From Lichenicoccus roseus (GTDB lineage Bacteria > Pseudomonadota > Alphaproteobacteria > Acetobacterales > Acetobacteraceae), in contig NZ_VCDI01000003.1 of the NCBI RefSeq assembly GCF_005844085.1, forward strand, positions 186,001 to 250,000: a stretch of DNA of 64,000 bases, in the 5' to 3' direction. Position numbers and translations under genes: made by a program. Positions 1-64,000 of this stretch are shown piece after piece (position 1 is the first letter of the stretch; each line of letters opens with the position of its first letter). Below the pieces are notes generated by a model that was not told the DNA's origin, searched no databases, and worked only from the letters and a program-made list of their open reading frames with translations.

Positions 1-227
1 ATCGCGGTGACGCCCAGCTCGGCGATGTAGTCCAGCTTCTGCAGCAGGCCGGCAAAGTCGCCGACGCCATCGTTGTTGCCATCAAAGAACGACTTCAGGT
101 GGATCTGGTAGATGATGGCATCCTTGAACCAGAGCGGGTCGGCGATCGGTGCCAGCCCGATCGGCTGCGCCTCGGCGTTGCGGGCCTCTTCGCTCTGGAC
201 GAAGTTCGATGCGGTTTCGGTGCTCAT
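1..227 (-). CDS. treS: Trehalose synthase / maltose glucosyltransferase, N-terminal part
   Basis: The first 75 codons are present and the gene runs off the left edge. After a short variable leader the protein reads PLWFKDAIIYQIHLKSFFD then NNDGVGDFAGL, the typical opening of the GH13 barrel in trehalose synthase (first beta strand and the calcium-site-like NDGVGD loop). TreS interconverts maltose and trehalose in the cytoplasm and, with maltokinase, supplies maltose-1-phosphate. It lies 76 nt downstream of glgE on the same strand, the usual GlgE-pathway operon order. Other GH13 enzymes share this opening, so the assignment to TreS rests partly on the glgE context. Confidence 0.85.
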   Translation of the reverse strand, partial: MSTETASNFVQSEEARNAEAQPIGLAPIADPLWFKDAIIYQIHLKSFFDGNNDGVGDFAGLLQKLDYIAELGVTA

Positions 228-303
228 AGGCGATCGGGGCCCTCTTCGGGGTGCTGCAGATATTCAGGCGTCGGCCGGACCGTGCGGCCGCTTGGAGGTG
301 GGC

Positions 304-3300
304 TCAACTGTCCGGCCGGGCGCGCCAGATCAGGTAGGGCTGCTGCGGGGTCAGCGTCACGGTGTGGTACTTGCCGGTCAGGCTGAAATGGTCGCCGCCG
401 ATCAGGTCCTCGAGCTGCAGCGTAGCCTGGTCGGGAAGGCCCCATTTCCAGAATGGCAGTTCGATGCTCGCCTGCTGCGTCTGGTGCGCATCGAGGCTGA
501 CGAAGCAGAGCACGCAGTCGCTGCGATCGGCGGTCGCCTTTTCGTAGAACAGCACGGCATCGTTGGCGGCCGGCAGGAAGGCGATGTCGAGATGCGTACG
601 CAGCGCCGGGCTTTCCGCACGTATGCGGTTCAGCCGGGTGATCTCGGCCACGATGTTGCCCGGACGCTGCCAGTCCCAGGTGCGGATCTGGTACTTCTCG
701 CTGTCGAGATATTCCTCGCGGCCCGGCAACGCAGCGCCCTCGCACAGTTCGAAGCCGTTGTAGACGCCCCACAGGCCGGACATGGTGGCGGCGAGGGCCG
801 CCCGGATCAGGAACCCGGCACGGCCGGAGTTCTGCAGGAAGACCGGGTTGATGTCGGGCGTGTTGACGAAGAAATGCGGCCTGAAGAAGTCTCGCGGCGC
901 CTGCTGCGAAAGCTGGGTGAGGTACTCGGTGATCTCGGCCTTGCTGTTGCGCCACGTGAAGTAGGTGTACGACTGCCCGAAGCCGACCTTGGCGAGCCGG
1001 TTCATCACCTTCGGTCGGGTGAACGCTTCCGCCAGGAACACCGCGTCCGGGTAGCGTGCACGCACCTCGGCGATCATCCACTGCCAGAACGGAAACGGCT
1101 TGGTGTGCGGGTTGTCGACCCGGAACAGCCGGATCCCCTGCTCGCACCAGAACAGCACCACGTTGGCCAGCGCGATCCAGAGATCCGGCACCGCGCCGCC
1201 GGCGTAGAAATCGACGTTCACGATGTCCTGGTATTTCTTCGGCGGGTTCTCGGCATAGCGGATGCTGCCGTCCGGCCGCCAGGCGAACCAGTCGCGATGC
1301 CCGCGCAGCCAGGGGTGGTCGGGCGCGCACTGGATGGCGAAGTCCAGCGCCAGCTCGAGCCCGCTCTCCTCGGCGGCGCGGCGCAGGTGCAGGAACTCGG
1401 CGAGCGTGCCGAGTGCCGGATGGATGGCATCGTGGCCACCCTCCTCGGAGCCCACCGCGTACGGGCTGCCGACATCCTCCGGCCCCGGCGTCAGGGTGTT
1501 GTTCGGGCCCTTGCGGTTGATGCGCCCGATCGGATGGATCGGCGGAAAATACAGCACGTCGAAGCCCATCTCGCGAATGCGCGGCAGATGGCGCTCGACA
1601 TCGCGGAAGGTGCCGTGCCGATGCGGGTCGTCCGCCATCGAACGCGGGAAAACCTCGTACCAGCTGGCGAATCCGGCGCCGGTGCGCTCCGCATCGACCG
1701 GCATCTCGTCCGAGGCGACCAGATGCGGACGGTCGTCGGCCACATCCATCAGCGCCGCGAGGTCCGGCGCCAGCAGCAGGTCGCGCTGCGCGGTCTCGCC
1801 GTCCTCCTTGCCTGCGGACTGCTCGCCCGCCGCCTCTATCTTCGCCAGCAGGCGGGCGAGTTCGGTCGCGGCAGCACTGCCGCGCTGCGACGCCGCCCGT
1901 ACCAGGGCCTGCCCCTCGACCAGCTCCAGCGAGATCGGCACGCCGGCGGCGGACTTCGCGCCGAGCTCGTGGCGATAGTTGGCGAACATGTCGCGCCACG
2001 CCACCACCCGGTAGCGGTGCAGGCCACGCTCGACTAGCGGGAAGCTCGCCGCCCACCGGTCGTTGCCGAGCAGGCGCATGCGCACCTCCTGCCAGCCGGT
2101 CTCGCCGCGCATGCCCGGGCCCTGCCACTGCAGGGCTGCCGACATAATGTCGTGGCCGTCGCCGATCACGTCGGCCTCGACATCGACCAGATCGCCGGTG
2201 GTGCGCTTGACGGGGAACAGGCCGCCATCGACCGCTGGCGCGACCGCCTCGATGGCAAGCCGGTTCCATCTGCCGGCGGTGGTCGCAAGCGCGCGATCGA
2301 GCGCCGGGTGCGGCGGCGCGGCAAGCTGCGTCGCCTCGAACAGCCGGGTCTCGCCGGCGCCGAGGCTGAGACGCTGACCCGGCACCAGCCGGACACCGTC
2401 GGCGTTGTCGAACGCGGTGAAGCTGCCCCCGACGCCGGGCAGGAAGGCGGCAGGATCGATCGAGGCTGGCCGGTCGGTGGCGGGGTTCAGCAGCAGGATG
2501 ACAGCCTTTCCACTCCACCGCGGATCGTCGCCATCGGCACGCAGGGTAGCCTGTATGCCGGAACCGGGGGCGGTGAGGGAGCGGCCTGGGCGGTAGCCCG
2601 AGACCTGCCGGGCCAGTTGCGCCGCCTGCCGCGCTTCCTCGGCGGGCGGCGCGATCCAGCCGATCCCGTGGGCAAGGCAGTAGCCGAGGGCACGTCCCTG
2701 GGCAGCCCCGGATGGCACCATGGAAGTCGGCAGCGGAGCCAGCACCGGCGCAACCGACCGAAGCAGCGTGAGCTCGTCGGCAAGCCAGCGATCCCGCCAG
2801 TTCCACCAGGCGAGCGAGCAGGATACCGCATCGAGGCCGACGCCGCGCAGCGAGGCGAGCGCGGTCCAATCCACCCCGGCGGTATCCGCGACCAGGGTCA
2901 TGGTACGTGCCGCGGTGCGCAGGGCACGGAGCAGCGGCGCGAGCAGGTCCGGCGGCAGTCCGGCGAGGCCGCGCAGCCGCACGCCAGCAAGACCTGCTTC
3001 CTTCAGGCCGGCGATGGTCTCTCCCCACCAGGTGCCGAGGCGGGTCGCGCTCGCCTCGTCCTGCAGCAGCGGACGCGCCAGGTGCGGAGTGTGCTGCCGG
3101 CGCGGATCGAGCAGGGTGGCGGGGTCCGGTGGGCCGAACAGGTCCGGCCGGGCGCGCGCTGCCTCGCCATCGACGGCGACGCAATCGAGGGCGAGATCGA
3201 TCAGCAGCGGCATCGGCTCCGAGACCCGTCCGCCGGCTAGCGAGACCGCCGCCGTGGCGATCGCCTGCCACGCCGTATCCCGGCTATCGAGCACCCCTGC

Positions 3301-3453
3301 ATCGCTGCCCGCCGCCAGCAGGTCGGACAGCAGCAGGTGGGTGGACCCGGCATAGCCGGCCGGGTCGTCACGCGACGTGCTGCTCAGCCATGCGATGCAA
3401 GGCGGCGATCGCAGGATAGGCTCGTGTGAGCTGGTGTTCTCTAGCGAGTCCAT
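304..3453 (-). CDS. glgE: Alpha-1,4-glucan:maltose-1-phosphate maltosyltransferase, N-terminally extended
   Basis: GlgE transfers maltosyl units from maltose-1-phosphate onto alpha-1,4-glucan in the cytoplasm. The GH13_3 catalytic part fills the C-terminal two thirds: VLYFPPIHPIGRINRKGPNN near residue 632, the nucleophile in FRVDNPHTKPFPFW (D780), the acid/base in FLAEAFTRP (E809) and the third acid in NTPDINP (D867). At 1049 residues it is much longer than actinobacterial GlgE (about 660-700). Roughly 380 extra N-terminal residues look like a degenerate sugar-hydrolase barrel (LADTAGVDWTAL and SCSLAWWNWRD lie in it), and I see no catalytic acid triad there. Such extended GlgEs are known in proteobacteria. 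The ATG at 3453 is the first start in a long open frame. It is followed 76 nt downstream by treS. Confidence 0.93.
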   Translation of the reverse strand: MDSLENTSSHEPILRSPPCIAWLSSTSRDDPAGYAGSTHLLLSDLLAAGSDAGVLDSRDTAWQAIATAAVSLAGGRVSEPMPLLIDLALDCVAVDGEAARARPDLFGPPDPATLLDPRRQHTPHLARPLLQDEASATRLGTWWGETIAGLKEAGLAGVRLRGLAGLPPDLLAPLLRALRTAARTMTLVADTAGVDWTALASLRGVGLDAVSCSLAWWNWRDRWLADELTLLRSVAPVLAPLPTSMVPSGAAQGRALGYCLAHGIGWIAPPAEEARQAAQLARQVSGYRPGRSLTAPGSGIQATLRADGDDPRWSGKAVILLLNPATDRPASIDPAAFLPGVGGSFTAFDNADGVRLVPGQRLSLGAGETRLFEATQLAAPPHPALDRALATTAGRWNRLAIEAVAPAVDGGLFPVKRTTGDLVDVEADVIGDGHDIMSAALQWQGPGMRGETGWQEVRMRLLGNDRWAASFPLVERGLHRYRVVAWRDMFANYRHELGAKSAAGVPISLELVEGQALVRAASQRGSAAATELARLLAKIEAAGEQSAGKEDGETAQRDLLLAPDLAALMDVADDRPHLVASDEMPVDAERTGAGFASWYEVFPRSMADDPHRHGTFRDVERHLPRIREMGFDVLYFPPIHPIGRINRKGPNNTLTPGPEDVGSPYAVGSEEGGHDAIHPALGTLAEFLHLRRAAEESGLELALDFAIQCAPDHPWLRGHRDWFAWRPDGSIRYAENPPKKYQDIVNVDFYAGGAVPDLWIALANVVLFWCEQGIRLFRVDNPHTKPFPFWQWMIAEVRARYPDAVFLAEAFTRPKVMNRLAKVGFGQSYTYFTWRNSKAEITEYLTQLSQQAPRDFFRPHFFVNTPDINPVFLQNSGRAGFLIRAALAATMSGLWGVYNGFELCEGAALPGREEYLDSEKYQIRTWDWQRPGNIVAEITRLNRIRAESPALRTHLDIAFLPAANDAVLFYEKATADRSDCVLCFVSLDAHQTQQASIELPFWKWGLPDQATLQLEDLIGGDHFSLTGKYHTVTLTPQQPYLIWRARPDS

Positions 3454-3719
3454 GGCGCGTCCCGATGCTGGACCCGGTCGGCCGGATGCGCCGGGTCCTG
3501 TTGTCGTCCAGGTATCTTGCAGTTGCTGTGGTGAAAGCCGTCAGCGCTCGGAGTCAACTACGGGGAAGGCGATCCCGACCCCTGCAGGCTCCCGATTTCC
3601 GCCGGCCCCGACCCAGGCTGGCCCTCGACCTCATGCCATTGTTGCGCGAACGCCTTGTCGCAGAGGCCGGTTCCCTCGTTACGCTCCCGTTAAACGCGGC
3701 GCCACCGCCTGGCGGAAGC

Positions 3720-4463
3720 CTATTTCAGGCTCAGGCCGCCGGTCACCGCCTGGTAGGTGGCAATCGCCAGCGTGAGCGGCTCGAACGGCTTGGTGATGAC
3801 GAAGGCTGGCTCCACCGTCTCGCCGGTCAGCAGCCGCTCGGGATAGGCGGTGACGAAGATCACCGGGGCGTAGTGATGCTTGAGGATGCGGCTGACGGCG
3901 GAGGTGCCGTCGCCGCCGAGGCCCAGGTTGATGTCGGCGAGGATCAGGCCCGGTCGCGTCTTCTGGGCGATCTTGACGGCGTCCGCCTCGGTCGAGGCCA
4001 CGCCGACCACCCGGTGTCCGCAACTGAGAACCAGCTCCTCGATGTCCATCGCGATGATCGGCTCGTCCTCGATGATGAGGACATCGGTCGCCGCCGAGGC
4101 GCGCAGCCGCTCGCGGGCATGGGCCAGTTGCGCGCCGGCTTCGGTCACCTCCAGGCCGACGATCGGCGCCGCCTCCTCGATCGGCACCTCTTCGAGCGAC
4201 GTGAGCAGCAGCAGCTGCCGCTGGCGCGCGGTCAGCCCCTCCTCGACCGCACCGGGATCGACCAGGCCCATCTCGAACCGCCGTGTCACCCACTTGTAGA
4301 GACCCTGCCGGGCGGTGCGGTCGTCGGTCGGGGCGGACAGCAGCTCGCGCAGGCTCTCCGCCACCAGCAGGTCGCCACGTGGTTGGCTTCCGGTCAGGGC
4401 ACGCGCATAACGTCGAGCGTAGGGGAGAGCGCGTATCAGGTCGTCGCGCCGGGTCGTGGCCAT
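3720..4463 (-). CDS. phyR: PhyR, general stress response regulator with sigma-like domain
   Basis: A 247-residue protein with an N-terminal EcfG sigma-like domain (LPYARRYARALTGSQ near residue 13; LTARQRQLLLL near 78) fused to a C-terminal receiver (VLIIEDEP, phospho-acceptor D177 in LADINLGL, conserved K225 in ITKPFEP). In alphaproteobacteria phosphorylated PhyR uses its sigma-like domain to sequester the anti-sigma factor NepR and so frees EcfG. I place the start at 4463 (MATTRRDDLIRALPYA), which gives the family length. The frame stays open upstream to 4571, but that stretch is low-complexity and unlike PhyR. It is divergent from the sigma factor gene at 4697, as is common at these loci. 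Confidence 0.93.
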   Translation of the reverse strand: MATTRRDDLIRALPYARRYARALTGSQPRGDLLVAESLRELLSAPTDDRTARQGLYKWVTRRFEMGLVDPGAVEEGLTARQRQLLLLTSLEEVPIEEAAPIVGLEVTEAGAQLAHARERLRASAATDVLIIEDEPIIAMDIEELVLSCGHRVVGVASTEADAVKIAQKTRPGLILADINLGLGGDGTSAVSRILKHHYAPVIFVTAYPERLLTGETVEPAFVITKPFEPLTLAIATYQAVTGGLSLK

Positions 4464-4696
4464 CAGGCGTTTCTTTCTGGGCAGGGCGTGGCTGGTGTAA
4501 GCCGGGCTTGTGGGCAACAGGCCGGTTCTGGGCGAGAGCGGGCCTTCCGGCAAGACCCGGAAGCCGGGCAAGGCGTGAGGTTTGATTGCAGCGTAGCACC
4601 CGAAGCAACGGCGCCCCGGATGCCCCCCCCGAAACGCGCGCGGAAACGCATGGGGAATTGCCCCGGGTCAGGGGCGATCGGGGTTCGGGTGGCCCG

Positions 4697-5188
4697 ATGG
4701 CGCCGGACCGGGCGCTGCAGCGGGACATGTCGGCGTTGCTGCCCGACCTGCGCGCCTTCGCACGTTTCCTGACCCGGGATGCGACCACCGCCGACGATCT
4801 CGTGCAGGACACCCTGGTGCGGGCGCTGGCGGCACAGGCGCAGTTCCAGCCGGATACCAACCTGAAGGCCTGGCTGTTCACAATCCAGCGCAACGCGTTC
4901 TACGAGCAGGCGCGACGTCGCCAGCGCGAGACCAGGGTGCTGAGCCGGCGCATGCCGGAGGCGGACACCGTGGCGCCGGCAGCTTCGCATCGTGCCGAGG
5001 TCGCCGACCTGCAGCGCATGCTGTTCACCCTGCCGCCGCTGCTGCGCGAGGCCCTGGTGCTGGTCGGCGCGCAGGAACTCAGTCACGAACAGGCTGCCGC
5101 GATCTGTGGGGTCCCGGTCGGCACCATGAAGGCGCGCGTGTCCCGGGCGCGCAGCCAGCTTGCACGGACGGTATCGGCCGAGAGCTGA
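4697..5188 (+). CDS. ECF sigma factor, EcfG-like (first of two)
   Basis: A 163-residue ECF sigma factor. Region 2 reads LRAFARFLTRDATTADDLVQ and NLKAWLFTIQRNAFYEQARR. Region 4 reads LPPLLREALVLVGAQELSHE and VPVGTMKARVSRARSQLA, the helix-turn-helix that reads the -35 element. It lacks extra C-terminal domains, which fits the EcfG/ECF15 type that directs the alphaproteobacterial general stress regulon. I chose the ATG at 4697. The frame is open back to 4586, but that segment is arginine-rich and unlike the family, and ATG 4727 is a further option. It is divergent from phyR and lies upstream of a second sigma factor, nepR and a kinase. Confidence 0.85.
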   Translation: MAPDRALQRDMSALLPDLRAFARFLTRDATTADDLVQDTLVRALAAQAQFQPDTNLKAWLFTIQRNAFYEQARRRQRETRVLSRRMPEADTVAPAASHRAEVADLQRMLFTLPPLLREALVLVGAQELSHEQAAAICGVPVGTMKARVSRARSQLARTVSAES

Positions 5189-5407
5189 CATCCGGGCGCG
5201 CTCAATACTGCAATGGCGCGCAGGGCAGCGATCACGGCGATCCTTCTCCAGGGTTTGAAGCATCAGCGTAGCGTGCCGGCGGCGGAACGCAAAACGTGGC
5301 CGGACCCGGCGGCGCGCTCCGTTTTTCGTGAACACAATAGTTGCGGCACGGTGCAACCCGATGAAAAGCCGGTTCATTGGTCGGCCAGAGTTGGAGATCT
5401 TGCGCCC

Positions 5408-6001
5408 ATGTCGAACTGCTTCCACGAACAGGTCATCACCATCCTGCCGAAGCTGCGGATCCAGGCGTTGGCCCTGACCCGCAACCGGGCCGCAGCCGAG
5501 GATCTGGTTCAGGACGCCGTCTGCAACGCTCTTTCGGCGCAGGCGAGCTTCATCCCGGGCACCAATTTCGCCGCCTGGATGCACCGCATCCTCCGCAACC
5601 GCTTCATCTCGAACCTGCGCAAGCGTCGCGACACCACCGACATCGACGACGTGCCGTCGTCGGTGTTCGCGACCGAAGCGCCGCACGAGGACCGGCTTGC
5701 TCTGAAGGACCTCAGCAAGGCGATCGGTCGCCTGCCGGCGGATCAGCGCGAGGCGCTGATCATGGTGGTGGTGCAGGGCATGAGCTACGAGGCGCTGGCT
5801 GAGTCCACCGGTTGCGCGGTTGGCACCGCGAAGAGCCGTGTGTTCCGCGCCCGCCGTCAGCTCGAGACCTGGCTGATGGGCGAGACCCCCGGCAAGGAGG
5901 GTGCGCGGGTTGCCGCGAAAGCCGCTCAGCTTAGCCGCCAGGTGGACGCCCGCCTGAAGGAAGCCGCCCGTTCGCTGCCACTTGCCGCGACACCTGCCTG
6001 A
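5408..6001 (+). CDS. ECF sigma factor, EcfG-like (second of two)
   Basis: A 197-residue ECF sigma factor. Region 2 is LRIQALALTRNRAAAEDLVQ followed by NFAAWMHRILRNRFISNLRK. Region 4 is LPADQREALIMVVVQGMSYE followed by CAVGTAKSRVFRARRQLE. The last 35 residues are a lysine/alanine/arginine-rich tail not needed for the fold. The start is ATG 5408 (MSNCFHEQ). An in-frame upstream ATG at 5213 would add a 65-residue leader that resembles no sigma factor. Two EcfG-like genes sit in tandem between phyR and nepR, so they may have different targets, or one may be the main NepR client. I cannot tell which from sequence alone. Confidence 0.87.
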   Translation: MSNCFHEQVITILPKLRIQALALTRNRAAAEDLVQDAVCNALSAQASFIPGTNFAAWMHRILRNRFISNLRKRRDTTDIDDVPSSVFATEAPHEDRLALKDLSKAIGRLPADQREALIMVVVQGMSYEALAESTGCAVGTAKSRVFRARRQLETWLMGETPGKEGARVAAKAAQLSRQVDARLKEAARSLPLAATPA

Positions 6002-6182
6002 GCTTCCGGAGGCCATGGGTCCGCCCGTCGGGGACCCGGCACCCGGGCCGGGTCATCCGCGGGCGTCATCGCAAAGGTGATTGCAGGCCCGCTGTGTTGC
6101 ACCTGCGAAGAGGAACCACGGCTGTCCATGCTCGCTTGGGTCTCAACAAGACGCCCGTGCGTGTGAGCCAGGACTGATGCCG

Positions 6183-6353
6183 ATGACCGAGGGAAAGGAT
6201 TCAGCAAACCGGCCGAACCGCGTCGGCCGGACGAAGCAATCACTGGCGTTCGATCAATGGCTCGATCGGGGCCTCCACGAGCTCTTCGACGGCGTCGCCA
6301 AGGAGCCGATCCCCGAGGAGCTCCTCAAGATCATCGAGGATGACAAGTCCTGA
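6183..6353 (+). CDS. nepR: NepR, anti-sigma factor of the general stress response
   Basis: A 56-residue protein. Its conserved half, FDQWLDRGLHELFDGVAKEP followed by IPEELLKIIEDD, is the NepR helix pair that binds either EcfG or the sigma-like domain of PhyR. The start is set at ATG 6183, with AGGA at 6170-6173 at good spacing. ATG 6177, two codons upstream, is too close to that site. Its stop TGA shares one base with the ATG of the histidine kinase (TGATG at 6351-6355), so the two are probably translationally coupled. The conserved core is at the C-terminal end, and the protein stops shortly after it. Confidence 0.9.
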   Translation: MTEGKDSANRPNRVGRTKQSLAFDQWLDRGLHELFDGVAKEPIPEELLKIIEDDKS

Positions 6354-8155
6354 TGAGCAGTCCGGGCGCGGCACTGCCGACCGGCACTGCCCCGGAAAGT
6401 CTGACGGGCGCATTGCGCCGCTGGATCGGCGGCTCGGTGGACGCGGTCAGCACCCGCATGATCGCGATCATCCTGTTGTCGTCGATGCCTCTGGCTCTGC
6501 TCAGCGGCTTGGTTTCCTGGCATAGCTACCAGGCGGTTTCCGGCTACAGCAGTGCGCGTGCCGAGGCCATGGCGCGGATGTTCCAGGAGCGCGCGAGGCA
6601 GGATCTCAGCCAGGACAACGTTTTCCTGAATGCGGTCGCGCATCTCGACGACCTCGGTGATCCCCAGGATTGCAACCGGGCCCTCAGGGTGGCGCTCGCA
6701 ACCCAAAATGGTCACACCCTCGACCTCGGGTTCTACGACGCCGGCGGCCGGCTGCTGTGCTCCGCCGGGGAGCCGGTCCACGACGCCGGCTCCGGAGCAT
6801 CGATGCCGCAGCCAAGTGGTGCCGTGGTGCAGCGCGTAAGCGCTGATGGACCTGACGGCCGCCGCACCCTGGTGGGTGTGACCCGTGTCGGCTGGTCGCA
6901 CGACGAGATCTTTGGCGATTTCGGCCATGTCGGCTTCCTCGGACGCAATCGGCCGGTCCGGGCGTGGCTGTTCCGCGACGATCAGGCGGCCTCTCCGCTC
7001 TGCATCGATTGCGGCTGGATCGCTCCTGGAAGCCTGCCTGATCTGCGCGCACAGGCGGCCACCGGTCATGGTGTCGCCATCGCCTGGCATGGCGAGTCGC
7101 TGGCAACGACCCGGATCGGCGATGGCCTCGACCTGCTGACCGTCACCGAGCCGACCGCAGAGGAAGCCCGCGCGCTCAGCGTCTTCATCATGCGCGTGAT
7201 CGGCATCGTCCTGATCCTGGGTGTCGGGCTCATCGCGGTCGCCGTCTGGGCCAACCGGCTGGTGGTGACGCCGCTGCAGGAGCTGACCGGGGTCGTGCTG
7301 CACTGGCGGCAGGCCGGCGACTACGAGGCGCGCGAGATACGCTACATGCCGACCGAGCTGCGCGAGCTCTCACGCGCCTTCACCCAGGCCACCCGCAGCC
7401 TGGCGCGGCACGAGAACAACCTGCGCGAGGCGGAGACCAAGCAGGCGCTGCTGATCAAGGAGATCCATCACCGGGTCAAGAACAACCTGCAGATCATCGC
7501 CTCGCTGCTGAACCTGCAGGCCAACCGCATCCGCCAGCCGGAGGCGCGCGCGGAATTCGCCTCCGCCCGGGACCGCGTGCGGGCGCTGGCGACGCTGCAT
7601 CGGTACCTCTACTCCGAGGGCGAGCTGCAGACGCTGAACATGCGTTCGTTCCTCGAGGAGCTGTGCGGCCAGCTTTTCCAGGCCATCGGGGAAAAGGAAG
7701 GCCGGCGCATCCGGCTCGAGATCGACGCGTCCGAGATGGCGATGTCCACCGACCAGGCGGTGCCGCTGGCGCTGGTGGTGACCGAAGCGGTCAGCAACGC
7801 GGTGAAGTACGCATTCCCCGGTGGACGGGCCGGCAAGGTCCGCGTCGTTCTCGCGGCGACCAGCAACGGCCGCGCGCGGCTCGCCATCGAGGATGACGGC
7901 GTCGGTATTCCAGCCGGCCGCGCGGAAACCGAGACCGGGATCCGCGATGGCCTTGGCATCCAGCTTATCCGCGGGTTCGCGCGCCAGCTCGGCGCCGGGC
8001 TCGAGGTGCAGGAAGGCTGGACCGAGAACGGCGGCGGCACCCGCTATCTGCTGGTGTTCCCGCTGCAGCCGGAGGCCGAGGCCGAGGATCTCGAGGAGGC
8101 GGATGCCGGCCAGTGGGCGGGTGCCACGGCACGGGGTGGTTCAACCGGGGCGTGA
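6353..8155 (+). CDS. Membrane histidine kinase, HisKA_2 family, general stress sensor
   Basis: A 600-residue sensor kinase. A first membrane helix lies near residues 36-56 and a periplasmic sensor region spans about 57-275. A second helix near 277-297 is followed by a HAMP-like linker, then the HisKA_2 dimerisation box LLIKEIHHRVKNNLQIIASL with phospho-acceptor H372, and an HATPase domain (VTEAVSNAVKYAFPGG N-box, IEDDGVGIPAG, GLGIQLIRGFARQL). Kinases of this family (PhyK/PhyT-like) phosphorylate PhyR. The overlap with nepR and the position beside phyR make PhyR the likely partner. The periplasmic domain contains CIDCGW and a few other cysteines. The ligand is unknown. Confidence 0.9.
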   Translation: MSSPGAALPTGTAPESLTGALRRWIGGSVDAVSTRMIAIILLSSMPLALLSGLVSWHSYQAVSGYSSARAEAMARMFQERARQDLSQDNVFLNAVAHLDDLGDPQDCNRALRVALATQNGHTLDLGFYDAGGRLLCSAGEPVHDAGSGASMPQPSGAVVQRVSADGPDGRRTLVGVTRVGWSHDEIFGDFGHVGFLGRNRPVRAWLFRDDQAASPLCIDCGWIAPGSLPDLRAQAATGHGVAIAWHGESLATTRIGDGLDLLTVTEPTAEEARALSVFIMRVIGIVLILGVGLIAVAVWANRLVVTPLQELTGVVLHWRQAGDYEAREIRYMPTELRELSRAFTQATRSLARHENNLREAETKQALLIKEIHHRVKNNLQIIASLLNLQANRIRQPEARAEFASARDRVRALATLHRYLYSEGELQTLNMRSFLEELCGQLFQAIGEKEGRRIRLEIDASEMAMSTDQAVPLALVVTEAVSNAVKYAFPGGRAGKVRVVLAATSNGRARLAIEDDGVGIPAGRAETETGIRDGLGIQLIRGFARQLGAGLEVQEGWTENGGGTRYLLVFPLQPEAEAEDLEEADAGQWAGATARGGSTGA

Positions 8156-8285
8156 AGTTTCGTCCACGACCCTGATTGCCGGCCGGGTATCGCGGATTAA
8201 CAACGGCACCGACCCCTGTTGCCGGCGGTGCCCGTTGTCTAGATCTGCCGCATCCGGAGCCGATCGGTGCGAGCAGCCGGGATGA

Positions 8286-10112
8286 ATGGGCGAAATGAGC
8301 ACGAAGCGAACCGCAGCGACACGCAGCTGGACCCGCACGCAGTCCAGGCTAGGCAGGCAGCAGGCAAGGCCCGCCATCCTGGCAGGCCTCTGCGGCTGTA
8401 TCGCATCGTTGCTGCAGGCCTGGTGCGTTGCGCTGATCCTTGCCGCCGGATTGTCCGGCGCCGGGCAGCATCGACTGCTGCTGGAGGCACTGGCGGGCTT
8501 CGTCGCCGCAGCCCTGGCCAGGGCTGCCCTGCAGGCGGCGGGCGAGATCCTGGCCTCCCGCGCCGGCATCGCGGCGCGGCGACGACTGCGCGGCGAGGCA
8601 CTGCAGGGCATGATCCAGGCCGGACCGGCGCTGCTGCGCGACCGGCACAGCGGTGCGATCGCAGCCCTGCTGGTAGACCGCATCGAGGCCGTCGACGGCT
8701 TCTTCGCCCGCTGGCTGCCCTCCGCGACGCTGGCGATGGCGGCTCCTGCCCTGGTGCTTGCGGTGGCATGGCTGGTGCAGCCCTACGCGGCACTGGTGCT
8801 GTTCTGCTGCGGTCTCGCGGTGCCGGTGATGCAGGCGGTGTTCGGCATCGGCGCCGCCGCCGCGTCGCGCCGGCAGTTCCAGGCCCTCTCGCGCCTGCAG
8901 GTGACCTTCGTGGATCGTGTGCGTGGCATCGCCACCCTGGTATTGGCCGGGCGCACCGAGGACGAGGCGCAACGGCTCGCCATCGCCGCCGCCGAACTGC
9001 GCCGCCGCACCATGCGTGTGCTGCGCGTCGCCTTCCTGTCATCGGCGGGCCTCGACTGCGCCCTTGCGGTGGCGCTGGTGGCGATCGCGCTGCATGACGG
9101 CGGACGACTGCTGCATGCCGCCGTATCGCCCGCGCCGGGATCCGCGCCTTCACTATCGGTGAACCGGGCCCTGTTCGTCCTGCTGCTGGTGCCGGAGTTC
9201 TTCGCGCCGCTGCGCAGCTTTGCCCTCGCCTACCAGGACCGCATGCAGGCCGGAGCGTGTGCCGAGGCGCTGGCGTGGCTGCCACAGGCCGCATCGTCCG
9301 CTCCGCCGGATTCCCCGGCACGGCCGGTTGCCGTCGCCGGCGTGACGGTGACACTGCAGGATGTCCGCTACGGCTGGTCGGAAGCCCGCGGCAGGGTGCT
9401 GGACGGCCTTTCGTTCAGTGCGGCGCCCGGCGAGACCGTGCTGCTGTCCGGGCCGTCGGGGGCCGGCAAGTCGACGGTGATCGAGCTGCTGCTCGGCTTC
9501 ATCGAGCCGCAGGCGGGCCGTATCCTGATCGACGGGATCGACCTGCGGGAGATGGCCCCGGCACAGCGGGCCGGCATGATCGGCTGGATCGGCCAGAACC
9601 CGATGCTGTTCGCCGGCAGCCTGCGCGAGAACATCCTGTTCGGCCGGCCGGACGCCGACACGGCCGCCCTGCAGCGGGCACTCGCCGTCGCGGCACTCGA
9701 TGACCTGGTCGCCGCCCTGCCGGACGGCCTGGAGACGAGGATCGGCGAGGGCGGCTATGGCGTGTCCGGTGGCCAGGCGCAGCGCGTGGCGATCGCCCGT
9801 GCCGCGTTGCACGGTGCGCCGCTGTTGCTGCTCGACGAGCCGACGGCGCATCTCGATCCCGACACCGAGAGATCCATCCTGGCCAGCCTGCGCGAGCTGG
9901 CGCGTGATCGTACGGTGGTGATGGCGACCCACGCCCTCGAGGCACAGTCGCTGGCCGGGCGGCGGATCGAGCTGCGTCCGGCCGAACACGCCGCACCACC
10001 TGAGGCGGCGGATGCCATCCCGCCGATGCCCAGGCCCCTGCCGGCGATGGTCGAGCCTCAGCCGGCAATGGCCAATCCCCTGGCGGCGACAGTCGATCGA
10101 GGCGTCGTATGA
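8286..10112 (+). CDS. cydD: Thiol reductant ABC exporter subunit CydD
   Basis: A half-size ABC exporter of 608 residues: six membrane segments in the first ~320 residues, then an ATPase domain with Walker A GPSGAGKST (K395), signature VSGGQAQRVAIARA near 492 and Walker B LLLLDEPTAHLD near 515. CydDC exports glutathione/cysteine to the periplasm and is required for cytochrome bd assembly. An in-frame ATG at 8295 (MSTKRT) is an equally plausible start. The last ~45 residues are a proline/alanine/methionine tail beyond the ATPase fold. The gene overlaps cydC by 4 nt (ATGA). No cydAB genes lie in the window. Confidence 0.9.
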   Translation: MGEMSTKRTAATRSWTRTQSRLGRQQARPAILAGLCGCIASLLQAWCVALILAAGLSGAGQHRLLLEALAGFVAAALARAALQAAGEILASRAGIAARRRLRGEALQGMIQAGPALLRDRHSGAIAALLVDRIEAVDGFFARWLPSATLAMAAPALVLAVAWLVQPYAALVLFCCGLAVPVMQAVFGIGAAAASRRQFQALSRLQVTFVDRVRGIATLVLAGRTEDEAQRLAIAAAELRRRTMRVLRVAFLSSAGLDCALAVALVAIALHDGGRLLHAAVSPAPGSAPSLSVNRALFVLLLVPEFFAPLRSFALAYQDRMQAGACAEALAWLPQAASSAPPDSPARPVAVAGVTVTLQDVRYGWSEARGRVLDGLSFSAAPGETVLLSGPSGAGKSTVIELLLGFIEPQAGRILIDGIDLREMAPAQRAGMIGWIGQNPMLFAGSLRENILFGRPDADTAALQRALAVAALDDLVAALPDGLETRIGEGGYGVSGGQAQRVAIARAALHGAPLLLLDEPTAHLDPDTERSILASLRELARDRTVVMATHALEAQSLAGRRIELRPAEHAAPPEAADAIPPMPRPLPAMVEPQPAMANPLAATVDRGVV

Positions 10113-11785
10113 AGCCGCTGCTGCCGCCTCTGCTGGCGATCCTGCGCCTCTGGCGGCCACGCTTTCCGGCGCTGGGTGCTGGCATACTGGTCTCGCTGGT
10201 GGCGCTCGCCAGCGGTCTCGCGCTGCTGAGCCTGTCCGGCCTCAGGCTTGCCGGCTCCGCCCTCGGGCTTCTGCTGGCATCCGGCCTGCTGCTGCGTGGC
10301 CTCGGGCTCGGCCGGGTCGTACTGCGCTATCTCGAACGCCTGATGACACATGCCGCGACATTCCAGGCACTTGCCGACCTGCGGGTGTGGTTCTTCCGCC
10401 GCATCGCCGTCAGTGCCGCCGGTGGCCTCGGTTTCCGGCGCACCGGCGACGTGCTCGGCCGCCTGGTCGGAGATGTCGAGGCGCTCGACGGCCTTTACCT
10501 TCGCCTCCTGGTGCCGCTGAGCGGAGTGTTGTTGACGCTGCCCCTGCTTGCCCTGGTGATCGGGGCGCGCAGCGTTTCGCTGGCGCTGCCGGTGTGCCTG
10601 CTGTTCGTGGCGGTGGCGCTGCTGCTGCCCTGGCTGGCGGCGCGGGCATCCACCCGGGCCGGGGTTCCGCTGGCCGAGGCGCAGTCCGGGTTGCGCGTCG
10701 CCTCACTCGACCTGGCCGCGGGGTTGCGCGAGATCGTCGCCTTCGGGGCCGGTGCGCGCATCGCCGAAATCGTCCGCGAACGCGAGGGCAGGCTGCTGGT
10801 GGCGCAGCACAGCCTGGCGCGCAACGGTGCGGCCGCCGGCGCCGTCTCGTTCCTGTGCGGGCAGGCGGCGGTCCTGCTGGTGCTGGCGGCAGCAATCGGC
10901 TTCGGGCTGCCACGCATCAGCGGATTGGCGGCGGTGCTGTCGTTGTTCCTGCTGCTGGCCTGCTTCGAGTCGGTTTCCGGGCTGGTGCGGGCGGGCGTCC
11001 TCGCCGGAAGCATGGCTCAATCGGCACGCCGGGTCCTGGAGGCGGGCGCGGCGACCGGACCGGTTGCGGGCCCGACGCCGCCGGTGCCGCAAGCCTCGAT
11101 GCGCCCGACGCCGCCGGCCGATGCGACCTTGCGGCTGGAGGACGTCGGCTACCGGTGGAGCGCCGACCGGCCACCGGTGTTCGACGGGCTGAGCCTGGCC
11201 ATCCCCGCTGGTGCCCGGGTTGCGCTGCTTGGTCCGTCCGGAGCGGGCAAGTCCACGCTCGCCAGCCTGCTGCTGCGGGTCGTTGCGCCGCAATCCGGCC
11301 GCATCACCTATGGCGGGGTGGACGTCACCGGCCTGGATGTCGCCGGCCTGCGCCGGCAGATCGCCTGGCTGAGCCAAAGCACGCATCTGTTCGACGACAC
11401 CATCCGGGCCAACCTGCTGCTCGCGGCGCCGGACGCAGACGATGCCGCGCTTTGGACGGCGCTCGAGCAGGCACGGATCGCGGAGTTCGTGCGCAGCCTG
11501 CCCGACCAGCTGGACGAGTGGCTCGGCGAGAACGGCGCCGGCGTATCAGGCGGGCAGGGCAGGCGGCTGGCACTGGCCCGCACGCTGCTCTCGCCTGCCT
11601 CGGTGCTGATCCTGGACGAGCCCTGCGCCGGCCTCGACAGCGACACCGAGCGGGCGTTCCTTTCGACACTCTTCGAGGTTGCGGCGGGGCGGACCGTCAT
11701 CCTGATCGCCCACCGCCTGACCGGGGTCGAGCGACTCGACCGGGTCTGGCGGCTGCAGCAGGGACGCGCCGTGCCGGCGGCCTGA
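10109..11785 (+). CDS. cydC: Thiol reductant ABC exporter subunit CydC
   Basis: The partner half-transporter of CydD, 558 residues. Hydrophobic membrane segments occupy the first ~310 residues, including LASGLALLSLSGLRLAGSAL. The ATPase has Walker A GPSGAGKST (K381), signature VSGGQGRRLALART and Walker B VLILDEPCAGLD. The residue after DEP is Cys where Thr is usual, a harmless-looking variant. The 4-nt overlap with cydD implies coupled translation and a heterodimer. CydC proteins show the motif GRVVLRYLERLMTH seen near residue 69, which separates this gene from a generic exporter. Confidence 0.9.
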   Translation: MKPLLPPLLAILRLWRPRFPALGAGILVSLVALASGLALLSLSGLRLAGSALGLLLASGLLLRGLGLGRVVLRYLERLMTHAATFQALADLRVWFFRRIAVSAAGGLGFRRTGDVLGRLVGDVEALDGLYLRLLVPLSGVLLTLPLLALVIGARSVSLALPVCLLFVAVALLLPWLAARASTRAGVPLAEAQSGLRVASLDLAAGLREIVAFGAGARIAEIVREREGRLLVAQHSLARNGAAAGAVSFLCGQAAVLLVLAAAIGFGLPRISGLAAVLSLFLLLACFESVSGLVRAGVLAGSMAQSARRVLEAGAATGPVAGPTPPVPQASMRPTPPADATLRLEDVGYRWSADRPPVFDGLSLAIPAGARVALLGPSGAGKSTLASLLLRVVAPQSGRITYGGVDVTGLDVAGLRRQIAWLSQSTHLFDDTIRANLLLAAPDADDAALWTALEQARIAEFVRSLPDQLDEWLGENGAGVSGGQGRRLALARTLLSPASVLILDEPCAGLDSDTERAFLSTLFEVAAGRTVILIAHRLTGVERLDRVWRLQQGRAVPAA

Positions 11786-11864
11786 GCGGCCGTCGGGTGC
11801 TTCCCCGACAGGGCGTCGATGCTCTATGGGATCGCTGTCCTGGTTCCGTGGAAGTGATCAAACG

Positions 11865-12260
11865 ATGCGTCGAACGCCTGTCCTTGCCGCCGCCTGCCTG
11901 CTTCCGGTCCTGCTGGCCGGCTGCTCCTTCTTCGAGGGCGGGGCGCTCGGCCGCAAATACGTGGTGTTCTTCGAGACCCGCTCGGCGTCGCTTGATCGCC
12001 CGGCGCGCCAGGTGATCAGCCACGCCGCGGATCTTGCCGCCAACCATCCGGAGCTGAACATCCAGGTCGAGGGCTACGCGCAGGCCAACGGCAGCCTGAC
12101 GGCCGATGCGATGCTGTCGGACCAGCGCGCCCAGGTGGTGGCGTCGGCGCTGCGGGCGGACGGGGTCGCCGCCAACCGCATCCAGATCAACCCGCGCTCG
12201 CCTTCCAACGAGGACCCAGGCATCGGCGCCAGGCGGGTGGAGATCGACTTCGGCAACTGA
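11865..12260 (+). CDS. OmpA-family lipoprotein
   Basis: A 131-residue lipoprotein. The signal peptide MRRTPVLAAACLLPVLLAGC ends in a LAGC lipobox. An OmpA-like peptidoglycan-binding domain follows: VVFFETRSASLDRPARQVIS, then NIQVEGYAQANGS, LSDQRAQVVASALRADGVAA and a final VEIDFGN. It should sit on a lipid anchor and bind peptidoglycan, like Pal-type proteins. The start is ATG 11865, preceded by GGAAGTG. An upstream in-frame ATG at 11826 would put a non-signal leader in front of the signal peptide. It does not look co-regulated with cydC (79 nt gap) or recQ (152 nt gap). Confidence 0.85.
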   Translation: MRRTPVLAAACLLPVLLAGCSFFEGGALGRKYVVFFETRSASLDRPARQVISHAADLAANHPELNIQVEGYAQANGSLTADAMLSDQRAQVVASALRADGVAANRIQINPRSPSNEDPGIGARRVEIDFGN

Positions 12261-12295
12261 GGAGTGTGCTAGGCTCGAAGTTGTTGCCAGCCAGG

Positions 12296-12401
12296 CGAGG
12301 GGCGTCGCCCCTCGACCCCATCAAAGGCTCGCCTTTGGAATCCTTTCTCAGAACCCGGGTCCGGGGCACGGAGCCCTGGCGGACCGAGGGCAGCGCCCTC
12401 G
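12296..12401. repeat. Cluster of four short hairpins between lipoprotein gene and recQ
   Basis: Four inverted repeats follow each other in 106 nt. They are 12296-12314 (8-bp arms CGAGGGGC/GCCCCTCG, 3-nt loop), 12322-12337 (CAAAGGC/GCCTTTG, 2-nt loop), 12358-12385 (GGTCCG/CGGACC with an inner GGGC/GCCC) and 12385-12401 (CGAGGGC/GCCCTCG). The arrangement looks like an intergenic palindromic repeat rather than one terminator, although the hairpins could also end transcription of the lipoprotein gene. Confidence 0.6.
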
Positions 12402-12412
12402 CCGCAGCCTAG

Positions 12413-14287
<1,875 letters not shown>

Positions 14288-14356
14288 AGGTTTCCCCACT
14301 TGACCGCATCGGCCGGAGCGCCGTTGCCTTGGATGAAGGCGAGGGGACCCAAGACC

Positions 14357-15844
14357 ATGGCAAGCACGAGAAAGATCCTGGCGATCGACCAGGGCACCAC
14401 CTCAACCCGGGCCATCGTGTTCGACCAGGCCACCGAGGCGCTGGCGACGGAGCGCCGCGAGTTCCGGCAGTTCTATCCGCAGCATGGCTGGGTCGAGCAT
14501 GACGCCGAGGAGATATGGCGGCACGTGCTGGAGGTCTCGCATGCGGTGATCGAGCGGAGCGGCGGTGCCGGGGACATCGCGGCGATCGGCATCACCAACC
14601 AGCGCGAGACCATCGTGGTATGGGACCGTGCGACCGGAGAGCCGATCCACCATGCCATCGTATGGCAGGACCGGCGCACCGCGGAGCGCTGTGCGGAGTT
14701 GCGCGAACAGGGCGCCGAGGAGCTGGTGCGGGCGCGCACCGGGCTGCTGCTGGACCCGTATTTCTCGGCGACCAAGCTGGCCTGGCTGCTGGACAAGGTC
14801 GATGGCGCACGGGCGCGGGCGGAGCGCGGCGAGCTGGCGTTCGGCACCATCGACAGTTTCCTGCTCTGGCGGCTGACCGGCGGCCGCGTGCATGCGACCG
14901 ACATCACCAATGCCTGCCGCACCATGCTGTTCGACATCCACCGGCAGTGCTGGGATGAGGAACTGCTGCGGCTGTTCGATATCCCGGCCTCGCTGCTCGG
15001 CGAAGTGCGTGACAACAGCACGATCTTCGGCGAGACCGAGCCATCCTTGTTCGGGCGCGCGATCCCGATCGGCGGCATGGCGGGCGACCAGCAGGCCGCG
15101 GTGGTCGGGCAGGCCTGCTTTGCCGCGGGGATGGCGAAATCCACCTATGGCACCGGCTGCTTCATGCTGCTCAACACCGGCGACGAGGCGGTGGCGAGCG
15201 AAAGCCGGCTGCTGACCACGATCGCGTATCGGATCCACGGCCGCACCACCTACGCACTGGAAGGCGCGATCTTCGTCGCCGGTGCGGCGATCAAGTGGCT
15301 GCGCGACGGCATCGGCCTGATCACGCACGCGTCGCAGACCGACGACATGGCGACGAGGGTGCCGGACAATCACGGTGTCTACATGGTGCCGGGTTTCGTG
15401 GGATTGGGCGCGCCGCACTGGGACCCGCACGCGCGCGGGCTGATCTGCGGCCTGACGCTGGACGCGACGGCGGCGCACATCGCACGCGCCGCGCTGGAAT
15501 CGGTGGCGTTCCAGACACTCGACCTGGCCGAGGCGATGCAGCGCGATGGCGGCGGCGAGGCGCAGGCGCTGCGTGTCGACGGCGGCATGGCGGCGAACGA
15601 CTGGTTCTGCCAGTTCCTGGCCGACATGCTGCAGGTGCCGGTGGAGCGGCCGCGCCACCTGGAGACGACGGCGCTCGGAGCGGCCTTCCTGGCCGGGCTG
15701 GCGGTCGGGGTCTGGCGCGACCTCGATGAGGTTGCCGCGACCTGGAGCCGGGCCAGCCTGTTCGAGCCGACTATGGCGGCAGGTCAGCGCGGGAAGGTGG
15801 TCGCCGGATGGCAGGAGGCCATGCGGCGAGCCCTGTTGAAGTAG
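14357..15844 (+). CDS. glpK: Glycerol kinase
   Basis: A 495-residue FGGY kinase, normal GlpK length. The N-terminal phosphate loop is [17 protein letters not shown]. The substrate-binding region contains [20 protein letters not shown] and [10 protein letters not shown]. The FGGY signature region is [16 protein letters not shown], and the ATPase core includes [15 protein letters not shown] and [16 protein letters not shown]. It makes glycerol-3-phosphate in the cytoplasm. The start ATG 14357 follows AGGGGACCC. No glpF, glpD or glpR lies next to it. A perfect 10-bp hairpin closes the gene. Confidence 0.96.
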
Positions 15845-15857
15845 GACGCACGGAACT

Positions 15858-15883
15858 GGTCCGGGGCGCGATGGCCCCGGACC
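15858..15883. terminator. Hairpin between convergent glpK and alcohol dehydrogenase genes
   Basis: Perfect 10-bp arms GGTCCGGGGC and GCCCCGGACC enclose a 6-nt loop. It lies 14 nt after the glpK stop and 8 nt before the end of the opposite gene, so it can serve both strands. There is no T-run, so efficiency as an intrinsic terminator is uncertain. Confidence 0.65.
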
Positions 15884-15890
15884 GACACCG

Positions 15891-17084
15891 TCAGGCCTGC
15901 GGCAGCGAGGTTCCGCCTGGGTGGAACACGACCTTGACGCAGTTGTCGGTCTTGTCGCGGAAGGTCTTGTACAGCTCAGGACCATCCTCGAGGCGGGAGG
16001 ATCGGTGGGTGATCAGGAACGTCGGGTCGATGGTGCCGTCCTGGATCAGCCTGGTCAGGTCCCCGAGCCAGCGCTTCACATGGGTCTGGCCGCTGCGGAT
16101 GGTCAGGCCCTTCTGCACCACCGCCGCCATATTCACCGGAACCGGGCCACCGTACACACCCGGCACCGAGACGATGCCGCTCGGGCGCACCGCCTGGATC
16201 ATCTGCTCCAGCGCATACGGCCGCTGCGTGCTGGTCAGCTTTTCCTGCACCGCACTCAGCAGGTTGAACATGCCGTGGCCGGCACTCGCCTCCATGCCGA
16301 CGCAGTCGATCACCGCATCGGCACCCTCGCCGTTGCTGATCTCCTTGATACGCGCCATGACGTCGTCGTTGGCGTAGTCGATGATGTCGGTGGCGCCGGC
16401 CTTGCGCGCCAGCGCGATGCGCTCCGGCACCGTCTCGATGGCGATGATGCGCGCCGCACCCATCACCGCGGCCGACTTGATCGCGAACAGCCCGACCGGA
16501 CCCGCGCCCCAGATGGCCACGATCTCGCCGCCCTTGATGTCGCAATAGGCCGCAGCCTGCCAGCCGGTGGGCAGGATGTCGGACAGGAACAGCGCCTGCT
16601 CGTCGGTCATGCCGTCCGGCACCTTCATCGGTGCCACGTCGGCCATCGGCACCCGCACATACTCGGCCTGTCCGCCGGCGTAGCCACCGGTGAGATGCGA
16701 GTAGCCGAACAGCCCGGCGGTCGGATAGCCGAACTGCTTGGCCGCCATCTCGCCGTTGCGGTTCGAGACCGTGCAGGACGCCCAGTTGCCGAGCTTGCAC
16801 TGCCGGCACGAGCCGCAGTTGATGTTGAACGGCACCACGACGCGGTCGCCCTTGCGGAAGCCGGTGATCGCGGAGCCGGTCTCGACGACCTCTCCCATGA
16901 ACTCGTGACCGAGCACGTCGCCGCTTTCCATGGTCGGCATCTGGCCGTCCATGAGGTGCAGGTCGGAGCCGCAGATGGCGCAGCTCGAGACCTTCAGGAT
17001 GATGTCGCGGCTATCCTCGATGCTCGGATCGGGAACCGTGTCGCAGCGAATGTCGCCTTTGCCGTGCCAGCACAATGCACGCAT
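15891..17084 (-). CDS. Zinc-dependent alcohol dehydrogenase (formaldehyde dehydrogenase-like)
   Basis: A 397-residue medium-chain dehydrogenase. Catalytic zinc ligands are visible in CAICGSDLHL (C38) and GHEFMGE (H60, E61). The structural zinc lobe is C90-x2-C93-x2-C96-x7-C104. The NAD(P) Rossmann motif is IWGAGPVGLFAIKSAA. The insert of about 30 residues (NLLSAVQEKLTSTQRPYALE) before AVRPSGIVSVPG is typical of the formaldehyde-dehydrogenase-like branch, so the substrate may be an aldehyde adduct rather than a simple alcohol. The start ATG 17084 has a strong GGGAGAGACGAG before it. The gene lies downstream of pcuC on the same strand. Confidence 0.88.
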   Translation of the reverse strand: MRALCWHGKGDIRCDTVPDPSIEDSRDIILKVSSCAICGSDLHLMDGQMPTMESGDVLGHEFMGEVVETGSAITGFRKGDRVVVPFNINCGSCRQCKLGNWASCTVSNRNGEMAAKQFGYPTAGLFGYSHLTGGYAGGQAEYVRVPMADVAPMKVPDGMTDEQALFLSDILPTGWQAAAYCDIKGGEIVAIWGAGPVGLFAIKSAAVMGAARIIAIETVPERIALARKAGATDIIDYANDDVMARIKEISNGEGADAVIDCVGMEASAGHGMFNLLSAVQEKLTSTQRPYALEQMIQAVRPSGIVSVPGVYGGPVPVNMAAVVQKGLTIRSGQTHVKRWLGDLTRLIQDGTIDPTFLITHRSSRLEDGPELYKTFRDKTDNCVKVVFHPGGTSLPQA

Positions 17085-17181
17085 CTCGTCTCTCCCAGAC
17101 TGCAAGTCGACGCAACGCGAGCGCGGTGACGCGGTCTTCGCGAACTCGCGGAAACGCCGATCACGGTTTGAGGACCTTCGG

Positions 17182-17697
17182 CTAGGAGCCCCTGGGCCCG
17201 CGCACCGGCAGCATGGTGTCGACGCTGCCGCCGCCGGAGAAGTGCAGGGTGACCGGCACGGTAGCGCCCGGCATGACCCGCGCGGCAGGCTGGTCGCACA
17301 TCAGGTGATAGCCGCCTGGCATCAGCCGTACAGACGAGGCCGGCTTGATCTCGATCGCGGCGACCGGCTGCATGGTGGTCATGCCGGGCGCAGCCGCCAT
17401 CGAGCCCGGCGCGAGCCCGCTGCGGTGGCTCATGACGTGCAGCCGGCTGGTCCGGTGCAGGCTGAGGCTGCCGCAGGACGCCGAGGTCGCGCCGATCAGG
17501 GTTGCCGGGCTGCTGCCGGCATTGTGCAACGTAAGGTAGCCCGCGGCCGGCAGGCCCGGCAGGGCGCGCATCCAGCCGTCGGACACGCCTACGTCCGTCA
17601 AGGGTGCCGCATGGGCGACGCCCGCCGTGGCCAGCCCGGATGCCACCACCGCACCCTTCAGCAGGCAGCGCAGCCGGCGCGGCCCCGCGAGGTTCAC
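17182..17697 (-). CDS. PCu(A)C-type periplasmic copper chaperone
   Basis: A 171-residue secreted protein. A signal peptide (GAVVASGLATAGVAHA) is followed by the PCuAC fold, with copper ligands in LHRTSRLHVMSHR, MTTMQPVAAIEI and LMPGGYHLMC (the H-x-M motif). Such proteins deliver Cu(I) to cytochrome oxidase assembly factors. An unusual Gly/Ser/Met-rich insertion (APGSMAAAPGMTTM) precedes the conserved Met. The start is GTG 17697, which overlaps the stop of the ferritin-like gene as GTGA. No other start in this frame gives a signal peptide at the N-terminus. Confidence 0.85.
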   Translation of the reverse strand: MNLAGPRRLRCLLKGAVVASGLATAGVAHAAPLTDVGVSDGWMRALPGLPAAGYLTLHNAGSSPATLIGATSASCGSLSLHRTSRLHVMSHRSGLAPGSMAAAPGMTTMQPVAAIEIKPASSVRLMPGGYHLMCDQPAARVMPGATVPVTLHFSGGGSVDTMLPVRGPRGS

Positions 17698-18659
17698 GCT
17701 GCGCGGGCCTTGGGCTTGCGCATGAACCGGCGGGCGAACCGCACCAGGTTCGGCATCGTCGTCGGCCGCAGCAGCCTGCTGTCGTAGCCGGCGAAGCGAC
17801 GGTCGTTCTCCTGCAGGCACAGCCCCATCAGTTCACGCACGCTGATCTCCTCGTCGGTGACCGATTTCGCGCCGTTCACGGTGAAGTTGTTGTCCTGCAC
17901 CACCTCCTCGCCATCGGCGTCCATGCCGCGCGCCAGCCCGATGCGCTCCCAGCCGAGGAACACCCAGACCGCCGCCACCCGCAGCTCGAAGATCGGACGC
18001 TTCCACACCGGCATGGTGCGGCGGTGCCAGGCGACCCAGTTGGCAAACAGCAGGATGTGCCGGCATTCTTCCTGCATCACCGGCTCGAAGGTCTCGATCA
18101 GCTCCTCCGGGAAGAAGCCCGAGCGGCGCGCCATCTCGAACAGCCCGAAGGCGAAGAAGCTGTCGATGCACTCGCTGTAGCCGGTGACCATGTAGGCCCA
18201 CTCCGCATCGCGTGGCGCCTTGTACTCGGGTTCCGGCGCCAGCTTGATGCCGTAGCGCCCGACCATGCGCGAGAGCACCTCCTTGTGGCGGTTCTCCTCC
18301 CAGGCATTGAGGCCGATCGCCTCGTGCAGCTCGGGATCCTTCAGGCTGTCGGCGTAGGCCTTCATACGCAGCCGCGCCTTGCCCTCGGTCTGCACCGCGA
18401 TGTCCCAGATCGGCAGCGCGGTGATGCGCGCCAGGGTCTCGTCGTCGAGCGCCGGCCAGTCGATCACCGACGGCTTGTACGGGTTGAAGGTCTCGTGGAA
18501 CATCGTGCACATGGCATGCTTGTGGGATGCCGAGCCGGGCCGCAGCCGGCCCTGGTGCTGGCTGTGCCAGTGTCTCGCCCGGTGATCCGCCGCCTCGATG
18601 ATCGCGTTGCCCGGAAGTGGGGGGCTGTCCGGCCAGGTCACACCGATCGACTGGCTCAT
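17694..18659 (-). CDS. Ferritin-like diiron protein
   Basis: A 321-residue protein with two EExxH-type helices, LNAWEENRHKEVLSRM and PVMQEECRHILLFANW, plus carboxylates in IAVQTEGKARLRMKAY and TGYSECIDSFFAFGLFEM. This four-helix diiron pattern is typical of ferritin-like oxygenases or oxidases. I do not recognise a named family. A tail of about 90 residues contains DNNFTVNGAKSVTDEEISV. The start ATG 18659 follows GGGAGTTATTACGGC. Its stop overlaps the GTG of the copper chaperone by 4 nt, so a role in iron/copper or oxygen chemistry is a fair guess. Confidence 0.75.
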   Translation of the reverse strand: MSQSIGVTWPDSPPLPGNAIIEAADHRARHWHSQHQGRLRPGSASHKHAMCTMFHETFNPYKPSVIDWPALDDETLARITALPIWDIAVQTEGKARLRMKAYADSLKDPELHEAIGLNAWEENRHKEVLSRMVGRYGIKLAPEPEYKAPRDAEWAYMVTGYSECIDSFFAFGLFEMARRSGFFPEELIETFEPVMQEECRHILLFANWVAWHRRTMPVWKRPIFELRVAAVWVFLGWERIGLARGMDADGEEVVQDNNFTVNGAKSVTDEEISVRELMGLCLQENDRRFAGYDSRLLRPTTMPNLVRFARRFMRKPKARAA

Positions 18660-18690
18660 GCCGTAATAACTCCCTTTGCTGCAGCGCTTC

Positions 18691-18727
18691 GCTGGTGCGG
18701 TGACGCCCCATTGCTGGTGCGGTGACG
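18691..18727. promoter_or_regulatory. 15-bp direct repeat with 22-bp period, candidate operator
   Basis: GCTGGTGCGGTGACG occurs identically at 18691-18705 and 18713-18727. The 22-bp period is close to two helical turns, so two protein subunits would bind on the same DNA face. It lies between the divergent ferritin-like gene (start 18659) and nrdR (start 18861), nearer the former. It is not an NrdR box. Confidence 0.45.
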
Positions 18728-18860
18728 GTTGACGTGGCGGCTTGTAAGTCCGGAGTCGGAACACGATTGCGACAACTTGAGCCGGTTCACAGCACTTGTC
18801 AGCAATCACCCGCGGGCGCACGTGTTCGGCGTCGTTCAACCATCGAGGATCGCCGGCTTC

Positions 18861-19436
18861 ATGCGCTGCCCGTTCTGCGGCCACGAGGATACGCAGGTCA
18901 AGGATAGCCGGCCGAACGAGGATGGCGCCGCGATCCGGCGCCGCCGCTTCTGCGCGTCCTGCGGCCAGCGCTTCACCACCATCGAGCGGGTGCAGCTGCG
19001 CGAGCTTGTGGTGACCAAGGTCGATGGGCGGCGGGTGCCTTTCGAGCGCGACAAGCTGGCCCGCTCGATCCGCATCGCCATGCGCAAGCGACCGATCGAC
19101 GAGGATCGCATCGAGCGGATCGTGAACGGGCTGGTGCGCCAGCTCGAAGCGTCCGGCGAGGTCGAGATCGCCAGCAAGCAGCTCGGCGAGCTGGTGATGG
19201 ACACGCTGCGCGAGGTCGATGCGGTGGCCTACGTGCGCTTCGCCAGCGTCTATCGCGACTTCCGCGAGGCGCGCGACTTCGAGGCGATCCTGGGTTCGCT
19301 GCCGAGCCTGCCGGGTGTTCCGATCCCGGGCACCACCGCCGGCGACGGGCCGGCATCGTCCCCGGCTGCGAAGCCGGCCGGTACGAAGGAGGGTGGCGTC
19401 AGGGAGGCTGGACCCGTCGCTGCAAAGGCGCGATGA
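18861..19436 (+). CDS. nrdR: Transcriptional repressor NrdR
   Basis: A 191-residue protein. The N-terminal zinc ribbon reads [17 protein letters not shown] then [17 protein letters not shown], and the ATP-cone domain contains [33 protein letters not shown] and [18 protein letters not shown]. NrdR represses ribonucleotide reductase genes according to ATP/dATP level. About 35 Pro/Gly/Ala-rich residues extend past the usual ~150-160-residue end. The start is ATG 18861 at the zinc ribbon. The open frame upstream (from 18729) is unlike NrdR. It forms an operon with nusB and thiL. Confidence 0.93.
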
Positions 19437-19443
19437 AGCGCCC

Positions 19444-20025
19444 ATGACCGATCACGAGACGTCCCCGCCGGCCGCCACTCCGGCAGGGCGCACCGCTTCG
19501 GCTGGGCGCACGCCGCGCAGCCGACCGCGCACCGCCGCCCGCGTCGGCGCAGTTCAGGCGTTGTTCCAGAGCGAGCAGGCTGGCGAGAACCCGGAGACGG
19601 TGATTGACCAGTTCGTGCGCCATCGGCTCGGCGAGCTGCCGGGCACCGGTGGCTACGAGGAGGGCCGGGTGCCGGAGGCGGACGTGGCGCTGTTCGGGCG
19701 CATCGTCCGTGCCGCCGTGCGCGAGCAGGACCGGCTGGACGCGTTGCTGGTCGAGGCGCTGCCGGCGGAATGGCCGCTCGGACGGCTCGACCCGGTGCTG
19801 CGTGCCCTGCTGCGCGCCGCCGGCGCCGAGTTCACCATGAGCGATGGTCCGCCTGGCCGCGTGGTGATCAATGAATATCTCGATGTCGCGCACGGGTTCT
19901 TCTCGGGCGAGGAGCCGCGCATGGCGAACGGTCTGCTCGACGTGATCGGGCGCCGGCTGCGGCCGCAGGATTTCCCGCAGCGTGGCGGCGAGCCCCCGCC
20001 CGGCGTCGCCGAACCGTCCTCCTGA
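19444..20025 (+). CDS. nusB: Transcription antitermination factor NusB
   Basis: A 193-residue all-helical NusB. After a basic, proline-rich leader (residues 1-30) comes RTAARVGAVQALFQSEQAGE, then VALFGRIVRAAVREQDRLD, LDPVLRALLRAAGAEF and VVINEYLDVAHGFFSGEEPR, the standard family landmarks. NusB with NusE binds boxA RNA and supports rRNA antitermination. It starts 8 nt after nrdR and is followed by thiL 12 nt later. This nrdR-nusB-thiL grouping is a shortened form of the common ribosomal/riboflavin cluster, with the rib genes absent here. Confidence 0.93.
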   Translation: MTDHETSPPAATPAGRTASAGRTPRSRPRTAARVGAVQALFQSEQAGENPETVIDQFVRHRLGELPGTGGYEEGRVPEADVALFGRIVRAAVREQDRLDALLVEALPAEWPLGRLDPVLRALLRAAGAEFTMSDGPPGRVVINEYLDVAHGFFSGEEPRMANGLLDVIGRRLRPQDFPQRGGEPPPGVAEPSS

Positions 20026-20036
20026 CGTCTTGCGCG

Positions 20037-21044
20037 ATGGACCCGGTGCCGACATCCGGACACGCGACCGGTCCGGGTGGGGTGGCCGACGCCACACCGG
20101 GTGAGTTCCGGTTCATCGAGCGGCATTTCCTCTCCCTCGCCGGACCGGCGGCGCTCGGCCTTGCCGACGATGCGGCGGTGTTCGCGCCACCGCCCGGACG
20201 GGAGCTCGTGGTGTCCGCCGACGCCATGGTGCAGGGGGTGCATTTCCTGCCCGGCGATTCCCCGGACAGCGTCGGGCGCAAGCTGCTGCGGGTCAACCTG
20301 TCCGACCTCGCCGCCATGGGGGCGGTGCCGCTGGGCTACCTGCTCACCGTCACGCTGCCGCCCGACATGACCGACGACTGGTTCGCCGGCTTCTGCTCCG
20401 GCCTCGCCGCCGACCAGGCGGAGTTCGGCCTGAGCCTGCTTGGCGGCGATACCACCTCGACCTCGGGACCGCTGGTGCTGTCGCTCACCATCCTCGGGCA
20501 TGTCGCGCCGGGGGCTGCGCTGCGTCGCAACGGGGCCGCCGCCGGTGACGGTCTCTGGGTCACCGGCAGCATCGGCGATGCGGCGCTCGGACTGGTGGTC
20601 CTGCAGGGCGGTCTCGAGGATCCTTCGGGCCATCTTGCCGCACGCTACCGGCTGCCGCTGCCGAGGGTGGCGCTCGGGCAGGCGCTGCCCGGCATCGCCA
20701 CCGCCGCGATGGATATCTCCGACGGGCTGCTGCAGGATTGCTGGCATGTCTGCCGGCAGTCCCACGTGGCCGCGGTCATCGAGGCGGCGCTGGTGCCGCT
20801 CTCCGGAGCGGCGCGGGAAGCCGGGCCGGCCTGGCGTTCCACATGCCTGACCGGCGGCGACGACTACGAGCTGCTGCTGGCGGTGCCGCCCGCGAACGAG
20901 GCGGCGCTACGGGCCGCCGCCCTGGCGTGCGGGACCGACATCAGCCGCATCGGCCATCTCGAGGCCGGAACGTGCCGGGTGCGCGTCCTGGATGCGGCCG
21001 GTGCCGAGCTTGACTTCGAGCGCAGGGGCTGGAGCCACCTCTGA
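20037..21044 (+). CDS. thiL: Thiamine-monophosphate kinase
   Basis: A 335-residue PurM/ThiL-fold kinase that makes thiamine diphosphate from the monophosphate. Landmarks are GEFRFIERHF, GLADDAAVFAPP, VSADAMVQGVHFLP, GRKLLRVNLSDLAAMGAVPL and LSLLGGDTTSTSGPL. The C-terminal half has ATAAMDISDGLLQD and CLTGGDDYELLLAVPP. The start ATG 20037 lies 12 nt after nusB. The 3' end appears to overlap the convergent lipoprotein frame by 138 nt. Confidence 0.94.
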   Translation: MDPVPTSGHATGPGGVADATPGEFRFIERHFLSLAGPAALGLADDAAVFAPPPGRELVVSADAMVQGVHFLPGDSPDSVGRKLLRVNLSDLAAMGAVPLGYLLTVTLPPDMTDDWFAGFCSGLAADQAEFGLSLLGGDTTSTSGPLVLSLTILGHVAPGAALRRNGAAAGDGLWVTGSIGDAALGLVVLQGGLEDPSGHLAARYRLPLPRVALGQALPGIATAAMDISDGLLQDCWHVCRQSHVAAVIEAALVPLSGAAREAGPAWRSTCLTGGDDYELLLAVPPANEAALRAAALACGTDISRIGHLEAGTCRVRVLDAAGAELDFERRGWSHL

Positions 21045-21665
21045 GACTGCCTCGGGCCGGCGGGCGCGCTGCAGCGCATCGCCGAAGCCGGGTTTGAGCA
21101 GCGCCCTGTCGATGAGCTGCCCGAGCGTGCGCTCGTCGAAGGCGCGCAGCTTCTCGACGGAGCCGAAGATGCCGACCGAGAACGGGTCGTTGTCCTCGTG
21201 CTGGTCGGTCGACGGCGCGTCCGCATAGACCACCGTGCCATCGCGGGTGCGCAGCGTGAGGCGCAGCTCGATCGTGCACTCCCGGTTGATGTACTGGTCG
21301 GTCAGGAAGGTTGCGATCTCGATCCGCAGGGCGAGCGGCGCCGATGCGGTTGACCCGAGCGCCCCGCGTTGCGCCAGCGCCGCGCGGAAGGCAGCCGCGA
21401 CGGTGTCGGCAAGCGGCTGCGGTGTCCGCAATACCTTGATCGGATTGCCGAAGCCGCCGCGGACGGCGCCATACCAGCCAGGGTCGTCCTCGTGACGCAG
21501 GTCGGTAGCCGTGACGGCGCCGATGGCGGGCGGCCCGAGTGGCTGGATCGGGCTCGCCGGGCTATACGAGAGTGGCGCATCGGTGGTGCTGCACCCGGTG
21601 ATCCAGAGAAGGGCCAGCAGCGCGAACGATCGCTTCGAAATGCGGGGTCCGGGGCATTCTCTCAT
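20907..21665 (-). CDS. Putative lipoprotein, convergent with and overlapping thiL
   Basis: A 252-residue predicted lipoprotein. The signal peptide ISKRSFALLALLWITGC has an ITGC lipobox. The mature domain contains HEDDPGWYGAVRGGFGNPI, TPQPLADTVAAAFRAALAQR, LRIEIATFLTDQYINREC and RTRDGTVVYADAPS, and resembles small outer-membrane-associated lipoproteins of the YajG or transport-auxiliary kind. The frame reaches no stop until 20907, so its last ~46 residues are antisense to the end of thiL. The functional domain probably ends near residue 205. An alternative start is ATG 21683. A perfect 11-bp inverted repeat arm begins at 21684. Confidence 0.7.
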   Translation of the reverse strand: MRECPGPRISKRSFALLALLWITGCSTTDAPLSYSPASPIQPLGPPAIGAVTATDLRHEDDPGWYGAVRGGFGNPIKVLRTPQPLADTVAAAFRAALAQRGALGSTASAPLALRIEIATFLTDQYINRECTIELRLTLRTRDGTVVYADAPSTDQHEDNDPFSVGIFGSVEKLRAFDERTLGQLIDRALLKPGFGDALQRARRPEAVSEVAPAPALEVKLGTGRIQDAHPARSGLEMADAADVGPARQGGGP

Positions 21666-21683
21666 CGCCAAAGGGTGCCGCAT

Positions 21684-21761
21684 ATGTTCCGGCTGTGCAA
21701 CAAGATTGGCGGCGGGACGGCTGACGCATGGCACGGGCGTTGCAGACATAAGCCGGAACAT
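21684..21761. promoter_or_regulatory. Dispersed 11-bp perfect inverted repeat between divergent genes
   Basis: ATGTTCCGGCT at 21684-21694 and its exact reverse complement AGCCGGAACAT at 21751-21761 bracket 56 nt of the intergenic region between the lipoprotein gene and the amidase operon. Each arm lies close to one gene start (21665/21683 and 21791). This suits a regulator binding two sites and controlling both promoters, possibly by looping. The regulator is not identifiable here. Confidence 0.5.
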
Positions 21762-21790
21762 TTGACGGAACGACGGTCCAGGGGGACGAC

Positions 21791-22009
21791 ATGAGTGAGG
21801 AGAGCCGGCGGTTCGCCCTGGAAGCAGCCGCCATGCTGGGTGTCCGGATCGAACCGTCACTGCTCGACGGAGTGGCGGCCAATCTCGATCTGCTGCGATC
21901 GCATGCCGCGCGGGTGATGGCATTCGGGCTCGCGCCGGATGTCGAGATCGCGCCGGTGTTCGCCAGCGAGCCGCATCCGACGACCACCGCCCCAGGCCGG
22001 CCCGGCTGA
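21791..22009 (+). CDS. AtzG-like small subunit of an amidase complex
   Basis: A 72-residue helical protein (SRRFALEAAAMLGVRIEPSL, then VAANLDLLRSHAARVMAFGL and DVEIAPVFASEPHP). It matches the layout of AtzG/HpxX, the GatC-like small subunit that stabilises AtzE-type amidases. Its stop shares one base with the ATG of the amidase (TGATG at 22007-22011), which supports a 1:1 complex. The start ATG 21791 follows AGGGGGACGAC. The name rests on size, position and the closing ApVFxAEP-like motif; sequence similarity in this family is weak. Confidence 0.75.
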   Translation: MSEESRRFALEAAAMLGVRIEPSLLDGVAANLDLLRSHAARVMAFGLAPDVEIAPVFASEPHPTTTAPGRPG

Positions 22010-23343
22010 TGACCGGTGCAACCGAGGCCCGCATCGCCGCCGTTCTCGACCGGATCGGGCGGCATGACGGCGTGCTGAACTGCTTCACCACGATCCTGTC
22101 CGGGCAGGCGCTGGCGGCGGCGCGGGCGCAGGATGCGCGCGATGCGGCCGGGGAGCCGGCCCTGCCGCTCGCGGGTGTGCCGTTCGCCGTGAAGAACCTG
22201 TTCGACGTCGAGGGCGTTACCACGCTTGCCGGCTCGAAGATCCTGGCGGACCAGCCACCGGCGGCCACCGACGCGTTCGTGGTGCGGCAGCTGCGCCGGG
22301 CCGGCGGCATCCTGGTCGGCTGCCTGAACATGGACGAGTTCGCCTACGGCTTCTCGACCGAGAACGCGCATCACGGCCGCACCCGCAATCCGCACGATCC
22401 GGAGCGCATGGCCGGTGGCTCCTCCGGAGGCTCCGCCGCCGCCGTCGCGGCCGGTTTGGTGCCGCTCGCCCTCGGCTCCGACACCAATGGCTCGATCCGG
22501 GTGCCGGCCTCGCTCTGCGGGGTGTTCGGGCTGAAGCCCACCTACGGCCGGCTGTCGCGCGCCGGCGCCTATCCGTTCGTTTCCAGCTTCGATCATGTCG
22601 GGCCATTCGCCCGTACGGTGCGGGAGCTCGCGCTGGCCTACGACTGCATGCAGGGCGACGACCCGCACGATCCGGTGCAGTGCACCCGCCCCATCGAGCC
22701 GACCGTGTTTGGTGCCGATGCCAGACCGCCACGGGTGGCAAGGCTGCGCGGATGGTTCGATCGCGGCTCCCCTGAAGCCAGGGCCGCGGTGGATCGAGTC
22801 GCCGAGGCCCTCGGCGGCGCCGGCGATCTCGATCTGCCGGAGACCGACCGCGCCCGTTCGGCGGCATTCTGCATCTCGGCGTCCGAGGGCGGCGCGCTGC
22901 ATCTGCCGAGACTGTCCCTGCGCGCCATGGAATACGATCCGGCAACCCGGGAACGGCTCCTTGCGGGTGCCCTGCTGCCGGCGGCCGTGCTGGTGCAGGC
23001 ACAGCGCTTCAGGTCCTGGTATCGACGGCAGGTGCTGACGGCGTTCGAGCAATACGACGTGCTGCTGGCGCCGGCGACGCCCTGCATGGCGCCACGGTTC
23101 GACGATCCCACCATCCTGCTCGACGACGCGCCGGTACCCGCGCGCGCCAACCTCGGACTGTTCGCGCAACCGATCAGCTTCATTGGCCTGCCGGTGGTCA
23201 CGGTTCCGGTGTGCGAGGTCGGAGCCCTGCCGATCGGGGTGCAGCTGATCACCAGGCCGTTCGCCGAGGCGCTCGGTCTGCAGTTGGCGGAACGGCTGGA
23301 AGCGGTTGGCGTCGCCGGATGCCAGGCGCTCGACTATGTCTGA
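22009..23343 (+). CDS. AtzE-family amidohydrolase (amidase signature enzyme)
   Basis: A 444-residue amidase-signature hydrolase with an intact Ser-cisSer-Lys triad: K62 in [15 protein letters not shown]138 in [12 protein letters not shown] and S162 in [13 protein letters not shown], with the 24-residue spacing of the two serines seen in GatA. With a GatC-like partner on one side and an AtzH/HpxZ-like gene on the other, the best match is the AtzE/HpxY group. Its members hydrolyse 1-carboxybiuret (cyanuric acid pathway) or act in oxalurate breakdown. The substrate here is unknown. It overlaps the downstream gene by 8 nt. Confidence 0.87.
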
Positions 23344-23737
23344 GCCGGCGGTGGACGATCCGGAGGTGCTGGCGGAGGTCGAGGCGGTATTCGCGCTCTA
23401 TGAGCAGGCGCTGATGCAGAACGACGTGGCGACTCTCGATGCGCTGTTCTGGCAGTCGCCGCATACCGTCCGCTATGGCGTCGGCGAGAACCTCTACGGG
23501 TCAGAAGCGATTTTCGCGTTCCGGCGTGCCCGTCCGGGAGGCTCGCCGCCGCGCACGGTGCTGCGTCGCGCCGTCAGCAGCTTCGGACGAGACTTCGCCA
23601 CCACCTGCATCGAATTCCGGCGGACTGCGACACATGGCGATGCCGGGGTGGGACGGCAGACCCAGTGCTGGGTGCGGTTCGAGGATGGATGGCGCATCGT
23701 CACCGCGCATGTGTCGCTGATGGCAGACTTCTCCTGA
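23336..23737 (+). CDS. AtzH/HpxZ-like protein (NTF2-like fold)
   Basis: A 133-residue protein reading DPEVLAEVEAVFALYEQALM, NDVATLDALFWQSPHTVRYG, GENLYGSEAIFAFRRAR and QTQCWVRFEDGWRIVTAHVS. This matches the DUF3225 family, which includes HpxZ (oxalurate catabolism) and AtzH (dicarboxyurea/ureidoformate amidohydrolase). It overlaps the amidase gene by 8 nt, completing a three-gene operon that probably releases ammonia from a urea-type or ureide compound. The start is ATG 23336 ([11 protein letters not shown]). An earlier in-frame ATG at 23306 lies deep inside the amidase gene. Confidence 0.82.
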   Translation: MSEPAVDDPEVLAEVEAVFALYEQALMQNDVATLDALFWQSPHTVRYGVGENLYGSEAIFAFRRARPGGSPPRTVLRRAVSSFGRDFATTCIEFRRTATHGDAGVGRQTQCWVRFEDGWRIVTAHVSLMADFS

Positions 23738-23910
23738 CGCCAACCTGCATCCTGCGTGCTTGTTGCAACAGTCGAACCCCAAGGCCGCTGTGGCAGTGAC
23801 GAACCGTTGACATCATAATAACGTAGCCCTTGTTTGTGCCGGTTCCTGTCCGGGTCGCCGCTCATCCTGGCGTCGCACCCGGGCCCTGCGCGGGACCGGA
23901 GTGCTTGCAC

Positions 23911-25887
23911 GTGACGCTGAACACCTCGAATTTCTCCCTGGTCTTCGATGACCAGTTTGGCAGCGACCCGACCTACAACGCGGCGCTCTGGCCCGACCAT
24001 TGGGGCAATCCGGACCAGTCCAGCTTCGGCAACGGCACCCTCACCATGACCGGCTATCAATCGCAGGGCTGGTCGCCGGTCGGCATGATGCAGACCGCGG
24101 CGGGTGCGCAGGCCGGCGAGGGTTACGGCCTCTACCAGTTCACCGGCTACGGCAACCCGAACCAGGGCGCCGGCGTGGCGGTCCTGATGTGGCGCGCGGA
24201 CAACCAGTTCCTCCCATCGAGTGCGCCGGGGGTCGATAGCGAGATCGACCTGCTCGAGAGCCTCGACGGCAGCAAGACCGTGCTGTCCACCGAGCACTAC
24301 TACGACGCGTCGTGGCAGAACGATGACGGCCAGATCTACCACACGATCGATGTCGATCCGTCGGTCCAGCACACCTATTCGGTCAACTGGGAACGCGGCA
24401 GCCTGACCTACTACATCGATGGCCAGGAATACTGGCAGGACACTTCCCACGTCCCGCTCGACGCGGCCGACGGCGGCTGCAACGAGGTGCTCGGCGCCGA
24501 GGTGCAGGGTGGTTCGTTCAACACCAGCACCAGCACGGTGCAGCTGCATATCGTCAGCCTGAGCTACAGCGCGCCGTCCGGCGCGGCCGCTTCGATGCCG
24601 ACGATCAGCCTGACGCAGCCCGGCACCGTGCAGGAGCCGGGCAAGGGTGCCGGGGTGACGGTGACCGAAACGGTGACCACCAGCAACCAGACCGGGACGA
24701 TCTACCTCGAGGTGCTGACCCAGACCGGCGCCACCGAGAGCGCCTTCATCCCGCTGACGCTCTCCGGCGGCCGGGTCAGTGCCGCAGTCCACATGGCCAA
24801 CCCGGGTGACCTGATCCGGGTGGTCGACGCCGAGGCGACCGCCGATACGGCGGGTGTCACCATCACCGATGCACCGGTCGGGGTGGTGACGCTCGGCGGC
24901 GCCAGCCAGAGCTACGCGGCGCCCGCCGGCGCCACTGTCCAGGCCGGCAGTGGCGCCGACACGGTCGAGGCCGCTGCCGGCGACGTCACCGTCCTGGGCG
25001 GTGCCGGCAACATCACCTTCATCAACGGGAGTGGCGCCAGCGACGTCACCGCCGGCACCGGCGCCGCCACGTTGTTTGGCGGCGCCGGGGGCGGCAGGTA
25101 TGCGGGCGGTAGCGGTGGCCACAACGTTCTGGTGGCGCAGGGAGCCGGGGGCAGCAACACGACGCTTGCGGGTGCTGTCGGCGGCGACGTGCTGTTCGGC
25201 TCTAACACCGGCAACAATGTCATGGTGGCGGGCGCCGGATCGGAGACGCTCGTCGGCGGGACGGGTGCCACCACCATGCTTGGCGGTGCCGGCAGCACCG
25301 TGATGTTTACCGGAAACGGGTCCAGCAGCGTCGTCGGAGGCAGCGCGGGCGGCGACACCATCATCGGCGCTGCGGGAGCCCTGCAGGTCACCGCACAGCA
25401 TGGCGACGCTGTCTTCGGGGGGACCGGTGCGCTGTCCTTGACCGGCAGCACCGACGGTGCGGACTCCGTCATCGGCGGCAGCGGCGCGCTCAGCGTGACC
25501 GGTCGCGGTGCCAACATGCTGGTGGCCGCATCCTCGACGAGATCCGACATCGCCACCGGAAACGGGGCCAGCCTCATCTTCGCGAACGCGGGAGCGACCA
25601 CGGTCAGCGGCGGCGGTGGCAGCCTGCAGGTCCTGCTCGGCGCCGGCACCGCCACCATCGACGAGGGCAGCGGGGCGGCAACCTTCCAGGTCGTCGACGG
25701 CCAGGCTGGCGGCACCGACGTGCTGCACGGCTTCAGGCCCGGCCCGGACAGCGTGAACCTGTATGGGTACAACGCCAGCCAGGTGTCGGTATCGGTCGCG
25801 AATGGGTCGACCCTGATCGCCCTGGCCGACGGCACCCGGATCCAGCTGGTCGGCGTGACCGATCCGGGCGCCGGCCTGCACGTCTGA
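23911..25887 (+). CDS. GH16 family glycanase with C-terminal glycine-rich repeat domain
   Basis: About 658 residues. The first ~230 form a GH16 jelly roll (FSLVFDDQFGSDPTYNAALW) with the catalytic E-x-D-x-x-E motif EIDLLE (E111, D113, E116), typical of beta-glucanases and glycan-processing enzymes. A beta-sandwich linker follows, then residues ~330-600 are short Gly-Gly-Ala/Ser repeats (LFGGAGG, TLVGGTGATTMLGGAG, VVGGSAGGD) related to RTX nonapeptides but without regular calcium-binding GGxGxD spacing. It ends with DVLHGFRPGPDSVNLYGY, a type-I-secretion-like terminus. There is no N-terminal signal peptide, which fits one-step export. GTG 23911 with GGGACCGGAG upstream is my start. TTG 23830 is open but unlikely. 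Confidence 0.82.
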   Translation: MTLNTSNFSLVFDDQFGSDPTYNAALWPDHWGNPDQSSFGNGTLTMTGYQSQGWSPVGMMQTAAGAQAGEGYGLYQFTGYGNPNQGAGVAVLMWRADNQFLPSSAPGVDSEIDLLESLDGSKTVLSTEHYYDASWQNDDGQIYHTIDVDPSVQHTYSVNWERGSLTYYIDGQEYWQDTSHVPLDAADGGCNEVLGAEVQGGSFNTSTSTVQLHIVSLSYSAPSGAAASMPTISLTQPGTVQEPGKGAGVTVTETVTTSNQTGTIYLEVLTQTGATESAFIPLTLSGGRVSAAVHMANPGDLIRVVDAEATADTAGVTITDAPVGVVTLGGASQSYAAPAGATVQAGSGADTVEAAAGDVTVLGGAGNITFINGSGASDVTAGTGAATLFGGAGGGRYAGGSGGHNVLVAQGAGGSNTTLAGAVGGDVLFGSNTGNNVMVAGAGSETLVGGTGATTMLGGAGSTVMFTGNGSSSVVGGSAGGDTIIGAAGALQVTAQHGDAVFGGTGALSLTGSTDGADSVIGGSGALSVTGRGANMLVAASSTRSDIATGNGASLIFANAGATTVSGGGGSLQVLLGAGTATIDEGSGAATFQVVDGQAGGTDVLHGFRPGPDSVNLYGYNASQVSVSVANGSTLIALADGTRIQLVGVTDPGAGLHV

Positions 25888-25893
25888 GGCGGT

Positions 25894-26469
25894 TCAGAAG
25901 CTCCCGTACGACGGTGCCAGCCAGCCAAGCAGGGTGAGCGCGAGGCCGATTGCGCCGAGCGCCATCGAAGCGGCGAGCAGCATGCGCGACGAGGCGATCA
26001 CCGAGACGGTGGCCAGGACGATCGCGAGTTCCAGCGCCGCGGCGGCATTGTCGTAGCTGTGCGTGCGCTGCATGGCGAGGTCGCGCTCAGCCTCGAAGTG
26101 GTGCGCCCGGGCGGCGACCGCCTGCTTGCCGTCGCCGGGATCCCGCTCGTAGTGGCTCTGCTCCTCGGCCAGCTGTTCCAGCACTGACCGGCGCGCGGCG
26201 GCGCCCTGAGGCGTCTGCGGTGGATCCAGCGTGGCGCCGAGTGCCGCGAGGTCGTGGGCGAGCGCCTGCCGGATCGACTTGCCCTGATACTGCGTCCAGG
26301 CATCGGCCGCGGCGATCGAGTTCTCGTTGACCCTGATCTCGGCATGCTTGGCGCCCTGCTCGCTGATCGCCAAGCAGGCTGCCAGCACCGCCACCAGCAG
26401 GGCCGCGTGCTTGTTGCCATGCTCGGCTGCATGACCGGCATGCTCATGATGCTCGAGTTGCTGTTCCAT
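25894..26469 (-). CDS. DUF4337-like membrane protein
   Basis: A 191-residue protein. A His-rich N-terminus (MEQQLEHHEHAGHAAEHGNK) is followed by a first membrane helix (AALLVAVLAACLAISEQGAK), a long helical segment (residues ~45-135) and two more hydrophobic helices (ALELAIVLATVSVIASS and MALGAIGLALTLLGWLA). This layout matches DUF4337, a family of unknown function. The start is ATG 26469. Upstream frame sequence runs into the tRNA-Cys gene and cannot be coding. No clear Shine-Dalgarno is seen. It converges with the GH16 gene, leaving 6 nt between them. Confidence 0.78.
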   Translation of the reverse strand: MEQQLEHHEHAGHAAEHGNKHAALLVAVLAACLAISEQGAKHAEIRVNENSIAAADAWTQYQGKSIRQALAHDLAALGATLDPPQTPQGAAARRSVLEQLAEEQSHYERDPGDGKQAVAARAHHFEAERDLAMQRTHSYDNAAAALELAIVLATVSVIASSRMLLAASMALGAIGLALTLLGWLAPSYGSF

Positions 26470-26522
26470 CGCGGAGGTGGCCTGTGCTGATGAGGAGCGT
26501 GTGGCCCGGATGCGGCAGCACC

Positions 26523-26596
26523 TGGAGGTCCGGGCGGGAATCGAACCCACATTCGCGGATTTGCAGTCCGCTGCATCACCACTCTGCCACCGGACC
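26523..26596 (-). tRNA. tRNA-Cys (GCA)
   Basis: On the minus strand the gene begins GGTCCGG, pairs with CCGGACC at the 3' end, and carries discriminator T and an encoded CCA (26523-26525). The anticodon loop is ACTGCAA with anticodon GCA, and the T arm holds GGTTCGATTCC. It is 74 nt with the CCA. Confidence 0.95.
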
Positions 26597-26857
26597 TCGG
26601 GGCCGGGCATGGGAGCCTGAAGAGGTGGAAAACCCACCCCGTCGACCCCGGCCTGCAGGCTATATCCGAGTTGTCGCGGTTAATCTAGGTGCTGACCGCA
26701 CCTGCGGATCCGGGGTGGGCAGGACCAGATCTCCGGCCGGCCGACATCGACTGGTGCGTCCGGTGGTGGCGTCGGCCCGCTGACAACGCGGCGCGTCGTT
26801 AAGCAGATCGAAAGCATTCGCGCTCATAAGCGGGGATGCGGCGAAACGCGCCTCGAC
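26597..26857. other. Intergenic region upstream of the chemotaxis operon
   Basis: A 261-nt gap between tRNA-Cys (minus) and the first chemotaxis gene (plus). It must hold the promoters for both. I find no convincing -35/-10 pair, no GGAAC EcfG element and no flagellar sigma-28 motif. The part from 26790 to 26830 is somewhat AT-richer. No gene is supported here. Confidence 0.4.
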
Positions 26858-27196
26858 ATGAGCACTGGGCAGAACATGCAGGCATCACAGACGCCGATGA
26901 CATCCGGCGAAACCGGCAGTGGCGCGGTGCACCGGCTGCCCGTCTCGCTTGAACTGCCGGCGGCCGACGCGCTGCATGCCGAACTGCTCAGCAGGCTGCA
27001 GGCCGGGACCGACCTCGTCATCGATGGACAGGATGTCGAGGCGGTGTCCTCGGCCTGTCTTCAGGTTCTTGCGTCAGCATCCGCGAGTGCCGATGCGCGC
27101 GGCCAGGGCTTCCATCTGCAGACGATGTCGGGCGTGCTTGCTGAAGCAATTCGCAATCTCGGCCTTGCCGGGGCGCTCGGACTTGCGACCGCATGA
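26858..27196 (+). CDS. STAS-domain protein, first gene of the chemotaxis operon
   Basis: A 112-residue protein whose second part is a STAS fold: LPVSLELPAADALHAELLSR, TDLVIDGQDVEAVSSACLQV, then RGQGFHLQTMSGVLAEAIRN. The phospho-acceptor loop of anti-sigma antagonists (DSxGL) appears as VSSACL (S64, S65), so Ser is kept while the preceding Asp is lost. It overlaps cheY by 4 nt (ATGA). STAS genes often open chemotaxis operons of this kind. Partners could be the RsbW-like ATPase at 35452 or CheA. ATG 26876 is an alternative start. Confidence 0.8.
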   Translation: MSTGQNMQASQTPMTSGETGSGAVHRLPVSLELPAADALHAELLSRLQAGTDLVIDGQDVEAVSSACLQVLASASASADARGQGFHLQTMSGVLAEAIRNLGLAGALGLATA

Positions 27197-27561
27197 CCAC
27201 CAAGCGGGTGATGACGGTCGATGACAGCAAGACGATGCGCGACATGGTCGGGTTCACCCTGCGCAGCGCCGGCTTTACCGTGATTGCGGCAGAGGACGGC
27301 CGTCAGGCGCTGGGGCTGCTCGCCGGCAATCCAGTAGACGTCATCATCACCGATCTGAACATGCCGGTGATGGACGGGGTCGCGCTGATCCGAGCGCTGC
27401 GTGCGGACCCGAGATGGCGCGCCTTGCCGATCCTGATGCTGACCACCGAGAGTGATGCATCGAAGAAGTCCGAAGGACGCAGTGCCGGCGCTACCGGCTG
27501 GATCGTCAAGCCGTTCAGCCCCGACAAGTTGATCGACGTCGTCAACCGCGTCTGCGGCTAG
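27193..27561 (+). CDS. cheY: Chemotaxis response regulator CheY
   Basis: A 122-residue single-domain receiver. The acid pocket is VDDS (D10, D11), the phospho-acceptor is D54 in ITDLNMPVMDG, the conserved Thr is in LMLTTES and the Lys in WIVKPFSPDKL. It is phosphorylated by CheA and binds the flagellar switch or acts as a phosphate sink. It starts inside the STAS gene (4-nt overlap) and ends 4 nt before cheA, so the three are co-translated. Confidence 0.93.
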   Translation: MTTKRVMTVDDSKTMRDMVGFTLRSAGFTVIAAEDGRQALGLLAGNPVDVIITDLNMPVMDGVALIRALRADPRWRALPILMLTTESDASKKSEGRSAGATGWIVKPFSPDKLIDVVNRVCG

Positions 27562-27565
27562 TGCC

Positions 27566-29629
27566 ATGACCACTGGTCATTTCGATCACCTGAAGGCGAC
27601 CTATTTCCAGGAATGCGGAGAACTGCTCGACAGCGCCTACGCGAGCCTGACGGCGCTCGATGAGGGACGGCAGGATCAGGACACCATCCATGCAATCTTT
27701 CGCGCCTTCCATTCGATCAAGGGCGGGGGCGGCGCCTTCGGCTTCGACCGCATGGTCGCCTTCGCGCACGTGCTCGAGACGCTTCTCGACCTGGTACGCG
27801 ACGGCAGGATCGCCGCCGGCGCCCCGGTCATCGCCCTGCTGCTGCGCGCCACGGACGCGCTGAGCGACCTGGTCGCGGCGGAGCGCACCGCGATCCCGGC
27901 GCGCGAGGGCTTCGAGGACGCGCTTCTTGTCGAACTCGCCGCCTGCGCGTCGCCGGAACTGGCACAGGCGAACCCGATCGCACAGCCGCCGGCCCGGGAA
28001 GCGCCGCAGCATACGGAGGATGCTGTCCTGTACGAGATCCGCTTCACACCGCATGTCCTGCTCTATCGCAATGCGAACGAGCCACTGCTGCTGATACGCG
28101 CACTGAACCGCCTCGGCGAGACGACCTTGTGCGTCGATCTCTCCCGCCTGCCACCGCTCGAGCAGCTGGAGCCCGAGCATGCCTACATCGGCTGGACCAT
28201 GCGGCTCTCGACCTCGGCCGGACCGGCTCGTATCGAGGAGATCTTCGATTTCGTCTCCGACCAGTGCGATCTCGTGATCGAGCCGGTCGAGGCCGTGGAT
28301 CGCGGGCGCGGGACGCAATCCGCAGCCGTCGATACCGCGACCGCGCCGCCACCGCCGGCTCCCCGCCGTGGCGAGGCTCATGTTGCACCGACCACGGTCC
28401 GTGTCGACGTGCAGAAGGTCGATCGCCTGGTCAACCTGGTGGGCGAGCTGGTCATCAACCAGGCGATGCTGGTGCAGTTGGGCGCCCTGCTGCCACCCGA
28501 TCTGTGCCCGGAGCTGGTTGGCGGCCTGGCGACGCTGTCGCAGCATCTGAGGGAACTGCAGGAGGGTGTGATGGCGATACGCACCCAGCCGGTCGGCTCG
28601 GTGTTCTCGCGGATGCCGAGGCTGGTGCGCGAACTCTCAGCCCAGCTCGGCAAGGATGTCCATCTCGCGATCGCTGGCGAAGGCACCGAGATCGACAAGA
28701 CGGTGATCGAGCAGCTGGCAGATCCGCTTACTCATCTGCTCCGTAATGCGCTCGATCACGGCATCGAAACGCCGGAGCGGCGGATCGCCGCCGGCAAGCC
28801 CGCGCAGGGTACCGTGCGACTGACTGCCGAACATTGTAGCGGACGCATCGTGATCGAGGTCAGCGACGATGGTCGCGGTATCGACCGCGAGCGTGTCCTG
28901 GCGCGTGCGCGGCAACGCGGGCTGGTGCCGCAGGCCGCGACGCCGAGCGAGGAGGAGATCGACAACCTGATCTTCCTCCCGGGCTTCTCGACCGTCGAAG
29001 TGGTCTCGGACGTCTCCGGCCGCGGGGTCGGCATGGACGTGGTCCGCCGCAACATACAGGCGCTCGGCGGCCGCATTACCGTGCACTCGCAACTCGGCAC
29101 CGGATCACGCTTCGTGCTGTCGCTGCCGCTCACGCTCGCCATTCTCGACGGCATGATCGTGGCGGTCGGCCGTGAGCGCTACATCGTTCCGCTGACCAAC
29201 ATCATCGAGAGCCTGCGGCCGAAGAGCGTCGACATCCACCCCGTGGTCGGCTGCGGCGAGGTTGTCGCCATCCGCGGCGATTATGTCCCGCTGATCTATC
29301 TCTCGCGGCATTTCGACATCCCGGGAGCCGCCACGGATCCGTCCCGCGCCATGGTGGTCGTGGTCGAGAGCGAAAGCTCCGGCCAGGTCGGACTGGTAGT
29401 CGACGAGTTGCTCGGGCAGCAGCAGGTAGTGGTCAAGAGCCTCGAGGAAAATTACGGCGCAGTCGATGGGGTCGGTGGCGCCACCATCCTCGGCAACGGT
29501 CGCGTTGCCCTGATCCTCGACGTAGCCGGCCTGCGCGGTGGTCAGATGCCCGCAACCTCCGGCGCGGGTCGCTCCCCGAACCTTCCATCCGCCCCCGCGT
29601 CCCCGGCCGCGGTCTCCACCATCCACTGA
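27566..29629 (+). CDS. cheA: Chemotaxis histidine kinase CheA
   Basis: A 687-residue CheA with all core domains. The Hpt domain has phospho-acceptor H49 in FRAFHSIKGGGGAFGF. A linker/P2-like region spans about 150-260. The P3 dimerisation helix pair starts at VDVQKVDRLVNLVGELVINQ. The P4 ATPase contains LTHLLRNALDHGIETPERR, DDGRGIDRERV and DVSGRGVGMDVVRRNI. The P5 CheW-like domain begins at LAILDGMIVAVGRERYIVPL. The protein ends in a Pro/Ala/Ser tail. It phosphorylates CheY and CheB under receptor control. Confidence 0.95.
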   Translation: MTTGHFDHLKATYFQECGELLDSAYASLTALDEGRQDQDTIHAIFRAFHSIKGGGGAFGFDRMVAFAHVLETLLDLVRDGRIAAGAPVIALLLRATDALSDLVAAERTAIPAREGFEDALLVELAACASPELAQANPIAQPPAREAPQHTEDAVLYEIRFTPHVLLYRNANEPLLLIRALNRLGETTLCVDLSRLPPLEQLEPEHAYIGWTMRLSTSAGPARIEEIFDFVSDQCDLVIEPVEAVDRGRGTQSAAVDTATAPPPPAPRRGEAHVAPTTVRVDVQKVDRLVNLVGELVINQAMLVQLGALLPPDLCPELVGGLATLSQHLRELQEGVMAIRTQPVGSVFSRMPRLVRELSAQLGKDVHLAIAGEGTEIDKTVIEQLADPLTHLLRNALDHGIETPERRIAAGKPAQGTVRLTAEHCSGRIVIEVSDDGRGIDRERVLARARQRGLVPQAATPSEEEIDNLIFLPGFSTVEVVSDVSGRGVGMDVVRRNIQALGGRITVHSQLGTGSRFVLSLPLTLAILDGMIVAVGRERYIVPLTNIIESLRPKSVDIHPVVGCGEVVAIRGDYVPLIYLSRHFDIPGAATDPSRAMVVVVESESSGQVGLVVDELLGQQQVVVKSLEENYGAVDGVGGATILGNGRVALILDVAGLRGGQMPATSGAGRSPNLPSAPASPAAVSTIH

Positions 29630-29653
29630 CCAGAACTCAAGGGACGACTGATA

Positions 29654-30187
29654 ATGGACCGTCCGACGTCACGAACCGGCCATCGCGGGGCCTCGAACGC
29701 CCCGGAGGCCGCTGCCGGCAACAGCAGCCAGTTCATCACCTTCACGCTCGCCGAGCAGGAATATGGTGTCGACATCATGGCCATACGCGAGATCAAGGGG
29801 TGGATCGAGACGACCTCGATCCCGCACGCTCCCGATTTCATTCGAGGCGTCATAAACCTGCGTGGCATCATCGTTCCCATCATGGATCTGCGGGCGCGCT
29901 TCGGCATGGCGCTCACCGAGCCGACGGCGATGCACGTGGTCATCATCATCACGCTCGGCACGCGCACCACCGGCCTGCTGGTCGATGCGGTCTCGGACAT
30001 CATCACGGTGGCGCCTGCCTCCATCCGGGCAATACCGGAAATGGGGGCGGGCGAGCAGGAGAGCCTGCTGACAGGTCTGGTGGCACTCGACGACCGGATG
30101 GTGTCGCTGGTTTCTCTCGAACGGCTGATCGGAACCGGCGGTGCCGCCCCGCTCATCCACGACGGCATGCTTCTGGCCGCAGCGTAG
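29654..30187 (+). CDS. cheW: Chemotaxis coupling protein CheW
   Basis: A 177-residue CheW. The SH3-like double barrel begins at FITFTLAEQEYGVDIMAIRE and continues with FIRGVINLRGIIVPIMDLRA and RTTGLLVDAVSDIITV, ending in SLVSLERLIG. It links the receptor to CheA. The first ~30 residues are a variable Ser/Ala-rich leader. It lies 24 nt after cheA. Confidence 0.95.
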   Translation: MDRPTSRTGHRGASNAPEAAAGNSSQFITFTLAEQEYGVDIMAIREIKGWIETTSIPHAPDFIRGVINLRGIIVPIMDLRARFGMALTEPTAMHVVIIITLGTRTTGLLVDAVSDIITVAPASIRAIPEMGAGEQESLLTGLVALDDRMVSLVSLERLIGTGGAAPLIHDGMLLAAA

Positions 30188-30250
30188 GGCGGGGCACTCC
30201 TGTCAGGTTCTTTTTTGCCGTTCCGGCGGCTCGATCAGCGAAAGACAATC

Positions 30251-32503
30251 ATGCTCAACGATAGCGCTCCCTCGTTCTTCAGCACCCTGATCGACCGGCG
30301 TGGCGGCCGTGAGCGCCGCGCGGCGGCGAGCGTAGAACTCAGCCGGCTGAACAGCCGGGAAGCAGCCCTCGAAGCGTTGCAGGCAAGCGTGATGCTGGTC
30401 AGCAACGACCTGGTGATAACCTACATGAACTCGGCCGCCACCGCCCTGATGCAGGCGGCGGAGCCCGAGATGCGCCGTGAGGTGCCGGGCTTCGATGCCA
30501 GGAAACTTATCGGCAGCAACGTCGACATCTTCCAGGGCAACCCATCCCTCCAGCGTCGGATGTCGGCGGTCCTGGAGGTGCCGGAAGAGGCGACCATCAA
30601 GCTCGGTACCCGTACCTTTGACGTGCGGGTGTCGTCGTTGAAGGAGAACGCGACCCGCATAGGCTTTTGCATCGAATGGTCGGATGCGGATGACCGTATC
30701 CGGTCCGTCGCCAATACCAGCCTGATCACGGCGCTCGGCCGCTCTCAGGCGGTGATCGAGTTTGCACTCGATGGCCGCGTGATCCACGCCAACGAGAATT
30801 TCCTCACGGCGATGGGCTATACGCTTGAGGAGGTTGTCGGTCAGCACCATAGCCTGTTCGTGGATGCTGCCTACCGGCAGAGCGCGCAATACAAGGCGTT
30901 CTGGGAGAAGCTTGGGCGCGGCGAGTACGATGCCGGCCAATACAAGCGCATTGCCAAGGGAGGCCGCGAGGTCTGGCTGCAGGCAAGCTACAATCCGGTC
31001 GTCGACGCACAGGGCAAGGCACTCAAGGTCGTCAAGTCGGCAACCGATATCACCGAGCAGAAGCTGCAGAATGCCGACTATACCGGCCAGCTTGCGGCCA
31101 TCGGCAAGGCCCAGGCGGTCATCGAGTTCTCGCTCGAAGGGCGGATCCTGACCGCGAACCCGAACTTCCTCAATGCCGTGGGCTACTCGATCGACGAGAT
31201 CCGTGGTCAGCATCACAGCCTGTTCGTCGATCCGGTCGACCGGCAGAGCGCCGACTACCGCATCTTCTGGGACAAGCTCGGGCGTGGCGATTACGATGCC
31301 GGCCAGTACAAGCGCATCGCCAAGGGCGGCGGCCACGTCTGGCTGCAGGCGAGCTATAATCCGATCATGGACATGAACGGAAAGCCGTTCAAGGTCGTGA
31401 AATACGCTACCGACATCACTGAGCAGGTGCGCGCCGCCGAGCTGCTTCGCCTGGCGGTGCAGCAGATCCAGGCCGTCGTCAGCAGCGCGCAGTCCAACGA
31501 CCTGAGCGAACGGGTGCCGCTCGAGGGCAAGGCTGGCGACATCCAGGGCCTGTGCGCCGGAGTGAACGGTCTCCTCGACATGATGGTCGGTGTCGTCTCC
31601 GGCATCGTGGAGGCGTCGAGCACGATTGCAACCGGCGCCCGTGAAATCTCCATGGGCAATACGGACCTCTCGCAGCGCACCGAGGAGCAGGCTTCCAGCC
31701 TGGAGCAGACCGCCGCCAGTCTCGAGGAACTCACCGCAACGGTCCGCCAGAACGCCGACAACGCCCAGCAGGCGAACAAGCTGGCTAATTCAGCATCCGA
31801 GACCGCGATCAAGGGCGGCATCGTCGTAGGCGATGTGGTTCGAACCATGGAGGGGATCAGCCAAGCGAGCCGGAAGATCACCGATATCATCGGCGTCATC
31901 GACGAGATCGCCTTCCAGACCAACATTCTCGCGCTGAATGCGGCAGTGGAAGCGGCCCGCGCCGGCGAGCAGGGCAGGGGCTTTGCCGTCGTCGCGGCCG
32001 AGGTGCGCAACCTCGCCCAGCGGAGCGCCAACGCAGCAAAGGAGATCAAGTCGCTGATCTCGGAGTCCGGGGGGAAGGTCGAGTCTGGCTCGCGGCTGGT
32101 CGCGGCGGCCGGCCAGACCATGGAGGAGATCGTCCATTCGGTGAAGCGGGTCACCGATATCATGGCCGAGATCTCCGCCGCATCGAAGGAGCAGAGCGGC
32201 GGCATCGAGCAGGTGAACACCGCGGTCATGCAGATGGACAAGATCACCCAGCAGAATGCGGCATTGGTCGAGCAGGCGGCGGCGGCGGCGAAGTCGATGG
32301 AGGACCAGACCGACGGCCTCGCCGCCATGGTCGCGGGTTTCACCCTCGGCGACGCGGTGCGGCCCGTGCCGGTCGCACAGCATGGCCCGGTAGCACGCAA
32401 GTCCGCTCCAGCCGCGCGCGTGGCGCCGGCCGCCATGCGCCGCCCGGTGCCGCAGGCCAGACAGCCTGAGCGCAGCGATGCAAACGACTGGAAGGAGTTC
32501 TGA
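30251..32503 (+). CDS. Soluble chemoreceptor with three PAS-type domains
   Basis: A 750-residue methyl-accepting protein without membrane segments. Residues ~40-150 form a PAS-like domain ([16 protein letters not shown] region). Two near-identical PAS domains follow, each with [27 protein letters not shown] or its variant, and SYNPV/I. Then come a HAMP-like stretch and the signalling hairpin [20 protein letters not shown] with [20 protein letters not shown]. It ends in DWKEF, a C-terminal pentapeptide like those that tether CheR/CheB. Cytoplasmic PAS receptors commonly sense redox or heme-bound gases, but no cofactor residue is certain here. ATG 30251 is the start. ATG 30215 is a weaker option. 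Confidence 0.92.
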
Positions 32504-32513
32504 GGGCCAATTC

Positions 32514-33362
32514 GTGGTGGCACCGGCAGCAGTGGCGATCCAGGACGATCTCATCGGCCGCGAGGACTTCGACGCGATCCGGGCGCTTATGCACCGCATC
32601 GCCGGCATCAAGCTGAGTGACAGCAAGCGGGACCTGGTCTCGGGCCGCCTGCGTCGACGACTGGGAGTTCTCGGCTTGGAGAACTTCTCGCAGTACCGTC
32701 TGCTGGTCGACAGCCCCGCCGGCGACGACGAGCGACTGCAGATGATCAATGCCCTGACGACCAACCTCACCAGCTTCTTCCGCGAGGCGCATCATTTCGT
32801 GGCGCTAGCGGAGCTGCTGGACCGGATGCTCGCGACGGCTGAACAGCGCAGGCTCAGGATCTGGTCGGCCGCGTGCTCGTCCGGGGAGGAGCCGTATTCG
32901 ATCGCGATGGTGGTTCATGGCGCCTTGCAGAAAGCCGGAGCCATGAAGCGCGGTTGGGACGCGCGTATCCTGGCGACCGACATCGACAGCAACATGGTCG
33001 ACCTCGCGGCTGCCGGCAGCTACCAGGCTGAGCGGGCAGATGCGATACCGCCGCAGTTCGAGAGGCTCGTAAGACGCCGCCTGGACGGGTTGGTCGAGAT
33101 GAAGCAGGCACTGCGCGACCTGATCGCGTTCAAGCGACTCAATCTTCAAGACAAGTGGCCGATGCAGGGCCGGTTCGACGTCATATTCTGCCGCAACGTG
33201 GTGATCTATTTCGACAAGCCGACGCAGCGCCAGCTGTTCGACCGGCTCGCCGACCTGCTTCAGCCGGATGGCTGGCTATTCATCGGTCATTCCGAAAGCC
33301 TGCTCGGCGTCAGCGACCGGTTCGAGAGCCAGGGCCGCACCATCTACCGCAAGATCCGCTGA
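32514..33362 (+). CDS. cheR: Chemoreceptor methyltransferase CheR
   Basis: The N-terminal helical domain (DFDAIRALMHRIAGIKLSDS then LVSGRLRRRL) is followed by a SAM-dependent methyltransferase. That domain has TNLTSFFREAHHF, RIWSAACSSGEEPYSIAMVV (SAM motif I), ATDIDSNMVDLA and FDVIFCRNVVIYFDKPTQ. It methylates receptor glutamates. I prefer GTG 32514, which has GAGGG seven bases upstream. ATG 32478 would overlap the receptor gene by 26 nt with a weaker ribosome site. The protein is 282 residues (294 with the upstream start). Confidence 0.93.
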   Translation: MVAPAAVAIQDDLIGREDFDAIRALMHRIAGIKLSDSKRDLVSGRLRRRLGVLGLENFSQYRLLVDSPAGDDERLQMINALTTNLTSFFREAHHFVALAELLDRMLATAEQRRLRIWSAACSSGEEPYSIAMVVHGALQKAGAMKRGWDARILATDIDSNMVDLAAAGSYQAERADAIPPQFERLVRRRLDGLVEMKQALRDLIAFKRLNLQDKWPMQGRFDVIFCRNVVIYFDKPTQRQLFDRLADLLQPDGWLFIGHSESLLGVSDRFESQGRTIYRKIR

Positions 33363-33378
33363 TAGCCAGCTCCGCCAC

Positions 33379-33921
33379 ATGAAGAAAATCAAGATCGGTC
33401 CCGGCGAACATTTTGTCACGCGCGACCCCAGCCACCTGATCATAACCGTGCTGGGATCCTGCATCGCCGCCTGCATCCGCGACCCGGTCGCCGGTGCCGG
33501 CGGCATGAACCACTTCATGCTGCCGCAGAGCGATACGGGCAACTGGGGCGATGCGAGCGAAAGCATGCGCTACGGCAATTTTGCCATGGAGCGGCTGATC
33601 AACGACATACTGCAGCTCGGCGGCGTGCGGCGCCGGCTCGAGGTCAAGCTGTTCGGCGGCGGACTGATGATGGCGGACCATGCGGCGATCGGATGCAAGA
33701 ATGCGGATTTTGCCGAAGCCTATCTGCGCGCGGAAAACATGAGTGTTGCCGCGTGCGATCTGCGTGGGTTGCATGCACGACGCGTCGAATACCTGCCACT
33801 GACCGGCAAGGTCATGATGCTGCAGATCGAGTCAGCGAACAGCAAGGTCGCCAGACTGGAGCAGGGCTTTGCCCGAAGCATCCGCAAAACGCCCACCGGT
33901 TCCATCGAGCTGTTCGACTGA
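33379..33921 (+). CDS. cheD: Chemoreceptor glutamine deamidase CheD
   Basis: A 180-residue CheD. The catalytic residues are visible: Cys in TVLGSCIAACIRDP, His in GGMNHFMLPQ, and the conserved glycine loop VKLFGGGLMM. It deamidates receptor glutamines so that they can be methylated, and in some species interacts with CheC or CheY. It starts 16 nt after cheR and ends one base before cheB, so the adaptation enzymes form one translational block. No cheC is present. Confidence 0.93.
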   Translation: MKKIKIGPGEHFVTRDPSHLIITVLGSCIAACIRDPVAGAGGMNHFMLPQSDTGNWGDASESMRYGNFAMERLINDILQLGGVRRRLEVKLFGGGLMMADHAAIGCKNADFAEAYLRAENMSVAACDLRGLHARRVEYLPLTGKVMMLQIESANSKVARLEQGFARSIRKTPTGSIELFD

Positions 33922-33922
33922 A

Positions 33923-34951
33923 ATGGCAATACGGGTCCTGATCGTCGACGATTCGGCACTGATGCGCCAGCTCATGACGGAGATGCTTGCAAGCGATCCC
34001 GGCATCGAGGTGGTCGGTACGGCGGGCGATCCCTATATCGCCCGGGAGAAGATCAAGCTACTCGCCCCTGACGTTCTTACCCTCGATATCGAGATGCCGA
34101 GAATGGACGGGCTCAGCTTCCTGGAGCGCCTGATGGCCTTGCGGCCGATGCCGGTCGTGGTGGTCTCCACGCTGACGCAGCGGGGTACCGACATCGCCCT
34201 GCACGCACTGGAACTCGGTGCGGTCGATGTCGTTGCCAAGCCGACGCTCGGGGTGCGCGATGGCCTGCTCCTGTTGCGCGAGGAGCTGCTGACCAAGGTG
34301 AAGGCGGCGGCGCAGGCCAGACCGCGGGCGCGAAGCGAGCCGGCGACAAGGCTCAGACCGCGGGTCGACCCGCTGCTATCCGCGGCCGGACGCATCGTCG
34401 CGGTGGGCGCATCGACAGGCGGCGTCGAGGCGTTGCAGCGACTGCTCGTCGACCTTCCCGCAGACTGCCCGGCGATCCTGATCGCACAGCACATGCCACC
34501 CGGCTTCACCGCATCGTTTGCAAAGCGGCTGGACCAGATCTGCATGATGTCGGTCTGCGAGGCGACGGACGGCCAGGTGGTGAACCCCGGGCACGTCTAT
34601 ATCGCCAACGGAGCGCGGCATCTCGAGCTGACCCGCAGCGGTTCGCGATATTCCTGCCGGCTGCACGACGGCGCTGCGGTGTCCGGACATCGTCCTTCGG
34701 TGGATGTCTTGTTCCGGTCATTCGCCGATACCATCGGGTCGAACGCCCTGGGGATCATCCTGACCGGCATGGGGCGGGACGGCGCGGCCGGGCTGCTTGC
34801 GATGCGCCAGGCAGGGGCGCACACGCTCGGACAGAGCGAGGCGAGCTGCCTGATCTACGGGATGCCGAAGGCCGCGAAGGATATCGGGGCGGTCGAGGCG
34901 GAGATGTCTCTCGAGCATCTCGTCGGCGCCATCGTCAGGCAGTCTCGATGA
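33923..34951 (+). CDS. cheB: Chemotaxis response regulator and methylesterase CheB
   Basis: A 342-residue CheB. The receiver has VDDSALMRQLM and phospho-acceptor D55 in TLDIEMPRMDGL, with Lys in VVAKPTLG. After a basic linker comes the methylesterase with its Ser-His-Asp set: GASTGGVEAL, IAQHMPPGFT and TGMGRDGAAGL. It removes methyl groups and deamidates receptors once phosphorylated by CheA. The start ATG 33923 is 1 nt after the cheD stop. Its last 17 nt overlap an opposite-strand frame. Confidence 0.95.
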   Translation: MAIRVLIVDDSALMRQLMTEMLASDPGIEVVGTAGDPYIAREKIKLLAPDVLTLDIEMPRMDGLSFLERLMALRPMPVVVVSTLTQRGTDIALHALELGAVDVVAKPTLGVRDGLLLLREELLTKVKAAAQARPRARSEPATRLRPRVDPLLSAAGRIVAVGASTGGVEALQRLLVDLPADCPAILIAQHMPPGFTASFAKRLDQICMMSVCEATDGQVVNPGHVYIANGARHLELTRSGSRYSCRLHDGAAVSGHRPSVDVLFRSFADTIGSNALGIILTGMGRDGAAGLLAMRQAGAHTLGQSEASCLIYGMPKAAKDIGAVEAEMSLEHLVGAIVRQSR

Positions 34952-35387
34952 TCAGGCGGCGGCTGTGCAGGATGAGCACCGCGCAGGTCATCGCCAGCGC
35001 CGCTGTGTAGGCGACGACCAGTCCGCTGCCGCCGGGATGGTCGTGACGCACCTCGTGCTCCTGCGGCTGCCAGCGATCGTTCGGCTGGATCCACGCCCAC
35101 GAGACGCTGTCACGCCGGCCGACCGAGAAATTGTAGCTTGGCGGCAGTAGCCCGATGGCATCCGTCAGGCTTGTGGACCAGCAGGCAAACGGTGGTGACG
35201 TGTAGCGCTGGTACTCGATGTCCGGATGCGCGACCTGCTCCAGTTCCGCGAGTATGTCAGCAACCACCGCGTCAAGGCGCGGGCAGCCCAAGCGCGCAAC
35301 CTGTATCTCGTCGATGACGCTGCGCAGCCGCAGGTTGTTGGTTGCGTGTGGCGATGGGCGATCGAACCTCGTCGGGATGAGCGGCAT
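34935..35387 (-). CDS. Hypothetical protein with one C-terminal membrane helix
   Basis: 150 residues on the opposite strand to its neighbours, filling an otherwise empty ~500-nt gap. The soluble part contains LRSVIDEIQVARLGCPRLDA, ADILAELEQVAHPDIEYQRY and SVSWAWIQPNDRWQPQEHE. A single hydrophobic helix (GLVVAYTAALAMTCAVLIL) sits just before a basic C-terminus, which suggests a tail-anchored inner-membrane protein. I recognise no family. The aromatic-rich, non-repetitive composition argues for a real gene. Its 3' end overlaps cheB by 17 nt. Confidence 0.55.
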   Translation of the reverse strand: MPLIPTRFDRPSPHATNNLRLRSVIDEIQVARLGCPRLDAVVADILAELEQVAHPDIEYQRYTSPPFACWSTSLTDAIGLLPPSYNFSVGRRDSVSWAWIQPNDRWQPQEHEVRHDHPGGSGLVVAYTAALAMTCAVLILHSRRLIIETA

Positions 35388-35451
35388 CGCTGAGTCATGC
35401 GCCGTGGCCGGTTAACGGATCCTTAGCAAGGGCAGCCGTAGTCTGTTGAAG

Positions 35452-36102
35452 ATGACGATGTTGGTTGAACCTCTCGCCCTCGAGGGCGCCCAGGGCACGG
35501 TATCCCTCGCCGTGTGCATTCGGCGCGGTGTGTGGCTTGTCGAGACTGGCGGCCCGCCGCCGCTCCATCACGCACCTGCCGTGCTGCTGGACGGCTTCGA
35601 TGCTACCGAAAGTGCGGCGGTGTCGGTTACCACGGCGATCGCGCTGAAGGCGGATCTTGCGGCCAGCATCGCCGCCATGCTGAGCCGGGAAGGTGCAGCC
35701 ATCGCGCCGCTCGGCATACTCGCCCTACACGAGATCATCCTGAATGCTGCTCTGCACGGCAATCTCGGCATGACGTCCGGACGCCTGTCGAAATGGTCCG
35801 ACCTGGTTGCGCGCGAGGCATTGCTGGCGGACGCTCTCAGCCGCGTCGAGCTTGCCGCCCGCGTGGTGACGGTGGCGGTCGCATGGACGCCCGGGATCAG
35901 CGCCTGCGCGGCGGTGGCGGACGAGGGGGCGGGCTACCAGGTCGACGAAGCCGAACACGCATCGTCGCGTGGCAACCGGCGTGCCGCCGGGCGCGGCCTG
36001 ATGCTGGCCCACGCCGGGGCGGAAGTCGAGATCCTGCATGGCGGCTGCTGCACGCGGCTTGCGTTTCGCGTGACCGATCAGAGCTGTTCGACATCATGGT
36101 GA
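35452..36102 (+). CDS. RsbW-like anti-sigma factor kinase / GHKL ATPase
   Basis: A 216-residue protein with a GHKL ATPase fold in its C-terminal two thirds: N-box LALHEIILNAALHGNLG, G1-box AAVADEGAGYQVDEAEH, and G2-like RAAGRGLMLAHAGAEVEI. This is the RsbW/SpoIIAB type, which phosphorylates a STAS protein and holds a partner in check. The first ~75 residues are an extra domain I do not recognise. It overlaps the phosphatase gene by 7 nt. ATG 35458 or TTG 35446 are alternative starts. Confidence 0.8.
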   Translation: MTMLVEPLALEGAQGTVSLAVCIRRGVWLVETGGPPPLHHAPAVLLDGFDATESAAVSVTTAIALKADLAASIAAMLSREGAAIAPLGILALHEIILNAALHGNLGMTSGRLSKWSDLVAREALLADALSRVELAARVVTVAVAWTPGISACAAVADEGAGYQVDEAEHASSRGNRRAAGRGLMLAHAGAEVEILHGGCCTRLAFRVTDQSCSTSW

Positions 36103-37376
36103 GCGCTGCGCATGAGGCGCCGATCATCGTGCTTGACCCCGATGCAAAGGAGGGACGGCAGATCGCAGGTTGGTTGCGATCGGCCGGGCTGGACATGATC
36201 TGCACCGCGCGAACCTGTGACGAAGCGATCTTCATGCTCGGCAGGCGGCGCGCCGAGCTGCTGATCATCGGGGATGGCGTCTCTTCCATCGCCAGGCGGC
36301 GCCTGTTCGACCATGTCGCGGATTGCGGCCACGCGCTCGCGCCCAACGTCGTCTGGCTGCTGGAACCCGATAGCCGCGCGCAGAACGGACAGGATTTACG
36401 TCAGGCCCTTGGTCCCGCCGCGAACGCCTGCGACTTCGCGCCCACGCGCGACGCCGGCTCGTCGGTCATCGTCAGGCCACTCCTGGCGCAGGACGTCGTC
36501 ACTGAGGTCGGCAAGGCGATGCGGCGTCCGGACCTGCTGGGTCGCATGGATCGCGGCCGCGACAAGGCGGCGGAGCATCTGGCGGCGGCAAGACGAATGC
36601 AGCTTGGTCTGCTGCCGACAGCTGATCAACGGATCATGCTGCAAGCGGAATGCGGCATTGGCCTGGCCGACTTCTGCCAGACTGGCGATGCTGTCGGCGG
36701 TGATTTCTGGGGTGCCTGGCCCACCGGCCGCGGCCGGCTCGCACTTGCTCTGGCGGATTTCGCTGGACATGGATTGAGTGCTGCGCTGAACACCTTCAGG
36801 CTGCATGCCATCCTGTCCGAGCGCACCCTGCCGCGCGCGATGCCGGCTCGGATGACGGGCCTGCTGAACCAGCGGCTGCATGATCTGCTGCCAATCGGCC
36901 ATTACGCCACGATGATCTATGCCCAGCTCGACCCGGCCCGTCACAGGCTCGCCTGGTCCAGTTCCGGTGGCCCGCCTCCATTGTTCGTCGATGCGCACGG
37001 GGGCAGGACTCTCGAGGCGAGTGGCCTTCCACTCGGCGTGCGTGCCGGCGAGCGCTATAGCAGCAACTATGCGGATCTGCGCGGACCGGGCATCCTCTGT
37101 CTTTTTAGCGACGGGCTCTACGAAAGCGGCGCGGGCTCGGAGGATATCCCGACGGCGGCCATCGCGTCGGCCATGTCCGGAGCGGCCGCGATCGCCGCCG
37201 CCGGACGCCTCGAGGAGGCAGCCTCGAACGCCGTGCTCCAGCTCAATCTGTTGCGATCCCGGTATGGATGCCTCGACCATTCGGACGATGTCATGGCGGT
37301 CGCGGTGGCGCTCGGTCCTGCCTCCGGCGTCGAACCTCCCTCGAAGCAGGGGAATTTGTTAATGCCTGGGGGCTAG
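36096..37376 (+). CDS. PP2C/SpoIIE-type phosphatase with degenerate receiver domain
   Basis: A 426-residue RsbU-like protein. Residues ~8-130 resemble a receiver (APIIVLDPDAKEGRQIAGWL, LLIIGDG), but the conserved Lys is replaced in VIVRPLL, so phosphorylation is doubtful. A coiled linker (HLAAARRMQLGLLPTADQR) leads into the PP2C domain, where the metal-binding acids are kept: GDAVGGDFWG, ALADFAGHGLSAAL, LCLFSDGLYESG and DHSDDVMAVAVAL. It should dephosphorylate a phospho-STAS protein. It overlaps the RsbW-like gene, which makes a kinase/phosphatase pair. Confidence 0.87.
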   Translation: MVSAAHEAPIIVLDPDAKEGRQIAGWLRSAGLDMICTARTCDEAIFMLGRRRAELLIIGDGVSSIARRRLFDHVADCGHALAPNVVWLLEPDSRAQNGQDLRQALGPAANACDFAPTRDAGSSVIVRPLLAQDVVTEVGKAMRRPDLLGRMDRGRDKAAEHLAAARRMQLGLLPTADQRIMLQAECGIGLADFCQTGDAVGGDFWGAWPTGRGRLALALADFAGHGLSAALNTFRLHAILSERTLPRAMPARMTGLLNQRLHDLLPIGHYATMIYAQLDPARHRLAWSSSGGPPPLFVDAHGGRTLEASGLPLGVRAGERYSSNYADLRGPGILCLFSDGLYESGAGSEDIPTAAIASAMSGAAAIAAAGRLEEAASNAVLQLNLLRSRYGCLDHSDDVMAVAVALGPASGVEPPSKQGNLLMPGG

Positions 37377-37460
37377 CATCCGGGATGACGAGAGGCGTCT
37401 TCGTTCCCGAAGGTGATCAAGGCCGATCGTCGGCACATTCATAGGAAGGACGATCATCGT

Positions 37461-38558
37461 GTGGTTCCCGAGACGATCATGATCAGGACTGCGATCGATC
37501 GGGATGCGACGCCGGTTTCCGATGCGGCGGCCATGATGCTTCAGAAATGGCTCGAACTTTCCGAGGTGGAGCGCCGCACCTTCGTCGCGCTGTCACGCGA
37601 GCTGATCCGGTCGTCCGATCTCGTCGAGGTCAGCACGCTCGACCTCAGCGAGCGATTCCAGGATCTGGCCGCCATCGCGCGAGGCCAGGTCGGACAGGTC
37701 GACAAGATCATCGGGCTTGCCAAGTCGATCGAGGTCGATGGCGAGGCGGTGCCCATCGAGGATGCCATGCATCAGGTCGAGCAGGTGCTGGTAAAGGTAA
37801 TCGGCGCCATCCTGGCGGTGTCCAAGCATGCCATGCGCATGGTGTACGCGCTCGATCAGGTCGCCGGCGACATCGAGGGCTCCGAGCAGTGTGTCAGGCA
37901 GATCGACGCGATCAACGCGAAGACGCGCTACCTGGCGCTGAACGCTGCCATCGAGGCGAGCCGCGCCGGGGGTGCCGGCGGGACTTTCGGGGTGATCGCG
38001 CGGGAGATGAAGGACCTGTCGCAGGAGATCGCGACCATGTCGGGCGCGGTGAACGGCCGCATTTCGGCGATCCGCATCGGCATGCAGGAAAGCCATAGCG
38101 TGCTCCGGGAGATTGCGACCCTCGACCTGTCCGAGCACATCATGGCGAAACAGCAGATCGACTATCTGCTTGTCGGCATCATGGCGCAGAACGACGCATT
38201 CAAGGCGGCACTCGCCGATACCGCCCAGACCTCCGGCGACCTGACCAAGACCATCGGCCAGCTGATCACCGGCATGCAGTTCCAGGATCGCACCAAGCAG
38301 CATCTTGCCCAGGTGGTGGATGTGCTCGGCGTCCTGCAGGCGAACACGCTGGCCCTGCAGGAGGCGACCATAACGGCGGTCCCCCGTCTCGCCGGCGCCA
38401 GCGGTGTCGGCCACGACTGGGTCGAGCGGATCGTCGGCAAGCAGACCCTCGGCGCGGCCAAGCACCGCATGCTGACCCAGCTGCTGTCGGACCGGGACAC
38501 CGAAGTGGACATCGCAGCCGAGGCGCCGGCGGAGGCGTCCGAGATCGAGCTGTTCTGA
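37461..38558 (+). CDS. Soluble MCP-like protein with CheZ-like motif
   Basis: A 365-residue all-helical protein without membrane segments or PAS domain. The middle has an abbreviated chemoreceptor hairpin tip: DAINAKTRYLALNAAIEASR then GTFGVIAREMKDLSQEIAT. Further on, MQFQDRTKQHLAQVVDVL (D276, Q280) has the Asp-x3-Gln spacing of the catalytic residues of the CheY phosphatase CheZ. It may thus be a cytoplasmic signalling scaffold, a CheY-P phosphatase, or both. GTG 37461 with AGGAAGG upstream is my start. GTG 37413 and ATG 37479 are alternatives. It lies between the phosphatase and the second STAS gene. Confidence 0.72.
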   Translation: MVPETIMIRTAIDRDATPVSDAAAMMLQKWLELSEVERRTFVALSRELIRSSDLVEVSTLDLSERFQDLAAIARGQVGQVDKIIGLAKSIEVDGEAVPIEDAMHQVEQVLVKVIGAILAVSKHAMRMVYALDQVAGDIEGSEQCVRQIDAINAKTRYLALNAAIEASRAGGAGGTFGVIAREMKDLSQEIATMSGAVNGRISAIRIGMQESHSVLREIATLDLSEHIMAKQQIDYLLVGIMAQNDAFKAALADTAQTSGDLTKTIGQLITGMQFQDRTKQHLAQVVDVLGVLQANTLALQEATITAVPRLAGASGVGHDWVERIVGKQTLGAAKHRMLTQLLSDRDTEVDIAAEAPAEASEIELF

Positions 38559-38610
38559 ACCCGGCCGCGCCGCAAGGCGGACGGGAACCTGTGCATGAGG
38601 ATGCGAGGCG

Positions 38611-38916
38611 ATGAAGTTTACCCAGCAGAACACCCCGGAGGGCGCCGTCATGACGCTGGACGGCTCCTTCACCTTCAATGACTTCCGGGAGTTCGGAACG
38701 ATGCTGGAGGCGCTACGGGCGCGACCCTCCTGCCGCCACACGCTGGATCTGAGCCGTCTGGAATTCCTCGATTCCGCTGCACTCGGCATGCTGCTGATTG
38801 CCGAGGATGAACTGCGCAGCTCCGGCTCGTCGCTGACCTTGCGCAAGCCGCTCGGCTCGATCGCGCGGCTGCTGGAGATGTCGGCGATGCACAAGGTGTT
38901 CAGGATCGAGCATTGA
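38611..38916 (+). CDS. STAS-domain anti-sigma factor antagonist
   Basis: A 101-residue single STAS domain: AVMTLDGSFTFNDFREFGTM, CRHTLDLSRLEFLDSAALG and LLIAEDELRSSGSSLTLRKP. The phospho-acceptor motif is DSAALG (D54, S55), where RsbV has DSTGLG, so phosphorylation by the RsbW-like ATPase at 35452 and reversal by the PP2C at 36096 are plausible. It is the last gene of the block, 52 nt after the MCP-like gene. I see no sigma factor nearby that would be the target. Confidence 0.87.
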   Translation: MKFTQQNTPEGAVMTLDGSFTFNDFREFGTMLEALRARPSCRHTLDLSRLEFLDSAALGMLLIAEDELRSSGSSLTLRKPLGSIARLLEMSAMHKVFRIEH

Positions 38917-38970
38917 GCGCGGGCCGGCCGACGCTTTACGCGGCCCGGAGGCGACCGGTATGCTGCCCCC

Positions 38971-39741
38971 ATGAAAACTCTGGATCCCGCACCGACAGCG
39001 CCTGGCGCCACGGCAACCGTCTGGCCGGCGCATATCGGCGCCGGCCTGCGTGGATCGTCCGATGCCGTGGCCATCCCGCCCGGTGATTTCCAACACCTCG
39101 TACAAGCCCGCAACCGTATGGTCGATACCCAGATCCGGCCGCTCCAGGTCAGCGATCCGCGTATCATCAAGGCGATGCGCGACATCCCCCGCGAGCGCTT
39201 CGTCCCGGCCGACCGGGTTGCCATCGCCTACGCCGACCGGGGTGTGCCGCTGGCTGCCGGGCGCGTGCTGACCGAGCCGCGCATCATCGCGCGCCTGCTG
39301 CAGGTCGCGGTGCCGCTGGGCGGCGAGCGGGCGCTGGTATTGGCCGCCGGCACCGGCTACTCGGCGGTCCTGCTGGCCCGGCTCGGCCTGTCGGTGGTGG
39401 CGCTGGAACAGGATGCGGCGCTGGCCGGGACCGGTGCCGCCCTGTGCGCCGAGCTGGCGCCGACGGTGCGGTATGTGACCGGCACCCTGGCGGATGGCTA
39501 CCCGGATGCGGCGCCATACGACCTGATCCTGATCGACGGTGCGGTACGCAGCCTGCCGGACAGTCTGGCCGGCCAGCTGGCTCCGGGCGGCCGGCTTGCC
39601 ACGGTCCTGTGGCCAGAGGGCAAGGTCGGCAGCGGCGTCCTTGCGGAACATTCCGGCCACAGCCTGAGGGCCCGGCAGCAATTCGACGCCACCACGCCGC
39701 TGATTCCCGAACTGATGGCGGCGCCACGCTTCAGCTTCTGA
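38971..39741 (+). CDS. pcm: Protein-L-isoaspartate O-methyltransferase-like protein
   Basis: A 256-residue methyltransferase of the PCMT family. ARNRMVDTQIRPLQVSDPRI, MRDIPRERFVPADR and GRVLTEPRIIARLLQVA are the family landmarks, and the SAM-binding glycine motif is ALVLAAGTGYSAVLLARLG. PDLILIDGA-like sequence (YDLILIDGAVRSLPD) follows. The usual LeuGluIleGlyxGlyxGly has drifted to VLAAGTGYS, so activity on isoaspartate is likely but not certain. Homologues usually begin near MVDTQ (39118), so the ~48-residue leader may be untranslated. GTG 39067 is another start. It lies upstream of tolC, a common alphaproteobacterial order. Confidence 0.8.
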   Translation: MKTLDPAPTAPGATATVWPAHIGAGLRGSSDAVAIPPGDFQHLVQARNRMVDTQIRPLQVSDPRIIKAMRDIPRERFVPADRVAIAYADRGVPLAAGRVLTEPRIIARLLQVAVPLGGERALVLAAGTGYSAVLLARLGLSVVALEQDAALAGTGAALCAELAPTVRYVTGTLADGYPDAAPYDLILIDGAVRSLPDSLAGQLAPGGRLATVLWPEGKVGSGVLAEHSGHSLRARQQFDATTPLIPELMAAPRFSF

Positions 39742-39862
39742 GCTGGTCAAGCCGCACGGCTGGGTGCGGCGATGCTGGCAGCGCCGTGTGGTTCTGTGGC
39801 AGAGATCTCCGGCAGGTGTTCGAACGCGCGAAGAATGAGCGCTTGGCTGACGGAAGGGCGGG

Positions 39863-41290
39863 ATGATGGTTCGCACCGGGATTGGAGCAGGGCTCGCGGC
39901 GCTGCTGTGCAACGGCACGGCGCTGGCGCAGAAATATGACGGCACCGGTGCGCCGACCTTCATTCCGCATACGTTGCAGGAAGCGTTCGCCGCCGCCTAC
40001 CTCACCAACCCGCAGCTCCAGGCCGAGCGCGCCGCATTGCGGGCGGTGGACGAGAACGTGCCGACCGCGCTCGCCGGCTGGCGGCCGACCATCACCGGCA
40101 CCGCCGAGCTCACCTACGACAAGGGGGTCACCTCCTACGGCTCCACGGCTGGCCTGGGCGGCGGCACGGTGGACAATCCCGGCTACATCGGCGGCGTCAC
40201 CATCAGCCAGCCGCTCTACTCCGGCGGCCGGACCACGTCGCAGACCCACCAGGCGGTCAACCGGGTGATGGCGGAGCGCGCCAACCTGATCGCGACCGAG
40301 CAGCAGGTCTTCCTGAACGTCGTCAGCGCCTATGTCGGCGTCATCCAGAACCAGCAGAACCTGCAGATCCAGACCAACAACGAGCGGGTGCTCGAAGAGC
40401 AGCTTCGCGCCACCGATGATCGCTTCCGGGTCGGCGAGATCACCCGCACGGATGTCGCGCAGGCCCAGGCCGCGCTGGCGACTGCGCGGGCGACCCGCCA
40501 GCAGGCCGAGGGCACCCTGCAGACGGCGAATGCGACCTACGTCCAGGTGGTGGGCATGCCGCCGGCGCCGAACCTCATTCCGCCGCAGCCGCTGGCCCTG
40601 CCGGTCCGCAACGAGCAGCAGGTGATGTCGGAAGCGGTCTCGAACAATCCGAACGTCATCAACGCCCTGTTCACCCAGGCGCAGCAGAAGGACGCGTTCG
40701 ACGTCGCGATGTCGCAGTTGCTGCCCAAGGTTGCCGCCGAGGCTGCCTACAACCATGAGCTGAACCAGGGGATCAAGGGCTACACCGTCGACGTCAAGTC
40801 GGCCCTGCTGAACTTCACGGTGCCGATCTACCAGGGCGGCGCGGAGTATGCGGCGGTCCGGCAGGCACGGCAGACCGAGCAGGAGGCTCGTCGCCAGGTC
40901 GACGTCCAGCGCCGCACCGCGCTGCAGAGCGGGGTCTCCAACTGGGAGAACCTGATCGCCTACCGGGCCTCCATCGAGAGCAACCGGACCGCGGTGCAGG
41001 CGAATATCGTGGCGCTGGACGGTGTCGAGCGGCAGGCGATCGTCGGCACCAGCACGACGCTCGAGGTATTGCAGCAGCAGCAGACGCTGCTCTCGGCACA
41101 GCTCGCCCTGGTGCAGAGCCTGAGCAGCATGGTCACTTCGTCATACAGCGTGGCCTCGGCGATCGGGCGCCTGACCGCCCGTGACTTGAAGCTGAACGTG
41201 CCCATCTATGACGAAACGGCGTACTACAAGGCGGTCGCGGACCGGCTGTGGGGCCTCAACGACTACGCCGTAGGGCAACCGGGACGCTGA
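39863..41290 (+). CDS. tolC: TolC-family outer membrane efflux channel
   Basis: 475 residues. A signal peptide (MMVRTGIGAGLAALLCNGTALA) precedes two OEP repeats: HTLQEAFAAAYLTNPQLQAE and EQQVMSEAVSNNPNVINALF open the two helical halves. ITISQPLYSGGRT-like (GVTISQPLYSGGRTTSQ) and NFTVPIYQGGAEYAAVRQA are the paired beta/turn motifs. The long helices are Gln/Ala-rich (VFLNVVSAYVGVIQNQQNL). It forms the outer-membrane exit duct for type I secretion and RND pumps, and could serve the GH16 protein at 23911. It lies between pcm and popZ. Confidence 0.93.
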   Translation: MMVRTGIGAGLAALLCNGTALAQKYDGTGAPTFIPHTLQEAFAAAYLTNPQLQAERAALRAVDENVPTALAGWRPTITGTAELTYDKGVTSYGSTAGLGGGTVDNPGYIGGVTISQPLYSGGRTTSQTHQAVNRVMAERANLIATEQQVFLNVVSAYVGVIQNQQNLQIQTNNERVLEEQLRATDDRFRVGEITRTDVAQAQAALATARATRQQAEGTLQTANATYVQVVGMPPAPNLIPPQPLALPVRNEQQVMSEAVSNNPNVINALFTQAQQKDAFDVAMSQLLPKVAAEAAYNHELNQGIKGYTVDVKSALLNFTVPIYQGGAEYAAVRQARQTEQEARRQVDVQRRTALQSGVSNWENLIAYRASIESNRTAVQANIVALDGVERQAIVGTSTTLEVLQQQQTLLSAQLALVQSLSSMVTSSYSVASAIGRLTARDLKLNVPIYDETAYYKAVADRLWGLNDYAVGQPGR

Positions 41291-41294
41291 TTCC

Positions 41295-42065
41295 TTGACG
41301 ATCAAACCCAGAGATACGAAGCAGGCCGGCGAGACCTCCGGCGACGACGATGGATCGATGGACACCATCCTGGCCTCGATCCGGCGCATCCTGAACGAGG
41401 ACGAGGCGGCGCCGGCGGAAGCGCCGCGGGACCGGCCGTCCGAGGAGGTGCTGATCCTGGACGACTCCATGTTGGCTCGTTCGCAGCCCGCAAGGCCGGA
41501 GATTGCGAAGCCCGACACGGTAAAGCCCCCTGAGACCAGACCTGAAGTGGCCAGGCCGGGGGTCGGCGCACCGGAAGCGGGTAGCGTGGACACCCGCACG
41601 ATCGCCGCAGCCAGGCCGGAGCCGGAAGCGATCCGTCCCGAGCCGGTTGAACGGCGCGAGCCTCCGCTCTCCATCCCGCCCGTCCCACCGGAGTCGGCGT
41701 CGATCTCGCCGCCCGCGCTATCCTCGGGCTTCACGCCTCGCCTTGCTGGCGTTGCCAGCCAGCGCTCCCGGGCGGAGGACAGCGAACGCGCGGCACTCGA
41801 GGAACTGATCGCCGCGCGTACGCGAGCGGCAACCGAGCAATCGTTCGACGCCCTGCACGCTGCCCTGAAGCGCGAGGAGGCGGCCAACGCGCCCCCTGCG
41901 GCGCCGTCGCCGATGCTGCTGCGCGGCGGTGGTCCGAGCCTCGAGGACATGGTGCGACAGGAATTGCGCGGCTTGCTCAGCGCCTGGCTGGACGAGCACC
42001 TGCCGGGCCTGGTCGAAGCCCTGGTACGCTCGCAGATCGAGAAGATGGTTCGCCGCGGCAGCTGA
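41295..42065 (+). CDS. popZ: PopZ-like polar organising protein (DUF2497)
   Basis: 256 residues. A short N-terminal helix, MDTILASIRRILNEDEAA, a ~160-residue disordered Pro/Glu-rich middle (EIAKPDTVKPPETRPEVARP) and a C-terminal helical domain (LEDMVRQELRGLLSAWLDEH then EALVRSQIEKMVRRGS) match PopZ/DUF2497 of alphaproteobacteria. PopZ forms polar condensates that anchor the chromosome origin and cell-cycle regulators. The start is TTG 41295, 4 nt after tolC. ATG 41358 would begin right at the conserved helix. The place upstream of valS matches Caulobacter. Confidence 0.87.
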   Translation: MTIKPRDTKQAGETSGDDDGSMDTILASIRRILNEDEAAPAEAPRDRPSEEVLILDDSMLARSQPARPEIAKPDTVKPPETRPEVARPGVGAPEAGSVDTRTIAAARPEPEAIRPEPVERREPPLSIPPVPPESASISPPALSSGFTPRLAGVASQRSRAEDSERAALEELIAARTRAATEQSFDALHAALKREEAANAPPAAPSPMLLRGGGPSLEDMVRQELRGLLSAWLDEHLPGLVEALVRSQIEKMVRRGS

Positions 42066-42100
42066 TTGGCCCGAAGTCGCTTATGGCCTAGCGTTGCGGC

Positions 42101-44809
42101 ATGCTTGAAAAGACCTTCATCCCGGCGGACGTCGAAGCGCCGCTCTACTCGCTGTGGGAAAGTGCCGGTGCCTTCGCCGCCGATCCGGAGAGCGGCAAGC
42201 CACCGTTCGCGGTGATGATCCCGCCACCCAACGTCACCGGCACCCTGCACGCCGGCCACGCCCTGAACATGACCCTGCAGGACGTGCTGGTCCGCTGGCG
42301 CCGGATGCAGGGCCACGATGTGCTCTGGCAGCCCGGCACCGACCATGCCGGCATCGCTACCCAGCTGGTGGTGGAGCGCACCTTGCGCAGCGAAGGCAGC
42401 GGCCGTGATCAGATCGGTCGCGATGCCTTCATCGAGCGGGTGTGGGAGTGGAAGCAGCAATCCGGCGGCAGCATCACCCATCAGCTGCGCCGCCTCGGTT
42501 CGTCCCTCGACTGGGCGCGCGAGCGTTTCACCATGGACGAGGGCCTGTCGCAGGCGGTGCGCGAGGTGTTCGTCACCCTGCACAGGCAGGGCCTGATCTA
42601 CCGCGACCGTCGGCTGGTCAACTGGGATCCGGAATTCGGCTCGGCGATCTCCGACCTCGAGGTCGAGAGCCGCGAGGTGCGCGGACATCTCTGGTACCTG
42701 CGCTACCCGGTGGCGGATGCGCCCGGCGAATTCATCACCGTCGCGACCACCCGCCCGGAGACCATGCTGGGCGACAGCGCCGTCGCGGTGCATCCCGAGG
42801 ATGCGCGCTATGCGGCCCTCGTCGGGCGGCAAGTGGTGCTGCCGCTGACCGGGCGGCGCATTCCGATCGTAGCCGACGACTACTCCGATCCCGAGAAGGG
42901 TACTGGTGCGGTCAAGATCACGCCGGCGCACGACTTCAACGATTTCGAGGTCGGCCAGCGGCACGGCCTGCCGATGCCGCAGATCCTGGATACGCAGGCG
43001 CGCATCGTGCTCGACGACATCCGGGACGAGTTGCAGCCGGTCGAGGGCATCGCCGATCCGGCCTTCGTGCGGTCGCTCGCCGGCCAGGCGCGTGGCGCCG
43101 CGCGTGGTGCCATCGTGGCCGAGCTGGAGCGGCTCGGTCTGCTCGACCGCATCGAGGCGCATACCCACCAGGTGCCGCATGCCGAGCGTGGCGGCGCCGT
43201 GGTCGAGCCACGCCTCACGACGCAGTGGTATTGCGACGCGAGGCATCTTGCCGGACCTGCAGTCGCCGCCGTGCAGCAGGGCCGGATGCAGTTCGTGCCG
43301 CGGCAGTGGGAGAACACCTTCTTCGCCTGGATGCGCGACATCCAGCCCTGGTGCATCAGCCGGCAGCTGTGGTGGGGCCACCGCATTCCGGCCTGGTATG
43401 GCCCGGACGGCGAGGTCTTCGTGGCGCATGACGCACAGGCGGCGCAGGCTCAGGCACAGGCGCATTACGGCGTCCGTCCCGGGGAGCCGGCACCGGCGCT
43501 GACCCAGGATCCCGACGTGCTCGACACCTGGTTCAGCTCGGCGTTGTGGCCGTTCTCGACCCTCGGCTGGCCGGAGCGCTCGCCGGAGCTGGCTCGCTAC
43601 TACCCGACCGCGGCACTGATCACCGGGTTCGACATCATCTTCTTCTGGGTGGCCCGGATGATGATGATGGGGCTGCACTTCATGGACGAGGTGCCGTTCC
43701 GGACGGTGTTCATCCACGGCCTGGTGCGCGACGAGCAGGGCCGCAAGATGTCCAAGAGCCTGGGCAACGGCATCGACCCGCTCGAGATGATCGACCAATA
43801 CGGCGCCGATGCGCTGCGCTTCACCGTGTGCGCGATCACCGGCCTTGGGCGCGATGCGCGGCTGGGGGCGCGCCGGGTCGAGGAGAGCCGGTCGTTCGTG
43901 ACCAAGCTGTGGAACGCGGCACGGTTCTGCGAGATGAACGGGGTGCGGCCGGATCCGGCATTCGACCCGCGCTCGGCACGGCATCCGCTGTCGCGCTGGA
44001 TCGTGGCCGAGGCGCAGCACGCGGCGGCGGACATGAACGCGGCGCTCGAGGCATTCCGCTACGACGAGTATGCGCAGGCTGGCTACCGGTTCACCTGGAA
44101 CCGGTTCTGCGACTGGTTCCTGGAGTTCGCGAAGCCGATCCTGGGATCAGCCGAGCATCCCGATGCGGCCGAGGTGCGCGCTGCTGCGGCGCACGTCTTG
44201 GGCCTGATCCTGCGCCTGCTGAACCCGATGATGCCGTTCGTGACCGAGACGCTATGGGCCGGGCTCGGCTATGGCGAGCGTGGCGGCCTGATACGCGCCG
44301 CATGGCCGGTTGCCGACCAGACGCTGCATGACGACACGGTTGCCGGCGAGGTCGACTGGGCGATCCGCTTCATCACCGAGATCCGCGCCGTGCGCGCCGA
44401 GATGAATGTGCCGCCCGCGCGTATGGCGCCCGTGCTGCTGCGCGATGCCGGCCCGGAGACGGTCGCCCGCGCTCATCGCTGGAGCGAGGCGATCGGGCGG
44501 ATGGCACGGGTGTCCGAGGTCGGCGTACTGGAAGGCGTCATGCCGAAGGGTGCGGCGCAACTGGTCCTCGACGAGGCGACGCTGGTGCTGCCGCTTCACG
44601 GGCTCATCGATGTCGAAGTCGAGCGCAGCCGACTCGGGAAAGAGGATGCGCGGCTAGCCGACGAGATCGGCAAGGCGGAGCGCAAGCTGGCCAATCCGGA
44701 CTTCGTGGCCCGCGCGAAGCCTGAGGTGGTCGATGAGATGCGGGCGAGGCTGCAGGGCTTCCGTAGCGACCGCGCCCGCATCCAGGCCGCCCTGGGACGG
44801 CTGGACTGA
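42101..44809 (+). CDS. valS: Valyl-tRNA synthetase
   Basis: A 902-residue class I synthetase. The HIGH region is PPPNVTGTLHAGHALNMTL. The editing domain contains TVATTRPETMLGDSAVAVHP and GTGAVKITPAHDFNDFEVG. The KMSKS loop is GRKMSKSLGNGIDPLEM, followed by the anticodon-binding domain and a C-terminal coiled coil (SRLGKEDARLADEIGKAERK). The length and all landmarks are normal. It starts 35 nt after popZ. Confidence 0.97.
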   Translation: MLEKTFIPADVEAPLYSLWESAGAFAADPESGKPPFAVMIPPPNVTGTLHAGHALNMTLQDVLVRWRRMQGHDVLWQPGTDHAGIATQLVVERTLRSEGSGRDQIGRDAFIERVWEWKQQSGGSITHQLRRLGSSLDWARERFTMDEGLSQAVREVFVTLHRQGLIYRDRRLVNWDPEFGSAISDLEVESREVRGHLWYLRYPVADAPGEFITVATTRPETMLGDSAVAVHPEDARYAALVGRQVVLPLTGRRIPIVADDYSDPEKGTGAVKITPAHDFNDFEVGQRHGLPMPQILDTQARIVLDDIRDELQPVEGIADPAFVRSLAGQARGAARGAIVAELERLGLLDRIEAHTHQVPHAERGGAVVEPRLTTQWYCDARHLAGPAVAAVQQGRMQFVPRQWENTFFAWMRDIQPWCISRQLWWGHRIPAWYGPDGEVFVAHDAQAAQAQAQAHYGVRPGEPAPALTQDPDVLDTWFSSALWPFSTLGWPERSPELARYYPTAALITGFDIIFFWVARMMMMGLHFMDEVPFRTVFIHGLVRDEQGRKMSKSLGNGIDPLEMIDQYGADALRFTVCAITGLGRDARLGARRVEESRSFVTKLWNAARFCEMNGVRPDPAFDPRSARHPLSRWIVAEAQHAAADMNAALEAFRYDEYAQAGYRFTWNRFCDWFLEFAKPILGSAEHPDAAEVRAAAAHVLGLILRLLNPMMPFVTETLWAGLGYGERGGLIRAAWPVADQTLHDDTVAGEVDWAIRFITEIRAVRAEMNVPPARMAPVLLRDAGPETVARAHRWSEAIGRMARVSEVGVLEGVMPKGAAQLVLDEATLVLPLHGLIDVEVERSRLGKEDARLADEIGKAERKLANPDFVARAKPEVVDEMRARLQGFRSDRARIQAALGRLD

Positions 44810-44817
44810 CCCGGACG

Positions 44818-45231
44818 TCAGTGTGTGCTGGCGGTCTCGGTCCGGGGCGGCAGCGCAGTCGGTACCACGGCCACCGGCGCAATGCCCTGCTTCGGCGTGA
44901 GGCCGATCTGCTTCGCGGTTGCCGGGGTAAGGTCGACCACGCGACCCTTCGGCACCGGGCCGCGATCCTTGATCGTGACGATGGCTGACTTGCCGGTCTG
45001 CAGGTCGGTCACCCGCGCCTTGGTGCCGATCGGCAACGTCTTGCTGGCAGCGGCATTGGAATGCACGTTGAAGCGCTCGCCGTTCGCCATGTGCCGGCCC
45101 TGGAAGCGGTTCGAATAGAACGAGGCCTTGCCGACCTGCTTGTGCGGCAGGGTCTGCCCGCTTGCCGAAGCGCTGGTGACGCCGGCGATCATGACAGCCG
45201 CGAGCATGGCGGCACCGATCTCAATTCGCAT
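44818..45231 (-). CDS. rlpA: RlpA-like septal ring lytic transglycosylase
   Basis: A 137-residue secreted protein. The signal peptide (MLAAVMIAGVTSASASG) precedes a double-psi beta-barrel with the RlpA signatures GKASFYSNRFQGRHMANGER, TLPIGTKARVTDLQTGKSAI and IKDRGPVPKGRVVDLTPATA. No SPOR domain follows, so this is a minimal RlpA. RlpA enzymes cut denuded glycan strands at the division site. No lipobox Cys is seen, so it is probably a soluble periplasmic protein. It converges with valS. Confidence 0.87.
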   Translation of the reverse strand: MRIEIGAAMLAAVMIAGVTSASASGQTLPHKQVGKASFYSNRFQGRHMANGERFNVHSNAAASKTLPIGTKARVTDLQTGKSAIVTIKDRGPVPKGRVVDLTPATAKQIGLTPKQGIAPVAVVPTALPPRTETASTH

Positions 45232-45335
45232 GGAACGCTCCAGATTTTGTGACGCTTGGAACGACCCTGGACAGCTTGAAGTTGCACCGGTGCCGTCAGC
45301 GCCGGCATTACACGGATACCGCCGCGATCGCTCGA

Positions 45336-46109
45336 TCAGGCTGGCGCCAGGCTGACCACGAGAGGCACGTGGTCGGAGGGCGAGGGCGCGTCGCGTTCGC
45401 CACGGTCGGGGGTGACGGTCAGCAGGCGCTCCGCCAACTTCGGGGACAGCAGGGCGTGGTCGATGCGCAGCCCGCGGTCACGCGGCCAGCAGCCGGCCTG
45501 ATAGTCCCAGAACGTGTAGGCTGGCCCGCTCGGGTGCACCGCCCGCAACGCATCGGTCAGTCCGAGCCAGAGCAGGCTGCGGAACCGGCTGCGCGTCTGC
45601 GGCCGCACCAGCGCGTCGTCAGCGCCCAGCACGCCCGGCGCCAGGTCCTCGTCGGCGGGGCATACGTTGTAGTCGCCGGCGAGGACGAAGTCCTGCTCCA
45701 GCGCGAGCAGGGTGCCGGCGCGGTCGTGCAGCGCCCGCATCCAGTCCAGCTTCGCCTGGTAGCCGGCCTCGCCGCCGGAATTGCCATTCGGCAGGTAGAG
45801 ATTGCCGATGGTGATGCCGCCGAGGGCGATCTCGACGTAGCGGGCGGGCGTGTCTTCCGGCAGGCCCGGCAGCCGGCGATGAATGATCTCGGGGGCCTCG
45901 CGGGTCAGGATCGCGACCCCGTTGTAGGCCTTCTGGCCGACGACGACGGCGCGGTAGCCGAGTGCTTCGAACCGCGGCATCGGGAACGCGCCGGTCTCGC
46001 ACTTGATCTCCTGCAGCAGCAGCGCGTCCGGCTGCTCGCGCTGCAGCCAGCGCTCCACGTGCGCCTCGCGCTGGCGGATCGAGTTGACGTTCCAGGTGGC
46101 CAGCTTCAC
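45336..46109 (-). CDS. xth: Exodeoxyribonuclease III
   Basis: A 257-residue exonuclease/endonuclease/phosphatase-fold enzyme. Active-site motifs are MKLATWNVNSIRQRE, LLLQEIKCE, NLYLPNGN, LAGDYNVCPADEDL and SPSDHVPLVV, with RIDHALLSPKL before the end. It is an AP endonuclease and 3'-5' exonuclease in base-excision repair. It lies 104 nt from rlpA and just downstream of the iron-sulfur carrier gene on the same strand. Confidence 0.95.
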   Translation of the reverse strand: MKLATWNVNSIRQREAHVERWLQREQPDALLLQEIKCETGAFPMPRFEALGYRAVVVGQKAYNGVAILTREAPEIIHRRLPGLPEDTPARYVEIALGGITIGNLYLPNGNSGGEAGYQAKLDWMRALHDRAGTLLALEQDFVLAGDYNVCPADEDLAPGVLGADDALVRPQTRSRFRSLLWLGLTDALRAVHPSGPAYTFWDYQAGCWPRDRGLRIDHALLSPKLAERLLTVTPDRGERDAPSPSDHVPLVVSLAPA

Positions 46110-46117
46110 CGGCCGGC

Positions 46118-46504
46118 TCAGTCGATGGAGAAGCTGGTTCCGCAGCCGCAGGACGAGGTGGCATTCGGGTTGCGGACGGTGAAATGCGCGCCCATCAGCG
46201 CCTCGCTGTAGTCGAGCTGCGCGCCGCCGAGCAGGTCCAGGCTCGCCGGATCGACCACCACGCGCGCCTGTCCGGCCCTGATCTCGATATCGTCCGGCTG
46301 CGGGGCCGGATCGAGCTTGAAGCTGTACTGGAACCCGCTGCAGCCGCCAGCCAGCACCGCCACTCTCAGAGCGTGCGCCTCCGGGGATGCGGCACCGGGC
46401 TGCGCGGCAACGATCTCTGCGATACGCGTCGCGGCGCGCTCGGAGACGGAGAAGCGGGAGACGGGGGCGGGCCCGGGATCCTGGACGGCGGTCGCTGTTT
46501 CCAT
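46118..46504 (-). CDS. erpA: Iron-sulfur cluster insertion protein (ErpA/IscA type)
   Basis: A 128-residue A-type carrier with all three cluster cysteines: VAVLAGGCSGFQYSFKL and SSCGCGTSFSI at the C-terminus. FSVSERAATRIAEIVAAQP and ALMGAHFTVRNPNATSSC are also typical. It transfers Fe-S clusters to target enzymes. The start ATG 46504 gives a normal length plus ~16 extra N-terminal residues. It is 8 nt upstream of xth and divergent from the argS-derived gene. In many relatives the dgt gene lies between erpA and argS; here it is absent. Confidence 0.92.
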   Translation of the reverse strand: METATAVQDPGPAPVSRFSVSERAATRIAEIVAAQPGAASPEAHALRVAVLAGGCSGFQYSFKLDPAPQPDDIEIRAGQARVVVDPASLDLLGGAQLDYSEALMGAHFTVRNPNATSSCGCGTSFSID

Positions 46505-46619
46505 GCTTTTCAGATAGCGTGCCCGGAGGCGTTTCCCAAGTGGATCGCGCAGATCAGGGGATCGCGCAGCCAGGAAGGTGCGGCGGCCCGGTCGGTGCCG
46601 GTGTTGATGGAGGTGCGAC

Positions 46620-47435
46620 GTGGCGGCGATCCTGTCGCACCCTGCGCTGATCGAGACCATACGGGAGGTTGTCCCGCTTGCACCGGCTGCGGGCCGGATG
46701 GCGGACATCCGGATGTGGCGGTCCCGTCGCCCCCGGTGCGGTGACGTCAGCACCGATGCTGCCCTCGTCCTGGCCGGCGACGCGGGCCGGCCGGCAGTCT
46801 CGCTGGCCGGGGAGGTGGCGGCCCGGCTGGGCATGCTCCCCGCGATCGACGATGCCGCCGTCTCCGGTCCGGGCTTCATCAATCTCACCTTCGCCGACGA
46901 TGCCTTGGCCCGGCTGCTTCCCCGTCTGCTGGCAAAGCCTGCCGGGGCTGGCCGACCGGCGCCTGTGCCGTGGCTCGTGCCGCCGGGGTGCATGGACCTG
47001 CGCGATTTCCGGTTCAGGATCCAGTACATGCATGCACGCTGCGCAAGCGTGGTCCGGGCCGCAGCCGAAGACCCCGCCGCCGGATGGATCGGCGAGCTTG
47101 CGCGCATTCGCGCCGGCCGGATCGCATCCACGCCGACCGGCATCCGGCGGACGCTGCTCTGCGAACTCGAACAGGGCTGCGTGCTGCTCGACCCTGCCGC
47201 GCCGCCGGTGGACCGGCACCGCGTATGGCGCTGGCTCGGCGCGCTGTCGGAGGTTTTCGAAGCGGTGTGGGACGAATCGGGCCTGCATGCGACACTCGGG
47301 CTGGCCGTCCGGGCCCTGGAGCAGGCGCAGGCCGATCGGGCGCTTGTCGATCTGGCCCTGATGCTGGCGACGGCGGATGCGGTCCAGGCCGGGCTCTGGT
47401 GCCACGGGATGACGGCGGCCGAGGAGATACGATGA
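46620..47435 (+). CDS. ArgS-derived protein lacking the synthetase catalytic core
   Basis: A 271-residue protein made of the two ends of arginyl-tRNA synthetase. Residues ~1-110 match the N-terminal additional domain (RCGDVSTDAALVLAG, AVSGPGFINLTFADDALARL). Residues ~128-271 match the helical DALR anticodon-binding domain (FRFRIQYMHARCASVVRAA, WRWLGALSEVFEAVWDESGL, a closing AADAVQAGL-like helix and GMTAAEEIR). Between them there is only a ~20-residue Pro/Ala linker instead of the Rossmann core with HIGH and KMSK-type motifs. The frame is intact, the start GTG 46620 follows GGAGG, and the gene overlaps the SPOR gene by 4 nt. It cannot aminoacylate by itself, so a full argS is expected elsewhere in the genome. 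Confidence 0.82.
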   Translation: MAAILSHPALIETIREVVPLAPAAGRMADIRMWRSRRPRCGDVSTDAALVLAGDAGRPAVSLAGEVAARLGMLPAIDDAAVSGPGFINLTFADDALARLLPRLLAKPAGAGRPAPVPWLVPPGCMDLRDFRFRIQYMHARCASVVRAAAEDPAAGWIGELARIRAGRIASTPTGIRRTLLCELEQGCVLLDPAAPPVDRHRVWRWLGALSEVFEAVWDESGLHATLGLAVRALEQAQADRALVDLALMLATADAVQAGLWCHGMTAAEEIR

Positions 47436-48262
47436 CCCCAGTCGACGAGGATCGCGCGCTGGACGAGGAAGATGGCGGCCGCTACGGCGCGTCGGACCAG
47501 CGTGGCCGGGAGGCGATGGACCCCGCAACCAGGCGGCTGGCGATCATCGCGGGCGGGATCGGCCTGCTGCTGGCGATCCTGGTCGGCGGCTGGGCGTTTG
47601 GCGGCAGGCATGCCGGAAGTATTCCGGTGATCGAGGCTGCGGCCGGGCCGGTGCGCCTGAAGCCGGTCGATGCTGGCGGCATGCAGGCGCTGGGAGCGCA
47701 GGCGCCGCCGCCGGTGAACGGCAACGGCCGGGAGGCGCTTGCGCCGGGGCCGGAAGCGCCGCGTCCGGAGGCGTTGCAGGCCGAGGTCGATGCTGCCCGG
47801 CGGGCGGCGGATCAGGGCAGTGGCGACGCCGTCGCCGCTCCGCCGAAGGTCTCCCGCCAGTCGCCCGCGGCAACCACGCCACCGCCGATCCTGCCGGGCG
47901 CGCCGGACAAGGCGAGCGAGCAGCCGGCGCCGGCCAGGGACCTGCGCACCGATGTTTTGCCGGCGCCGGCTGCGGGATCGGCTTCCACCGGCGGGGCGTC
48001 CGGCGGGATTGCCATACAGCTTGCGGCCGTCGACAGCCACGATGCCGCACAGGCGGAATGGAAGCGGTTGTCGGGTCGCCATCCCGGGCTGTTCACCCCG
48101 GAGATCGACGGCGGCAAGACGCCTGAGGTGCTGCGCGCTGATCGCGACGGCCATGCGATCTATCGGCTGCGCATGCGTGGCTTCGGCAGCCAGGCCGCGG
48201 CGCTGTCCTTCTGCAGGCAGGCGCGGGCCCAGGATGTCGCCTGCACCGTCGCCGATTTCTGA
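47432..48262 (+). CDS. SPOR-domain membrane protein
   Basis: A 276-residue protein. A charged cytoplasmic leader (EDRALDEEDGGRYGASDQRG) is followed by one membrane helix (LAIIAGGIGLLLAILVGGWA). A disordered Pro/Ala-rich periplasmic region spans about residues 65-190. The C-terminal SPOR fold reads GIAIQLAAVDSHDAAQAEWK, PGLFTPEIDGGKTPEVLRAD then YRLRMRGFGSQAAALSFCRQ. SPOR domains bind denuded septal peptidoglycan, so it probably sits at the division site. The order argS-SPOR-nagZ-scpAB is conserved in alphaproteobacteria. Confidence 0.87.
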   Translation: MTPVDEDRALDEEDGGRYGASDQRGREAMDPATRRLAIIAGGIGLLLAILVGGWAFGGRHAGSIPVIEAAAGPVRLKPVDAGGMQALGAQAPPPVNGNGREALAPGPEAPRPEALQAEVDAARRAADQGSGDAVAAPPKVSRQSPAATTPPPILPGAPDKASEQPAPARDLRTDVLPAPAAGSASTGGASGGIAIQLAAVDSHDAAQAEWKRLSGRHPGLFTPEIDGGKTPEVLRADRDGHAIYRLRMRGFGSQAAALSFCRQARAQDVACTVADF

Positions 48263-49263
48263 TGATGGCCGCACCGCTCGCCGCGATCGTCGGTGTCTCC
48301 GGTCCGGAACTGACACCGGCAGAGGCCGGCCTGCTGGGACGGTGCGCGCCGCTGGGCGTGATCCTGTTCCGGCGCAACATCCTGTCGGCGGCGCAGCTGA
48401 AGGCGCTGATCGCCTCGATCCGCGCCGTGCTGCCGCCGGACGGCCTGCTGATGGTCGACCAGGAGGGTGGGCGGGTCGCCCGTCTGCGTCCGCCGCAGTG
48501 GCTGGCGCATCCGCCGGCAGCCTGGATCGGCAGGCTGCACGAGCGCGATCCTGCCGGCGGCATCCGGGCGGCCTGGCTCACCGGCGCCTTGATCGGGATC
48601 GACTGCCGGCAGGCCGGTTTCGACGTGGTCGCCGCACCCGTGCTCGATCGGCGGGTCGCCGGAGCCAACGACGTCATCGGCGACCGCGCCCTCGGGCGGG
48701 TCCCGCAGGCGATCGCCGACCTGGGCCAGGCGGTGGCGCGCGGCCTGCTGGCGGCGGGCGTGCATCCGGTGGCCAAGCACGTGCCGGGCCATGGCCGTGC
48801 CGTCCTGGACAGCCATCTCGCCATGCCCGAACTGGATCGCATCGAGCCGGACGATCTCGAGCCGTTCCGTCTGCTCGCCTGGCTGCCCTGGATGATGACG
48901 GCGCACATCCGCTTCCGGCACGACGACGCCGCGAACCCGGCGACCTGGTCCCGACCGATCCTGCAGGGAGTGGTGCGCGGACGGATCGGCTACCGCAACC
49001 TGCTGGTGTCGGACGACCTTGCCATGCAGGCGCTGTCCGGGCCGGCCGGCGCACGCGCGGCGGCGGCCCTGGAGGCGGGCTGCGACATCGCGCTGCATTG
49101 TTCCGGGGTGTTCGAGGAAACCGCCGACGTGCTGGCGCGGGTGCGGCCGCTCGATGCGCCGGCGCTGCACCGGCTGGCCGCGGCTCGCGCCACGGTCGAG
49201 CAGCATCGCCGCCCGCTGGATGCCCGGCTGCTCGCGGCAGAGCGCGACGGCCTGCTGTGCTAG
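48262..49263 (+). CDS. nagZ: Beta-N-acetylhexosaminidase NagZ
   Basis: A 333-residue GH3 enzyme. Landmarks are LGVILFRRNILSAAQLKALI, LLMVDQEGGRVARLRPPQW, the His-containing catalytic loop AKHVPGHGRAVLDSHLAMPE and the nucleophile Asp in LVSDDLAMQALSG. NagZ removes N-acetylglucosamine from muropeptides in the cytoplasm during cell-wall recycling. Its ATG shares one base with the SPOR gene stop, and a second ATG follows at once at 48265. Its 3' end overlaps the likely scpA start by 7 nt. Confidence 0.93.
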   Translation: MMAAPLAAIVGVSGPELTPAEAGLLGRCAPLGVILFRRNILSAAQLKALIASIRAVLPPDGLLMVDQEGGRVARLRPPQWLAHPPAAWIGRLHERDPAGGIRAAWLTGALIGIDCRQAGFDVVAAPVLDRRVAGANDVIGDRALGRVPQAIADLGQAVARGLLAAGVHPVAKHVPGHGRAVLDSHLAMPELDRIEPDDLEPFRLLAWLPWMMTAHIRFRHDDAANPATWSRPILQGVVRGRIGYRNLLVSDDLAMQALSGPAGARAAAALEAGCDIALHCSGVFEETADVLARVRPLDAPALHRLAAARATVEQHRRPLDARLLAAERDGLLC

Positions 49264-50105
49264 GGCAGGCTCCCGACGCCGTCGCACCGGGGACCGAGGC
49301 TGGCCCGGCGTGTCCTCTCCTGGTGCTTGACGGCTACGAGGGGCCGCTCGACCTGCTGCTGGAACTGGCGCGGGCGCAGAAGGTCGATCTCGCCCGCATC
49401 TCGATCCTGCGGCTGGTGGAGCAGTATCTCGCCGTGGTCGAGCAGTCCCGCGCGATCCGGCTGGAGCTTGCCGCCGACTGGCTGGTGATGGCGGCGTGGC
49501 TGGCCTGGCTGAAATCGCGCCTGCTGCTGCCGCAGGAGGACGAGGATGCCGCCGATGGCGAGGAGGCCGCCGGGCTGCTGCAGGCAAGGCTGGCGGAACT
49601 GGGCCATGTCGGGCGGGCGGCGGGCTGGCTGAGCGGCCGCGACCAGCTCGGACACGAGGTGTTCTGTCGCGGCGCCGCCGAGGAGCTCACCGAGATCGAC
49701 CGCTCCGGGCTGGTGCTGGAGCTGCCGCAGCTGCTCGGCGCCTACATGGCGGCGATGCGCCGGACCGCGCGGCGGCGGGTCTACCGGCCGAAGCCGCTGG
49801 CGTTCTGGACGGTGCAGGATGCGCTGGCCCGGCTGCGCATGCTGCTCGGCGGCGACCTGCCGAACTGGTGCGCGCTGGACAGCATGCTGCCGGATTTCAT
49901 CCGCGCCCAGGCCGTGACCGTGGGCGAGGGTGGCGGCGACAATGCCCAGGCGTCGCGGGAACGGCGGGCGGCGATGGCCGGAATGCTGATCGCAGGCCTG
50001 GAGCTGGCCCGCAGCGGTGCGCTCGAACTGCGCCAGGAGCATGCCTTCAGTACCATCCTGCTGCGTCGTGCGGATCCCGCCATCATCCAGGAGGCAGCGG
50101 AATGA
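49257..50105 (+). CDS. scpA: Segregation and condensation protein A
   Basis: A 282-residue kleisin. After a ~22-residue leader comes LVLDGYEGPLDLLLELARAQ, then KVDLARISILRLVEQYLAVV and LAADWLVMAAWLAWLKSRLL, the SMC-binding N-terminal part. An acidic linker follows (EDEDAADGEEAAG), and the C-terminal winged helix ends with RSGALELRQEHAFSTILLR. It closes the SMC ring with ScpB. GTG 49257 is the only suitable start near the conserved DGYEGPLD region. It overlaps nagZ by 7 nt and scpB by 4 nt. Confidence 0.92.
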   Translation: MLGQAPDAVAPGTEAGPACPLLVLDGYEGPLDLLLELARAQKVDLARISILRLVEQYLAVVEQSRAIRLELAADWLVMAAWLAWLKSRLLLPQEDEDAADGEEAAGLLQARLAELGHVGRAAGWLSGRDQLGHEVFCRGAAEELTEIDRSGLVLELPQLLGAYMAAMRRTARRRVYRPKPLAFWTVQDALARLRMLLGGDLPNWCALDSMLPDFIRAQAVTVGEGGGDNAQASRERRAAMAGMLIAGLELARSGALELRQEHAFSTILLRRADPAIIQEAAE

Positions 50106-50740
50106 GCGGGACGGAGACGGTGCCGGTGCTGGCAAGGGCCGTGCGGCTGGCGGAGGCGATGCTGTTCGCCAGCGCCGAGCCGGTCCGCGAGCGCGCCCTG
50201 CTTGATCTGCTGCAGAGCCAGGACGCGCTGCCGGACGGCGAGGATGTATCCGCGGCGCTCGGGGCGGTGCTGGCGGCGCTGCAGGCATCCTGTGCCGACC
50301 GCGCGGTGCAGCCGGTGCAGGTTGCCGGTGGCTGGCAGTTCCGCACCGTGCCCGAACTGGCGCCGGCCCTCACCAAGGTGATGCACCGCCCGCGCCGGCT
50401 GCCCAGGGCGGCGATGGAGACGCTGGCCATCATCGCCTACCACCAGCCCTGCACGCGGACCGAGATCGAGGAGATACGCGGCGTATCGCTCGGCCAGGCG
50501 ACCCTGGACGGTCTGCTCGAAGCCTCGCTGATCGTGCCGCGCGGACGCAAGGAGGTGCCTGGGCGGCCGGTGCTGTGGGGCACGTCACCGGCCTTCCTGA
50601 GCCATTTCGGCCTGCGCGACCTGCGCGACCTGCCGCGCCGGGAGGAACTGCTGGTCGAGCTGCCCTCCGTGGCGACGCCGGCAGACGCAGCCGGGACGGA
50701 CGCCGGGCAGCCGGTTTCGGCCGAACGGGAGGCATGCTAG
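50102..50740 (+). CDS. scpB: Segregation and condensation protein B
   Basis: A 212-residue protein with paired winged helices: RLAEAMLFASAEPVRERALL, GGWQFRTVPELAPALTKVMH, LPRAAMETLAIIAYHQPCTR and TEIEEIRGVSLGQATLDGLL, then GRPVLWGTSPAFLSHFGLRD. It dimerises on ScpA and regulates SMC loading. The start ATG 50102 overlaps the scpA stop as ATGA. The last ~30 residues are a variable tail. Confidence 0.93.
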   Translation: MSGTETVPVLARAVRLAEAMLFASAEPVRERALLDLLQSQDALPDGEDVSAALGAVLAALQASCADRAVQPVQVAGGWQFRTVPELAPALTKVMHRPRRLPRAAMETLAIIAYHQPCTRTEIEEIRGVSLGQATLDGLLEASLIVPRGRKEVPGRPVLWGTSPAFLSHFGLRDLRDLPRREELLVELPSVATPADAAGTDAGQPVSAEREAC

Positions 50741-50806
50741 TCCTGCCGACGATGCGGGCGCGGTGGCGCCGCGCCGGCGGAAGAAACCATCCCATGCCAG
50801 GGCACC

Positions 50807-51385
50807 ATGTTTGACTTCGCCGGGTCCGAGATCGCCCTGATCGGCATCGTCGCCCTGATCTTCATCGGGCCGAAGGACATGCCGACTGCGATCAGGGCGG
50901 TCACCAACATCCTGAAGAAGGGCCGCAAGCTCGCCGGCGAGTTCCAGACCCATGTCGACGAGATGGTACGCGAGGCGGATCTCGGCGAGGCCCGCGACTC
51001 GTTCCGGCAACTGCGCAGCATGAACCTGCGCGGCCAGATCATGCGGACCCTGGACAGCGACGGCGGCCTGCGACGGACCCTGACCGAGAACCCGCTCTCG
51101 CCGGTGCCGGCAGCCGCCGCGACGGCGCTGCCTGGCGCGGTCGACATCGGAACGGCGGTCAGCGGCCAGAGCCTGCTCGACAAGGGGACGGTGTCGATGC
51201 CGCCTCCATACAGGCCGGCGCCGCATGCGCCCGACGAGGCGATCGAGCTTGCGGAGAGCACCGACCCGGCGCCGGTGGTGATTCCGCCGCGCACCGCCGC
51301 CCGGCTGCGTCGCGAGCGGGCCGCTGCCCCGCCGCCCTGGTTCCTGCCGCCCTCGGCGTCGCGGCCGCAGGCGAGCCGGTACTAG
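50807..51385 (+). CDS. tatB: Sec-independent protein translocase subunit TatB
   Basis: A 192-residue TatB. The N-terminal membrane helix SEIALIGIVALIFIGPKDMP leads into an amphipathic helix (TAIRAVTNILKKGRKLAGEF) and a long Pro/Ala-rich cytoplasmic tail. The IGPKDMP motif and the length favour TatB over TatA. Only 66 nt separate it from scpB, and no tatA lies there, although tatA often sits at this place. It pairs with TatC, 62 nt downstream, to recognise twin-arginine signals. Confidence 0.9.
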   Translation: MFDFAGSEIALIGIVALIFIGPKDMPTAIRAVTNILKKGRKLAGEFQTHVDEMVREADLGEARDSFRQLRSMNLRGQIMRTLDSDGGLRRTLTENPLSPVPAAAATALPGAVDIGTAVSGQSLLDKGTVSMPPPYRPAPHAPDEAIELAESTDPAPVVIPPRTAARLRRERAAAPPPWFLPPSASRPQASRY

Positions 51386-51447
51386 ACGACAGGCTTCCGC
51401 ATCCCCGCCTGATGCTCTAGGTCCCTAGCCATGCTCCAGACCCCGCC

Positions 51448-52254
51448 ATGCCCCCAGACGGCGTAGGTACCGGTTCCGTGACCGGCGATGCCATCGACGA
51501 CAAGCCGATGCCGCTGCTCGAGCATCTGGTCGAGTTGCGCCGGCGGCTGCTCTGGTCAGCGGTGTCGTTCGCGATCTGCTTCCTGGTCTGCTACCATTTT
51601 TCGGCTCGCATCTACCTGTTCCTGGCGCAGCCGCTGGCGACCATCATGCGCCAGAAGGGTGAGCAGCCTCATCTCATCTATACAGCGCTCTACGAGGCGT
51701 TCTTCACCTACATCAAGGTGGCGTTCTTCGGCGCGGGTTTCTTCTCGTTTCCGGTGGTTGCGAGCCAGATCTGGATCTTCGTCGCACCCGGCCTGTACCG
51801 CAGCGAGAAACGCGCGTTCCTGCCGTTCCTGGTTGCCACCCCGATCCTGTTCCTGCTTGGCGCGGCACTGGCATATTATTTCGTATTTCCATTCGCCTGG
51901 CGGTTCTTCCTCAGCTTCCAGACGAACAACACCGACGGGCTGCAGATCGAGCTGCAGGCCAAGGTGAGCGAATACCTCGCCCTGGTGATGAAGCTCATCA
52001 TGGCGTTCGGCATAGCCTTCGAGCTGCCGGTGGTGCTCACCCTGTGCGCCAAGGTCGGACTGGTGACCTCGAAGGGCCTGCGGAAAGTCCGCCGCTACGC
52101 CTATGTCGGCGCCTTCGTGGTCGCCGCGGTGCTGACTCCGCCCGACGTCATCACCCAGACCGGCCTCGCGGTGCCGCTGATCGCGCTCTACGAGATCTCG
52201 ATCTTCACCGCCAAGCTGGTCGAGCCGAAGGCGGTCGTCGAGGAGGAGGCCTGA
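51448..52254 (+). CDS. tatC: Sec-independent protein translocase subunit TatC
   Basis: A 268-residue protein with six membrane helices. The conserved N-terminal cytoplasmic segment is [20 protein letters not shown], and the first periplasmic loop has [39 protein letters not shown] and [20 protein letters not shown] are further signatures, with [20 protein letters not shown] near the end. TatC is the receptor for twin-arginine precursors. It overlaps serS by one base (stop TGA 52252-52254, ATG from 52254). Confidence 0.96.
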
Positions 52255-53525
52255 TGCATGATCTGCGGGCGCTGCGTGCCGATCCGGCCGGCTTCGATGC
52301 CGATCTCGCGCGTCGCGGCGCACCCGGGGTGGCAAAGGTGCTGGTGGCGCGCGACGAGGCCCGCCGCGCTGCGCTGACTGCCCTGCAGGACCGGCAGTCG
52401 CACCGCAACACGCTGTCCAGGCAGATCGGGCAGGCCAGGCGCATCGGTGCCGACAGCGCGTCGCTGGAAGCCGAGGCGGTCGCCCTGCGCGGCGAGATCG
52501 AGACACTGGAGCGCGACGCGGCCCGGCTCGACAGCGAGATCCGCGCGGCGCTGGCCGAGCTGCCGAACCGGCTTGATCCAGAGGTGCCGGACGGTGCCGA
52601 CGAGAGCGCCAACGTGGTGGTGCACGAGCGCGGCACCCGGCGTGACTTCGATTTCGCGCCACGTCAGCATTTCGAGCTCGGCGAGGCGCTGGGCATGATG
52701 CAGTTCGAGCAGGCCGCCAAGCTGTCGGGCAGCCGTTTCACCATCCTGCGTGGGCCGCTCGCCCGGCTGGAGCGCGCGCTCGGCCAGTTCATGCTCGACA
52801 CCCATACCGGCGCGAACGGCTACCAGGAGGTGGCGGTGCCGGTGCTGGTCAACGAGGCGGCCATGTATGGCACCGACAAGCTGCCGAAATTCGCCGACCA
52901 GTCCTTCGTCACCACGGACGGGCGCTGGCTGATCCCGACCGCCGAGGTGCCGCTGACGATGCTGGCAGCCGGCGAGATCATCGACGCGGCGACCCTGCCG
53001 CACCGCCTGACCGCGCTGTCGAACTGCTTCCGTTCCGAGGCGGGCGCCGCCGGGCGGGATACCCGCGGCATGCTGCGCCAGCACCAGTTCCAGAAGGTCG
53101 AGATGGTGTCGGTGACCACGCCGGAGGCCAGCGCGGCCGAGCACGAGCGCATGACCGCGTGCGCCGAGGGCATCCTCGACCGGCTCGGGCTGGCCTGGCG
53201 GCGCATGCTGCTGTGCGCCGGCGATACCGGCTTCGGCGCCGCGCGCACCTACGATCTCGAGGTCTGGCTGCCGGGGCAGCAGGCCTGGCGGGAGATCAGC
53301 TCCTGCTCCAACACCCGTGACTTCCAGGCCCGCCGGATGAACGCGCGCTATCGGCCGACGGGAGGTGGCGCCCCGGAATTCGTGCACACGCTGAACGGGT
53401 CGGGCCTGGCGGTCGGCCGGACGCTGATCGCGGTGATGGAGACGTGGCAGCAGTCGGACGGCTCGATCACCGTGCCGCCTGCGCTCGAAACCTATCTGCC
53501 CGGTCTGCGGCGGATCGCCGCCTGA
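52254..53525 (+). CDS. serS: Seryl-tRNA synthetase
   Basis: A 423-residue class II synthetase. The N-terminal coiled-coil arm ([20 protein letters not shown]) binds the tRNA-Ser variable arm. The catalytic domain shows motif 2 [20 protein letters not shown] and motif 3 [34 protein letters not shown] contributes to the active site. It is translationally linked to tatC, and a GC-rich hairpin follows its stop. Confidence 0.96.
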
Positions 53526-53536
53526 CGGTCCGGCCG

Positions 53537-53560
53537 GCGGCGGCGAACAGTTGCCGCCGC
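53537..53560 (+). terminator. Hairpin after serS
   Basis: Perfect 8-bp arms GCGGCGGC (53537-53544) and GCCGCCGC (53553-53560) with an 8-nt loop, 12 nt after the serS stop. There is no T-run, so termination is likely but unproven. Confidence 0.5.
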
Positions 53561-53596
53561 GCTGCGTTCCATGCTCCGGACAAGGGGATATACGAG

Positions 53597-53992
53597 ATGA
53601 GCAAGGGAACGACCTGGTATGTGGTGGCGGATGGCGGCAAGGCCCGCATCCTCGCCGGAGATGCCGACAACCTGCGGACGCTGCAGCATTTCGACGCCAG
53701 CGGGCATGGCGACACCGATGAGGATGCCAGCGCCGGGACGAGCCAGCTGAAGGCGCCGAAATCCGATCCGCACGACCAGTCGAAGTCGCACTTCGCAAAG
53801 CAAGTCGCGGCGCGCCTGAACGAGGCGGTGCGCACCGGCAAGGTCGACGAGATCGTGCTGGCAGCCCCCGCGCATATGCTGCACGACATCCGCGAGGCGC
53901 TCGACAAGGCGGCGTCGGCCAAGCTGGGCAAGTCCCTCAGCAAGGACCTCACCAACACCCCGGAGCACGACCTGGCCGCGCATTTCGCCTGA
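53597..53992 (+). CDS. Host attachment-like protein (DUF2280/AtsE type)
   Basis: A 131-residue protein. WYVVADGGKARILAGDADNL, the acidic DASGHGDTDEDASAG, FAKQVAARLNEAVRTGKVDE, IVLAAPAHMLHDIREALDK and a closing TPEHDLAAHFA match the host-attachment protein family, named from Agrobacterium and related to the eRF1/Pelota middle fold. The biochemical role is unknown. I see no signal peptide, so it is probably cytoplasmic. ATG 53597 with GGGGATA upstream is the start. Only the family assignment is firm, and the exact domain name is less so. Confidence 0.72.
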   Translation: MSKGTTWYVVADGGKARILAGDADNLRTLQHFDASGHGDTDEDASAGTSQLKAPKSDPHDQSKSHFAKQVAARLNEAVRTGKVDEIVLAAPAHMLHDIREALDKAASAKLGKSLSKDLTNTPEHDLAAHFA

Positions 53993-54018
53993 GCGAAGGC
54001 GGCCGGAGCCGGCGGCGG

Positions 54019-54909
54019 CTAGGTGCCGCCGGCCAGCCGTCCGGTCAGGTCGTCGATGAACTGGATCGCGACCCGGCCGGAGCGACTGCCGCGCGTGATC
54101 GACCATTCGTTGGCCCGGGCATGCAGCGCCTCGCGCCCGATGTGCAGGTCTCGTGCGGCGGCATAGGCCTCCACCATCGCCAGGTAGTCGGGCTGGCTGC
54201 AGTTGTGGAAGCCGAGCCACAGACCGAAGCGGTCCGACAGCGACACCTTCTCCTCGGTCGCCTCGTTCGGGTTGATGGCGGTGCTGCGCTCGTTCTCGAT
54301 CATGTCCCGCGGCATCAGGTGCCGGCGGTTGCTGGTGGCGTAGAACAGTACGTTGGCGGGGCGGCCCTCGATGCCGCCGTCGAGCACCGACTTCAGCGCC
54401 TTGTAGTCGGCGTCCTCACGCTCGAAGGAGAGGTCGTCGCAGAACACCAGGATGCGTCGCAAGGTCTGGCGCAACAGCCCGAGCAGGATCGGCAGGGTGG
54501 CGAGGTCGTCGCGCTGGATCTCGATCAGCAGCAGCGTGTCGGTGCCGTGCCGGTCCTGGTTCACCTCGTGATGCACCGCCTTCACCAGCGACGACTTGCC
54601 CATGCCGCGGGCGCCCCAGAGCATCGCGTTGTTGGCCGGCAGCCCGCGCGCGAACCGCGCCGTGTTGTCCAGGATGAGATCGCGCTGGCGCTCTATTCCG
54701 TGCAGCAGGGCAAGGTCGACATGGCTCACCGCCCCGACGGGGGCAAGGCGGCCCTGCTCGGGATGCCAGACATAGGCGGTCGCGTCGTCCAGCGAGCCGA
54801 GCACCGCCGGCGGTGGCGCCAGCCGCTCCAGGGCGTCGGCGATACGGGTCAACACCCGGTTGTCGATGTGCGGCGTCTCGAAATCGGGCAATGCAGGATC
54901 CTGGCTCAC
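54019..54909 (-). CDS. AAA-type ATPase of the DUF815 family
   Basis: A 296-residue P-loop ATPase. Walker A is WGARGMGKSSLVKAV (K105). Walker B-like IEIQRDDLA and LRRILVFCDDLSFEREDADY follow, then LKSVLDGGIEGRPANVLFYA, TSNRRHLMPRDMIENE and VSLSDRFGLWLGFHNCSQ, all DUF815 hallmarks. The function is unknown. In alphaproteobacteria it commonly neighbours yajC, as here (divergent, 101 nt apart). The start is GTG 54909 (MSQDPALPDFE). Upstream frame sequence is arginine-rich and unlikely to be coding. Confidence 0.87.
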   Translation of the reverse strand: MSQDPALPDFETPHIDNRVLTRIADALERLAPPPAVLGSLDDATAYVWHPEQGRLAPVGAVSHVDLALLHGIERQRDLILDNTARFARGLPANNAMLWGARGMGKSSLVKAVHHEVNQDRHGTDTLLLIEIQRDDLATLPILLGLLRQTLRRILVFCDDLSFEREDADYKALKSVLDGGIEGRPANVLFYATSNRRHLMPRDMIENERSTAINPNEATEEKVSLSDRFGLWLGFHNCSQPDYLAMVEAYAAARDLHIGREALHARANEWSITRGSRSGRVAIQFIDDLTGRLAGGT

Positions 54910-55010
54910 GGCGCTGCTTGACGGCGCGGTGGCGAAACCTATGGTCCGCGACCTGAGGCGGCAAGGCTCGCGCCGTCCCGATCTGCGAGCAGCACCAGGA
55001 ACACCGAGCG

Positions 55011-55382
55011 ATGAGCCTCTTTTCCACCCCAGCCTACGCGCAGGACGCCGGCGGCGGCATGTTCGGCAATCTCGCAGGGCTGAGCCAGTTCCTGCCGATC
55101 GTCCTGATCTTCGTGGTGTTCTACTTCCTGCTGATCCGGCCGCAGCAGCAGAAGCAGCGGCAGCTGAAGACCATGGTATCGGCACTCAAGCGCGGCGACC
55201 GGGTGGTGACCTCCGGCGGCATCCTTGGCACCGTTCAGAAGGTGCGCGACGGCGCCAACGAGGTCGAGGTCGAGATTGCGCCGAACGTGCGTGTGCAGGT
55301 GGTGCGCGACACCATCAGCACCGTGCTCAGCTCGGTGGCGGCGAACGATGCCGCTCCTCCGGCCAAGGTCGTCAAGGAGTAG
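55011..55382 (+). CDS. yajC: Preprotein translocase accessory subunit YajC
   Basis: A 123-residue protein with one membrane helix (LPIVLIFVVFYFLLIRPQQQ) and the YajC cytoplasmic domain QRQLKTMVSALKRGDRVVTS then GGILGTVQKVRDGANEVEVE. YajC associates with SecDF. It is normally followed by secD and secF, but here the next gene is sodB on the other strand. Confidence 0.95.
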   Translation: MSLFSTPAYAQDAGGGMFGNLAGLSQFLPIVLIFVVFYFLLIRPQQQKQRQLKTMVSALKRGDRVVTSGGILGTVQKVRDGANEVEVEIAPNVRVQVVRDTISTVLSSVAANDAAPPAKVVKE

Positions 55383-55387
55383 GGGGC

Positions 55388-55413
55388 GGCCCGGTCGATG
55401 GCTCGGCCGGGCC
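55388..55413. terminator. Hairpin between convergent yajC and sodB
   Basis: Arms GGCCCGG (55388-55394) and CCGGGCC (55407-55413), 7 bp with a 12-nt loop. The adjacent palindrome GCCTGATCAGGC (55415-55426) covers the sodB stop. Either can close transcription from one side. Confidence 0.5.
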
Positions 55414-55420
55414 TGCCTGA

Positions 55421-56029
55421 TCAGGCCGCCTTGAGCTGCGCCTCGGCGAACTCGTAGTTGGCGATCTTGTCGAGGAAGTTGGTCACGTAGTCAGGCCGGC
55501 GGTTGCGGAAGTCGATGTAGTAGCTGTGCTCCCAGACATCGAGGCCGAGCAGCACCTTGCCCTCGCCGGTGGCGACCGGATTGGAGCCGTTCGGCGACTT
55601 GGTCACCTTGAGCTTGCCGTCGCTGCCGGCGACCAGCCATGCCCAGCCGGAACCAAACTGGGTGGTGGCGGCGGTCTTGAAGGCCTCCTTGAACTTCTCG
55701 ACGCTGCCGAAGTCCTCGGTGATCTTGCTCTCCAGCGACCCGGGGATCGCGCCGCCGGTCGGCGACAGCGCCTGCCAGAACACGATGTGGTTCCAATGCT
55801 GGCCCGCATTGTTGAAAACCGGCGCCATCTCTGCATTGCCGTGGCTATGCTTGATGATGTCCTCGAGCGACTTGCCCTGCAGGGCCTCGTTCTTCTCGAC
55901 GAAGCCGTTCAGCGCGGTGACGTAGGCCTGGTGATGCTTGTCGTGATGCAGCTCGAGCGTCTCCTGGCACATGCCGCGCCCGGCAAGGGCGTTGTAGGCA
56001 TACGGCAGTGGCGGCAGTTCGAAGGCCAT
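55421..56029 (-). CDS. sodB: Superoxide dismutase, iron type
   Basis: A 202-residue Fe/Mn SOD. Metal ligands lie in LELHHDKHHQAYV, FNNAGQHWNHIVFW and LDVWEHSYYIDFRNRRPDYV. The Gln in AGQHW sits where iron SODs carry their second-sphere Gln, and the later NQD motif of manganese enzymes is absent (SPNGSNPV), so an iron enzyme is favoured, though cambialistic use is possible. It is cytoplasmic, with no signal peptide. It separates yajC from the synthase-like gene. Confidence 0.93.
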   Translation of the reverse strand: MAFELPPLPYAYNALAGRGMCQETLELHHDKHHQAYVTALNGFVEKNEALQGKSLEDIIKHSHGNAEMAPVFNNAGQHWNHIVFWQALSPTGGAIPGSLESKITEDFGSVEKFKEAFKTAATTQFGSGWAWLVAGSDGKLKVTKSPNGSNPVATGEGKVLLGLDVWEHSYYIDFRNRRPDYVTNFLDKIANYEFAEAQLKAA

Positions 56030-56190
56030 GCGGAATTCTCCTTAGCTTGTGGTGCTCTACGACAACCACCTAGCGTTTCGCGGCAGCGCAGGTTTGCGCT
56101 TCGTCTCAGGCACGCCTGTCTCAGCTATGGAGCATCCCGCGCGTCGTCAAGCGAGTTGCCGTGCTTGACACGCGGCGTCATCTGACGGTC

Positions 56191-56949
56191 ATGGCCAACT
56201 CCCTCTCCGCTGCCGGCGCGATCGCACAGCGCCACGATCCCGACCGCTTCCTCACCGCGTTGTTCGCGCCGGCCGTTCGACGCGAGCGCCTGTTCGTGCT
56301 GATCGCTGTCAACCACGAGCTGGTGCGGGCGCTGGAGATGACCACGTCCCGCGCCATCGCCGGCCCGATGGCGGCGCTGATCCGGCTGCAGTGGTGGCGC
56401 GATGTCATCGAGGGACGGTCGGCAGGCCACGAGCTGGCGGCGCCGCTGCAGGCGATGCTCGGCGATCACACCTTGCCGCGCGAGACCCTGCTGGAGGTGA
56501 TAGAGGCGCGCGAGGCCGAGGCGGAGGGTCTGGAGACCATGCAAGCCTGGCGGGAAGCCATGCTGGGCGGGCCGGGCGGGCTGCAGGTGGCGTTCGCACA
56601 GGCGCTGGGCGAGAAGGATCCGGATGTGCTGCGCCGGCTGCGGGCGGCTGGGGCTGCCTATGGGGCCGGCGCACTGCTGCGGCACCTTCCGGCGGTCCTG
56701 GCGCTGGGACGCGAACCGTTTCCGCCGGATGCCCCGCCGGACAGGGCTGCCTGGCTGCGCGAGGAGGGCCAGGGATGGCTGTCGCAGGCCGGGCGGCCGG
56801 GTCTGTCCCGCCCGTGCCGCGCCGCGGGGCTGATCAGGGTGCTGGCGTCGCGCGACCTGTCTGCGTCGCATGACAACCCCGCCGCCGCGCAGCGTGGACT
56901 GGGCGATCGGCTGGCAGTCCTGGCGGCCTCGCTGCGCGCCAGGCCGTGA
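56191..56949 (+). CDS. Squalene/phytoene synthase-family protein, probably non-catalytic
   Basis: A 252-residue helical protein: QRHDPDRFLTALFAPAVRRE, LIRLQWWRDVIEGRSAGHEL, LLEVIEAREAEAEGLETMQA and AAYGAGALLRHLPAVLALGR. The fold matches the prenyl-transferase family, but the first Asp-rich metal motif is replaced (VNHELVRALE), so it more likely resembles NDUFAF6-type complex I assembly factors than a synthase. GTG 56161 would add ten residues. ATG 56191 fits homologues better. It lies downstream of yajC in related genomes, which supports old linkage. Confidence 0.75.
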   Translation: MANSLSAAGAIAQRHDPDRFLTALFAPAVRRERLFVLIAVNHELVRALEMTTSRAIAGPMAALIRLQWWRDVIEGRSAGHELAAPLQAMLGDHTLPRETLLEVIEAREAEAEGLETMQAWREAMLGGPGGLQVAFAQALGEKDPDVLRRLRAAGAAYGAGALLRHLPAVLALGREPFPPDAPPDRAAWLREEGQGWLSQAGRPGLSRPCRAAGLIRVLASRDLSASHDNPAAAQRGLGDRLAVLAASLRARP

Positions 56950-56955
56950 ACCAGG

Positions 56956-59820
<2,865 letters not shown>

Positions 59821-59846
59821 CCGTGGTTTCCTGCTTCTGGTCGTTC

Positions 59847-59861
59847 GTTCATACTATGTTC
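59847..59861. promoter_or_regulatory. LexA (SOS) box between uvrA and ssb
   Basis: GTTC (59847-59850), seven bases, GTTC (59858-59861): an exact match to the alphaproteobacterial LexA operator GTTC-N7-GTTC. It lies 27 nt upstream of the uvrA start and 131 nt upstream of ssb, so it probably represses uvrA and perhaps both genes until DNA damage. Confidence 0.85.
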
Positions 59862-59991
59862 CGCACCGACGGGCTACCATGCCGGCAGGGGACCCCCGTC
59901 GGGCTGGTGCAGTGGTCCGGCTGCTTGGGTAAGCTGGGATCAGCGTGACCGCGCCCGCCTGGCCGGTCCACAGGAAAGACAGGAAGTGACG

Positions 59992-60519
59992 ATGGCCGGA
60001 AGCGTGAACAAGGTGATCCTGATCGGAAACCTGGGAAAAGACCCGGAAGTCCGCAACGCCCAGAACGGTACAAAGATCGTGACCTTCACGCTGGCCACCA
60101 GCGAGACCTGGAACGACAAGGCCTCCGGCGAGCGCAAGGAGAAGACCGAGTGGCACCGGGTTGTGGTGTTCAACGAGCGGATCGCGGACGTGGCCGAGCG
60201 CTTCCTCAAGAAGGGCCGCAAGGTGTTCGTCGAGGGCACGCTGCAGACCCGGAAATGGACCGACCAGTCGGGCGCCGAGAAATTCACCACCGAGGTGGTG
60301 ATCGACCGCTTCCGCGGTGACCTGCAGCTGATCGACTCCAACCGCGGCGGCGACGAAGGCGGCGGGTTCGAGGGCGGCGGCGGTGGCTACTCGGCTCCTC
60401 GCCAGGTTGCCGGACCAGCTCGCGGGGCCGCGCCGGGCCGTGGCAGCCCGGCTCCGGCGCCAGGTGGCTGGGATGCCCCCGGCGGCGGCAGCGACCTGGA
60501 CGACGAGATCCCGTTCTAG
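59992..60519 (+). CDS. ssb: Single-stranded DNA-binding protein
   Basis: A 175-residue SSB. The OB fold runs from KVILIGNLGKDPEVRNAQNG to TTEVVIDRFRGDLQLID, with ERFLKKGRKVFVEGTLQTRK inside. A Gly/Pro-rich tail follows, and the acidic C-terminal tip DLDDEIPF recruits partner proteins. ATG 59992 follows AGGAAGTGAC. Hairpins lie directly after the stop. Confidence 0.97.
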   Translation: MAGSVNKVILIGNLGKDPEVRNAQNGTKIVTFTLATSETWNDKASGERKEKTEWHRVVVFNERIADVAERFLKKGRKVFVEGTLQTRKWTDQSGAEKFTTEVVIDRFRGDLQLIDSNRGGDEGGGFEGGGGGYSAPRQVAGPARGAAPGRGSPAPAPGGWDAPGGGSDLDDEIPF

Positions 60520-60530
60520 GGAGCGCGAAG

Positions 60531-60570
60531 CGGGGGCGCCGCCCCCGGCGCGACGGGGCCACAGGGCCCC
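60531..60570. repeat. Two GC-rich hairpins after ssb
   Basis: CGGGGGC/GCCCCCG at 60531-60547 (3-nt loop) and GGGGCC/GGCCCC at 60555-60570 (4-nt loop). They may terminate ssb. Their make-up resembles the hairpin cluster before recQ, which suggests a shared intergenic repeat family. AT-rich sequence starts just after, at 60579. Confidence 0.5.
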
Positions 60571-60687
60571 CTCGTGGCCTTAATCAATACGCAACCAATA
60601 GTCGTTTATCTTGTGACAGTTGTCTCGCAGTTCGTTCCGGCTTCGAGATTTAACTCTGGATGCTACGCACCTCTTCGAGAGAGCAGC

Positions 60688-60981
60688 ATGTCACAGGGCA
60701 GTGTCATCAAGTCCGCCATCGGGCGTCCGCCGAAATCCTACGCGGCGTTGCCCTGCGTCGACGAGACGGCCTTCTGGTGCGAGCAGGCCTGCAGGAGCGA
60801 AGCCAGCGGGGATTTCAGCGACGCGAGCCGGTTCTGGCTGGTGGCGCTGACCATGTCGAGACGTCAGGCCGCCGCGCTGGACAGGGTGCCCGACCTGCAC
60901 ATGCTGCGCTCGCGCCTGGCCCGGGCGACCCTGGTCCTGGATCTCTGGACCACCAAGCCCAGGTGCAGGATGGTCAACTGA
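60688..60981 (+). CDS. Small protein of unknown function
   Basis: 97 residues: VIKSAIGRPPKSYAALPCVD, ETAFWCEQACRSEASGDFSD, ASRFWLVALTMSRRQAAALD, then RSRLARATLVLDLWTTKPRC. The GDFxxAxxFWxxAL pattern faintly recalls the ANR family of small regulators of AraC-type activators, but this is a weak resemblance. The ATG at 60688 follows GAGAGAGCAGC, and the region upstream (60577-60660) is clearly more AT-rich than the window, as expected for its own promoter. It ends 32 nt before the glutathione S-transferase gene. Confidence 0.6.
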   Translation: MSQGSVIKSAIGRPPKSYAALPCVDETAFWCEQACRSEASGDFSDASRFWLVALTMSRRQAAALDRVPDLHMLRSRLARATLVLDLWTTKPRCRMVN

Positions 60982-61013
60982 TCGCATGGACCACGCGATC
61001 GGAGGAAGCCGGT

Positions 61014-61796
61014 TTGATCCTGTACGACCACCCGCTCTCGTCCTACTGCCAGAAGGTGAAGATCGCGCTGCGCGAGAAGGGCGTCGCCTTCGAGCGGATC
61101 TTGCCGGAGGATTTCGGCACCGGCCGGCGCGATACCGGGTTCGCCAACGCCAACCCGCGCGGCGAGGTGCCGGTGCTGCTGCCCGACGGCCGGACGCCGA
61201 TCTTCGAGTCCACGATCATCCTCGACTTCATCGAGGAGAGCTGGCCGGAGCCGGCCCTGCTGCCGCGCGATGCGTTGCGCCGCGCCTATGCACGCATGAC
61301 CGAGGAGGTCTGCGACTCCCAGTATGAAGCGGTGAACTGGGGGTTCGGAGAGCTGCTGTGGTTCCGCCGCGCCGAGGGTGCGGCGGCGCAGCGGCTCAAG
61401 GAGCAGGCCGCGCGCGACACCACTGCACTGCAGGACTGGCTTGCCGGCCGGCTCGGCGATGCGGACTGGTTCGGCGGCCACGCCTTCGGCTGGGCCGACG
61501 CAGCGGTGGCGCCGATGGTCAACCGATCGGTGCATTACGGTCTCGGACCGCCACCGGGCTCGCCGCTTGCGGAGTGGCACACGAGGCTGCAGACACGGGC
61601 TTCGGTGCAGGAGACTTTCGAGGAGTTCGACCAAGCGGCGGCGAAGATGCAGGCGGCGGCCGATTTCTACCGCACCGGCGGCCGCCGGCGGGAATATCGC
61701 GACCACCGGCTGGAGTGGATGATCCGCTCCGGCGGCATCGATGTCGTGCTGGCTGGCCTGCGCGACGACACGATCCGCTTCTCGTGGCCGGGATGA
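61014..61796 (+). CDS. Glutathione S-transferase family protein
   Basis: A 260-residue GST. The thioredoxin-like half reads LILYDHPLSSYCQKVKIALR, GEVPVLLPDGRTPIFESTII and LDFIEESWPEPALLPRDALR. The helical half includes LKEQAARDTTALQDWLAGRL and FGWADAAVAPMVNRSVHYGL. Glutathione would bind at the SSYCQK and ES(T)II sites. The start is TTG 61014, with GGAGGAAG five bases upstream. No ATG suits the fold. The C-terminal ~30 residues are an added charged segment. The substrate is unknown. Confidence 0.85.
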   Translation: MILYDHPLSSYCQKVKIALREKGVAFERILPEDFGTGRRDTGFANANPRGEVPVLLPDGRTPIFESTIILDFIEESWPEPALLPRDALRRAYARMTEEVCDSQYEAVNWGFGELLWFRRAEGAAAQRLKEQAARDTTALQDWLAGRLGDADWFGGHAFGWADAAVAPMVNRSVHYGLGPPPGSPLAEWHTRLQTRASVQETFEEFDQAAAKMQAAADFYRTGGRRREYRDHRLEWMIRSGGIDVVLAGLRDDTIRFSWPG

Positions 61797-61835
61797 AGCG
61801 GGGCCGGGATGAAACGGGGCCTGGATGAAGCGGAG
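61788..61835. repeat. Three tandem 16-nt repeats at the GST/SDR junction
   Basis: CCGGGATGAAGCGGGG (61788-61803), CCGGGATGAAACGGGG (61804-61819) and CCTGGATGAAGCGGAG (61820-61835). The first contains the stop of the transferase gene (TGA 61794-61796). Each carries ATGA, and the third supplies the GGAG ribosome site of the next gene. Confidence 0.75.
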
Positions 61836-61841
61836 AACCAC

Positions 61842-62654
61842 ATGACGCACGACATGACCGGCAAGGTGGCCATCGTCACCGGCGCCACCCAGGGCCTCGG
61901 CGCCGCCATCGCCCGTGAGCTGGCGCGGCGTGGCGCGGCGGCCCTGGTCATCACCGGGCGCAACCGGACGCGCGGCGAGGCGGTGGCGGCGTCCATCATG
62001 GCGGCGAGCAGCACCCAGGTGGCGTTCGTGCCGGCCGAGCTGCATGACGTCGCCGCCTGTCGCGAGGTGGTGGCTCAGACCGATCGCCGCTTCGGCCGCG
62101 TCGATACGCTGGTGAACTCGGCCGGGTCGACCGATCGCGGCACCATCCTCGACACCACGCCGGAGCTGTTCGACGCTATCTTCGCGGTCAACGTGCGGGC
62201 GCCGTTCTTCCTGATGCAGGACTGCATCAAGCTGATGCGGCGGGACGGCATCGAGGGCACCATCGTCAATATCGGCTCGATGTCGGCGCTTGCAGGCCAG
62301 CCGTTCATCGCGGCCTACTCTGCCTCGAAGGGTGCGCTCGGGACCCTGACCCGCAACACCGCCTACGCGCTGCTGCGCAACCGCATCCGCGTCAATGCCC
62401 TGCATATCGGCTGGATGGCGTCGGACGGCGAGGACCGCATCCAGCGCGAATATCACGGCGCCGACGAGGATTGGCTGGCGGCGGCGGCGCAGAACCAGCC
62501 GGCTGGCCGGCTGATCGACCCGGTGGAGGTCGCACGCGCGGTGGCCTTCCTGGCCACCTCGGAGTCTGGCCTGATGACCGGGTCGGTGATCGAATACGAC
62601 CAGGCGATCTGGGGCGCCTATGAGACCGCGCCGGCACCGCAGCGACCCCTGTAG
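61842..62654 (+). CDS. Short-chain dehydrogenase/reductase
   Basis: A 270-residue SDR. Cofactor motif TGATQGLGAAIARELARRGA, then LVNSAGSTDRG (NAG-like), the catalytic Ser in IGSMSALAG and Tyr/Lys in YSASKGALG. ITGRNRTRGE after the second strand suggests NADP(H). C-terminal IDPVEVARAVAFLATSESGL is typical of classical SDRs. The ATG at 61842 has GGAG seven bases upstream. The open frame extends to 61809 through the tandem repeat. The substrate cannot be named. Confidence 0.87.
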   Translation: MTHDMTGKVAIVTGATQGLGAAIARELARRGAAALVITGRNRTRGEAVAASIMAASSTQVAFVPAELHDVAACREVVAQTDRRFGRVDTLVNSAGSTDRGTILDTTPELFDAIFAVNVRAPFFLMQDCIKLMRRDGIEGTIVNIGSMSALAGQPFIAAYSASKGALGTLTRNTAYALLRNRIRVNALHIGWMASDGEDRIQREYHGADEDWLAAAAQNQPAGRLIDPVEVARAVAFLATSESGLMTGSVIEYDQAIWGAYETAPAPQRPL

Positions 62655-62735
62655 CGACCGGCCCCCCGGTTCCGGTGTCCGCCCAGCCGTGCCATACCGT
62701 CTTCGACAGCGGTTTCGCGAACAGGAGACACCTCG

Positions 62736-64000
62736 ATGTCAAGTCAAGCCGATAGCCATTCTTCAGCCTCCTCATCGACCGCGCCTGCCGAGCCAAAGTC
62801 GGTGCCGAAGCCGCGCGACCAGCATCTGCGCGACCTCGCCGATTGTATCCGCTTCCTGTCGATGGACGCCGTGCAGCAGGCCAAGAGCGGGCATCCGGGC
62901 GCGCCGATGGGCATGGCCGATATTGCGACCGTACTCTACAAGGATTTCATGCAGTTCGATGCGGCCGATCCGCATTGGTTCGATCGCGACCGCTTCCTGC
63001 TGTCGAACGGGCACGGCTCGATGCTGCTGTACAGCCTGCTGTACCTGACCGGCTCGCACGACATGACGATCGACGAGCTGAAGCGCTTCCGCCAGATCGA
63101 CAGCAAGACCGCCGGCCACCCCGAATACAAGCATGCCGATGGCATCGAGACGACCACCGGCCCGCTTGGCCAGGGTATCGCCAACTCGGTCGGCTTCGCG
63201 CTGTCCGAGCGCATCCTGAACGCGAAGTTCGGCGACGATCTCTGCAAGCACTGGACCTATGTGTTCCTCGGCGACGGCTGCCTGATGGAGGGCATCAGCC
63301 AGGAAGCGATCTCGATGGCCGGCCACTTCAAGCTCGGCCACCTGATCGCGTTCTGGGACAACAACTCGATCTCGATCGACGGCGCCACCAGCCTGTCGGT
63401 GTCGGACAACGAGGTCGAGCGGTTCCGCGCCTCCGGCTGGCACGTGCAGGAGATCGACGGCCACGACACCGATGCGATCCGCGACGCCATCCACGCCGCC
63501 CGCGCGGTGACCGACAAGCCGTCGATGATCGCCTGCAAGACCATCATCGGCTTCGGCTTCCCGACCAAGGCCGGCACCCAGAAGGCGCATAGCGACGCAC
63601 CGGGCGAGGAGGAGATCGCCGGTGCCCGCAAGATCCTGGGCTGGGACTACCCGCCGTTCGTGATCCCCGAGCACCTGCTGTCGGCCTGGCGCGAGATCGG
63701 CTCGAAGGGCAGGGCGGCGCGCCTTGCCTGGGCCGATCGGGTCAAGGCGGCGCCGACCGAACTGCGCACCGAGTTCGAGCGCCGCAACAACGGCGAGCTG
63801 CCGGCCGACTGGAAGAAGGCGATCTCCGCGGCACGCGCCGAGTTCATCGCCAGCGGCAAGGAAATGGCCACCCGTTCGGCCAGCGGCGCGGTGCTGGATC
63901 ATCTCGCGGCCGCCATCCCGGAGCTGCTCGGGGGCTCGGCCGACCTGACGCCGTCGAACAACACGCGCGCCAAGGGCATGGTCGAGATCCGGCCCGGCGA
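62736..64000 (+). CDS. tkt: Transketolase, N-terminal part
   Basis: 421 codons are visible and the gene runs off the right edge. After a Ser/Ala-rich leader, FLSMDAVQQAKSGHPGAPMG opens the enzyme. FLLSNGHGSMLLYSLLYLTG, GHPEYKHADGIETTTGPLGQ and the thiamine-diphosphate motif GDGCLMEGISQEAISMAGHF followed by AFWDNNSISIDG are intact. It transfers two-carbon units in the pentose phosphate pathway. The ATG 62736 follows AGGAGACACCTCG. The leader of ~30 residues is longer than in most transketolases. Confidence 0.95.
   Translation, partial: MSSQADSHSSASSSTAPAEPKSVPKPRDQHLRDLADCIRFLSMDAVQQAKSGHPGAPMGMADIATVLYKDFMQFDAADPHWFDRDRFLLSNGHGSMLLYSLLYLTGSHDMTIDELKRFRQIDSKTAGHPEYKHADGIETTTGPLGQGIANSVGFALSERILNAKFGDDLCKHWTYVFLGDGCLMEGISQEAISMAGHFKLGHLIAFWDNNSISIDGATSLSVSDNEVERFRASGWHVQEIDGHDTDAIRDAIHAARAVTDKPSMIACKTIIGFGFPTKAGTQKAHSDAPGEEEIAGARKILGWDYPPFVIPEHLLSAWREIGSKGRAARLAWADRVKAAPTELRTEFERRNNGELPADWKKAISAARAEFIASGKEMATRSASGAVLDHLAAAIPELLGGSADLTPSNNTRAKGMVEIRPG

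Follow-up and report, generated by a model that had tools for sequence, protein, structure and literature searches.

A CheZ-type Asp/Gln site in an McpA-like chemoreceptor protein of an F7-type gene cluster: a candidate CheY-P phosphatase

In the CheZ phosphatase, the glutamine of the catalytic pair positions the attacking water molecule and the aspartate contacts the active site of CheY. CheC, CheX and FliY are CheY-P phosphatases of systems without CheZ; their fold and motif are unrelated to the CheZ-type site. The passages of PMC7750401 considered here describe DXXXQ as the phosphatase motif of CheZ, with a conserved AXXF(Y)Q sequence adjacent to it. In rhizobial F7 clusters that lack CheZ, CheT is a DXXXQ CheY phosphatase with a CheZ-like predicted structure that binds CheR (PMC12654446 and PMC8429497, in the parts covered). 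McpA-like receptors such as PA0180 and VCA1088 are, in the portion of PMC7184735 covered, an uncategorised class that is associated with the F6 array, is conserved and co-evolves with F7 systems, and is dispensable for the F7 array. According to the same text their function is unclear, as is the role of their highly conserved C-terminus; position 2 of the pentapeptide in PA0180 is a valine, not an aromatic residue; and F7 stages 1 and 2 have cheY, with cheZ being confined to F6. VCA1088 has been grouped with VC1394 of F9, no function being known (PMC7534058, in part). A Shewanella McpA-like homologue was found with CheA3, that is, with F6; receptors of this type are co-purified with CheA3 and share the localisation of F6 arrays, and overproduction of McpA alters swimming, as does that of three other MCPs (PMC9855816, in part). 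The passages on McpA-like receptors covered from PMC7184735, PMC7534058 and PMC9855816 make no mention of a CheZ-like site, and no link between these receptors and CheZ was found in open-licence PMC, the supplement of PMC7184735 dealing with the McpA C-terminus lying outside that coverage.

The present analysis concerns a stretch of 64,000 nucleotides of Lichenicoccus roseus (the window; positions are counted from its first letter), which contains a chemotaxis gene cluster. The features referred to below are as follows.

26858..27196, plus strand: STAS protein in a CheS-like position (PF13466)
27193..27561, plus strand: CheY, the presumed substrate (PF00072)
27566..29629, plus strand: CheA (Hpt, H-kinase_dim, HATPase and CheW domains)
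29654..30187, plus strand: CheW (PF01584)
30251..32503, plus strand: PAS-PAS MCP ending in DWKEF (aromatic pentapeptide), in an aer2-like position
32478..33362, plus strand: CheR (PF01739)
33379..33921, plus strand: CheD (PF03975), ending in GSIELFD, the tail type of the McpA-like protein
33923..34951, plus strand: CheB (PF01339 and PF00072)
35446..36102, plus strand: RsbW-like ATPase, a weak assignment (22.1 bits against a cut-off of 27.4)
36087..37376, plus strand: SpoIIE/RsbU-type serine phosphatase (PF07228), with no REC domain recognised by Pfam
37413..38558, plus strand: McpA-like protein with a soluble MCP hairpin and a CheZ-type D-x3-Q site, start uncertain (37413, 37461 or 37479); from the ORF, Pfam and alignment A3
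37515..37724, plus strand: N-terminal long helix, residues 13-82, common to hairpin-less relatives; from the AlphaFold2 model and profile comparison
37818..38123, plus strand: MCP signalling hairpin, residues 114-215 counted from ATG 37479; from the AlphaFold2 model and structure fit
38277..38300, plus strand: QFQDRTKQ motif, with the D codon at 38286-38288 and the Q codon at 38298-38300; Q, F, D and Q invariant in A3, A4 and the 93-sequence set
38541..38555, plus strand: C-terminal docking-like tail EIELF, predicted disordered; from A4 and AlphaFold2, the same tail type being found on CheD
38611..38916, plus strand: second STAS protein (PF13466)

The genes are thus ordered STAS-cheY-cheA-cheW-mcp(DWKEF)-cheR-cheD-cheB-RsbW-SpoIIE-McpA-like gene-STAS. 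The order published for F7 stage 1 (Ortega et al. 2020, PMC7184735, in the part covered) is STAS, cheY, cheA, two cheW, an aer2-like receptor, cheR, cheD, cheB, an mcpA-like receptor, STAS and a serine phosphatase. The cluster resembles this order but has one cheW instead of two, and its RsbW and SpoIIE genes precede the McpA-like gene, unlike the phosphatase of the published arrangement. The resemblance suggests that the window protein corresponds to the published mcpA-like receptor of an F7-type system, a class assignment made by gene order only. Compared by description, the F7 receptors PA0180/CttP, VCA1088 and SO_2117 and the F9 receptor VC1394 share the gene order and the MCP hairpin. The EIELF tail of the window protein is likewise conserved, non-aromatic at pentapeptide position 2 and not a CheR-type pentapeptide. 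The published receptors, in the passages covered, have a transmembrane region; none is apparent in the window member, inspection by eye revealing no hydrophobic N-terminal stretch. The cluster was correctly predicted to be devoid of cheZ, cheC and cheX: the genome has two cheZ genes, both on other contigs, and a genome search found neither CheC nor CheX. As a separate observation, a partner-switch module (RsbW-like, SpoIIE and STAS; 35446-37376 and 38611-38916) lies inside the che cluster, like crsR/crsA in Shewanella che1.

The reading frame of the McpA-like gene is open from 37389 and closes with a stop codon at 38556-38558. Candidate starts are GTG 37413, GTG 37461 (used in the original prediction) and ATG 37479. 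The Asp/Gln pair is accordingly numbered D292/Q296, D276/Q280 or D270/Q274. The D-x3-Q pair that had been proposed at D276/Q280 is indeed encoded there, by the codons at 38286 and 38298 within QFQDRTKQ, 118 residues past the MCP hairpin. The accompanying claim of a short chemoreceptor hairpin in the same protein was also borne out: MCPsignal, with 56.3 bits (cut-off 34.6), was the only Pfam domain to exceed its threshold. AlphaFold2 modelled the protein as a long antiparallel helical rod resembling an MCP (mean pLDDT 77, pTM 0.43). Residues 114-215, counted from ATG 37479, superposed, over 102 residues and at 1.1 A, on residues 340-441 of an E. coli receptor tip (6s1k_E). By the same offset, D270 and Q274 fall near positions 496 and 500 of the E. 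coli receptor, which we take to be in the region methylated in ordinary receptors. In the model the two residues of the pair are one helical turn apart on the C-terminal helix, the tip of the rod being about 105 residues away. The final 21 residues, finishing in EIELF, were modelled with low confidence, as is usual for disordered ends. Foldseek and VIA structure searches returned chemoreceptors first and generic coiled coils after. CheZ was not among the best 50 rows listed by either program, which is uninformative either way.

Conservation of the motif was assessed with a series of alignments. An alignment of the window protein with three relatives (A2) was scanned against 84,980 genomes and found at least 80 loci, and among the 80 loci listed most matches were ordinary MCPs. 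ORFs ending in the tail formed a separate group, in nearly all of which the motif lies 118 residues after the hairpin start. The family is widespread in bacteria, its records including Rhodopseudomonas, Methylococcaceae, Ectothiorhodospiraceae, Vibrio, Stenotrophomonas, Salinimonas, Alteromonas, Pseudomonas, Limnobacter and Zoogloea. All family counts given here are raw tallies that ignore kinship among genomes. In alignment A3 (24 rows) the Q, F, D and Q of the motif were invariant, as were hairpin residues. In A4 (23 rows covering the C-terminal region, 13-34% identical to the window protein) only these four residues and the final F were invariant. The same five columns were the most informative, each at 100%, among 93 distinct family sequences (about 68 effective) covering a C-terminal region of roughly 150 residues, from which CheZ rows and one degenerate second domain had been removed beforehand. 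The residue following the F varied (Q, E, G, A, H, Y, D or T) while D and Q did not; the replacement of QFQD by QFAD or QFGD in four relatives (L018, L019, L022 and L028) indicates that D and Q are kept independently of their neighbour.

F-x-D-x3-Q was present in 64 of 65 hairpin-bearing family ORFs, at a single fixed offset in 62; the 65th is a double-domain protein that has the motif in its first domain. As a control, only 1 of 123 distinct other hairpin ORFs from the same loci contained F-x-D-x3-Q, and none had the family tail. At E<=0.001 the A4 profile had matches in 178 of the 398 Pseudomonadota genomes, some weaker matches being helical proteins of other kinds. QF-x-D-x3-Q occurred in 100 of 103 non-CheZ matching stretches (a set of loci that includes overlapping copies), and the three without it all come from the second domain of a single protein (G045), which was seen in three loci. 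Since A4 itself includes the motif, its eight motif columns were masked to give A6, which was searched against 385 alphaproteobacterial genomes. Among the 32 matches listed, 23 reached E<=1.4e-8 and corresponded to 22 proteins from 20 genomes, two of them being themselves rows of the profile. All 22 proteins had Q-[FY]-x-D-x3-Q and all 22 ended in [IV]-x-[LM]-F; the G045 second domain, also among the strong matches, lacked the motif. Of the nine weaker matches, five were re-examined: the pair was present in one (L237, QIGDITRQ) and absent from four. Three others (L234, L238 and L240) were not re-found at the threshold used and one was without a locus. As the motif was kept in 22 of 22 proteins found by a profile from which it had been masked, and in 64 of 65 family ORFs against 1 of 123 controls, its occurrence by chance was ruled out.

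The motif domain also exists without the receptor part. Ten loci encode ORFs of 152-212 residues with QF-x-D-x3-Q and the tail but no match to the MCP hairpin. Seven of the ten were scanned and gave no Pfam or NCBIfam family above its curated cut-off, and the model of one hairpin-less relative had no structural match at E<=0.001. The N-terminal helix is present in these relatives, less clearly in L159, L160 and L164. Comparing this helix of eight relatives with that of the hairpin form by hhalign gave a score of 39.2; 100 column shuffles reached no more than 13.8, and 100 heptad-preserving shuffles no more than 11.0. The simplest reading of these comparisons is that the McpA-like form may be a helical-hairpin module with a chemoreceptor hairpin inserted at its tip. 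In 8 of the 10 loci cheY directly adjoins the hairpin-less gene; the others are L159 and L160. These two encode proteins of 190-201 residues with QFYD..Q and DDIELF, and have no che cluster within about 8 kb on each side.

Both CheZ (PF04344, NF041271) and the window protein have an antiparallel helical hairpin whose C-terminal helix bears F-x-D-x3-Q, that is, the catalytic D-x3-Q with an F at D-2; a linker and then a conserved C-terminal peptide come next. The family retains the F of AXXF(Y)Q; three columns before it, Ala stands in 33% of the 93 sequences and a larger hydrophobic residue in none. The window protein differs from CheZ in having an MCP hairpin and in lacking the C-terminal CheY-binding helix (..LLxSLGF), its own tail being EIELF where that of CheZ, in the loci examined, is ..LLSSLGF. 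A check with CheZ and MCP profiles had been suggested along with the prediction, and it divided: the MCP cut-off was passed while all CheZ cut-offs were missed. Pfam gave no match to CheZ (PF04344) at E<=1, and NCBIfam CheZ (NF041271) scored 13.2 bits against a cut-off of 350, at residues 280-332. Membership of the CheZ family was thus rejected. A scan of the protein's own genome with A4 retrieved the McpA-like protein (1e-31), the two cheZ genes weakly (E 0.013 and 0.019) and nothing else to E 0.1. In a local A4 search, 11 CheZ ORFs appeared at E 1e-4 to 1e-3 with D aligned on D and Q on Q. An hhalign comparison of the family with 30 CheZ sequences gave P 3.3e-5 over 63 columns, both residues of the pair again being matched to their CheZ counterparts; masking the eight motif columns left the diagonal unchanged and raised P to 0.12. 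Designed coiled coils in the PDB reached E 3e-4 with A4 and are false matches of coiled-coil profiles. Because significance is lost upon masking and designed coiled coils score similarly, we do not claim homology to CheZ; as judged from these alignments, the CheZ likeness of the family is one of the motif.

As a functional precedent, rhizobial CheT comes closest. In the descriptions covered, CheT of Sinorhizobium and Agrobacterium is similar in its DXXXQ motif and its location in an F7 cluster without CheZ. It differs from the window protein in its small size, 124 residues, and in having no hairpin. In S. meliloti (CP090106.1, L273:3558-3932) an ORF following cheD, annotated as hypothetical, is presumably CheT by its position. 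Its end, GDFEAF, resembles GDVELF and also fits the aromatic CheR pentapeptide pattern. This positional CheT gave no significant HMM or hhalign match to the family beyond the tail region, where the last 32 residues aligned tail to tail (P 0.007). Viral contigs searched with CheT yielded no relative.

The tail is not confined to the family. An x-[IV]-x-[LF]-F end was found on 29 of 38 CheD ORFs in family loci, some of the misses being cut by locus ends. Among alphaproteobacterial CheD proteins it was present in 18 of 20 from family-bearing genomes and in 10 of 10 from genomes without the family (28 of 30 overall), G428 being counted as family-bearing on the basis of a local A4 search. The results with family-free genomes disqualify the tail as a family-specific mark. 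In the 385-genome sample, CheD itself was found in 20 of 20 family-bearing genomes and in 20 of 365 others. Since it also closes CheD, the tail is putatively a shared docking peptide of CheD-type systems. Its interpretation as a CheR pentapeptide is weakened by the published lack of McpA binding to any CheR (PMC7184735, in the part covered).

Taken together, the invariance and spacing of the pair, the position in che clusters, often beside cheY, the lack of cheZ in these clusters and the existence of hairpin-less versions make phosphatase activity the most likely function, and the CheT precedent supports this reading. The McpA-like protein is therefore probably a CheZ-like CheY-P phosphatase of its own F7-type system. 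A chemoreceptor-type antiparallel helical rod, presumably a dimer, would present Asp and Gln on its C-terminal helix, where ordinary receptors have methylation sites. If CheZ is a guide, the pair would reach into phosphorylated CheY, with Gln orienting a water molecule and Asp contacting the active site. The C-terminus, disordered and ending in an invariant F, might dock a partner, possibly CheY, CheR or another array protein, such docking keeping enzyme and substrate together, and the MCP hairpin could couple the activity to receptor arrays. The original prediction offered two roles, the CheY-P phosphatase or a signal terminator built into a receptor-like scaffold. The terminator appears the best reading, the hairpin-less versions having kept the motif domain and the tail; a phosphatase for the whole cell it would not be, for the two cheZ genes elsewhere make the protein a candidate for this system only. 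Wide occurrence of the motif in MCP-like proteins of species with a full CheZ had been named beforehand as an argument against the idea and, taken literally, this is what was found, many genomes having both. We do not count it as such because PMC7184735, in the portion covered, assigns that cheZ to a separate F6 system. In 40 hand-picked family-bearing genomes CheZ exceeded its cut-off in none and CheX was found in 33. Thus CheX usually remains where CheZ is missing in this set, and a role as sole phosphatase of CheZ-less cells was discarded.

Several observations do speak against a phosphatase: many family genomes also have CheZ or CheX, the G045 second domain has lost the D/Q pair, and McpA-like receptors have been placed in the F6 array with CheA3, which fits an ordinary receptor or cross-talk (PMC9855816 and PMC7184735, in part). 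The clear MCPsignal match, the CheA3 co-purification and F6 localisation, and the effect of McpA overproduction on swimming, shared though it is with three other MCPs (PMC9855816, in part), would also suit an ordinary sensory or array-linking chemoreceptor whose conserved site is a non-catalytic binding site for CheY or another partner, used in localisation or sequestration. We consider this unlikely, as an invariant CheZ-spaced pair, kept even without the hairpin and found in 1 of 123 ordinary MCPs, exceeds what docking needs. The site might instead act on a receiver other than CheY in the same cluster, either that of CheB or, where the SpoIIE phosphatase has one, the receiver of that protein; CheB is part of stage-1 clusters, and a REC-SpoIIE protein is often encoded beside the McpA-like gene (PMC9855816 on CrsR, in part). 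By Pfam, the SpoIIE protein of the window has no recognisable receiver, and most stage-2-like and hairpin-less loci keep a cheY neighbour with no SpoIIE gene adjoining, which leaves little probability for a substrate other than CheY. That the pair is a structural feature of the helical rod, coincidentally matching CheZ, would agree with the insignificant likeness outside the motif and the spurious matching of coiled coils; it is highly improbable for two polar residues that all 93 sequences share (identity to the window protein in the alignments being 13-37%), across differing architectures and together with the same tail.

A CheY-P phosphatase would answer two questions together, the unclear role of McpA-like receptors and the presence of CheY without CheZ in F7 stages 1-2 (PMC7184735, in part). 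If true, the off-switch is carried by a receptor scaffold, and none of the literature passages covered describes such a wiring; a further CheY phosphatase family would then extend across alpha-, beta- and gammaproteobacteria. The McpA-like protein may in that case supply the signal termination that seemed to be missing from several signalling systems. A fuller version is possible although on balance doubtful: McpA-like proteins would be array-embedded CheY-P phosphatases, CheZ-like helical hairpins with a receptor hairpin in the tip and an activity positioned or gated by the array, would be the missing terminators of F7 and F9 systems, and would compete with CheD for one docking site through the common C-terminal peptide.

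Other architectures and variants were seen along with the family. One protein of 705 residues (L096:9071-11188) consists of two McpA-like units, the second of which has kept the tail and has no D/Q pair (DFYRGNTE). A motif-less relative of 329 residues lies at L012. Helical proteins of about 600-670 residues with no obvious MCP hairpin (L199, L200 and L202) have MQYDDI[ST][SA]QRI and an ..IELF end, a further architecture. Alphaproteobacterial helical proteins of about 580-630 residues (L203-L207) contain LQ[IV]GDITRQR[IL]EH and may be further D-x3-Q regulators; most carry a YTMxxER-type segment near the C-terminus and end in ..LF or ..FL. A segment of the form Y-[TVA]-[MT]-x-x-[EQ]-[RQH] recurs 15-40 residues upstream of the tail in several family members (for example L026, L068 and L164). 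Finally, on plasmid pMOC3 of Methylobacterium oryzae an McpA-like gene (L275:2785-4026; AMQFQDRAKQ ... GIDLF) adjoins divergent STAS and response-regulator genes.
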